The notes below the pieces were generated by a model. It saw only the letters and a list, made by a program, of their open reading frames with translations, searched no databases and had not been told where the DNA came from. Both the position numbers and the translations under genes were made by a program. Positions 1-36,800 of a stretch of DNA of 36,800 nt are shown one piece after another. The stretch's first letter is position 1, and each line of letters starts with the position of its first letter. Source of the stretch: Dyella sp. EPa41 (GTDB lineage: Bacteria; Pseudomonadota; Gammaproteobacteria; Xanthomonadales; Rhodanobacteraceae); contig NZ_BCPR01000045.1 in the NCBI RefSeq assembly GCF_016586165.1, positions 1 to 36,800 of the forward strand, in the 5' to 3' direction.

Positions 1-403
1 CGTCCTTCAGCTCCTTGGGCATGTAGGTTTCGTCATGCTTGGCGAGCACTTCGGTGGCGATGAAACGCGCGTTGTCCATGTGGCCCGTGGCGATCACCGA
101 CTGGTTGTCGCGGAACAGGTCGGGAAGGATGCCGGTGTATTCCACCGGCATCGAGCCGCTTGCGTCGACCACGGTGAACGTGACCTTCAACGAGTCGCTG
201 CTGCGCTGGATCGACCCGGCCTTCACCATGCCGCCTAGGCGGAACGTCTTGTAGCTGCGCGCCTCGCCCGTCTGCACCTGGCTCGGGGTGAACAGGTAGT
301 TCATGTTCTGCTGCAGCGCGAACACGGTCAGTCCGACCGCGACGACGGCGGCGGCGACCACGAGGAGAACGATGATGAGCCTGCGCTTGCGGGTGGGATT
401 CAT
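1..403 (-). CDS. ccmE: Cytochrome c maturation protein CcmE (periplasmic haem chaperone), 3' end cut by window
   Basis: CcmE carries haem covalently on a histidine and passes it from the CcmABCD complex to the CcmFH lyase during periplasmic cytochrome c assembly. The visible 134 residues begin [10 protein letters not shown], followed by a single N-terminal membrane anchor (about residues 8-30) and the OB-fold beta-barrel segment, including [10 protein letters not shown] and [16 protein letters not shown]. The characteristic HDETYMP stretch is present: the haem-binding histidine followed two or more residues later by the conserved tyrosine. The C-terminal tail lies beyond base 1. The ATG at 403 is chosen because it directly precedes the charged residues and the anchor. 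The gene is last in the ccmABCDE series, 19 nt after ccmD. Identification is firm; only the 3' end is missing. Confidence 0.95.
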
Positions 404-422
404 AAGACTCAGTAGGTGCCCG

Positions 423-623
423 TCATGGCACTGAAGGGTTGCGTTGCTGTCGCGCGGCCTGTCGCGCCATGCGTCCGCGCAGTTCGCGCAGCTGGCGGCG
501 GCGACGGAAGCCGGGGCTGAGGTAGTCGGCGATCAGCACGATGAAGAACAGCGCGAACGACGGCCACACATAGGCGGCATAGCCACCCATCGCGATGAAG
601 TGGTCCCACGAGAACGGCGTCAT
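423..623 (-). CDS. ccmD: Haem exporter protein CcmD
   Basis: CcmD is a small single-span membrane protein that helps release holo-CcmE from the CcmABC complex. The 66-residue product has the family layout. A short N-terminal part, [16 protein letters not shown], contains the conserved G-GYAxYVW signature. One membrane helix follows at about residues 18-34, and then a very basic cytoplasmic tail ([12 protein letters not shown]). The ATG at 623 overlaps the ccmC stop in an ATGA arrangement, indicating translational coupling. It is easily lost under longer open frames on both strands. Identification rests on the signature, size and position between ccmC and ccmE. Confidence 0.93.
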
Positions 624-1429
624 CGCTGGCTCTCCTTCTCGGCCGCTCTCGCGCGTCCTGCGCCCGCGGCACTCGCGCCGCCCTGTGCTTCGGCTATCTG
701 GCGCACCCAGTCCTTGCCGCTTTCCAGCGACAGCAGGTCGGTGCGCACGCGGCCGAACAGGCTCGCGATGTAATAGAACTTGGTGGCGAACATCATGGTC
801 AGCAGCGGCCACAGCATGTCGCTGCTCATCTTCGACGGGCCGAGGATGCGCACCGTGGAGCCCTGGTGCAGGGTGTTCCACCAGTTCACCGAGAAATGCA
901 CGATGGGCACGTTGATGATGCCGATGATGGCGAGGAAAGCCGCGGCGCGTGCGCCCTGGCGGCGGTCTTCGAACGAGTGGTACAGGCCGATCACGCCGAG
1001 ATACAGGAACAGCAGCACCAGTTCGGAGGTGAGGCGGGCGTCCCAGGTCCACCAGGTGCCCCACATCGGCTTGCCCCAGAGCGAGCCGGTCACCAGGGTG
1101 ATGAAGGTGAATGCCGCGCCGATCGGCGCCGACTCCATCGCCACCACTTCGGCCAGCTTGATGCGCCACACCAGCGAGATGAAGGCGGCCACCGCCATCA
1201 CCCCATAGATGAACAGGCTCATCCAGGCGCTGGGCACGTGGATGAAGATGATGCGGTAGGCGTCACCCTGCTGGTAATCGGCGGGAGCGAGCACCAGGCC
1301 GCCGTACAGCGCGATGGCGCCGAGCACGAGGGCCAGCCCCAATGCCCAAGGACGAAGGACGCCGGCGAACCGGTAGAAGTTCGGCGGCGAGCTGAGCTTG
1401 TGCACCCACAAGGGGATCCAGTTGGCCAT
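620..1429 (-). CDS. ccmC: Haem exporter / CcmE-haem loading protein CcmC
   Basis: CcmC is a six-helix membrane protein of the haem-handling family that attaches haem to CcmE in the periplasm. The 269-residue product has the tryptophan-rich WWD-type motif (WGTWWTWDARLTSELVL), and conserved histidines occur in IIFIHVPSAWMSL and FSVNWWNTLHQG. The start is placed at the ATG at 1429 (MANWIPLWVHKL). The frame stays open upstream to 1549, but that extension would translate a structured repeat element with no resemblance to CcmC. The last 4 nt overlap ccmD. A 268-nt inverted-repeat element (1432-1699) fills the gap between ccmB and this gene and supplies the bases just upstream of the start. Confidence 0.95.
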   Translation of the reverse strand: MANWIPLWVHKLSSPPNFYRFAGVLRPWALGLALVLGAIALYGGLVLAPADYQQGDAYRIIFIHVPSAWMSLFIYGVMAVAAFISLVWRIKLAEVVAMESAPIGAAFTFITLVTGSLWGKPMWGTWWTWDARLTSELVLLFLYLGVIGLYHSFEDRRQGARAAAFLAIIGIINVPIVHFSVNWWNTLHQGSTVRILGPSKMSSDMLWPLLTMMFATKFYYIASLFGRVRTDLLSLESGKDWVRQIAEAQGGASAAGAGRARAAEKESQR

Positions 1430-1431
1430 AT

Positions 1432-1699
1432 GAACCTGTCTATGCCTGTTCCATGCCCCGCGCCGGGATCTGCTTGCCCGCAGGACCAGGAAGAACGAAT
1501 GGAGTGTATGTCGATACACGAATGAGTGATGACGCAGGGCGGCGTGCAAACAGACCCGGCCCGCGGGGTTGACGCTGAGCGCGCGCCAGCTGGTGGCGCC
1601 TGGCTTGACCTGACCGGCCAGTCAGGCGCTGCGCCACGCACCACCAGCTGGCGCGCGCTCAGCGTCAACGCGGGGTATGGAACAGGCATAGACAGGTTC
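1432..1699. repeat. Structured intergenic repeat element, copy 1
   Basis: The element fills the ccmB-ccmC gap almost exactly, starting right after the ccmB stop and ending 2 nt before the ccmC ATG. Its ends form a 31-bp inverted repeat (1432-1462 with 1669-1699), perfect over the outer 23 bp and with one G-T apposition further in. Inside lies a conserved core in plus orientation: GGAAGAACGA near 1489-1498, a hairpin at 1504-1519 (GTGTAT, GTCG loop, ATACAC), then GAGTGATGACGC at 1524-1535, flanked by an imperfect stem (1462-1476 with 1547-1560). A second, perfect 29-bp stem pairs 1568-1596 with 1641-1669. The same core and layout recur at 20093-20280 and, inverted, at 31621-31855. Confidence 0.85.
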
Positions 1700-2386
1700 T
1701 CATGAATCCAGAGCTATCCGAAGGGCGGCGGCGCAGGCCAGCGGCGCCAGCACCAGGGCCATGACCAGCGCGGCCCCCAGCCAGGCGATGGGAGCGAGCC
1801 ACGGCAGCCCCTGTTGTGCCGCGGCGACGGCGCCGGCGGCAAAGATCACCACTGGCACGCAAAGCGGCAGCAGCATCAGGGCCAGCAGCATACCAGAGCG
1901 CCGGCTACCGGCCGTCAGCGCCACCAGCACCGCGCCCAGCAGGCTGAGCAGCGGCGTGGCGAGCAGCAAGGCATAGACCAGCACCGGCATCACCGGCGCC
2001 GGCAGGTGCAGCATGCCGGCAAGCAGCGGCGCGACCACGATCAGCGGCAGCGCGGTGGTGATCCAGTGCGCCAGGATCTTCATGCCGAGCATCAGCGCCA
2101 GCGGCTGCGGCGAGAGCATCAACTGTTCGAGCGAGCCGTCCTCGATGTCGCTGCGGAACATGGCGTCCAGCGCGAGCAGCATGGCGAGCAGCATCGTCAA
2201 CAGCACCACGCCGCCGGCAATGCGCTGCAGCAGCGCGTCTTCCGGGCCCAGCGCGAACGGGAACAGGGTGACCACGATCAGCGCATACAGCACCGGCATG
2301 GTGATGTCGCCACGGCGGCGCCAGGCCAGGGTGAGGTCGCGGCGCAACACGGCGGCGCAGGCGGAAGCAAGCGTCGCGTGGCTCAT
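1700..2386 (-). CDS. ccmB: Haem exporter protein CcmB
   Basis: CcmB is the integral membrane subunit that pairs with the ATPase CcmA in the CcmABCD complex, which frees haem-loaded CcmE. The 228-residue protein has about six hydrophobic helices and the family sequences MFRSDIEDGSLEQLMLSP and GMKILAHWITTALPL in its first half. Length is typical for CcmB (about 220 residues). The start at 2386 overlaps the end of ccmA by 4 nt, so the two are translationally coupled. Its stop codon abuts the end of repeat element copy 1. Confidence 0.95.
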   Translation of the reverse strand: MSHATLASACAAVLRRDLTLAWRRRGDITMPVLYALIVVTLFPFALGPEDALLQRIAGGVVLLTMLLAMLLALDAMFRSDIEDGSLEQLMLSPQPLALMLGMKILAHWITTALPLIVVAPLLAGMLHLPAPVMPVLVYALLLATPLLSLLGAVLVALTAGSRRSGMLLALMLLPLCVPVVIFAAGAVAAAQQGLPWLAPIAWLGAALVMALVLAPLACAAALRIALDS

Positions 2387-3021
2387 GCGTGCATGCGCAC
2401 CCGTGTCGGTTCGCCGCCCAGGAAACTCACCGCGCCATGGCTGGTGACCAGTGCGGCGCCGCCTTCGGCGGAGTGTTCGGCCAGCAGGCGGTTAACCAGG
2501 TCGATGCCGGTGCGGTCGAGATTGGCGTAGGGCTCGTCCAGCAGCCACAGCGTTGCCGGCAGCAGCAGCAGACGGGCGAGGGCGGCGCGTTTCTTCTGGC
2601 CGGCGGACAGGCGGCGCACGGGTTCGTCCTCATAACCGTCGAGACCGATGCTGGACAGTACGCCGGCCACGTCGCGTCCGTGGCGGGTGCCATAGGTACC
2701 GGCGGCGACGGCAAGGTTCTCGCGGGCGCTGAGATCACTCTTCAAGCCGAGGTGGTGCCCCAGGAACAGCGTGTCGCCCAAGTGCTCCACACGCCGCCAG
2801 GGCAGGCCGCGCCAGCGCAGCTCGCCCTCGTCCAGGCGCAGCAAACCGGCCAGGATGCGCAGCAAGGTGGTTTTTCCGCTGCCGTTGTCGCCTTCGACCA
2901 GCGCCACTTCACCTTCGCGCAGGCGAAAGTCCAAGGGGCCGAACACCGGTTCGTCCTGACGGTAGAAGGCGAGCCCTCGTGCTTCCAGCAGGATCGGGGC
3001 AGTGGCAGACAGATTAGTCAT
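2383..3021 (-). CDS. ccmA: Cytochrome c biogenesis ATP-binding protein CcmA
   Basis: CcmA is the ABC ATPase of the cytochrome c maturation complex. The 212-residue product carries a Walker A motif (GDNGSGKTT, residues 44-52), the ABC signature LSAGQ (138-142) and a Walker B (LWLLDEP, 158-164). A late switch histidine lies in LVTSHGAVSF. Length matches CcmA (about 205-215). It is the first ccm gene on this strand and begins 84 nt after the DUF3293 gene, so transcription may continue from the kmo region; this is an inference from spacing. The start at 3021 gives the expected short N-terminus before the LEARGLAFYR strand. Confidence 0.95.
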   Translation of the reverse strand: MTNLSATAPILLEARGLAFYRQDEPVFGPLDFRLREGEVALVEGDNGSGKTTLLRILAGLLRLDEGELRWRGLPWRRVEHLGDTLFLGHHLGLKSDLSARENLAVAAGTYGTRHGRDVAGVLSSIGLDGYEDEPVRRLSAGQKKRAALARLLLLPATLWLLDEPYANLDRTGIDLVNRLLAEHSAEGGAALVTSHGAVSFLGGEPTRVRMHA

Positions 3022-3105
3022 CGCGCGATTGTCCGCAAACGCTGACAGGCTTGTCCATGCGGCGTGCTGCCGCCAAGCGGCTCGGCGCGTGGAGGGCGCG
3101 CGAGG

Positions 3106-3516
3106 TCACGGTGGCAACCGTAGCCGCGCCATGCCGTTGCCGCGCCCGTAGACGTAGCCGTGCTGCTCGAAGCGGCGGGCCAGCGCGTCGAGCTGCCGGA
3201 CATCCGGACCCACCACGAACAGGCTGCGCTCTTTCCACTGGCCGGTGCCGACGCCGACTCCGGCGGCGATCAGGCGGGTGGCCGGCAACTCGCGCAGCGC
3301 GCGCAACAGCAGCCGTTGGGCCTGGTGGTTCCATGCAGGCGAGTGCGGCCGTGAACGTGGGTTCCACGCCGTGAGAAATCCCCATGCATGTCCATTCACC
3401 GTAGGGACCAGCAATGCCGGCAGTGGCTGGTCGACGTGGATGCTCGCGTGTCCGCCACCACCGAGACGCACCCTGTAGTCGGTGCTCCGGTAGGCGGCGA
3501 GCAGCGCCTCATCCAT
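3106..3516 (-). CDS. DUF3293 domain-containing protein
   Basis: This is a 136-residue soluble protein of unknown function that I assign to DUF3293. Characteristic stretches are the N-terminal LLAAYRSTDYRV and the central FLTAWNPRSRP, followed by NHQAQRLLLRAL and GVGTGQWKERSLFV. No signal peptide or membrane segment is visible. The ATG at 3516 overlaps the end of kmo by 8 nt, so it is very likely translated with kmo. The frame remains open far upstream, but that part lies inside kmo in another frame and is not protein-like. No link between this family and tryptophan catabolism is known to me; the overlap is the only evidence of association. Confidence 0.8.
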   Translation of the reverse strand: MDEALLAAYRSTDYRVRLGGGGHASIHVDQPLPALLVPTVNGHAWGFLTAWNPRSRPHSPAWNHQAQRLLLRALRELPATRLIAAGVGVGTGQWKERSLFVVGPDVRQLDALARRFEQHGYVYGRGNGMARLRLPP

Positions 3517-4906
3517 GCAGGTCGGGCAGCGGCGGCAGGGTAGCCCGAAGGGTGGCGGCGGCGGCATCCAGGTCGACCGAGCCCGCCTGCGTCGAGCCGC
3601 GCAGCAATTGTTCCAGCAGCACGTCCTGCGCGCGCCCGCGCTCGTAGGCGTAGGCATAGGGCAGGTGCGTGAACGTGACCATGCGATAGCGCGCCATGAA
3701 GTGCTGCGGCGCGCGTTCGGCCAGCAGGGCACCGAGTTCGCGCTTGGCCAGGTAGTGCGGGTCCGCCACCGAATCGCGCATCTCCACGTAGTTCTCCAGC
3801 GCCATGGCGGCGATCGCGTCGCTGTTGGGCTGGCGTATCCGCTGGAATTGGGCAAACACGTCCGTCGTATCGCCCGGAGCCTCGGCCATGAGCGACGCGA
3901 GCACGACGGTGTCCTCGAAGCCGCAGTTCATGCCCTGGCCGTGGAAAGGGACGATGGCGTGCGCGGCATCGCCCACGAGCAGGGCCCGCCCGCCGAGGTG
4001 CCACCGCTGCAGGTAAAGGGTGGACAGCGTTCCGACCGGGTGACTGTCGTAGTCGTTGGCGAAATCGGGAACGAGCGGGAGTACGTCCGGGAAATCGTGC
4101 TCGAAGAACACGCGGGCAGCACGGGCGTCGGGCAGCGTGGCGAAGCTCGGGTGCGCGCCCTGCGCGGGAAGGAACAGCGTGACGGTGAAGCTGCCCTCGG
4201 TGTTGGGGAGGGCAATGCACATGTAGCCGCCGCGCGGCCAGATGTGCAGGGCATGCGGCTCCAGCGCGAACTGGTCATGGCCGCCGCTGCGATCGACCAG
4301 TTCGGCGGGAAGCGTGCCAGCGGGTGGAATCTCCAGTTCCTTGTAGGCGTGCCCCAGCGCTTCGACACGTTCGCCCAGCGGGGCGTGGTGATTCATCGCT
4401 GCCCGCAGGGCCGAGCCGGCGCCATCGGCGCCGATCACGACCGGGGCGTCGATGTCACGCGAGGCACCGCTTTCGTCGGCCAGCCTGATGCGACCCGCGT
4501 CGAAATCCGCATCGACCAGCGACTGCCCGAAGTGGAAGCGCACGCCAGCCGTTTCGGCGGCATCCAGCAGCAACATGTTGAGGGCGCCGCGGGAGACGGA
4601 CCAGATCACTTCGCTATCGTCCACGCCATAGCGCTGCAGGCCCGAACGCCCGTCGCGCGTGTGCACCATGCGGCCGCGCATCATCACCGCGCGCTGCAGC
4701 ACGTCATCGGCCAGGCCGGCCTGGCGCAAGGCGTGCAGGCCACGTTCGGCCAGCGCCAGATTGATCGAACGACCACCCACGAAACCGGCGACACGCGGAT
4801 CCGGGCGCTTTTCGAAAACGTCTACCTTGAAACCACGTCCCGCGAGCTGCTGGGCCAGCAACGCGCCAACCAGGCCGCCGCCGATAAGGGTGATTTGCTG
4901 CGCCAT
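3509..4906 (-). CDS. kmo: Kynurenine 3-monooxygenase
   Basis: KMO is an FAD-dependent hydroxylase converting L-kynurenine to 3-hydroxykynurenine with NADPH and O2. In Xanthomonadales this pathway can supply quinolinate for NAD synthesis. The 465-residue product shows the N-terminal dinucleotide-binding GGGLVG (about residues 9-14) and the family block GRSINLALAERG. It also has the second flavin motif IGADGAGSALR and the C-terminal FAD motif LLVGDAAHAIVPFHGQGMNC. The segment ERGRAQDVLL near the C-terminus also matches bacterial KMO. Length is normal. The next gene (DUF3293) overlaps its end by 8 nt. The 219 nt between this gene and phaB hold no recognisable gene. Confidence 0.95.
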   Translation of the reverse strand: MAQQITLIGGGLVGALLAQQLAGRGFKVDVFEKRPDPRVAGFVGGRSINLALAERGLHALRQAGLADDVLQRAVMMRGRMVHTRDGRSGLQRYGVDDSEVIWSVSRGALNMLLLDAAETAGVRFHFGQSLVDADFDAGRIRLADESGASRDIDAPVVIGADGAGSALRAAMNHHAPLGERVEALGHAYKELEIPPAGTLPAELVDRSGGHDQFALEPHALHIWPRGGYMCIALPNTEGSFTVTLFLPAQGAHPSFATLPDARAARVFFEHDFPDVLPLVPDFANDYDSHPVGTLSTLYLQRWHLGGRALLVGDAAHAIVPFHGQGMNCGFEDTVVLASLMAEAPGDTTDVFAQFQRIRQPNSDAIAAMALENYVEMRDSVADPHYLAKRELGALLAERAPQHFMARYRMVTFTHLPYAYAYERGRAQDVLLEQLLRGSTQAGSVDLDAAAATLRATLPPLPDLHG

Positions 4907-5125
4907 GGGGCTCCGCTGGAGTGGTCAACGCGTCGGCGCCAAGAGTAGCGGGTTGCCTTGGTGCAGGCGAAGTGGCGCAGTGGCGTCGGGTCAGGCCCTG
5001 AAGTCGGCGTGGGCGCGCAGGTCTCGGGGTGTATCACGGCTGGCATGGCCGGGCGCGCGACGTCGGCGACGCCGTATTCGGACCGCGGGGATGGACGAGG
5101 CGAGTGGCGCCCGAGACCGAGCTGC

Positions 5126-5887
5126 TCAGAAACTCATGAAATACCCGCCGTTGACCGGCAGGTTCGCGCCCGTGATGTAGCCCGCGTCATCGGCGGTCAG
5201 GAAGGCCACGGCGCGCGCGATATCACCGGGCGAACCCAGTCGGCCCACCGGGATGTCCGAGATGATCTGCTCGCGGATGTCTTGCGGCACGGCAGCCACC
5301 AGGGCGGTGTCGCAATAGCCGGGCGAGACGGTGTTCACGGTGACGCCCTTGCGCGCGGTTTCACGCGCCAGCGCCATGCCGAAACCATGCACGCCGGCCT
5401 TGGCGGCGGAGTAGTTGGTCTGCCCGAACTGGCCGGTCTGGCCGTTCACCGAGCTCAGGTTCACGATGCGGCCAAAGCCGCGCTCGCTCATCCCTTCGAC
5501 CACGTTGCGGCACATGTTGAACACACCGTCGAGATTCACCCGCATCAGCTCGTGCCATTGCTGCGGGGTCATCTTGCGCAGGCTGGTGTCGCGCGTGATG
5601 CCGGCGGCGTTGACCAGGATGTCGACACTGCCATGCTGTTGCCGCACGCGCTCGACCAGGCTGGCGCAACTCTCGAACTGGCTCACGTCAACGGGCTCGA
5701 ACCTCACCGCGCCGTCCAGATCGGCCAGCTCACGCTGGAAAGCGTGCAAACGCTCTTCGCGCGCGGGCAGGTCCACTGCGATCACCTGGCGGCCGGCCTG
5801 CGCGAGCTGTCGGCAGATTTCCGTGCCGAGGCCGCCGATGCCTCCGGTCACGATGGCAACGCGCGGATGAGAGGCGGAAGAACTCAT
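5126..5887 (-). CDS. phaB: Acetoacetyl-CoA reductase (PhaB-type short-chain dehydrogenase)
   Basis: This enzyme reduces acetoacetyl-CoA to (R)-3-hydroxybutyryl-CoA with NADPH, the second step of poly-3-hydroxybutyrate synthesis. The 253-residue product is a classical SDR with cofactor loop TGGIGGLG (about residues 14-21), the NAAG motif (LVNAAGITRD) and catalytic Ser-Tyr-Lys in LSSVNGQTGQFGQTNYSAAK. PhaB-specific sequences include GQFGQTNYSAAKAG, VSPGYCDT and the C-terminal NGGYFMSF. The neighbouring phaR gene supports a PHA role over a generic SDR such as FabG. No PHA synthase (phaC) lies in the window. A TGC-rich palindrome lies 28-46 nt upstream of the start. Confidence 0.9.
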   Translation of the reverse strand: MSSSASHPRVAIVTGGIGGLGTEICRQLAQAGRQVIAVDLPAREERLHAFQRELADLDGAVRFEPVDVSQFESCASLVERVRQQHGSVDILVNAAGITRDTSLRKMTPQQWHELMRVNLDGVFNMCRNVVEGMSERGFGRIVNLSSVNGQTGQFGQTNYSAAKAGVHGFGMALARETARKGVTVNTVSPGYCDTALVAAVPQDIREQIISDIPVGRLGSPGDIARAVAFLTADDAGYITGANLPVNGGYFMSF

Positions 5888-5914
5888 GTGAAGGACTCGT
5901 GCACATGCCGCAGG

Positions 5915-5933
5915 GCAGCACGTGTTGTGCTGC
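5915..5933. promoter_or_regulatory. TGC-rich palindrome upstream of phaB (candidate PhaR site)
   Basis: GCAGCAC (5915-5921) and GTGCTGC (5927-5933) form a perfect 7-bp inverted repeat around a 5-nt spacer, between phaR and the phaB start at 5887. PhaR of Paracoccus is known to bind TGC-rich sequences. A second GCAGCA-containing palindrome lies upstream of phaR itself (6516-6537). Binding here is inferred. The sequence could instead be a simple 5' UTR hairpin. Confidence 0.35.
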
Positions 5934-5953
5934 AGCGGCGTATGAAACGGAAT

Positions 5954-5974
5954 GGCCGGCGAAAGTTGCCGGCC
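5954..5974 (-). terminator. Hairpin after phaR, possible terminator
   Basis: A perfect 7-bp GC stem (GGCCGGC with GCCGGCC, 7-nt loop) begins 7 nt beyond the phaR stop codon. On the transcribed minus strand it is followed only by a mildly T-containing stretch (ATTCCGTTTC), so it is not a canonical rho-independent terminator. It may weaken read-through from phaR into phaB or stabilise the phaR mRNA end. Confidence 0.35.
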
Positions 5975-5980
5975 GGAGGT

Positions 5981-6460
5981 TCAGGGCTTCTTGTTGCCGC
6001 GAGGCGTCTGGCTTTGGCTCGCCGTATCGAGCAGGCCGCGCTGCATGTTGCGCCAGGCTTCCATGTTGCGCTCGGTCAGGTCGTTGAGCATCGACCAGGG
6101 CGTCTGGCCCAGCAGGCTGTTGAGCTGGGTGCGGAACTGCTGCTGCTGGTCAAGGAAGACCTGCAGGCTGCGTTCCAGGTAGGGACCCATGAAGCCCTGC
6201 AACGAATCGCCGTAGAAACGGATGATCTGGCTGAGCAGTTGGGGCGACAGCATCGGCTGCCCCTTTTCCTCGTGCTCGGAGATGATCTGCAGCAGCACCG
6301 AGCGTGTGAGATCCTCGCCGCTCTTGGCGTCGCGGACCTCGAAGGTTTCGCCGTCCAGCACCAGCTGACGGACTTCTTCCAGCGTGATGTAGCTGGAGAT
6401 TTCCGTGTCGTAGAGCCGACGGTTCGGATACTTCTTGATGATGCGGATCGTTTGTGCCAT
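5981..6460 (-). CDS. phaR: Polyhydroxyalkanoate synthesis repressor PhaR
   Basis: PhaR is a DNA-binding regulator that represses phasin and its own gene, and is released when it binds PHA granules. The 159-residue protein carries the hallmark N-terminal block IIKKYPNRRLYDTE, followed by SYITLEEVRQLVLDGE, which is the PHB/PHA accumulation regulator DNA-binding domain. The remaining part has the PHB-binding repeats (SPQLLSQIIRFYGDSLQGF and a later FLDQQQQFRTQL). I use the ATG at 6460. A GTG at 6466 would add only two residues, and neither has a strong ribosome-binding site. It lies 93 nt upstream of phaB on the same strand. A palindrome upstream of the start may allow autoregulation. Confidence 0.94.
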   Translation of the reverse strand: MAQTIRIIKKYPNRRLYDTEISSYITLEEVRQLVLDGETFEVRDAKSGEDLTRSVLLQIISEHEEKGQPMLSPQLLSQIIRFYGDSLQGFMGPYLERSLQVFLDQQQQFRTQLNSLLGQTPWSMLNDLTERNMEAWRNMQRGLLDTASQSQTPRGNKKP

Positions 6461-6515
6461 GCACACAAACTAGCAGAAGGTATTGCGGCGCACCAGCCAT
6501 CCGTGACTAAGGTCA

Positions 6516-6537
6516 TGCTGCACCCGGGAGTGCAGCA
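6516..6537. promoter_or_regulatory. Palindrome between emrB and phaR (candidate PhaR site or emrB terminator)
   Basis: TGCTGCAC (6516-6523) and GTGCAGCA (6530-6537) form a perfect 8-bp inverted repeat with a 6-nt spacer, 56-77 nt upstream of the phaR ATG. It shares the GCAGCA half-site with the palindrome upstream of phaB, suggesting a common regulator. Because it also lies just past the emrB stop (6549), it could act as a transcription end hairpin, although no T-run follows it on the minus strand. Confidence 0.35.
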
Positions 6538-6548
6538 ATCGTTAAATA

Positions 6549-8111
6549 TCAGTGACCTACCGCGCCGCCAGCGCTGCCGAAGGGCGGCTTGGCGAACCAG
6601 AGCACGGGGATCAGCAGCACGAACAACACCGTGCACATCCAGAAGATGTCGTTCACGGCGAGGGTCAGCGCTTCCCGGTTCACCAGCTGGTCGGCGATCC
6701 CCAGGGCCTGCGCCTGGCCGAAACCACCGTGGCGCAAGCCCTGCAACACCTGGGTAGCGGCCGGGTTGGATGGCGCCACGTATTCGGTGAGGGTGGCGTG
6801 GTGCAGGATGCCCCGGTGCTGCCACAGCGTGACCGTGACCGCCGTGGAAACACTGGAACCCAGCGTACGGAAGAAATTGGCCAGGCCCGAGGCGCTGGCG
6901 ATCTGGTCCGCGGGCAGCCCGGCCAGGTAGATCTGGTTGAGCGGGATGAAGAAGCAGGGGATCGCGATGCCCATCACGAAGCGTGGCAGGACCAGCGAGC
7001 TGAACGAAGCGGAACTGTCGAAGGTGGAAAACCAATACGAGGTGGCCGCGAACATGATGAACGAGAAGGTCACCACGCCCCGCAGTTCCAGCCGGTGCAT
7101 GTTTCGTCCCAGCACCGGCGACAACAGGAAGGCGAGGATGCCCACCGGTGCCGTGGCCAGGCCCGCCCAGGTCGCCGTGTAGCCCAGCGTCGTCTGCAGC
7201 CACAGCGGGAACACCACGTTGATGCCGAAGAAGGCGAACATGCCCAGCGAAAGCGCCGTCACGCCCACCGTGAAGTTGCGCTGGCGGAACAGGCCGAGGT
7301 CGATCACCGGGTGCTTGGCGTGCAGCTCCCACACCACCAGGAAGACCAGGCAGACCAGCGCGATCAGGCCCAGCGTGGTGATCATCGGCGAGGAGAACCA
7401 GTCGTGGTCGTTGCCGTTGTCCAGCATGAACTGCAGGCAGCCCACGCCAGCCACCAGCAGCACCAGTCCGATCACGTCGATGGGCGTCTGGAACGTCTTG
7501 GTCTCACGCTTGTGCAGCAGTGTCCAGGTGATCACACCCGCGGCGATGCCCACGGGGAGATTGATGTAGAAGATCCACGGCCAGGAGAAGTTGTCGGTGA
7601 GGTAGCCGCCCAGGATCGGGCCGAAGATCGGCGCCACCACCACGGTCATCGCCCACAAGGCGAGCGCGATGCCCTGCTTGGTCTTGGGGTAGCTGGCCAG
7701 CAGCAAGGTGAGCGACAACGCCACCATCGGGCCGGAGCCGGCGCCCTGCATCAGGCGCGCGATCACCAGCATCGGCATCGACGTGGCCAGGCCGCACATC
7801 ATCGAGAACACCACGAACAGCATCACCGAGACGACGAAGGTCTTCACCTCGCCGAATCGCCGTGCGATCCAGCCGGTGAGCGGCTGCATGATCGCGCTGG
7901 CCAGCGAATAGGAACTGATGGTCCAGGTGCCTTCGCTGGCGCTCACGCCGAGACTGCCGGCGATATGCGGCACCGCGACGTTCACGATGGTCATGTCCAG
8001 CACCTCCATGAAGGTGCTGAACGCGACGGCGATGGTCAGCAGGACCAGCGCGGTGCCGTGCAAAGGCGGCAAGCCTTCGGCGGTCTTCTCTTCGTTCGAT
8101 TGGTCGGCCAT
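6549..8111 (-). CDS. emrB: DHA2-family multidrug efflux MFS transporter (EmrB-like)
   Basis: This is the inner-membrane proton/drug antiporter of a tripartite efflux pump. The 520-residue product has 14 predicted membrane helices, the DHA2 family size. Its first helix region contains FMEVLDMTIVNVAVPHIAGSL, with the TIVNVALP-type motif of the DrgA/EmrB group. The motif region GWIARRFGEVKTF lies in the loop between helices 2 and 3, and GPILGGYLTDNFSWPWIF lies in helix 5 and after. It follows emrA by 15 nt and ends the marR operon. Substrates cannot be deduced; EmrB homologues export hydrophobic drugs, uncouplers or fatty acids. Confidence 0.93.
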   Translation of the reverse strand: MADQSNEEKTAEGLPPLHGTALVLLTIAVAFSTFMEVLDMTIVNVAVPHIAGSLGVSASEGTWTISSYSLASAIMQPLTGWIARRFGEVKTFVVSVMLFVVFSMMCGLATSMPMLVIARLMQGAGSGPMVALSLTLLLASYPKTKQGIALALWAMTVVVAPIFGPILGGYLTDNFSWPWIFYINLPVGIAAGVITWTLLHKRETKTFQTPIDVIGLVLLVAGVGCLQFMLDNGNDHDWFSSPMITTLGLIALVCLVFLVVWELHAKHPVIDLGLFRQRNFTVGVTALSLGMFAFFGINVVFPLWLQTTLGYTATWAGLATAPVGILAFLLSPVLGRNMHRLELRGVVTFSFIMFAATSYWFSTFDSSASFSSLVLPRFVMGIAIPCFFIPLNQIYLAGLPADQIASASGLANFFRTLGSSVSTAVTVTLWQHRGILHHATLTEYVAPSNPAATQVLQGLRHGGFGQAQALGIADQLVNREALTLAVNDIFWMCTVLFVLLIPVLWFAKPPFGSAGGAVGH

Positions 8112-8126
8112 GGCGGCGTATCCGTG

Positions 8127-9329
8127 TCAGTCCGCGTCGCCCTGGCGAACGTTCGCCTTGATGATCTTCTCGGCCTCCACGTCCGCCTTGCTGGCCATCT
8201 GCTCGTAGACATCGGTCTGCGCGATCGGTTGGCCGCTGCCCTGCGGCGCCATCATCGCGCCCTTGTCGTTGGTGATGTCCACGGTCACTTCGGTGGACAG
8301 TCCCACGCGCAGCGGGTGCTGGTCGAGCTCCTTGTCGTCCAGTGCGATGCGCACCGGCACGCGCTGAATGACCTTGATCCAGTTGCCGGTCGCGTTCTGC
8401 GCCGGCAGCAGTGAGAACACGCTGCCGGTGCCGGCGCCCAGGCCGACCACCATGCCGTGGAACTCCACGCTGCCGCCGTAGACGTCGGATTCGATCTTCG
8501 CCGGCTGGCCCACGCGGATGTGGCGCAACTGGTTTTCCTTGAAGTTGGCGTCGACCCACAGGTCGTGCAGCGGCACCACGGTCATCAACTGCTGGCCTGG
8601 CTGCACGCTGTTGCCCAGTTGCACGCTGCGCTGCGCGACATAGCCGGTCACCGGCGCGTAGATGCTGTTGCGCTGCGCGGCGATCCACGCGGCGCGGAAG
8701 TTCGCGCGCGCCTGTTCCACCGCTGGGTTGTTGGTGACCACGGTGCCCTCGATGGCTGCATGCGCCGCCTGCGCCTGCGCCTGCGCGGCATCCAGCGCGG
8801 CCTGCGCCTGGTCCACGCCATCGCGCAGGTGCTGCACCACCTCCGGCGCCTCGGCCTGTTCGGCGATCAGCGGCTGGCGGCGGGCAAGATCGGCCTGTGC
8901 CTTCTTCAGGTCCACCTTCGCCCTGGCGACCTGGGCGTCGGCGCTGGAAGCGGAGTCGGTCTGCTGGCGAACCTGGCGAACGGCCTGAGCGAGCGCGCTG
9001 CTGGCCTGCTGCAGGCGCACGTCGGCATCGGTGCTGTCCAGCCTCACCAGCACCTGGCCGGCTTCGACGCGCTGCGTGTCGTCCGCCAGGATGGCGACCA
9101 CCGTGCCTGGCACCTGGGCGGAAATCGCCACCTGGTTGCCACCCACGTAGGCGTTGTCGGTTTTCTCCCGGGTGGAGAACACGAACAGCCACAACAGCAC
9201 CCAGGTGACCGCGGCAAGGATGAATACGGCCGCCACGATCAGCAGTGCGCGACGGCGCTTGGCCGGATCCTTCGCGGCCATGCCGCTGTCATTGTCCTGC
9301 GGTTTGGCGTTGGAATCAGTGGCGCTCAT
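8127..9329 (-). CDS. emrA: HlyD-family periplasmic adaptor (EmrA-like)
   Basis: This membrane fusion protein links the EmrB-like transporter to the outer-membrane channel. The 400-residue product has a charged N-terminus and one membrane anchor (about residues 29-52). A biotinyl-lipoyl-like half follows (QVPGTVVAILADDTQRVEAGQVLVRLD), then a long alanine/glutamine-rich coiled coil. The second lipoyl half is NSIYAPVTGYVAQRSVQLGN, and a beta-barrel segment (WVDANFKENQLRHIRVGQPA) is typical of EmrA. Its start overlaps the end of the upstream outer-membrane factor gene by 14 nt. Confidence 0.93.
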   Translation of the reverse strand: MSATDSNAKPQDNDSGMAAKDPAKRRRALLIVAAVFILAAVTWVLLWLFVFSTREKTDNAYVGGNQVAISAQVPGTVVAILADDTQRVEAGQVLVRLDSTDADVRLQQASSALAQAVRQVRQQTDSASSADAQVARAKVDLKKAQADLARRQPLIAEQAEAPEVVQHLRDGVDQAQAALDAAQAQAQAAHAAIEGTVVTNNPAVEQARANFRAAWIAAQRNSIYAPVTGYVAQRSVQLGNSVQPGQQLMTVVPLHDLWVDANFKENQLRHIRVGQPAKIESDVYGGSVEFHGMVVGLGAGTGSVFSLLPAQNATGNWIKVIQRVPVRIALDDKELDQHPLRVGLSTEVTVDITNDKGAMMAPQGSGQPIAQTDVYEQMASKADVEAEKIIKANVRQGDAD

Positions 9330-10821
9330 GGGCGGCGTCTCCGGAAAGGTTCGATGCGGAAGATGAGGTGTCGCTGGCGGCCTGTTCCGGCGTCACGGCG
9401 CGGTAGCCGCCGCCGAGGGCCTTGATCAGCGAAATGTCGGTGGACAATGCCTGCGCATGCAGGGAGAGCTCGTCGTCCTGCTGCTGCAGCAGCTGTCCCT
9501 TCGCGGCGAGGGTTTCGCGCTGGTCGCTGACGCCGCGGCGCACGCGCGATTGCGCATTGGCCAGCAGGGCCTGGTTCGCGGCGATCTCGCTGGCCTGTTC
9601 CTTGCGGCGGCCTTCGAGCTGCTGCGCGGTGAGGCCCTGCGTGGCGACATCGCGCGCGGCTCCGAGCACCGTGCTGTTGTACTGCGCGACGGCTGCATCG
9701 AGCTGTGCCTTGCTCACTCCGTAGTTCGCTTCGAGCAGCCCGCCGGTGAAGATCGGCAGATGCAGCGCCGGCGTCAGCGCGAACACGCGGTTGCCGGCAT
9801 TGAACATCTTGTCCAGGTCGATGCTGGAGAGCCCGGCCATCGCGCTGATGCTGATGTCCGGGTAGAACTCCGCGCGTGCCACGTCGGTCTGGCGCAGCGC
9901 CGCTTCCACCTGCCAGCGGCTGGCGGCGATGTCGGCGCGTCGCGCCATCAGGTCCACGCCCACGTTGTCGGGCAGGCCGCCCGTGACGTCGGGCAGGGCG
10001 CGAGGTTGCAGCGGCGGCAATTGCGCGGGAGCGACGCCCACCAGGCTGGCCAACGCGGCCTGGCGGATCTTCGCCGAGCTCTGCAGTGCCACCAGCATCT
10101 GCCGGGTGGCGGCGAGCTGGGCTTTCGCCGACTGCACGGTATCCGGACGATCGACGCCCTGGCGCACCCGCAGTTCGGCCATGCGCAACAGCTGCTCCTG
10201 CGTCTGCACGCCTTGCTGCGCGATGCCGGTGCGCGCCTCGTCGGCGAGCCATCCGAAATAGGTGTCGGCCACCGTGCTCTGGATCGCCAGCGCTGCGGCG
10301 CTGTGTTGCGCCTCGGCGGCGTGGGCCTGGTCCACGGCCGATTCGATGGTCGCGCGTTTCTTGCCCCACCAGTCGAAGTCGTACTGCGCCTGTGCGCCGA
10401 TGTCGCCCTGGTTGTACCAGGTGAAGCCGAGGAATTTCGGCGGAATGAGCCCATTCTCGCTCAGGCGCTGGCGCTGGACCTGCGCGCTGCCGTTCACGCT
10501 GAGCCCGGCCTGCGCCGTCGCGGCGCGAATCGATTGCTGCGCAGAGGCGACGCGGGAGCGCGCCTGCTCGATATCCGGCGAGCCCTTCATCGCGAGGGCG
10601 ATGAGGGAGTCCAGCTGAGGATCGTTGTACTGGCGCCACCATTCGGCGTCGGGCCAGCCTGCGCGATGACCGGCATCGAGGCCGGCGAGCGGGACGTCGT
10701 CGCGGATGGCGGGGTGCCCAAGCCTGGCCGGGATGGAGCACCCGGCGAAAGCGAGCGCGACTGCACAGGCCAGCAACACGCGTGGCAGTTGGCCGTGGCG
10801 GATCGGAACACGTGAACTCAT
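9316..10821 (-). CDS. Efflux outer-membrane lipoprotein, NodT/OprM family
   Basis: This is the outer-membrane channel of the tripartite pump. The 501-residue product begins with a lipoprotein signal peptide whose lipobox LAFAGC places the acylated cysteine at residue 28. It then shows the two OEP repeats typical of NodT-family factors: WWRQYNDPQLDSLIALA with long helices, and later DLMARRADIAASRWQVEAAL followed by YPDISISAMAGLSS. The ATG at 10821 overlaps the marR stop by 4 nt. The frame is open further upstream, but that part lies over marR. Encoding the channel within the emr operon suggests a self-contained pump rather than reliance on a shared TolC. Confidence 0.92.
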   Translation of the reverse strand: MSSRVPIRHGQLPRVLLACAVALAFAGCSIPARLGHPAIRDDVPLAGLDAGHRAGWPDAEWWRQYNDPQLDSLIALAMKGSPDIEQARSRVASAQQSIRAATAQAGLSVNGSAQVQRQRLSENGLIPPKFLGFTWYNQGDIGAQAQYDFDWWGKKRATIESAVDQAHAAEAQHSAAALAIQSTVADTYFGWLADEARTGIAQQGVQTQEQLLRMAELRVRQGVDRPDTVQSAKAQLAATRQMLVALQSSAKIRQAALASLVGVAPAQLPPLQPRALPDVTGGLPDNVGVDLMARRADIAASRWQVEAALRQTDVARAEFYPDISISAMAGLSSIDLDKMFNAGNRVFALTPALHLPIFTGGLLEANYGVSKAQLDAAVAQYNSTVLGAARDVATQGLTAQQLEGRRKEQASEIAANQALLANAQSRVRRGVSDQRETLAAKGQLLQQQDDELSLHAQALSTDISLIKALGGGYRAVTPEQAASDTSSSASNLSGDAAHERH

Positions 10822-11342
10822 GAGCTGGGATCCGAAGATTGAAGAGAGTCGATGTTCAGCGCGACCTGGCGCAGCAGGCGCTCGAGCGTGCGCTTGTCGC
10901 CCGCGCTCAACGAGGCATAGGCACCGAGCACCTTGGGAAAGAGCGGCGGAAGGATCTTGCGCACCAGGCGCTTTCCCGACGGGGTGATGTTCAGAACGAT
11001 GCGCCGCCGGTCTTCCGCGCTGTGGGAGCGTGCGGCGAGTCCGGCCTTCACCAGCGCATTGCCGATGCGCGTCATGTTGGTGGCGCCTTGTTGCGCGAAA
11101 CCGCACAGTTCGCTGGGCGTGGCGCCCTCCGGGCTGCTGTAGAGCGCCATCAGCGTGCGGAAATCGCTGTCGTTGAGCCCGTGTGGCTTGAGGTAAGCCT
11201 CGACTTCGCCGAGCAGCGTGCCACCCACCAGCAGAAGCAGGCGGGTCAGGCGGACCTCCTGCTGCGGAGCCTCCGGGATCATTTCGCCCACGCGGGCGAT
11301 CCCGGCATCCATGCGGCTGAGCCCTTCGCGGAGACTGCTCAT
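10818..11342 (-). CDS. MarR-family transcriptional regulator of the efflux operon
   Basis: This is a winged-helix repressor whose DNA binding is usually relieved by small phenolic or toxic ligands. The 174-residue protein has the MarR core. The helix-turn-helix region is PSELCGFAQQGATNMTRIGNALVKAGL (given here only as a location, about residues 95-122). The wing is SAEDRRRIVLNITPSGKRLV, including the DRR-x5-T-x2-G family signature. An N-terminal extension of about 30 residues resembles EmrR/MprA-type members. It heads the operon, overlaps the next gene by 4 nt and has a perfect palindrome 11-32 nt upstream of its start, all consistent with autoregulation of the pump. Confidence 0.92.
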   Translation of the reverse strand: MSSLREGLSRMDAGIARVGEMIPEAPQQEVRLTRLLLLVGGTLLGEVEAYLKPHGLNDSDFRTLMALYSSPEGATPSELCGFAQQGATNMTRIGNALVKAGLAARSHSAEDRRRIVLNITPSGKRLVRKILPPLFPKVLGAYASLSAGDKRTLERLLRQVALNIDSLQSSDPSS

Positions 11343-11352
11343 TTCATCAAGG

Positions 11353-11374
11353 AATATTTCACTGGTGAAATATT
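11353..11374. promoter_or_regulatory. Palindromic operator in front of the marR-emr operon
   Basis: Two perfect 10-bp arms (AATATTTCAC and GTGAAATATT) flank a 2-bp spacer. The site is AT-rich against a GC-rich background and sits 11-32 nt upstream of the marR start codon. Size, symmetry and position fit a MarR-dimer site covering the promoter or ribosome-binding region. On the minus strand the site includes TAATAT, which could act as the -10 hexamer. That the adjacent regulator binds here is inferred. Confidence 0.75.
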
Positions 11375-11456
11375 ACGGTACACGGCCTGGACGGAAGATC
11401 ACAAGTGCCGCGTCAACGCGCGGCGAATCGCGGGTTCACGAAACGATGCGGGCGGG

Positions 11457-12230
11457 TCAAGCGCGGGTGAAGCCGAACAGGGAACTCGCGTTCGCCGTCG
11501 TGGCGGAGGCGATCGCTTCTTCGCTCTCCCCGCGCAGTTGCGCGATCACTTGAAGCACCTCGGTGAGGTTCGCGGGCTCATTGCGCTGGCCGCGATGGCA
11601 TGCGCCGGGCTGGTCGGGCGAGTCCGTTTCCAGCAGAAGGCGATCGATCGGCATCGTCGCGACGATGTGGCGAAGGCGCTGCGCGCGCTCGTAGGTCACC
11701 GGGCCGCCGATGCCGATATGAAAGCCCATGTCCCAAAGCCGCTGGGCCTGCTGTTCGCTGCCGGAGAAGCTGTGCACCACGCCGCGCAAGCCACCGATGC
11801 GCTTGATGGTCGATGTGGCTTCGTCCACGGCGCGACGCGCATGGACGACCACCGGCAGGTCGAGATCGCGGGCGATGCGCAGCTGACGATGGAAGTACTC
11901 GCGCTGTCGTTCAGGATCCAGTTCGGGAACGAAATAGTCGAGCCCAATCTCGCCGACCGCCACCGCGCGGTGGGTTTCCAGTTGTCCCGGCAGTTCATCC
12001 AGGTGCTCCGGCCGATGCTGGTCGAGGAACATGGGATGCAGGCCGTAGGCGGGGTATGCCTGCGGGTTTGCGTCGCAAAGCGCGGCAATCCGGGGCCATG
12101 ACGCCCGGTCGACGGCGGGAACCACGATGTGCCGGACGCCTGCGTCGCGTGCGCGCTCGAACATGGCGGCCTGATCGGCGGCAAAGCCGGCATCATCGAT
12201 ATGCGCATGGCTGTCAGTGAGTTCGAGCAC
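11457..12230 (-). CDS. TatD-family metal-dependent hydrolase
   Basis: TatD-family enzymes are two-metal TIM-barrel hydrolases, several with DNase activity. All expected ligands are present in the 257-residue protein: the N-terminal SHAHID, the glutamate in VGEIGLDYF, and the histidines in PVVVHARRA and GVVHSFSG. The aspartate is in LLLETDSPDQP. Length is normal for YjjV/TatD paralogues. Which paralogue it is cannot be decided from sequence alone. It lies 114 nt from the marR operator in the same orientation but is probably a separate unit. Confidence 0.92.
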   Translation of the reverse strand: MLELTDSHAHIDDAGFAADQAAMFERARDAGVRHIVVPAVDRASWPRIAALCDANPQAYPAYGLHPMFLDQHRPEHLDELPGQLETHRAVAVGEIGLDYFVPELDPERQREYFHRQLRIARDLDLPVVVHARRAVDEATSTIKRIGGLRGVVHSFSGSEQQAQRLWDMGFHIGIGGPVTYERAQRLRHIVATMPIDRLLLETDSPDQPGACHRGQRNEPANLTEVLQVIAQLRGESEEAIASATTANASSLFGFTRA

Positions 12231-12370
12231 AGATTAAGGCTTCCTGTCCGTTGAAAATGGTTGGCTGTGATCTAAGCGAGCATTCAGTGAATCAAGGGTT
12301 CAATTGGTGTCACGTAAGGATCGATCGAGGCGGTTGCGGGGTGCTCCGCCGGTCCAGACAGGAGAGCATT

Positions 12371-12955
12371 ATGAACAGGTTGGTCGCGTCGGCGCTGCAT
12401 GTGGGCATGGGCGCTGTATTGGTGTTTGGCCTTTCGGCGTGCAACCGCGACGCCAATGCCGACGGTGGCGTGGGTGCCACGGCGGAACAGGCCGCGAGCC
12501 AGAGCGGGCCGAAGTACGCGCGCGTCCTGAGCGTGACGCCAGTGCGCGAGCAGGCGTCAGCGCCGCAGCAGGTGTGCCATGACGAGGTCGTGACGCAACA
12601 CAAGCCCGTGCAGGATACGCACCAGATCGCGGGTACCGCTATCGGCGCGGTCGCCGGCGGCTTGCTGGGCAACCAGATCGGCGGCGGCAAGGGTCGCACG
12701 CTGGCCACGGTGGCAGGTGCCGTCGGTGGTGGTTACGCCGGTCACGAAATCCAGGCGAATCACCAGCGCAATGCCACCACGCAGACCACGCAGCGACGCT
12801 GCGAAACCGTGCAGGGCAATGGTGGTGAGAAGGTGGTGGCGTACGATGTGAGTTACGAGTACAACGGTGTCACCCGCACGGTGCGCATGGATCACGATCC
12901 GGGCGACAAGCTGCAGGTACAGGAAGGTGTGGTAGCCGTTTCCGACGCTCACTGA
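12371..12955 (+). CDS. Glycine-zipper 2TM-domain lipoprotein
   Basis: A 194-residue envelope lipoprotein. The signal peptide ends in lipobox LSAC with the acylated cysteine at residue 24. The mature part contains a glycine-zipper block with small-residue spacing (IAGTAIGAVAGGLLGNQIGG, then GKGRTLATVAGAVGGGYAG), the Rick_17kDa/SlyB-like 2TM domain. A C-terminal region follows that ends in VSYEYNGVTRTVRMDHDPGD, similar to other proteins with this domain. The ATG at 12371 follows a good ribosome-binding site (AGGAG at about 12359-12363). The frame is open upstream to 12251, but that lacks a signal sequence. A second related lipoprotein follows after 11 nt. Function is unknown; SlyB-like proteins stabilise the outer membrane. 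Confidence 0.88.
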   Translation: MNRLVASALHVGMGAVLVFGLSACNRDANADGGVGATAEQAASQSGPKYARVLSVTPVREQASAPQQVCHDEVVTQHKPVQDTHQIAGTAIGAVAGGLLGNQIGGGKGRTLATVAGAVGGGYAGHEIQANHQRNATTQTTQRRCETVQGNGGEKVVAYDVSYEYNGVTRTVRMDHDPGDKLQVQEGVVAVSDAH

Positions 12956-12966
12956 GGATTCACGCC

Positions 12967-13419
12967 ATGCAGACATTGCTTAGACATTTGGCTGTCGTTG
13001 GATTGATTTCGGTTCTGGGGCTTCTTTCCGCGTGCGAGACGCCACCGCAGCGGCAGGTGGTCTACAGCGGCAGTTCCAACCGTTGCGAGCAATGTGGCGT
13101 GGTGAGTGACGTACGCCAGATACAGACGCAGAAGGGCTCGTCCCCGCTGGGCATGGTCATCGGCGGTATCGCCGGTGGCGTGCTTGGCAACCAGGTGGGC
13201 GGCGGCAGCGGCAGGACACTGGCCACGGTGGCCGGCGCTGTCGCCGGTGGCGCCATCGGCAACCAGGTCGGCAAGAACAACAGCGGCCCGGATGTGGCGT
13301 GGCAGGTCACCGTCAAGCTTGACGATGGTCGTTATGCCACCGTCACGCAGGCGGCGGATCCGCAGGTGCGTCCCGGCGACTACGTGCAGATCCGCGACAA
13401 CCTCGTGTACCGTCTCTGA
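12967..13419 (+). CDS. Glycine-zipper 2TM-domain lipoprotein with CxxC motif
   Basis: A 150-residue lipoprotein with lipobox LSAC (cysteine 23). The N-terminal mature part has a CEQCG pair, and then a glycine zipper (MVIGGIAGGVLGNQVGGG, SGRTLATVAGAVAGGAIGNQV). The C-terminal SH3-like tail has VKLDDGRYATVTQ and GDYVQIRDNLVYRL. The block GRTLATVAGAV is nearly identical to those in the preceding gene and in the gene at 28676-29149. The latter also shares the CDQCG pair and the QIDPSG-type end. It is co-oriented with, and 11 nt from, the preceding gene and is followed by a strong terminator, so the two form an operon. Confidence 0.88.
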   Translation: MQTLLRHLAVVGLISVLGLLSACETPPQRQVVYSGSSNRCEQCGVVSDVRQIQTQKGSSPLGMVIGGIAGGVLGNQVGGGSGRTLATVAGAVAGGAIGNQVGKNNSGPDVAWQVTVKLDDGRYATVTQAADPQVRPGDYVQIRDNLVYRL

Positions 13420-13446
13420 CGTAACGGACGTATAGACGTCCAAAAG

Positions 13447-13474
13447 AAAAGGCCCTCTTTCGAGGGCCTTTTTT
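13447..13474. terminator. Rho-independent terminator, bidirectional
   Basis: A GGCCCTC/GAGGGCC stem with a TTTC loop is preceded by an A-run and followed by six T's (13469-13474), so it works as an intrinsic terminator in both directions. It ends the two-lipoprotein operon on the plus strand and the SleB-type hydrolase gene on the minus strand. Confidence 0.92.
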
Positions 13475-13490
13475 CATGCGTGGGTCGTGG

Positions 13491-13925
13491 TCAGTTGACC
13501 GCGTAGAACGCGTGGTCGCCGATCGTCTTGACGACGCGCTTGGTCGACCACGTCGGGGCCACGGCAAGCGTGGCGAAGTGATCAGCCTGCGGCACGTATA
13601 CCGTGCGCTCTCCCTTGGGCAGGCTCCAGTTGCTGATGGAATCACCAGCGATCTTCCACGCCTTGGTCCACGAGTTGACGTCGGTGACTTCGAAATTTTG
13701 CGCTGTCGTCGTCAGCGCAAACTGACGCGGTGAGGTCACGACCTCACAAACGCTGTCGCCCCAGGTACCGCGGTCACGGCGGCGAAGGGCAACCTCGGCC
13801 ACCGCGTATTGCCCGATGGTCGACTCACTGCGTGCCTCGAGATATACCGTCGTGGCCAGGCAGGTCTGGTCCGCGAGGGGCTGGGGCAGCACGGACGCTA
13901 ACCACAACAGCATCGAAAGTTTCAT
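13491..13925 (-). CDS. Small secreted SleB/CwlJ-type cell wall hydrolase
   Basis: A 144-residue protein of the Hydrolase_2 family related to spore-cortex enzymes SleB/CwlJ. These are found in many Gram-negatives and phages as peptidoglycan amidases or transglycosylases. An N-terminal signal peptide (MKLSMLLWLASVLPQPLADQ, cleavage likely after PLA) precedes the conserved LATTVYLEARSES. The catalytic-type glutamate is in YLEAR, and the later AVAEVALRRRD and the C-terminal DHAFYAVN are family features. The start at 13925 is chosen because it gives a clean signal peptide; the frame remains open to 14120. It is single and convergent with the lipoprotein operon. Confidence 0.8.
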   Translation of the reverse strand: MKLSMLLWLASVLPQPLADQTCLATTVYLEARSESTIGQYAVAEVALRRRDRGTWGDSVCEVVTSPRQFALTTTAQNFEVTDVNSWTKAWKIAGDSISNWSLPKGERTVYVPQADHFATLAVAPTWSTKRVVKTIGDHAFYAVN

Positions 13926-14386
13926 TGTCTGCCTCCAGCGTGCTGTACGCGCGAAGCCGGTACTGCGTGACTTCATGCGCCGTTGCGATGGACGGGCGGG
14001 CAGGCCGTTCCATCTGGATTGAACACCTTGGCCGAAACTTGTGGTCAAGGTGGTTTGCCACGGGATTGTGGCCAGTCGAGCGGCTGATCCGGTGCCACTC
14101 TCAACTTGTTCGTGCTGCAACGGCTTAGGTTCGGGTGCGACGACCGCGTTGCCTGCAACTACACCGCGCCTAGGGCGGCTGGTACTCCGGCGTTATCAGC
14201 CGGGTCGCGCTGATCCGGACCCCTCCGGTTCGTCGCGTATGTCGGCACCCGTGGGCAATGGGTGCCACTGAATTGGCTGGCGGAGACTAGTGGCGACTTT
14301 CCGATCTGGCAAGTGCCCGGCGGCTCGGATTCACATTGTGCTCACGTTGTCTGAAGCGTTCGCGAATGTGTGCGCAAGGACTTGCT
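13926..14386. other. 461-nt intergenic region without a recognisable gene
   Basis: The stretch between two minus-strand genes contains no open frame that resembles a protein. Its base composition is less biased than the flanks. The only clear structure is a perfect 7-bp hairpin at 14244-14266 (GGCACCC, 9-nt loop, GGGTGCC) without a T-run. It presumably holds the promoter of the hydrolase gene and possibly the 3' end of the ygfZ-like transcript. No tRNA or known RNA family was recognised. Confidence 0.5.
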
Positions 14387-15220
14387 TCATGCCGACCAGC
14401 TCTCCTCGATGTGCATCGTGATGCGTTTGTCGGTGATGTCGAACGTGCTGTTTTGCAGCGACGTGGCGAGTTGATCGTCGATGACGGCAAGGGCCAGCGT
14501 GCGCGCGCCGTCATGGGCGACATCGAGCAATTGGGCCGCTCCTTCGTCGCCATGGCGCAGCAAGGTGCCCCCAGTCAAGTACTGCGACAATACGACGCAA
14601 TGCATATGCCGCTTGTGGCCCCCGCGATAGTGCAGCCGGGCCACGATCTCCTGGCCCGGATAGCAGCCCTTGTCGAATGACACGGCGCGCAGGCGTTCCA
14701 GGGAGAGGGCCGGTGGCAGCAACGTGCCAAGCACGTTGTCCGGCAGCCATGGCCAGCCGGCGACAACTTGCGGCAACTGCCAGGCGTCGTCATCCCGTTC
14801 GGCGCCAACGACGAGGCTGTGGCCGCCGCAGCCGATCCTGTAAGCATCGCCTTCACGAGCCACGGCGTAAGTGTCCGTCGCGGGGCCGGTGCCGAGGCGC
14901 CGCGGCGCGTGGGCGGTCAACCTTACCTTGGCGCGGAATACGAAGCGCTGCAGTGACTGCGCCATGGACGCGGCGTCGCCCCCACGCAACAGCACGAGCA
15001 AGGCGTCATCGGCAACGCGGGCAAGATGGAACAGGGCGAGTACCCGGCCTTGCGCGTCAAGCCACGCGCTGAACTGCCACTGCCCGACGGCGAGCGCCTG
15101 GACGTTGCTGCTGAATTGGGCCTGGGCGAACGCAAGAGCGTCTGCGCCTTCGATCGACAGGGTCTGTGCGGAGTGGTGTGTAACCATAGATGGGCGAGGT
15201 GAGGGCAGGGCGTCCGCCAT
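14387..15220 (-). CDS. ygfZ: YgfZ/GcvT-domain folate-binding protein
   Basis: YgfZ (IBA57-type) proteins bind tetrahydrofolate and support Fe-S cluster enzyme assembly or repair. The 277-residue product has the diagnostic K-G-C-Y-x-G-Q-E sequence (KGCYPGQEIVARLHYRG, about residues 184-200) with the conserved cysteine, plus an N-terminal GcvT-like segment (FAQAQFSSNVQALAVGQWQFSAWLDAQGRVL). An alternative ATG at 15187 would remove 11 residues (giving MVTHHSAQ); neither site has a clear Shine-Dalgarno sequence. It is divergent from the sdh locus, whose SdhB is an Fe-S protein. The proximity makes functional sense but proves nothing. Confidence 0.9.
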   Translation of the reverse strand: MADALPSPRPSMVTHHSAQTLSIEGADALAFAQAQFSSNVQALAVGQWQFSAWLDAQGRVLALFHLARVADDALLVLLRGGDAASMAQSLQRFVFRAKVRLTAHAPRRLGTGPATDTYAVAREGDAYRIGCGGHSLVVGAERDDDAWQLPQVVAGWPWLPDNVLGTLLPPALSLERLRAVSFDKGCYPGQEIVARLHYRGGHKRHMHCVVLSQYLTGGTLLRHGDEGAAQLLDVAHDGARTLALAVIDDQLATSLQNSTFDITDKRITMHIEESWSA

Positions 15221-15314
15221 ACAAGTGTGGTCCGCTTACTGTCAGACGATCACCTCGCCGTCAAGGTTGTGCTGCATTTACGCAAGTATTACGCTTTTAC
15301 GGCTTTCACATACC

Positions 15315-15482
15315 ATGTCCGATACGTCCTCCCAACCAAAGTCCTCGCCGGCTTCCGCTCCCGCGGAACAAGCGACCGTGCCTGCCGTTCCGGCAACGGA
15401 AAAGACCCCGGCTGAGCGGCCGGCCCCGGATCCCACGCGCTACGGCGATTGGGAAAAGAACGGGCGCTGTATCGACTTCTGA
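15315..15482 (+). CDS. DUF1674 protein, SDHAF4-like succinate dehydrogenase assembly factor
   Basis: A 55-residue protein with a disordered, proline/alanine-rich N-terminus and the C-terminal signature RYGDWEKNGRCIDF that defines DUF1674. The mitochondrial member SDHAF4/Sdh8 binds flavinated SdhA and promotes complex II assembly. The gene is 87 nt upstream of sdhC in the same orientation, which supports the same role. The ATG at 15315 fits the short family size. It is easily missed because of its size. Bacterial function is inferred from the eukaryotic family and the context. Confidence 0.85.
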   Translation: MSDTSSQPKSSPASAPAEQATVPAVPATEKTPAERPAPDPTRYGDWEKNGRCIDF

Positions 15483-15569
15483 TCCTCGCCGCGCCGGCTC
15501 CGCGCCGGCGTCGTCGGAGATAGGGAAGGGCGGTAAAGGGCATCAGCGATTCCACCCAGGATAGCCGCC

Positions 15570-15965
15570 ATGGCAGACACGCAACGACCGCTCTCTCCAC
15601 ACATGGGCATATATAAGTGGCAGGTGCAGATGGTGACATCCATCGTGCATCGCGCTACCGGCATTGCCCTATCCGTCGGAACCCTGCTCGTCCTGTGGGG
15701 AGTGTTCTCCCTCGCGACCGGCGAAGACAGCTACAACCAGTTCAAGACCTGCATCGGCAGCCCGATCGGTCTGATCCTGCTGTTTGGCTGGACGTGGGCG
15801 TTGTTCTATCACCTGTGCAACGGCATCCGCCATCTTCTGCAGGACGGTGGCATGGGTTACGCCATCCCGCAGTTCGTTCGCTCCAGCTGGCTGTCGATCA
15901 TCGTGAGCATCGTGTTGACGCTGGTGGTGTGGGCCTATGTGCTGACTTCCGGAGGTGCCGCATGA
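15570..15965 (+). CDS. sdhC: Succinate dehydrogenase cytochrome b556 subunit
   Basis: SdhC is one of two membrane anchors of complex II, binding haem b and ubiquinone. The 131-residue protein has three membrane helices. Family features are the N-terminal RPLSPHMGIYKWQ, the Ser/Arg quinone-site segment SIVHRATGIALS and the haem-ligand histidine region ALFYHLCNGIRHLLQDGG. The start is preceded by a moderate ribosome-binding site. Its stop overlaps the sdhD start (ATGA). Confidence 0.95.
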   Translation: MADTQRPLSPHMGIYKWQVQMVTSIVHRATGIALSVGTLLVLWGVFSLATGEDSYNQFKTCIGSPIGLILLFGWTWALFYHLCNGIRHLLQDGGMGYAIPQFVRSSWLSIIVSIVLTLVVWAYVLTSGGAA

Positions 15966-16375
15966 GCGCGAACGGCCAGAAGCACGACGTGCGCAGCGAC
16001 CTGCGCAATCCGCTCAAGCGCGCCCGCGGCCTCGGTTCGGCGCAGTCCGGCGTCGGCCATTGGTGGACGCAGCGCGTCACCGCGACCGCGCTGGTATTCC
16101 TCGGCGTCTGGTTCGTGTTGACCGTGCTCGGCATGCTGCACGCCGACTACGCCACGGCCCGCTCGGTCGTCGCCAAGCCGTGGAACGCGGTGCTGCTGGT
16201 GGCCTTCGTGCTCACCATGTGCTGGCACGCGGTGCTCGGCCTGCAGATCGTGATCGAGGACTACGTGCATACGCGCTGGAAGGAAGTTGCCCTCCTGGTG
16301 CTGGTGAAGTTCATTGCAGTGCTCGGCACGCTGGCCACGTTGATGGCGGTGCTGCGCGTGGCGCTGGGAGCCTGA
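15962..16375 (+). CDS. sdhD: Succinate dehydrogenase membrane anchor subunit
   Basis: SdhD completes the membrane domain of complex II. The 137-residue product has a hydrophilic N-terminus ([20 protein letters not shown]) followed by [11 protein letters not shown] and three helices. The sequence [14 protein letters not shown] contains the conserved Asp-Tyr pair of the quinone site. The ATG at 15962 overlaps the sdhC stop; longer upstream frames lie within sdhC and are rejected. Confidence 0.95.
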
Positions 16376-16379
16376 TTCC

Positions 16380-18167
16380 ATGGAAAGCTACAAGATCCAA
16401 CAGCATAAGTACGACGTGATCGTGGTCGGCGCCGGCGGCGCCGGCCTGCGCGCCACCTTCGGTCTCGCCGAAAAGGGCCTCAAGGCCGCGTGCATCACCA
16501 AGGTGTTCCCGACGCGCTCGCACACCGTGGCGGCGCAGGGCGGCATCTCGGCGGCGCTCGGCAACATGGGCGAGGACGACTGGCGCTTCCATTTCTACGA
16601 CACCATCAAGGGCTCCGACTGGCTCGGCGACCAGGATGCGATCGAATACATGTGCCGCGAGGCGATTCCGGCCATCATCGAGCTGGAACACTACGGCGTG
16701 CCGTTCTCGCGTACCGAGGAAGGCAAGATCTACCAGCGTCCGTTCGGTGGCATGACCACGCATTACGGCAAGGGCACCGCGCAGCGCACCTGCGCCGCGG
16801 CCGACCGTACCGGCCACGCCATCCTTCATACGCTGTACCAGCAGGCGCTGGCGCATGACGCCACGTTCTTCATCGAGTACTTCGCCATCGACCTCATCTT
16901 CGACGAAGAGGGCGTGTGCCGCGGCGTGCTCGCGCTGGACATGAACGAGGGCACCTTGCATTTCTTCCGCGGTCAGTCCGTGGTGCTGGCGACGGGCGGC
17001 TACGGCCGTGCGTACTTCAGCGCCACCTCGGCCCATACCTGCACCGGCGACGGTGGCGGCATGGTGTTGCGCGCGGGCCTCGCGCTGCAGGACATGGAGT
17101 TCGTGCAATTCCATCCGACCGGCATCTACGGTTCGGGCTGCCTGATCACCGAAGGCGTGCGTGGCGAGGGTGGTTACCTCACCAACTCCAACGGCGAGCG
17201 CTTCATGGAGCGCTATGCGCCGAATGCCAAGGATCTCGCATCGCGTGACGTGGTCAGCCGCGCCATGACGATGGAGATCCGCGAAGGCCGCGGCGTGGGC
17301 GAGCACAAGGACCACATCCACATCAACCTGATGCACCTGGGCGCGGAAGTGATCCACGAGCGCCTGCCGGGCATCGCCGAGTCGGCGCGCATCTTCGCCG
17401 GCGTGGACGTGACCAAGGAGCCGATCCCGGTGATCCCGACCGTCCACTACAACATGGGCGGCATCCCGACCAACTACCACGGCGAAGTGGTGCAGAAGCG
17501 TGGCGACGACGTCGACGCGGTCGTGCCGGGCCTGTTCGCCATCGGCGAAGCGGCCTGCGTGTCCGTGCACGGCGCCAACCGCCTGGGTTCCAACTCGCTG
17601 CTCGACCTGGTGGTGTTCGGTCGCGCCGTGGCGAACCGCTGCGCCGAGATCATCACGCCAGGCACACCGCACAAGGACCTGCCGGCCAGCGTGCTGGACA
17701 AGGCGCTGGCGCGTTTCGATGGCCTGCGCAACGCCAAGGGCAGCCAGCCCACCGCGAAGATCCGCGCCGAAATGCAGCGCACCATGCAGTCCGACGCCGC
17801 GGTGTTCCGCACGGGCGAGTCGCTCAAGGAAGGCTGCGAGAAGATCTCCAAGGTACGCGAGTCCTTCAAGGACGTGGGCGTCAGCGACCGGTCGCTGGTG
17901 TGGAACTCCGACCTGATCGAGACGCTGGAACTCGCCAACCTGCTCGACCAGGCCGTGGCTACCATGTATTCGGCGGCCCAGCGCGAGGAGAGCCGCGGCG
18001 CCCATGCCCGCGAAGACTTCCCGGAGCGCGACGACGCCCACTGGCAGAAGCACACGCTGGTGGCGGTCGACGAGAGCGGCAAGGCCAGCTTCGATTTCCG
18101 TCCGGTGCACATGTACACCATGACGAGCGATGTCGAAGTGGTCCCGCCGAAGAAGCGCGTTTACTGA
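16380..18167 (+). CDS. sdhA: Succinate dehydrogenase flavoprotein subunit
   Basis: SdhA oxidises succinate to fumarate with covalently bound FAD. The 595-residue protein has the dinucleotide-binding [10 protein letters not shown] (about residues 15-24) and the flavin-attachment histidine at residue 48 ([11 protein letters not shown]). It also has the catalytic block [20 protein letters not shown], and [19 protein letters not shown] near the FAD. Size and C-terminus (PPKKRVY) are typical. It starts 4 nt after sdhD. A perfect hairpin lies between its stop and sdhB. Confidence 0.97.
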
Positions 18168-18175
18168 TCGCAAGC

Positions 18176-18196
18176 GGGGAGCCTTGATGGCTCCCC
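18176..18196 (+). terminator. Hairpin in the sdhA-sdhB gap (attenuator or mRNA-processing site)
   Basis: A perfect 8-bp stem GGGGAGCC/GGCTCCCC with a 5-nt loop lies 8 nt after the sdhA stop, in a 92-nt gap before sdhB. No T-run follows, so full termination is unlikely. It may act as a partial terminator or stabilise the upstream message, changing the SdhA:SdhB transcript ratio. This role is inferred. Confidence 0.4.
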
Positions 18197-18259
18197 GACG
18201 TTGTACCGGCGCTCGCAAGGCGAGCTGTTACGGCAAGCACGAATTTAAGTGAGGCAAAC

Positions 18260-19039
18260 GTGGCCGAGTTTTCGCTACCCAAGAATTCCAAGGTCCAGCC
18301 GGGCAAGCACTTTCCGGCGAAGGACGCGAAGAAGCCCCGTACGTTCCGCATCTATCGCTGGAGCCCGGACGACGGCCAGAACCCGCGCATCGACACCTAC
18401 GAGGTGGATCTTGCCGCGTGCGGCCCGATGGTTCTGGACGCCCTTCTCAAGATCAAGAACGAGATCGATCCGACGCTGACGCTGCGCCGCTCGTGCCGCG
18501 AAGGCATCTGCGGTTCGTGCGCGATGAACATCGACGGCACCAACACCCTGGCCTGTACCAAGGCCATCGGCGATTGCGAGTCCGGCGACGTGAAGATCTA
18601 TCCGCTGCCGCACATGCCGGTGGTGAAGGATCTGGTGCCGGATCTCACGCACTTCTACGCACAGTTCGCCTCGATCAAACCGTGGCTGCGCACGCAGAGC
18701 GCGGCGCCGGACCGCGAGCGCCTGCAGTCGCCGGAAGACCGCAAGAAGCTCGACGGTCTCTACGAGTGCATCCTGTGCGCCTGCTGCTCGACCAGCTGCC
18801 CGAGCTACTGGTGGAACGGCGACCGCTACCTCGGCCCGGCGATCCTGCTGCAGGCCTATCGCTGGATCGTGGATAGCCGCGATGAGGACACCGGCGCCCG
18901 CCTGGACGATCTGGAAGATCCGTTCAAGCTGTATCGCTGCCACACCATCATGAACTGCGCACGCACGTGCCCGAAGGGCCTGAACCCTGCCAAGGCGATC
19001 GCGGAGATCAAGAAGCTGATCGTCGAACGCCGTTCGTAA
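18260..19039 (+). CDS. sdhB: Succinate dehydrogenase iron-sulfur subunit
   Basis: SdhB carries electrons from SdhA to quinone through three Fe-S clusters. The 259-residue product has the [2Fe-2S] ligands in CREGICGSC and a later cysteine (residues 79, 84, 87, 99). The 4Fe-4S/3Fe-4S ligands are in [16 protein letters not shown] and [17 protein letters not shown]. The start is a GTG at 18260 with GAGG 6 nt upstream; no ATG fits. Length is slightly above the E. coli protein because of an N-terminal extension (about 25 residues), as is common in alpha- and gammaproteobacterial relatives of the mitochondrial enzyme. Confidence 0.96.
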
Positions 19040-19048
19040 TTGACGCGC

Positions 19049-19355
19049 TTTTCCCTCTCCCTGTCGGTGAGAGGGGATGAGGGGCGGATGCTCGCGTGAG
19101 AGCTTCCACTTGCCAAGTCTGAGGCAAGATGGGCCCCTCACCTCGGTCCTCTCCCCAAAGGGGAGAGGAAGAAAAGCGGGAGGCGGGCCGCAATGGACGA
19201 AATCAGCGCGCTTTCCCCTCTCCCCTCCGGGGAAAGGGTAGGGTGAGGGGCGGGTGCTCGCGTAACAGCGTCCACTTGCCAAGACTGAAGCAAGATGGAC
19301 CCCTCACCACGGTCCGCTCCCCTCCGGGAGAGGAAGAAGCAGGAGGCGATTCGCA
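19049..19355. repeat. Tandem intergenic repeat between sdhB and sdhE, two units
   Basis: The 316-nt gap between sdhB and sdhE is filled by two diverged direct copies, roughly 19049-19210 and 19211-19370. Shared blocks include GAGGGGCGG, TGCTCGCGT, TCCACTTGCCAAG, GCAAGATGG, CCCCTCACC and GAGAGGAAGAA. Each unit contains self-complementary CCTCTCC/GGAGAGG pieces able to form hairpins. The first unit ends in GGGAGG and GCAATGGACGAAATC (19180-19206). This mirrors the ribosome-binding site and first codons of sdhE (GGAGGCGATTCGCAATGGAT), so the duplication includes the start of sdhE. It resembles the CCTCTCC-rich intergenic repeats common in proteobacteria. Confidence 0.75.
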
Positions 19356-19604
19356 ATGGATGAAGCCCGCATCAAGCGCCTGCGCTGGCGGACCCGCCGC
19401 GGCACCCGCGAGCTCGACGCGCTGTTCGGCGGCTGGCTGGACGAGCGTTTTGCCGGCGCCGACGAAGCCCAGCGCCAGGCCTTCGACGAACTCCTTGACG
19501 TGCAGGATCCGGACCTCTGGGACTGGGTGATGGGTCACGCCAAGGCGACGCGCCCGGATTGGCAAGCCATCATCGATGACATCCGCGCCCGCCATCGGCT
19601 TTGA
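19356..19604 (+). CDS. sdhE: FAD assembly factor SdhE
   Basis: SdhE (SDHAF2/Sdh5 homologue) promotes covalent attachment of FAD to SdhA. The 82-residue protein has the defining RGxxE motif (RGTRELD, residues 15-21) and the conserved C-terminal part with FDELLDVQDPDLWDWVMG. It is preceded by a strong ribosome-binding site (AGGAGG). It lies 316 nt after sdhB, separated by a tandem repeat, and overlaps the next gene by 29 nt. Confidence 0.93.
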   Translation: MDEARIKRLRWRTRRGTRELDALFGGWLDERFAGADEAQRQAFDELLDVQDPDLWDWVMGHAKATRPDWQAIIDDIRARHRL

Positions 19605-20028
19605 ATACCGGCCGTCGCGCTGGTTGGGGCGTGCCCTCGTGGCGATGGCCGTGCTGGCTTTGCTGGCGCTCTCGCTGAGTGCCGTTCCGGCGATTGCCAA
19701 AGTCGCGTTGGCCATGGTGCTGCTGGCCGCAGTCATTCGGGCCTGGAGGCGTTTTTCCCGTTCTTCCGTCGTCGCCGCTGGCTGGACCCAGCGTGGTGGC
19801 TGGACATTGCGGATGGCCGGCGGCGAGGACCAGCCGGCGTCGCTGCGTGCGTTTCGCATGGCGGGGGAACGTATCGTGTGGCTGCATCTCGTTGCACCCG
19901 GCCGGAGGCATGTTTCGCTGCTGCTGGCCCCGGACAACAGCGACGGTGACATTCGACGACGACTCCGCATGCGCCTGGTCTTGGCCTCGAAAGGCGAGCA
20001 CCACGCCGCCGGGCACTCTGCCGGCTGA
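19576..20028 (+). CDS. YgfX-like membrane protein (CptA-type)
   Basis: A 150-residue inner-membrane protein with two close helices at about residues 17-54, followed by a cytoplasmic beta-rich domain (VVAAGWTQRGGWTLR, HVSLLLAPDNSDGDIRRRLRMRL). This layout, and its overlap with sdhE, match YgfX of the E. coli ygfYX (sdhE-ygfX) pair. There it has been described both as a cytoskeleton-targeting toxin (CptA) and as an SdhE partner. The 29-nt overlap means tight coupling with sdhE. Sequence similarity to YgfX is weak by eye, so context carries much of the assignment. Confidence 0.72.
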   Translation: MTSAPAIGFEYRPSRWLGRALVAMAVLALLALSLSAVPAIAKVALAMVLLAAVIRAWRRFSRSSVVAAGWTQRGGWTLRMAGGEDQPASLRAFRMAGERIVWLHLVAPGRRHVSLLLAPDNSDGDIRRRLRMRLVLASKGEHHAAGHSAG

Positions 20029-20092
20029 ACGCGGTCCTACGGTTTGGCCGCATCTCGGGCGATAATCAGCGCCACTCGGGCGGCCAGCCCGC

Positions 20093-20280
20093 AGAGTCTG
20101 GTTTCATATTCCAAGTGCCTCGCGCCGGGTCTGTTTGCCCGCAGGGCAAGGAAGAACGAGGGAGTGTACGTCGGTACACGACTGAGTGATGACGCAGACC
20201 TGTGGACAAACAGACCCGGCCCTTCGGGTTGGGCTTGAACAAGCCCAACCCGAGGTACCTGGAATACGAAACCAGACTCT
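20093..20280. repeat. Structured intergenic repeat element, copy 2
   Basis: Same family as 1432-1699, in plus orientation, ending 19 nt before the lolC start. Outer arms 20093-20122 and 20251-20280 form a 30-bp inverted repeat with two mismatches and one G-T. A perfect 14-bp stem pairs 20124-20137 with 20207-20220, continuing after one mismatch into CCGCAGG/CCTGTGG. The central hairpin is at 20164-20179 (GTGTAC, GTCG loop, GTACAC). The single-stranded blocks GGAAGAACGAGGGA and GACTGAGTGATGACGCAG flank it. A second hairpin at 20226-20251 (GGGTTGGGCTTG, AA, CAAGCCCAACCC) is perfect over 12 bp. It leaves only a short stretch (20029-20092) after the ygfX-like gene. Confidence 0.85.
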
Positions 20281-20299
20281 TAGACAAGCGACCGTCCTA

Positions 20300-21539
20300 A
20301 TGTTCCGACCGCTCGAGTTATTCATCGGCCTGCGTTACACCCGCGCCAAGCGTCGCAACCAGTTCATCTCCTTCATTTCCACGGTCTCGATCGTGTGCAT
20401 CGCCATCAGCGTCACCGCGCTGATCACGGTGATGTCGGTGATGAACGGCTTCGACGACGAGCTGCGTTCGCGCATCCTCGGCGCCATCTCGCACGCCACC
20501 GTGTCCGGCATGCCGGGGCAGAGCGTGCAGGAGTGGCCGCGCGCGGTGCAGATTGCCGAAGCCAACAAGCACGTGAAGGGCGCGGCGCCGTACGTGGAAA
20601 CCGAGGCGTTCCTGCAGGCGCGACGCCCGAGCGGGGCGGTGGTGCGTGGCATCGAGCCCGCCCAGGAATCCAAGGTGTCCGACATCGGCCAGCACATGGT
20701 CGAAGGCCAGTTGAGCGATCTCACGCCGGGCAGCTGGAACATCGTGCTCGGCCGCGAACTGGCCATGACACTGGGCGTGGCCGTGGGCGACAAGGTCATC
20801 ATGGCGGTGCCCGCGTTCCACTCGTCCCCGATCACCGGAAGCGTGCCGAACCTGCGCAGTTTCAAGGTGGCGGGCGTGTTCGAGATGGGCATGCAGGAGT
20901 TCGATTCGGGGCTGGCGCTGGTCAACATGGCCGATGCCGAGCGCATCAACCAGATCGATGGTCCCACCGGCATCCGCCTGCGCCTGGATGACATGTTCAA
21001 CGCGCGCAGCGTGGCGCACGAGCTGGCCGACCAGCTCGGCCAGGTCTATCGCGTGGAGACCTGGATGGACAGCCATGCCAACTTCTTCTCCGCCATCTCG
21101 ATGGAAAAGAAGGTGATGTTCATCATCCTCTCGCTGATCATCCTGGTCGCGGTGATCAACCTCATTTCCATGCTGATGATGCTGGTGACGGACAAGCAGG
21201 CCGACATCGCGATCCTGCGCACCCTGGGTTCCACGCCGCGGAGCATCATGGGCATGTTCATGGTGCAGGGCGTGCTGGTGGGTTTCGTCGGCATTGGCTT
21301 CGGCGTGACGCTGGGCTCGCTGCTGTCGTGGAAGCTGCCTGGCATCGTGAAGTGGATCGAGCATGTCACCGGCGTTACCTTCCTTTCGCCGGACGTCTAT
21401 TACATCAGCGAATTGCCGAGCAAGCTCGACGCGAGCGACGTGGGCTGGGTGGCGTTGATCACCTTCCTGTTCTCGCTGCTGGCTACCCTTTACCCCGCAT
21501 GGCGCGCGTCGCGCACCCAGCCCGCGCAGGCCCTGCGCT

Positions 21540-21547
<8 letters not shown>
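20300..21547 (+). CDS. lolC: Lipoprotein-releasing ABC transporter permease (LolC/LolE family)
   Basis: LolC/E are the inner-membrane permeases of LolCDE, which extracts lipoproteins for transfer to LolA. The 415-residue protein begins [20 protein letters not shown] and has one N-terminal helix (about 22-50), a large periplasmic domain and three C-terminal helices (FtsX-like). The conserved [14 protein letters not shown] and [15 protein letters not shown] occur in the expected places. Only one permease gene accompanies lolD here. It could therefore be a LolF-type protein acting as a homodimer, or its partner may be elsewhere. The ATG at 20300 is chosen; the frame stays open upstream into repeat element copy 2. 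No strong ribosome-binding site is visible. It overlaps lolD by 8 nt. Confidence 0.9.
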
Positions 21548-22244
<697 letters not shown>

Positions 22245-22348
22245 TCATCCCGTGGCGTCGGCACCGCTGAAAGGAGCGGACGCCTACATGGTTTTCCGAC
22301 GTCGCCCAGGCTCGCGCGCACTAAGCTGACTCCTTCCTTTGGAAGGGG

Positions 22349-24648
22349 ATGCGTGTGCGCAAGGACGGAGCGGTCGCGCCAGGGGTCATGCTGTTGATCG
22401 GCGTATTGCTGGTGCAGTGGCTGCCGATATTGCCACCGCGCTGGTCCTGCGCGGCCCTGGCTGCGGGTTCCCTGTTGATCATGCGGGTCGTGCCGCGCGG
22501 GCGGTGGCTGGCGTGGTGCCTCTTCGGCGTGGCGTGGGCCTGCTGGCGCGGTGGCGTGGCGATGGACGCACGCCTGCCCCGTGAGCTGGAAGGCATGGAT
22601 GTGCGCGTCGTGGGTCGCGTCGTCGACCTTCCATCGGCGCGCGAGGACGCTACCGGCTTCCTGTTGTCGATCGAGACGGCGGCGTTGGGCGAGCGGAGCC
22701 TGCCGCTGCATGGACGCGTGCGCGTGAACTGGTACGACGATGCGCCGTCCCTATCGCCGTGCAGCCGCTGGGAACTCGTCGTCCGGCTCAAGCGGCCGCG
22801 CGGCCTGATGAATCCGGGCGGCGCCGACAGCGAGCGCAGCGCGCTGGAACGCGGCATCGTGGCGACGGGGTACGTCCGCGACGATCCGGGCAATCGCCTC
22901 CTCCAGGTTGGGCGCTGTATCGATGGTGTTCGTGCCGCGATCAGTGGTGCCATCGCTGCGCGTGTGGAAAACACGCGCGACGCGGCGCTGCTGCAGGCGT
23001 TCGCCGTCGGCGATGTCCGCGGGCTGACGACGCGCGACTGGGCCGTGGCGCGCGCCAACGGCATCCCCCACCTGCTGTCGATCTCGGGATTCCATGTCGG
23101 CGTGGCGGCGGTGTTCGGGGTGTGGCTGGCGCGGCTGCTCTACGTGCTTTGGCCCACGCTTGCCTTGCGGATGCCCCGCTTGCCGGTGCAAGCCGCGTCG
23201 GCCTTGCTGGTGGCGGGCGCCTACAGCGCGCTGGCCGGCTTCGGGCTGCCCACGGTGCGTACCTTGCTCATGATCGCGGTGGTTGCGCTGGCCCGGGGAT
23301 TGCGTCGCGCGCCCAACGGATTGCAGTCGCTGGCGCTGGCCTTGTTCGTGGTGCTGCTGTTCGATCCGCTCAGCGTATTGGCGGCGGGCTTCTGGTTGTC
23401 GTTCGTGGGCGTGGCGTTCCTGATGGTGTGCATGGCGAATCGCGGGGACGGGCTGCGCGGTTTCGTGCAGGAGCTCACCTCCACGCAGCTCCTGATGACG
23501 GTATCGCTGCTTCCGTTGACCATGTGGTTCTTCGGCCAGGCCTCGCTGGTCGGCGCTTTGTCCAATCTGGTCGCCGTGCCGTTCGTCAGCTTCGTGATCG
23601 TGCCTTGCACGCTGGCGAGCATCGTCCTGCTGGGCATCTGTCCGGCGCTGGCTTCTCCCGTGCTGTGGCTGGCGGGACACCTGGCGCATGCGCAGTGGTG
23701 GCTGCTCGATGAGATGGCGACGTGGCCGGGTGCCCTGTGGTACCTGCCCGAAGTCCCCTGTGTGCCTTGCTGCTGGCGATGCTGGGTGCGCTCTGGGTTT
23801 TCATGCCAAGAGGCGTGCCGTTGCGCTGGGCGGGCGGCCTGCTGTTCCTGCCGCTGGTGCTGCCGGTCCGCGACGCGCCGGCGCAGGGAGGATTCCAGTT
23901 GTGGACACTGGACGTGGGGCAGGGCCTGGCGGTGCTGGTGCGCACCGAACATCATGCGCTGGTCTACGACGCCGGTGCGCGGTTTCCCTCGGACTTCGAC
24001 ATGGGCGAAGTCGCGGTGCTGCCTTCGCTGCATGCACTGGGTATCCGGCAGCTGGACCTGTTGGTCGCCAGCCACGCCGACAACGATCATTCCGGCGGTA
24101 TACCGTCGGTCGCCGCCGAGTATCCGGGGGCGGAGCGCTACTCCGGCGAGCCCGAACGCCTGACCCTGCCGATGAAGCCATGCGTGCCTGGCCAGTCATG
24201 GTCCTGGGACGGGGTCGTGGTGAGCGTGCTGCCATCGGGTGGGCCTGGTGGGCAGGCCAACGATCGTTCCTGTGTGTTGCTGGTCGAAGGGAGTGGCGGG
24301 CGTGCGCTGCTCACGGCCGACATCACCTCCCGCATCGAGCCCACCGTGGTCGCGGCCATACCGCCCGGGCCGCCCATGGTGCTCTCGGTGCCGCATCACG
24401 GCAGCCGCACCTCGTCGAGCAGCGCGCTCCTGGCTGGCACGAAGCCGATGCTGGCCCTGATTTCCTCCGGGTGGCGCAATCGCTTTCGTCACCCGCATCC
24501 CCTTGTGGTCAAGCGCTACGAGGATGCCGACATCCCTTGGCTGAACACGGCGACCAGTGGCGCGATCGAGGTGGTGTTTCCGCCGGACGCACCGCCCCAT
24601 GTGGCCGCCCGCTGGCGGCAACGCCAGACTCGCTACTGGCGCGAATGA
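22349..24648 (+). pseudogene. comEC: comEC (DNA internalisation/competence protein ComEC/Rec2), interrupted by a frameshift
   Basis: ComEC forms the inner-membrane channel for single-stranded DNA in natural transformation. The first frame (22349 to about 23758) encodes the DUF4131-like N-terminus and the Competence domain with many membrane helices, including ARANGIPHLLSISGFHVGV and GFGLPTVRTLLMIAV. The second frame (to 24648) encodes the C-terminal metallo-beta-lactamase domain: LDVGQGLAVLV, SHADNDHSGG, VPHHGSRTS. The switch occurs at the C-run 23755-23758. One extra C would join LPEVP directly to LCALLLAMLG and give an intact 766-residue protein of normal length. Both halves look otherwise well preserved, so this is either a recent inactivation, a phase-variable tract or a sequencing error. 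Confidence 0.88.
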
Positions 24649-24714
24649 GGCTGAGACTGGGCCGGTGCATGGCGCAACTGCCACCGGCGCCGCGGAACGG
24701 CGAGGCTAGACTGT

Positions 24715-24720
24715 TATGAT
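24715..24720 (+). promoter_or_regulatory. Possible extended -10 promoter of the exbB-exbD-msbA-lpxK operon
   Basis: TGTTATGAT at 24712-24720 resembles an extended -10 (TGn before TATGAT) and lies 38 nt upstream of the exbB-like GTG start. No clear -35 hexamer is seen, as allowed for extended -10 promoters. Confidence 0.35.
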
Positions 24721-24757
24721 GCCCCCCTCCTAAACGATCGAGTGGTCCGGAGTCGTT

Positions 24758-25411
24758 GTGCTGGAAATCCTGATGGCTGGTGGCTGGGCGATGCTGCCCA
24801 TCCTGATCTGTTCGGCGGTCGCGTTGGCGATCGTGCTGGAGCGTTGCTGGACCTTGCGCCGTCGTTCGGTGCTGCCGCCTGGACTGGGCGATGAAGTGCG
24901 CGACTGGGCGCGTTCGGGCCAGCTCGATCCCAACCATCTCAATACCCTGGCCAGCGGTTCGCCGCTGGGAGAGTTGCTGGCTTCCGCGCTGGCCGTGCGC
25001 AACCGTCCGCGCGAGCTGATCAAGGAGCGCATCGAGGACACCGGCCGCCACGTGGTGCACCGCATGGAGCGCTACCTCAATACGCTCGGCACCATCGCGC
25101 TGATCGGCCCGCTGCTCGGCCTGCTCGGCACCGTGATCGGCCTGATCCGCATGTTCATGGAAGTGATGCGCGGCGGCGTGGGCGACCCCATGAAGATGGC
25201 CGGCGGCATCGGCGAGGCGCTGATCTGCACCGCCACCGGCCTGATCGTGGCCATTCCGGCCTATGTGCTGCATCGCTACTTCCGTTCCAAGGTCGCGGGT
25301 TATTGCGTCGAGATGGAAAAGCAGGCCACCCAGCTGCTCGACGAACTGACCGTCAACCAGCCGGCCCCTCGTTCGCGCACCCCTCGCGCCACCGAGTCGA
25401 GCGCGAGCTGA
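24758..25411 (+). CDS. exbB: MotA/TolQ/ExbB proton channel family protein
   Basis: ExbB/TolQ proteins form the proton-conducting stator that energises TonB- or Tol-like systems. The 217-residue product has three helices. The N-terminal one (GGWAMLPILICSAVALAIVLER) is followed by a cytoplasmic loop and then the two conserved helices with LGTIALIGPLLGLLGTVIGLI and GGIGEALICTATGLIVAIPAYV. The start is GTG at 24758 with GGAG 5 nt upstream. The pairing with exbD and msbA is known in several proteobacteria. No TonB-like gene is adjacent, so the driven partner is unknown. Confidence 0.93.
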   Translation: MLEILMAGGWAMLPILICSAVALAIVLERCWTLRRRSVLPPGLGDEVRDWARSGQLDPNHLNTLASGSPLGELLASALAVRNRPRELIKERIEDTGRHVVHRMERYLNTLGTIALIGPLLGLLGTVIGLIRMFMEVMRGGVGDPMKMAGGIGEALICTATGLIVAIPAYVLHRYFRSKVAGYCVEMEKQATQLLDELTVNQPAPRSRTPRATESSAS

Positions 25412-25414
25412 CGC

Positions 25415-25846
25415 ATGCGTATCGGCAACGACCGCCGGCAGGATGATTTCGAGATCAACGTGATCTCGCTGATCGACGTGCTGCTTACCCTGCTGATGTT
25501 CTTCGTGCTCACCACCACCTTCATCCAGCACTCGCGGATGCAGGTGACGCTGCCCAAGGCCAGCGCCGAGGAACGCGACATGCAGGCGCCCGCGCTCACC
25601 GTGGTGGTGGATCGCGACGGCCATTTCTTCGTCGGCAGCGACGAAGTGCTGGGCGAGGGCATCGAGCCGCTCAAGCAGGCCATCGCCAATGTGGCGGGGG
25701 ATGATCGCGAACGCCAGGTCACCATCCGTGCCGACGCGATGACGCCGCACCAGAACGTGGTGACGGCCATGGATGCGCTGGGCCAGCTCGGCTTCACCAA
25801 GCTGTCCATCGCGACCACGCCGAGCGAGGCGGACAAGCGTCCATGA
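25415..25846 (+). CDS. exbD: ExbD/TolR biopolymer transport protein
   Basis: The 143-residue partner of the ExbB-like channel. It has a short cytoplasmic N-terminus, one helix containing the proton-carrying aspartate in INVISLIDVLLTLLMFFVLT, and a periplasmic domain ending in LTVVVDRDGHFFVG and VTIRADAMTPHQNVVTAMD. It begins 3 nt after exbB and overlaps msbA by 4 nt. Confidence 0.94.
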   Translation: MRIGNDRRQDDFEINVISLIDVLLTLLMFFVLTTTFIQHSRMQVTLPKASAEERDMQAPALTVVVDRDGHFFVGSDEVLGEGIEPLKQAIANVAGDDRERQVTIRADAMTPHQNVVTAMDALGQLGFTKLSIATTPSEADKRP

Positions 25847-27615
25847 GCGACCGCAAAGTCGCGATCTGGGACGCTCATACGCGGGAAGTCTACAAGCGGC
25901 TGCTGGGCTACACCCGGCGATTCTGGGTGGTGGGCGTCATTGCCCTCATCGGCATGGCGATCGACGGCGGCGGCCTGGCGGTGTTCACCAAGCTGCTGGT
26001 GCCGATGATCGACAAGCTGTTCGCCGAGAAGGATCCGGTGCTGATCTTCTGGATGCCGATCTGGATCATCCTGATTTTCCTCGTGCGCGGCATCGGCACC
26101 TTCGCCAGCAGCTACGGCGTGGCCTATATCGGCCGCAACGTGGTGCAGTGCCTGCAGCGCGACGTGTTCGCCTCGTACCTGCGACTGCCGGCGAGCTTCT
26201 TCGGGCAGGAGCATTCGGGCCACCAGGTGTCGCGCATCACCTACACCAGCGAACAGGTGGCCTCGGCCTCGACCGACGCGGTGAAGGTGGTGGTGACCGA
26301 AGGCATGACGGTGATCGGCATGCTGTACGTGATGCTGAGCACCAGTGCCTACCTGACGCTCGCATTGTTCATCATGGTGCCGCTGATCATGCTGATCGCC
26401 ACCATCGTGAGCCGTCGCTACCGCAGCATCAGCCGGCGCATCCAGGGCATGATGGGTTCGGTGACCGGCACGGTGGAGGAATCGGTCGAGGCGAACCGCG
26501 AGATCCGCATCTACGGCGGCCAGCAGCACGCGGCGAACCGTTTCGACGAAGTGACCACCCACACGCGTCGCCTCAACCTCAAGGTCGCCTCGACCAACGC
26601 CCAATCCAGCACGGCCGTCCAGACGGTGGCGGCGCTGGCGCTCGCGGCGATGGTGTTCCTGGCGACGCGGCCGGGCCAGATCGAGCAGATGTCCGCGGGT
26701 GTGTTCATCGCGGTGCTCACGGCGATGGGCGGCATGCTGCCGTCGCTCAAGCGCCTGGCGAATATCCAGTCGAATATCCAGAGCGGCATCTCGGCGGCCG
26801 AGAACCTGTTCGAGATCATCGATATGGCGCCCGAGGTCGACGCCGGCACGAAGGTGCTGGAGCGCACCCGCGGCGACATCCGCTTCGAGGACGTGGGGCT
26901 GGTCTATCCGCGCGGTGATTTCCAGGCGTTGCGTGGCGTCGACCTGCATTGCGCGCCCGGCACGGTGACGGCGCTGGTGGGGCGCTCGGGCAGCGGCAAG
27001 AGCAGCCTGGTCAGCCTGCTGCCGCGCTTCAACGCCCCCACGAGCGGGCGCATCCTGGTGGACGGCGAGAACTACGAGTCGTTCACCCTGGCCTCGTTGC
27101 GCCGCCAGATCGCCTGGGTCGGCCAGAACGTGGTGTTGTTCGACGGCACGGTGGCGGAAAACATCGCCTATGGCGAATTGGCCGGCGCCAGCGAGCCGGA
27201 GATCCTCGCGGCGGCGGAAGCCGCCAACGCATTGGAATTCATCCGGCGGCTGCCACAGGGCATCCATACGCCGATCGGGCAGGGCGGCAACCTGCTCTCG
27301 GGCGGCCAACGCCAGCGCCTCGCCATTGCCCGCGCGATGTTGAAGAACGCCCCGATCCTGGTGCTGGACGAAGCCACCAGCGCGCTCGATACCGAATCCG
27401 AGCGATTGATCCAGCAGGGTCTTCAGCACCTGATGAGGGATCGTACGACGCTGGTGATCGCGCACCGCCTTTCCACCATCGAGCATGCCGACCAGATCGC
27501 CGTGATGGACCAGGGGCGCATCGTCGAGCGTGGCACGCACGCCGAACTGCTTGCGCGGGGCGGCCATTACGCCGCCCTGCACCGGATGCAATTCCACGAT
27601 GCCCCGGCCGACTGA
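25843..27615 (+). CDS. msbA: Lipid A export permease/ATP-binding protein MsbA
   Basis: MsbA flips lipid A-core across the inner membrane. The 590-residue half-transporter has six N-terminal helices with the signature FFGQEHSGHQVSRITYTSEQ, followed by the ATPase. The ATPase carries Walker A GRSGSGKSS (about residue 377), the D-loop/signature region LLSGGQRQRLAIARAM, Walker B ILVLDEATSALD and the switch histidine in LVIAHRLST. Position between exbD and lpxK confirms MsbA rather than a general ABC exporter. It overlaps both neighbours slightly, indicating translational coupling. Confidence 0.96.
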   Translation: MSDRKVAIWDAHTREVYKRLLGYTRRFWVVGVIALIGMAIDGGGLAVFTKLLVPMIDKLFAEKDPVLIFWMPIWIILIFLVRGIGTFASSYGVAYIGRNVVQCLQRDVFASYLRLPASFFGQEHSGHQVSRITYTSEQVASASTDAVKVVVTEGMTVIGMLYVMLSTSAYLTLALFIMVPLIMLIATIVSRRYRSISRRIQGMMGSVTGTVEESVEANREIRIYGGQQHAANRFDEVTTHTRRLNLKVASTNAQSSTAVQTVAALALAAMVFLATRPGQIEQMSAGVFIAVLTAMGGMLPSLKRLANIQSNIQSGISAAENLFEIIDMAPEVDAGTKVLERTRGDIRFEDVGLVYPRGDFQALRGVDLHCAPGTVTALVGRSGSGKSSLVSLLPRFNAPTSGRILVDGENYESFTLASLRRQIAWVGQNVVLFDGTVAENIAYGELAGASEPEILAAAEAANALEFIRRLPQGIHTPIGQGGNLLSGGQRQRLAIARAMLKNAPILVLDEATSALDTESERLIQQGLQHLMRDRTTLVIAHRLSTIEHADQIAVMDQGRIVERGTHAELLARGGHYAALHRMQFHDAPAD

Positions 27616-27625
27616 AGGCCACAAG

Positions 27626-28609
27626 GTGACACTGGCCGAGCGCCTCGAATCGGCCTGGTACGGCGTGGGCCGTACCCCGTGGTGGACGGCGCCACTGGCG
27701 CTGCTTTACGGCGCGCTGACCGGGCTGCGCCGCGTGCTCTACCGCATGGGACTGTTGCGCCGCGTGCGCCTGCCGGTTCCCGTCGTGGTCATCGGCAACC
27801 TCACCGCGGGAGGCACCGGCAAAACGCCCGTGACCATCGCGATCGCCGATTCGCTGCGTCGTCGTGGCTACCGACCCGGCGTCGTGAGCCGTGGCTATGG
27901 CGGATCGCAGCGGGAACCCACCTTGCTGGGCGAGTCGCCGGACCCTGCCATCGTGGGCGACGAACCCTGCCTGATCCGCGCCAGTGGTGTCGCCGTGGCC
28001 GTGGGGCGCGAGCGGCCTGCCGCGGCGAAGCTGCTGATCGAGGCCGGCTGCGATGTGGTCATTGCCGATGACGGCCTGCAGCACTATGCGCTGGCGCGCG
28101 ATATCGAGATCTGCGTGATCGACGGCGTGCGCCGCTTCGGCAACGGCCGCCTGCTGCCGGCAGGCCCGCTGCGCGAGCCGTTGTCACGCCTGCAGCGGGT
28201 GGATTTTCGCATCTGCAACGGCGGCGCGGTCGCTCCGGGCGACATCCCCATGCAGCTGCAAGGCGGCCAGGCAAGGGCGCTGGTGGACGGGCAGCAGAAG
28301 TCGCTGGCCGATTTCGCGGGGCAAGAGGTACATGCGGTGGCGGCCATTGGCCACCCGCAGCGTTTCTTCGCCAGCCTGCGGGCGCAGGGCGTGGAAGTCA
28401 TCGAGCACGCGTTTCCCGATCATCATGCGTTTACGCGGGGCGAGCTCGCGTTCAATGACGACAGGGCGGTGCTGATGACGGAGAAGGATGCCGTGAAGTG
28501 TCTCTCGTTCGCCCAGGCGCACTGGTGGGCCGTACCCGTACGCGCCGTGCTTCCCCAGGCCTTTTTCGATGAGTTCGACGAACGGCTGCGGCGGTTCGCC
28601 GGGCCTTGA
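27626..28609 (+). CDS. lpxK: Tetraacyldisaccharide 4'-kinase LpxK
   Basis: LpxK phosphorylates the 4' position of the lipid A precursor at the inner membrane. The 327-residue product has an N-terminal membrane-associated helix, a Walker A-like P-loop GNLTAGGTGKTP (residues 57-68), VVSRGYGG, DDGLQHYALARD and HAFPDHHAFT, all LpxK signatures. The GTG at 27626 is preferred because GAAGG lies 8-12 nt upstream and the length then matches the E. coli enzyme (328). An ATG at 27599 would add nine residues and overlap msbA by 17 nt. A strong terminator follows. Confidence 0.94.
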   Translation: MTLAERLESAWYGVGRTPWWTAPLALLYGALTGLRRVLYRMGLLRRVRLPVPVVVIGNLTAGGTGKTPVTIAIADSLRRRGYRPGVVSRGYGGSQREPTLLGESPDPAIVGDEPCLIRASGVAVAVGRERPAAAKLLIEAGCDVVIADDGLQHYALARDIEICVIDGVRRFGNGRLLPAGPLREPLSRLQRVDFRICNGGAVAPGDIPMQLQGGQARALVDGQQKSLADFAGQEVHAVAAIGHPQRFFASLRAQGVEVIEHAFPDHHAFTRGELAFNDDRAVLMTEKDAVKCLSFAQAHWWAVPVRAVLPQAFFDEFDERLRRFAGP

Positions 28610-28628
28610 GCATGGGGCAGTGCGCAAG

Positions 28629-28657
28629 AAAAAGCCGGCCACGCGGGCCGGCTTTTT
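28629..28657. terminator. Rho-independent terminator after lpxK, bidirectional
   Basis: AAAAAGCCGGCC (28629-28640) pairs perfectly with GGCCGGCTTTTT (28646-28657) around a 5-nt loop. The T-run on the plus strand ends the exbB-lpxK operon. The A-run makes it function equally on the minus strand for the convergent glycine-zipper gene. Confidence 0.92.
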
Positions 28658-28675
28658 CCGGGGCGGCCATGGCGC

Positions 28676-29149
28676 TTACTGGATGCGCACGATATTGCCG
28701 CTCGGATCGATCTGCACCAGGTCGCCCACGCGAATGGCGCTGGCGTCCGGCACGGTGACATTGCTGTAGGCGCCATTGCCCATCTTGATGCGCAGCGAGA
28801 AGCTCTGGCTGCCGCGGCCGCTGTTGGCGCCGATGCGGTTGCCCGCGTAGCCGCCGCCCACGGCGCCGGCCACCGTGGCAAGCGTCCTGCCCTTGCCGCC
28901 GCCGACCTGGTTGCCCAGCACGCCGCCGGCGATGCCGCCGATGATGGTGCCGGCCATGCTGTGGTCATTGCCTTGGGTGATGTTCTGGTCGATCGCTTCC
29001 ACGGTGCCGCACTGGTCGCAGCGCAGGTAGATGCCGTCGTTGCGGACCAGCACGCTGCCGTTGCTGCGCGTGGACTGGGCGGTCGCGGCCATCGGGCCTG
29101 CTGCAATCAGGACGGCCAGCGACAGCACGAGAATACGGGGGTTAAGCAT
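28676..29149 (-). CDS. Glycine-zipper 2TM-domain secreted protein with CxxC motif
   Basis: A 157-residue envelope protein related to the two lipoproteins at 12371-13419. It has a cleavable signal peptide without a lipobox (LVLSLAVLIAAGPMAATAQS), a CDQCG pair, a glycine zipper (IIGGIAGGVLGNQVGGG, then GKGRTLATVAGAVGGGYAG) and an SH3-like tail ending VQIDPSGNIVRIQ. I use the ATG at 29149, nine bases after AAGGAG. A GTG at 29155 would sit too close to that site. It is monocistronic and converges on the lpxK terminator. The near-identity of the zipper block to the other two suggests duplication. Function is unknown. Confidence 0.87.
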   Translation of the reverse strand: MLNPRILVLSLAVLIAAGPMAATAQSTRSNGSVLVRNDGIYLRCDQCGTVEAIDQNITQGNDHSMAGTIIGGIAGGVLGNQVGGGKGRTLATVAGAVGGGYAGNRIGANSGRGSQSFSLRIKMGNGAYSNVTVPDASAIRVGDLVQIDPSGNIVRIQ

Positions 29150-29296
29150 GGACACTCTCTCCTTGGGGTCGGTTGCGGCATCAGTCTAACCAGACAGACT
29201 GAACCGGCGGACAAGACCCCGCTATCATGTGGGCTTCGACGTCCTCGTGCCGTGACCGGGACAACAGGCGTCCATCGTCACCCGCGGAGTTCCCCC

Positions 29297-29695
29297 ATGA
29301 GCCTTATCCAAGTTCCGGTTTCCTACGGCGAGCTGATCGACAAGATCACCATCCTGGAGATCAAGTCCAAGCAGATTTCCGACGCCGCGAAGCTGGCCAA
29401 TGTGCGCACCGAGCTCGATCTGCTCAACACCACCTGGGCGGCGCATCCGGCTTCGCGCACCGACATCAGCGGCGAGCGCGCCCGCCTGCTCGCGGTGAAC
29501 GAGGCGCTATGGGACATCGAGGACCGCATCCGCCTGAAGGAGAAGGCCCAGGCCTTCGACAGCGAGTTCATCGAACTCGCCCGCTCGGTCTACTTCCAGA
29601 ACGACGAGCGCGCGGCGGTGAAGCGCGAGATCAACCTCAAGCTGGGTTCGCAGCTGGTCGAGGAAAAGTCCTACCAGGATTACCGCACCCCCTGA
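29297..29695 (+). CDS. DUF6165 family protein
   Basis: A 132-residue, highly charged helical protein I assign to DUF6165 from its N-terminus (VPVSYGELIDKITILEIKSK) and the YFQNDERAAVKREINLKLGS segment. No signal or membrane segment is visible. Much of the middle is predicted helical or coiled coil (ARLLAVNEALWDIEDRIRLKEKAQ). Family function is unknown; in other genomes I would expect it near polysaccharide or LPS genes, as here. GGAG at 29286-29289 serves as ribosome-binding site. A REP-like inverted pair follows the gene. Confidence 0.85.
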   Translation: MSLIQVPVSYGELIDKITILEIKSKQISDAAKLANVRTELDLLNTTWAAHPASRTDISGERARLLAVNEALWDIEDRIRLKEKAQAFDSEFIELARSVYFQNDERAAVKREINLKLGSQLVEEKSYQDYRTP

Positions 29696-29708
29696 TCCCT
29701 TGCTCGTC

Positions 29709-29790
29709 GTAGGAGCGCACCCTGTGCGCGACAAGCCTACGAAGCGGCGACGACGCAGCACCGCAGTCGCCCACAGGGTGGGCTCCTGCA
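29709..29790. repeat. REP-like inverted pair (GTAGGAGCGCACCCTGTGCGCGA type)
   Basis: A unit at 29709-29732 and its inverted, slightly diverged partner at 29766-29790 each contain GGAGC(G/C)CACCCTGTG(C/G)GCGAC in one strand. Each unit is itself palindromic. A related single unit occurs at 35843-35867. This is the widespread GTAGGAGC REP type of Xanthomonadaceae and Pseudomonas. It lies between the DUF6165 gene and the convergent heptosyltransferase gene and may act as a terminator or mRNA stabiliser. Confidence 0.75.
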
Positions 29791-29803
29791 AGTGGCGCGG
29801 CTT

Positions 29804-30847
29804 TCAGGAGAGCTGGAGGTGTTCGGCACACGCCTCGAAGCGCTCGATCACCTCATCCACGCCGATGAGGTCCATCACCCCGGGTTTCTCGATCTTGCTG
29901 CCCCAGGGAATCTCGCTGGCGGGCTTGTCGAGATATTTCCGCGAGGCTTCGTCGTATTTGTTCACGCACCAGCGGCGATCGGAATAAGGCCCGGATCGAT
30001 CCGGATTGCTCGCGGCATGCAGGCCCAGCACCTTGCAGCCCACGGCGTTGCCCATGTGCATCGGGCCGGAATCCGGCGTCAGCAGCATGGGGGCGCGCGT
30101 CAGCATGGCCATCATCTTCTTGAGCGTGTCCTTGCCGGTGAGGTCCAGCGGCGCACGCTTGCATGCCGCAAGCACGGTGTCGGCCATGCTGCGTTCCAGC
30201 ACCGAGGGGCCGCCCACCAGCACCACGCGCCAGCCACGGGCACTCGCATGGTCCATCACGGCGGCATAGCGTTCGGGGCGCCAGTTGCGCAGCGCGTGGC
30301 TGGAGGTCGGGCTCACCAGCAAGGTCGGGGCATCGCCCGGCAACTGCTCCGCGGCCCAGGCATGGTCCGCGTCGGGAATGGGAATATCCCAGCGCACCTG
30401 GGTCTGTTTCAGTCCCAGCGGCTCGCAGAAGCTGCCCATGGCGTCGAGCACGTGTTCACCGGTACGGGCGGGGACACGCTCGCCAATCACCAGACCATGG
30501 CCGTCCTTGGAGCGCGCCTTGTCGTAACCGATGCGCCGGTTCGCCTTCACGAACAGGCTGAGCAGGTTCGAGCGCAGCGCCACCTGCATGTGCAGCAACG
30601 CATCGAAGCGCTTGCCTTCCAGCGCCTTGCCGACCGCGCGCATGCCGGCGAAGCCGGCGCCCTTGTCGAACGTCACGAAGTTCACGCCGGCCAGGTCGCC
30701 GACCAGGCGCCGCTCGAGCTTGCCGACGATCCAGGTGAGTTCGAGCTGGGGCCAGGCGGCCTGCAGCGTGCGCACCAAGGGCACGACATGGGTGACGTCG
30801 CCGATGGCGGAGGTGCGCAGCAGGCAGATCGAGGCAGGAGCAGTCAT
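29804..30847 (-). CDS. Glycosyltransferase family 9 protein, LPS heptosyltransferase I-like
   Basis: GT9 enzymes add ADP-heptose to the LPS inner core. The 347-residue protein starts ICLLRTSAIGDVTHVVPLVR, the GT9 N-terminal phosphate-proximal loop. It contains VDFVTFDK-like and DALLHMQVALRSNLLSL segments. The C-terminal nucleotide-sugar site has LLVSPTSSHALRNWRPERYA, VLVGGP and LTPDSGPMHMGNAVG. The AIGDV start and the acceptor-domain pattern resemble WaaC. The ATG at 30847 gives the proper N-terminus; an upstream open stretch to 31000 is rejected because it runs into the divergent kdkA gene. It is divergent from kdkA with a 50-nt shared promoter region. Confidence 0.9.
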   Translation of the reverse strand: MTAPASICLLRTSAIGDVTHVVPLVRTLQAAWPQLELTWIVGKLERRLVGDLAGVNFVTFDKGAGFAGMRAVGKALEGKRFDALLHMQVALRSNLLSLFVKANRRIGYDKARSKDGHGLVIGERVPARTGEHVLDAMGSFCEPLGLKQTQVRWDIPIPDADHAWAAEQLPGDAPTLLVSPTSSHALRNWRPERYAAVMDHASARGWRVVLVGGPSVLERSMADTVLAACKRAPLDLTGKDTLKKMMAMLTRAPMLLTPDSGPMHMGNAVGCKVLGLHAASNPDRSGPYSDRRWCVNKYDEASRKYLDKPASEIPWGSKIEKPGVMDLIGVDEVIERFEACAEHLQLS

Positions 30848-30897
30848 TAGGCTAGAATCGCTGGAATAGGGCTTGGAGCGGCGTCGGAAGCACAGGT

Positions 30898-31629
30898 ATG
30901 GCGATGCAGGAACGAATCCGCGAAGACGCCGCCGGAGCGATTCTGTTCGACGCCACGGTGTCGCCACAAGTCGACGCCGACTGGTTCGACCCCGAGGCAT
31001 GGCGGGCGCGCGGTGCGTTGCGCCAGCAGCAGGGGGGCCGGGGCGGCGTGGCCATCATCGATACGCCTGCGGGTGAATGCGTGCTGCGGCATTACCGGCG
31101 CGGAGGCATGGTCGCGAAGCTGATGGGCGATCGCTATCTATGGAAAGGCGCCGATCACACCCGCTGCTTCGCCGAGTTTCGCCTGCTTGGGCGGGTGGCC
31201 GAACTTGGTCTGCCGGGACCGCAGGCGGTGGCCTGCCGTTACCGCCGCGAAGGATGGTTCTACACCGCCGACCTGATCACCCGTCGCATCGCGAATGTCC
31301 GGACCCTGGCCGAATGCCTCGCCTCCGGAATGATGGACGGCGAGATGGCCGAACTGGTGGGCGCGCTGGTCGCCCGGTACCATCGCGCCGGCATCTGGCA
31401 CGCCGACCTCAACGCGCACAACGTGCTGGTGGCTCCCGAACAGTTGTACCTGATCGATTTTGATCGCGGTCGCCTGCGCGAGCCGGCGGAGAGCTGGCAG
31501 CAGGCCAATCTCCAGCGCCTGCGCCGCTCGCTGGTGAAGCTGGGAGCGGCGGCGCAAGGCGAGGCCGTGTTCGAGGAACAGCTTTGGAAGCCCCTGGTCT
31601 ATCGTTACGAGCGGACGGTGAGAGCCTGA
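30898..31629 (+). CDS. kdkA: 3-deoxy-D-manno-octulosonic acid kinase KdkA
   Basis: KdkA phosphorylates the Kdo residue of the LPS inner core, as in Haemophilus, Vibrio and Xanthomonas-type organisms that add a single Kdo. The 243-residue kinase-fold protein contains GRGGVAIIDTPAGECVLRHY and the conserved GDRYLW. The catalytic loop is HADLNAHNVLV (His168, Asp170, Asn175), and the metal-binding aspartate is in LIDFDRGR (Asp187). A second ATG at 30904 is an alternative start. The last nine bases of the gene (31621-31629) form part of an inverted repeat that bounds repeat element copy 3. Confidence 0.92.
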   Translation: MAMQERIREDAAGAILFDATVSPQVDADWFDPEAWRARGALRQQQGGRGGVAIIDTPAGECVLRHYRRGGMVAKLMGDRYLWKGADHTRCFAEFRLLGRVAELGLPGPQAVACRYRREGWFYTADLITRRIANVRTLAECLASGMMDGEMAELVGALVARYHRAGIWHADLNAHNVLVAPEQLYLIDFDRGRLREPAESWQQANLQRLRRSLVKLGAAAQGEAVFEEQLWKPLVYRYERTVRA

Positions 31630-31855
31630 CGATGGCCTTCTCGCCGTGCAGCTTGTCGTTGAGCGGTTGCCTGTCGGGTCAAGTCGCGCATTGCCGCCCG
31701 GCGGCCACGCAACGGCGACCCTTCCGGCCGCGTCGGTTTGCGCCCAGGCCGGCGTCATCGCCCAGTCGTGCATTGACATGCACTCCTTCGCTCTTCCTTG
31801 CCCAGCGCGCAAACCGGTCGCGGCGCGGGCTGCAAGGAGACCACCATCAGGCTCT
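31621..31855. repeat. Structured intergenic repeat element, copy 3 (inverted)
   Basis: Reverse-strand copy of the family at 1432-1699 and 20093-20280. Read on the minus strand it carries GGCAAGGAAGAGCGAAGGAG, the hairpin GTGCAT-GTCA-ATGCAC (31768-31783) and GACTGGGCGATGACGCC. The flanking stem pairs about 31726-31743 with 31807-31825 (GGTTTGCGC paired with GCGCAAACC). Outer arms are shorter and more diverged: AGAGCCTGA at 31621-31629, including the kdkA stop, pairs with TCAGGCTCT at 31847-31855. A weaker second hairpin lies around 31689-31712. It ends 6 nt before the next gene's ATG at 31862. Confidence 0.78.
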
Positions 31856-31861
31856 CTGCGC

Positions 31862-32620
31862 ATGAACTGGACTCTGCATTTTCTTGGCGTCGGCGCCGCG
31901 CATGCGGTGGAACTGGGCTCGTCGGCCGTGGTGCTCGAGCGCGACGGTGCCCCCGTGCTGCTGATCGACTGCGGCCCCGATACGCTGGATCGCTATGTCG
32001 CCGCCTATGGCGAGCCGCCACGCGCGTTGTACATCACGCACACCCACATGGACCATGTCGGTGGCATGGAGCGGCTGTTCTTCCGCCTGTGGTTCGACGA
32101 GCGGTGGCGTGGTCGCACGCGCGTGTTCGTCCATGCAGGCCTGATGACCTGGCTGCAGGGGCGGGTGGCCGACTACCCGAGCGTGTTGGCCGAGGGCGGC
32201 GTGAATTTCTGGGAGGCCTTCCACCTGGTGCCGTGCACACGCGGCTTCTGGCTGGATGGCCTGTGGTTCGACGTGTTCGGCACCCGGCATCACATGGCGG
32301 GCACCTCGTACGGCGTGGCACTCGCCGGCAGCTTCGCCTACACCGGCGACACGCGCCCGATTCCCGAGGCGTTGGCGCGCGTGGCTGCCGGCAGCGAGCT
32401 GATCGCCCACGATTGTGGGCTGGTCGGCAACCCCTCGCATACCGGTATCGACGACATCGAACGCGAGTATCCCGAGCCGCTGCGCCAGCGCCTGCGCCTC
32501 TACCACTACGGCAGCGAGGCGGATGGCGCCGCGCTGCAGTCGCGCGGTTATGCCATCGCGCGCGCGGGCGAACGCATTGCATTGCCTGCACCGGCGTCAT
32601 TGCGCCCCGATGCCGGCTGA
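31862..32620 (+). CDS. MBL-fold metallo-hydrolase
   Basis: A 252-residue metallo-beta-lactamase-fold hydrolase. The metal-binding HTHMDHVGG (His60, His62, Asp64, His65) follows an N-terminal FLGVGAAHAVELGSSAVVLE strand region typical of the RNase Z-like, MBL subgroup. Later ligands are in GTRHHMAGTSYGV, FAYTGDTRPIP and AHDCG; the final histidine is probably in RLYHYGS. The overall pattern is of the beta-CASP-less RNase Z/arylsulfatase-like hydrolases. No substrate can be assigned. The ATG at 31862 follows the end of repeat element copy 3. The upstream open frame to 31646 is repeat sequence. Confidence 0.88.
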   Translation: MNWTLHFLGVGAAHAVELGSSAVVLERDGAPVLLIDCGPDTLDRYVAAYGEPPRALYITHTHMDHVGGMERLFFRLWFDERWRGRTRVFVHAGLMTWLQGRVADYPSVLAEGGVNFWEAFHLVPCTRGFWLDGLWFDVFGTRHHMAGTSYGVALAGSFAYTGDTRPIPEALARVAAGSELIAHDCGLVGNPSHTGIDDIEREYPEPLRQRLRLYHYGSEADGAALQSRGYAIARAGERIALPAPASLRPDAG

Positions 32621-32642
32621 TCCATACATTCCGGAGGCGAGC

Positions 32643-33152
32643 ATGTCGTCCAGCCAGCTGCAGAAGTTGCTTCGTTACCGGGCCTGGGCGGATCGGCTGA
32701 TCTATGACGCCGTGGCCGCCTTGCCGGAAGGCGCTGCCGCCGCGCCACGCGCCACCATCTTCGGCAACATGCTGCGCACGCTCAGCCACACCTGGGTGGT
32801 CGACGACATCTTCCAGGCACATCTGCAGGGGCGCGCGCACGGCTACACCAGTCGCAATACGCCCGAGCCGCTGCCGTTCGACGAGTTGTGGCGACGCCAG
32901 CAGGCGATGAACGACTGGTATCTGGACTATGCGGCTGGCCTGACGCCCGAACGGGCCGCGGAGATCGTCGGCTTTCAGTTCATCGGCGGCGGGGAAGGGC
33001 GCATGAGCCGTGAGGACATCCTGCTGCACGTGGTCAACCACGCCACCTATCACCGCGGTTTCGTGGCCGACATGTTCTACCAGGTACCCGCCAGGCCGCC
33101 GGCCACCGACCTGCCGGTATTCCTGCGCGACGCGCCGCAGGAAGCGGGCTGA
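32643..33152 (+). CDS. DinB-family four-helix protein
   Basis: A 169-residue member of the DinB/YfiT-like four-helix-bundle superfamily, whose members bind a metal through three histidines and include thiol-dependent transferases. It shows the N-terminal LLRYRAWADRLIYDAV, the first ligand region LRTLSHTWVVDDIFQ and the C-terminal ligands in HVVNHATYHRGFVADMF. GGAGG-like sequence (CGGAGGCG) precedes the ATG by 4-9 nt. It follows the MBL gene by 22 nt, likely in the same operon. Function is unknown. Confidence 0.88.
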   Translation: MSSSQLQKLLRYRAWADRLIYDAVAALPEGAAAAPRATIFGNMLRTLSHTWVVDDIFQAHLQGRAHGYTSRNTPEPLPFDELWRRQQAMNDWYLDYAAGLTPERAAEIVGFQFIGGGEGRMSREDILLHVVNHATYHRGFVADMFYQVPARPPATDLPVFLRDAPQEAG

Positions 33153-33255
33153 GACCCCGCGGCACTATCTTGTGCGGGCGGCCCCATGCCGCTATCCTTC
33201 CGCTTCTTTGCCGGGCAGGTTCCATCCGGCAAGGCAGCAAGAAGGTTTTGCGCGC

Positions 33256-33332
33256 GGAGAGGTGTGTCCGAGTGGTTGAAGGAGCACGCCTGGAAAGTGT
33301 GTATACGGCTTATCCCCGTATCGCGGGTTCGA
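33256..33332 (+). pseudogene. Truncated tRNA-Ser(GGA) duplicate
   Basis: This segment repeats the complete tRNA-Ser at 33457 from its first base through the T-loop (GGGTTCGA). It has a 2-nt insertion (GTGTGTCC instead of GTGTCC), which shifts the acceptor-D junction. It then diverges, lacking the 3' T-arm and acceptor strands and CCA. The 5' flank GTTTTGCG is shared as well (33245-33252 and 33446-33453). It cannot form a cloverleaf acceptor stem with what follows, so it is a pseudo-tRNA produced by a duplication with a period of about 200 nt. The adjoining CAAATTCGT/ACGAATTTG hairpin (33333-33355) is not part of a tRNA. Confidence 0.85.
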
Positions 33333-33456
33333 CAAATTCGTCTGGAACGAATTTGGACAGCCGCAGGCTGGCCCCGAGCGTAAGCGAGGGGTGAGGCCCA
33401 GGACGGGCCGAACCATCCCGCCCGGCGCGGATGGATGCAGTACAAGTTTTGCGTGC

Positions 33457-33549
33457 GGAGAGGTGTCCGAGTGGTTGAAGGAGCACGCCTGGAAAGTGTG
33501 TATACGGCTTATCCCCGTATCGCGGGTTCGAATCCCGCCCTCTCCGCCA
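33457..33549 (+). tRNA. tRNA-Ser (anticodon GGA)
   Basis: The 93-nt sequence folds as a class II tRNA. The acceptor GGAGAGG pairs with CCTCTCC before discriminator G, and the D-arm contains GTGGTTGAAGGAG. The anticodon stem CACGC/GTGTG encloses CTGGAAA with anticodon GGA. A long variable arm (TACGG..CCGTA) and T-arm CGGGTTCGAATCCCG follow. The CCA end is encoded. It reads UCC and UCU serine codons. A truncated copy lies 201 nt upstream. Confidence 0.96.
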
Positions 33550-33619
33550 GTTTGAACGACGCGACGATCCAGTATCGGCGCGAACATCGGGTCTAGGCGA
33601 TAGTCTTTTCCCCGTCTAT

Positions 33620-33729
<110 letters not shown>

Positions 33730-33824
33730 GCCTTTTCGGCGCCGGTCCGAACCTGCGGCGGTTCTTACTGACTTGCCGGCAGTGACTTGGCACAATCGGT
33801 TCTTGCCCCAAGATCAGGCCTCGA

Positions 33825-35489
33825 ATGTCCTATCAGGTCCTCGCACGCAAATGGCGCCCCCGCAAGTTCGCTGAACTGGTCGGGCAGGAACACGTCGTGC
33901 GCGCGCTTACCAATGCGCTCGATACCGGGCGCATGCACCACGCCTACCTCTTCACCGGCACGCGCGGCGTGGGCAAGACCACCATCGCGCGCATCTTCGC
34001 CAAATCGCTGAACTGCGAGCGCGGCGAATCGGCCGATCCCTGCGGCGAGTGCGCGGTCTGCACGGCGGTCGATGCCGGCCGGTTCGTGGACCTGCTCGAG
34101 ATCGACGCGGCCAGCAACACCGGCGTCGACGACGTGCGCGAGGTGATCGAGAACGCGCAGTACGCACCTGCCCGCGGCCGCTTCAAGGTGTACCTCGTCG
34201 ACGAGGTGCACATGCTTTCCAAGCCGGCGTTCAACGCGCTGCTGAAGACGCTGGAAGAACCGCCGCCGCACGTGAAGTTCCTGCTCGCCACCACCGACCC
34301 GCAGAAACTGCCGGTGACGGTGCTGTCGCGCTGCCTGAAGTTCAACCTCAAGCGCCTGCTGCCCGAGCAGATCTCTGGCCAGATGCGCCACATCCTGGGC
34401 GCGGAAAACATTGCCTACGAGGACGCGGCGATCGCCGAGCTGGCGCGTGGCGCCGACGGCTCGCTGCGCGACGGCCTGTCACTGCTGGACCAGGCCATCG
34501 CCTACGGCGGCGGCTCGCTGCGCGCGGATGACGTGCGCGCGATGCTCGGCAGCGTGGCGCGTGGCCAGGTGATGGGCGTGCTGCAGGCGCTGGCGGAAGG
34601 CAACGGCGAGACGCTGATGGCCGAATGCACGCGCATTGCCTCGTTCTCGCCGGATTTCGGCGGCGTGCTGGACGACCTCGCCAGCGTGCTGCATCGCATC
34701 CAGCTGATCCAGCTGGTGCCGGGTTATCGCCCCGATAGCGAAGGCGAAGACAGCGCGCTCGCTTCGCTGGCCCAGCAGTTCGCGCCCGAGGATGTGCAGC
34801 TCTACTATCAGATCGCCACCACCGGCCGTCGCGATCTGTCGCTGGCGCCCGATGCGCGCACCGGTTTCGAGATGGCGCTGTTGCGCATGCTCGCGTTCCG
34901 ACCCGCCGATGACGGCGGTGCGCCGGTCGAGCGGCCGGCGGCCGTTGGTGCGCAACGCGCGCCAGCGCCGATGCCTCCTCGCGGCACGGCGCCCGTGGCG
35001 AACGAACGGATGCATGTGGCCAGCGTGGCGGAAGCCCCGCGTGCTGCGCCGCCGACCGCCGCACCGGTGGCGCCACGTGAGCCGGTAGCACGTGACGCCA
35101 GCGGCCTGCCGCACTGGGACAGCCTCATCGAACAGGCGAATTTGCGTGGCCCATTGGGGCAGCTGGCTCAGAACGCGGCCTTGCGTGGCCGTGAGGGCGC
35201 CACCTTGATACTCGCCCTGCAGCCGGCGCACATGCACCTGGCCGTGGAACCCATGGTGAGCCAGATGGAGGAGCGCATCAGCCAGGCCTTGGGAGAGCGC
35301 GTCAAGCTGCGCTTCACCGAGGAGCGTGCGGCCGCAACGGAGACCCCGGCGGCGCGCGCCGCCAACGCCCGAGAAGCGGCCCAGTCGGCTGCGGAACAGG
35401 CCATCGACGAGGATCCCCTGGTGCAATCCCTCAAGCGCGAATTTGGCGCGCGCGTGGTGCCCCAGTCGATCAAGCCCTACGAAAACTGA
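33825..35489 (+). CDS. dnaX: DNA polymerase III subunit gamma/tau
   Basis: DnaX is the ATPase core of the clamp loader. The 554-residue protein starts MSYQVLARKWRPRKFAELVG, with Walker A GTRGVGKT (residues 45-52). Its four zinc-binding cysteines are at 64, 73, 76 and 79 (CGECAVC), and it has VYLVDEVHMLS and the SRC motif in VLSRCLKF. The C-terminal part has an alanine/proline-rich linker (about 365-420) and a tau-like domain. I see no A-rich slippery heptamer, so a frameshifted gamma form is not evident. The gene begins 95 nt after 4.5S RNA. Confidence 0.96.
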   Translation: MSYQVLARKWRPRKFAELVGQEHVVRALTNALDTGRMHHAYLFTGTRGVGKTTIARIFAKSLNCERGESADPCGECAVCTAVDAGRFVDLLEIDAASNTGVDDVREVIENAQYAPARGRFKVYLVDEVHMLSKPAFNALLKTLEEPPPHVKFLLATTDPQKLPVTVLSRCLKFNLKRLLPEQISGQMRHILGAENIAYEDAAIAELARGADGSLRDGLSLLDQAIAYGGGSLRADDVRAMLGSVARGQVMGVLQALAEGNGETLMAECTRIASFSPDFGGVLDDLASVLHRIQLIQLVPGYRPDSEGEDSALASLAQQFAPEDVQLYYQIATTGRRDLSLAPDARTGFEMALLRMLAFRPADDGGAPVERPAAVGAQRAPAPMPPRGTAPVANERMHVASVAEAPRAAPPTAAPVAPREPVARDASGLPHWDSLIEQANLRGPLGQLAQNAALRGREGATLILALQPAHMHLAVEPMVSQMEERISQALGERVKLRFTEERAAATETPAARAANAREAAQSAAEQAIDEDPLVQSLKREFGARVVPQSIKPYEN

Positions 35490-35510
35490 AAGAGATAGCG
35501 GAGTAACGCC

Positions 35511-35834
35511 ATGAGAGGACAGATCGGTCAGCTGATGCAGCAGGCCCAGCGCATGCAGGACGAGATGAAGCGTGCGCAGGAAGAGATCGCCAAGCTCGAG
35601 GTGACCGGCAGCGCCGGTGGCGGCCTGGTGACGGTGCTGATGACCGGTGCACATGAAGTGCGCCGCGTGCAGATCGACCGCAAGCTCTTCGCGGACGATC
35701 CGGAAATGGCCGAAGACCTGGTGGCCGCGGCGGTCAACGACGCGGTGAACAAGGTGGCCGAGGTCAGCAAGAGCAAGCTCGGTGGCGTCACGGCCGGCAT
35801 GAGCCTGCCGCCCGGCTTCAAGATGCCGTTCTGA
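35511..35834 (+). CDS. ybaB: YbaB/EbfC nucleoid-associated protein
   Basis: A 107-residue DNA-binding protein of the YbaB/EbfC family, typically dimeric and tweezer-like. Features are the N-terminal helix [20 protein letters not shown], the following [21 protein letters not shown] strands and the C-terminal [12 protein letters not shown]. It lies 21 nt after dnaX and before recR, the conserved dnaX-ybaB-recR order. Confidence 0.95.
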
Positions 35835-35842
35835 CGCGGCCC

Positions 35843-35867
35843 GCAGGAGCGCACCCAGTGCGCGGCC
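35843..35867. repeat. Single REP-like unit between ybaB and recR
   Basis: GCAGGAGCGCACCCAGTGCGC is closely related to the paired units at 29709-29790. It is internally palindromic (GCGCAC/GTGCGC) and lies in the 142-nt ybaB-recR gap. It could fold in the intercistronic mRNA. Confidence 0.6.
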
Positions 35868-35976
35868 GCAGCGCCTGGTCGCGCGGCACCGTCAACCCAT
35901 GCGAACGCCTGCGCCAACGCCGCCATTTGCAGGTTGATCGCGCACCGGGTGCCCTCCGACAGCGAATCTTCGATTC

Positions 35977-36570
35977 ATGAGCAAACTCCTCACCGACCTC
36001 ATCGAAGCCCTGCGTTGCCTCCCGGGCGTGGGTGGCAAGAGCGCTCAGCGGATGGCCTTCCATCTGCTGGAGCGCGATCGCGAGCGCGGCCTGCGGTTGT
36101 CGCAGGTGTTGGGGCAGGCGATGCGCGATATCGGCAACTGCTCGCGTTGCCGCAATTTCAGCGAGACGCCGGTGTGCACGCTGTGCGCCAGCAGCAGCCG
36201 CGACCGGCAGGTGCTGTGCGTGGTGGAATCGCCGACCGAGCTTGCCGCGATCGAGCAGGCCACCGGTTATCGCGGGCAGTATTTCGTGCTGCTGGGCCGG
36301 CTGTCGCCTTTGGACGGACTGGGGCCGCAGGAGCTGGGCCTGGACCTGCTGGCCGATCGGCTCGCCGAAGGCGAAATCGAGGAAATGATCATCGCCACCA
36401 ACCCCACCGTGGAAGGCGAGGCGACCGCGCATTACCTGGCGCAGCTTGCACGCGCCGCCGGCGTGCGGCCCACGCGCCTGGCCCATGGCGTGCCGCTGGG
36501 TGGCGAGCTGGAATACGTCGATCGCGGCACGTTGGCCCATGCCTTCGGCAGCCGGCAGGCGCTGGACTGA
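35977..36570 (+). CDS. recR: Recombination mediator protein RecR
   Basis: RecR works with RecO and RecF to load RecA at gaps. The 197-residue protein has the helix-hairpin-helix [11 protein letters not shown] (residues 15-25) and a zinc site with cysteines 55, 58, 67 and 70 ([16 protein letters not shown]). The Toprim domain is [15 protein letters not shown], and a conserved [15 protein letters not shown] follows. Length is normal. Confidence 0.96.
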
Positions 36571-36576
36571 ACATCC

Positions 36577-36800
36577 ATGGCGCCGCAGCTCTCCCGTGAG
36601 ATCCCTGGCAGCGACGAATACCGCGCATTGCGCGTGGCGGCGGGCTTGAGCGCCATGAGCGAAGAGGGGGCCGCGATCGGCCTGCCGGGAAGCTGGTGCT
36701 CCGTGTGCGTGCGCGACGGCGGCGAACTGATCGGCATGGGGCGCGTCGTCGGTGACGGCGGCCTGTTCCTCTGGGTGGTGGATATCGCGGTCGCCCCGGC
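36577..36800 (+). CDS. GNAT-family N-acetyltransferase, 5' part only
   Basis: An open frame starts at the ATG at 36577, 6 nt after the recR stop, and runs off the window. The 74 visible residues include LSREIPGSDEYRALRVAAGL, GSWCSVCVRDGGELIGMGRVVGDGG and LFLWVVDIAVAP. The last is the beta4 strand preceding the acetyl-CoA site of GNAT enzymes. The substrate is unknown. The pyrophosphate-binding Q/R-x-x-G-x-G/A motif would lie just beyond the edge. Confidence 0.82.
   Translation, partial: MAPQLSREIPGSDEYRALRVAAGLSAMSEEGAAIGLPGSWCSVCVRDGGELIGMGRVVGDGGLFLWVVDIAVAP

Follow-up and report, generated by a model that had tools for sequence, protein, structure and literature searches.

The window, by which we mean the whole stretch of 36,800 nucleotides analysed here (Dyella sp. 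EPa41, contig NZ_BCPR01000045.1, positions 1 to 36,800), carries three copies of a structured repeat. Copy 1 is flanked by the genes ccmB (TIGR01190) and ccmC (TIGR01191), which are read in one direction; the neighbours of copies 2 and 3 are a lolC/E-type gene (TIGR02212) and the gene for 3-deoxy-D-manno-octulosonic acid kinase (NF002475), respectively, and all four profiles match above their cut-offs. An earlier sequence-only reading had reported three loci with a common layout, and all three are indeed present, with the exact ends given below. Two models appear in the list and throughout: R1, a covariance model built from 19 core sequences of the window's own genome, and R2, a model built from nine module A sequences.

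1432..1699, + strand: element copy 1 (268 nt); the genes on either side, ccmB and ccmC, are on the - strand
1461..1563, + strand: module A of copy 1 (stem 2, GA-step core and central hairpin); R1 match, non-independent as copy 1 is part of the R1 training set; R2 71 bits
1504..1519, + strand: central hairpin of copy 1, GTGTAT-GTCG-ATACAC, with covarying pairs
1568..1669, - strand (by polarity): hairpin 2 of copy 1, standing where module B would be, though R2 does not detect a module B here; arms 1568-1604 and 1633-1669, 95% complementary
20094..20279, + strand: element copy 2 (186 nt), upstream of the lolC/E-type gene; hairpin 2 short
20123..20223, + strand: module A of copy 2; R1 match; R2 71.8 bits
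31622..31854, - strand: element copy 3 (233 nt), decayed, downstream of the kinase gene
31724..31825, - strand: module A of copy 3; R1 match; R2 55.9 bits

The central hairpin sequences first given for the three copies are found as described, at 1504-1519, 20164-20179 and 31768-31783. The outer arms pair at 30 of 31 positions in copy 1, 27 of 31 in copy 2 and 20 of 31 in copy 3. Since a control with the spacing of copy 1, placed at every 7th window position, reaches a maximum of 19/31, the outer arms of copy 3 are unconvincing by themselves. Copy 1 folds much better than its shuffles on both strands, with z values of -14.0 and -16.2.

The window also holds a tRNA-Ser (33457-33549), with a partial copy of 94% identity, not called by ARAGORN, in front of it (repeats 33252-33332/33451-33531) and the small SRP RNA (33628-33724) after it. 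A pair of 82-nt direct repeats (19075-19156 and 19241-19322; 88% identical, 166 nt from start to start) appears by eye to be unrelated to the element.

Distribution and fold of the family

The window's genome amounts to 4.92 Mb in 165 contigs. A BLAST search of it with copy 2 gave 21 matches, two of them the query's own arms, leaving 19 places, and R1 found 24 places at E<=0.001. The sequence-only reading had proposed a covariance-model search of related genomes, and with R1 the matches extend far beyond its three copies, to 94 of the 197 genomes of the window's family (17 of 26 genera). R1 also matched 59 of 299 genomes sampled from the order and 16 of 369 sampled from the class, the own genome being counted each time; the other 15 of the class sample belong to ten families outside the order. 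Some genomes reach 24 copies, and the copy numbers per sampled genome are lower bounds, obtained with stricter filters and with at most 20, 13 or 10 candidates per genome scored (family, order and class, respectively). Among named relatives the exact core pattern occurs in Dyella, Rhodanobacter and Frateuria (15 stretches). The family is found in many gamma-proteobacteria and is larger than first reported.

When plasmids were searched, a query from genome G315 matched one Xanthomonas sacchari plasmid and, over 33 bases, Methylobacterium; more distant queries gave partial plasmid matches in Azotobacter, Halomonas, Methylophaga and Pseudomonas, and the window copy as query gave no plasmid match. 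The Xanthomonas plasmid (NZ_CP010410.1, locus L346) is typed non-mobilizable, and its element copy adjoins an annotated cytochrome c gene, the end of which touches the match. No element match was found in the phages searched, nor in the viral contigs searched with the Dyella-type core. A 20-base pattern gave two matches (L342 and L343), but R2 finds no module in either, and they were put down to chance; carriage by phages was rejected.

For the fold, 227 core matches were reduced to 172 unique sequences and 152 representatives, 126 of them with both ends. Having been picked through the core, this sample under-counts core-less forms. The family measures about 262 letters, and 98 of the 126 elements with both ends fall between 260 and 269 nt. 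An alignment of 104 full-length elements gives an outer stem of 29 pairs; inside it lie, in order, stem 2 (which includes the core and a 6-bp hairpin), the mini-hairpin CCCNNNGGG, and hairpin 2. Watson-Crick pairing reaches 90% or more at 25 of the 29 outer pairs in these 104 elements (G.T prevails at pair 24-243), and several pairs of the outer stem and of hairpin 2 run through all four Watson-Crick types at about 86-99% pairing. The compensatory stem changes first claimed from three copies are borne out by the 19 cores of the own genome, in which 12 of 25 pairs have changed on both sides and the covariation score is reached by none of 500 shuffles; slid structures score far lower.

The flanks of the central hairpin had been described as conserved, unpaired sequence. 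They are conserved, but they are not simply unpaired: GA stands opposite GA at columns 62-63/96-97 in 122 of 124 elements, at 66-67/92-93 in 118 of 124 and at 70-71/88-89 in 99 of 124, with all three GA/GA steps present together in 94 of 124, and the two-pair steps between them covary, switching between A-T and G-C types. On the other strand the GA/GA steps read TC/TC. The arrangement suggests sheared G.A pairing within the core. The loop of the mini-hairpin is GNA in 74 elements, TNC in 40 and of another type in 10 (n = 124). At four loci in three genomes (L006, L009, L106 and L110) an extra GC-rich palindromic insert containing GGCGCCATGGATGGCGCC lies in or near the CCCNNNGGG loop, and this insert, in the loop at the junction of module A and hairpin 2, resembles a nested small repeat.

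Insertion sites, ends and transposases

Are the repeats mobile? The sites of copies 1 and 2 were compared in 19 same-genus genomes. Site 1 is unfilled in 17 of them, fully filled in G113 and filled by a shortened form in G134, while site 2 is unfilled in all 19. One of the 17 unfilled examples of site 1 (L236, in G090) retains an apparent left end alone, joined directly to the right flank, which looks like loss of the element by deletion at a short shared word. Two further genomes, G171 and G041, carry near-identical element copies at differing sites. Elements that start with GAGCCTG (69 of 126) have TNA on the left in 38 cases and on the right in 38, with identical 3 bp in 17; those that start with GGGCCTG (25 of 126) have a duplicated TA in 16, and the remaining 32 start otherwise. 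Overall, identical 3-bp flanks occur in 20 of 126 elements compared with 4 in a shifted control, the target duplication being absent or decayed in most copies. We take TNA and TA to be the targets of the IS5 subgroups IS1031 and IS427. With a size below 500 bp, terminal inverted repeats, target duplication and sites that are unfilled in relatives, the repeats are almost certainly a non-autonomous mobile element of the MITE type. They appear to be without coding capacity, judging from stems that vary through all four pair types.

On one strand each TNA target reads as a stop codon, TAA or TGA, and several elements abut gene ends (for 3' ends on the right, the median is 6 nt). As the target duplication restores the stop, insertion at such codons may do no harm. 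Crude ORF calling around 125 elements placed 28 in divergent, 46 in tandem (27 + 19) and 9 in convergent contexts; on one side or both, 42 of the 125 have no gene close by, and for 37 the overlap with a predicted ORF exceeds 100 nt. The tandem contexts (27 vs 19) reveal no bias in transcription orientation.

Strong folding, the sharing of site 1 with G113 and, in shortened form, with G134, and a T run at the right end of one element (L015; T runs were judged by eye only) would also suit intrinsic terminators or some other host regulatory RNA held at fixed sites. Considering that sites 1 and 2 are unfilled in nearly all relatives, and that convergent pairs are the rarest of the two-sided contexts (9/83, by the crude gene calling), a terminator or other fixed regulatory RNA is highly improbable.

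End-only palindromes of 40-51 bp, a kind of mini-MITE mostly at CTNAG-type targets, are found in G171 and G041 (L202, L206 and L208), and the same two genomes hold partial derivatives with the same ends. Since such forms occur, the core is probably not needed for movement. What, then, could act on the ends? In G041 an 846-bp IS (L163), partly nested in a second copy and with its ORFs split across frames, yields transposase pieces that match NF033580 at 139 bits (cut-off 110), PF13340 at 79 bits, and PF01609. Its ends, GAGCCTGTTCAAAGTCTC, are one base off the GAGCCTGTTCAAAATCTC ends of the element copies in G041. Over L163:1340-2600 this IS5-type element looks inserted into, or rearranged with, its own copy, the 3' part being directly repeated. 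In G171 a broken IS5-type relative with similar ends lies at a contig end, and the genome also carries what looks by eye like a deletion derivative. An IS partner with shared ends is seen in these two relatives only. Two other candidate partners were rejected: L162 has a different terminal repeat and L164 no clear one, and in both the end motif is absent or has five mismatches at best.

An autonomous IS5-type element encodes a transposase; in the window's genome (G000), the repeats included, a profile search gave no PF13340, NF033580 or PF01609 match anywhere. NF033580 was above its cut-off in 3 of 14 genomes, and PF01609 gave no match in G000, G187, G113, G078, G064 and G049, despite 5 to 20 or more element copies. 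The sequence-only reading had stated that a match to a known IS-derived MITE would remove the novelty of the repeats; their ends are indeed IS5-like in two relatives, but their interior is unlike the IS sequences examined.

Inverted modules and the folding strand

In distant relatives (L335-L341 from other orders, and L144 from family f8 of the same order) the bottom strand of hairpin 2 resembles module A. R2 was run on 13 loci. Module A is present in 11 of them, namely its nine source loci plus L344 and L345 from plasmids. Next to A, on the opposite strand, R2 finds a module B at 42-78 bits in 9 of these 11, and it finds none in L157 or L344; for comparison, the strand opposite to module A itself gives 16-32 bits in the nine loci where it is listed. 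One module B is also found by R1 (E 0.042). Plain alignment of A with B gave a clear match in L335 and L144 and a score modestly better than 200 shuffles in L341, L339 and L337; in L336, L340 and L338 it did no better than the shuffles. The R2 search then served as the test of A against B. In L345, from a plasmid of Azotobacter chroococcum, the sequence at position A is by eye of the type found at position B in L335. Very likely, then, the element consists of two homologous modules of about 104 nt in inverted orientation, A on the top strand and B on the bottom strand.

The situation in the window's own family and in family f2 is different. R2 was also applied to 24 loci of families f1 and f2, of which some have a short hairpin 2; it recognised module A in every one and module B in none, so in the window's own family module B would be degenerate or lost. 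An R2 match in L090 (E 0.18) was rejected as module B because it lies away from hairpin 2. Homology of the second module is shown only in the distant relatives; for the window's family, position and strand bias suggest it. The adjacent second hairpin of the sequence-only reading is present, but from its position it would be an inverted, degenerate relative of the central module.

Which strand folds? A stem that is used single-stranded tolerates G.U but not A.C, and an A.C on the top strand is a G.U on the bottom strand. The twin arrangement therefore predicts opposite wobble biases, and the biases had been measured before the modules were found. The counts are by column and over unique contexts, which are partly linked by descent. 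They gave 52 G.U vs 11 A.C in the core-proximal part of module A (23 vs 7 in columns with at least 80% Watson-Crick pairing), 22 vs 64 in the lower part of hairpin 2 (20 vs 54 in such columns) and 15 vs 111 in its middle (11 vs 49). The outer stem, with 61 vs 49 (44 vs 43), has no strand bias, and none is clear at the base of stem 2 (9 vs 6), in the central hairpin (5 vs 2) or in the apical hairpin (11 vs 9). The directions are alike in the own (9), order-distant (14) and other (101) subsets of elements. Most of the loci were collected through R1, which prefers G.U over A.C; this may add to the bias of module A but not to that of hairpin 2, which lies outside the model. An earlier count from local alignments (G.U vs A.C: stem 2 114/37, outer stem 372/549, hairpin 2 178/588) was discarded, its outer alignments having overrun into stem 2 and the flanks.

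Selection is thus probably strand-polar, acting on the top strand in module A and on the bottom strand in the position of module B. The conserved loops and covarying stems had originally been read as the mark of selection on RNA or single-stranded DNA. A strand-polar fold is indeed conserved, but the complementarity of the outer stem is not sufficient; since the column count reveals no strand bias there, it is by itself no proof of selection at the RNA level.

How, then, do the arms stay paired? Close relatives were compared as 32 disjoint pairs, the two elements of each differing by less than 10%. Double changes from one Watson-Crick pair to another number 31 in 927 cells of the outer stem and 19 in 670 cells of lower hairpin 2. 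A hand calculation from independent changes expects about 1 for each of these two domains; in the other domains 1 or 2 were observed. The rates of change are similar at paired sites (4.7%) and at unpaired ones (5.8%). Coupled change is thus fast. Selection, template switching, or both may keep the arms paired, and the outer-stem data do not choose among them.

Perhaps the repeats are plain IS-derived MITEs, with the interior a passenger and the complementarity of the arms a product of template switching in quasi-palindromes rather than of structural selection. This would account for the excess of isolated double Watson-Crick changes, which are mostly transitions (39 vs 16, in 31 of the 32 close pairs, L285/L294 being omitted), and for the unbiased outer stem. 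In hairpin 2, copy 1 and G113 differ in a block in which, by eye, one arm seems to have been copied from its partner, and the flips between GNA and TNC loops fit hairpin-mediated inversion. Template switching, however, leaves the opposite G.U/A.C biases of two domains unexplained, and a passenger interior sits badly with the conserved GA/GA steps, with the narrow length range (in a sample chosen through the core) and with the retention of one core in distant families though the stems change. We therefore consider a plain MITE unlikely, and prefer a MITE whose interior is itself selected as a fold.

Possible roles and relation to known repeats

As a whole, a MITE family with inverted folding modules is the best explanation, and we would put its probability at roughly 0.6. 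IS5-type transposases acting in trans would move the elements by their ends alone, as the existence of short core-less derivatives suggests. The modules would act as single strands in folded form, with read-through RNA from the adjoining genes as the likeliest setting. Since G.U/G.T pairs and GA steps are tolerated by RNA and single-stranded DNA alike, the signals in the fold do not separate the two, and we lean only slightly towards RNA.

If the modules acted as single-stranded DNA, they might serve, for example, as hairpins for a single-strand transposase or a replication enzyme, as is proposed for REPINs and RAYTs. Strand polarity suits any single-stranded use, and stable GA steps and GNA loops are DNA motifs too. 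On the other hand, IS5-type movement, which the targets and ends resemble, is double-stranded, and the core-less derivatives are found at other sites. A role as single-stranded DNA is therefore rather improbable, even though an inverted doublet with hairpins and compensatory changes is also what has been reported for REPINs (PMC3116915).

Returning to modules that fold in RNA, their inversion has a simple consequence: a transcript entering from either side carries one correctly folding module, the one nearest the incoming polymerase. That first-transcribed module would determine how stable the joint transcript is or how it is processed, and would so soften the effect of the insertion. Such tuning of transcripts is a tentative proposal. 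It is also possible, with the odds somewhat against it, that the family is a two-faced mobile RNA element, whose effect on host transcripts would be independent of the orientation of insertion and whose single pair of modules would travel on different sets of IS5-type ends across the gamma-proteobacteria.

How do these repeats compare with known ones? Rfam yielded nothing at its gathering thresholds, whether for the element copies of the window or for nine distant loci; sub-threshold matches of microRNA type, to sX9 and to others were read as matches to a long hairpin and rejected as evidence of membership. No description of the family was found in the open-access literature, subscription papers being mostly outside that coverage. 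The first impression of an undescribed-looking family has thus held up. Integron attC sites were set aside by inspection alone, from the order of their boxes.

Like IS5-type MITEs, the repeats are short, have terminal inverted repeats and TNA or TA targets, and carry ends near those of the IS5-type elements in G041 and G171. They differ in an interior that is conserved, strand-polar and present on more than one type of end, with inverted homologous modules in distant relatives. REPINs and BIMEs share with them the inverted doublet of a structured unit and the compensatory changes (PMC3116915). REP units are palindromes tagged by GTAG or CGTC. Their length is given as 20-40 bp (PMC3733652), and the modules here, with about 104 nt and IS5-like ends, are set apart by size. 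The first reading had left the choice between mobile element, structured RNA and BIME-like unit open; mobility and a conserved strand-polar fold have been upheld. The CIR sequences of Caulobacter are likewise conserved and made of two long inverted-repeat arms with a linker, but they measure about 110 bp, have GANTC at the loop and belong to alpha-proteobacteria, and the section of the review dealing with them describes no homology between modules (PMC2229807). The same review, in the part concerned, presents ERIC/RU-1 and Correia/NEMIS as small mobile repeats whose transcripts fold, with reported or proposed effects on mRNA; as described there they differ in their length of 107-155 bp, and no twin strand-polar modules are mentioned (PMC2229807).

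The repeats of the window thus belong to a widespread and apparently undescribed MITE family, whose distant members contain inverted, homologous, strand-polar modules and for whose fold a function is inferred. The interiors of bacterial MITEs are usually taken as remnants of an IS. Here an interior is kept across distant families and on several types of end, and the wobble pairs record the strand that folds. The wobble-asymmetry test is simple, and applied to other families of repeats it can distinguish a strand-polar structure from a palindrome as such. The family itself provides a testable case of selection on the effects that a MITE has on host transcripts.
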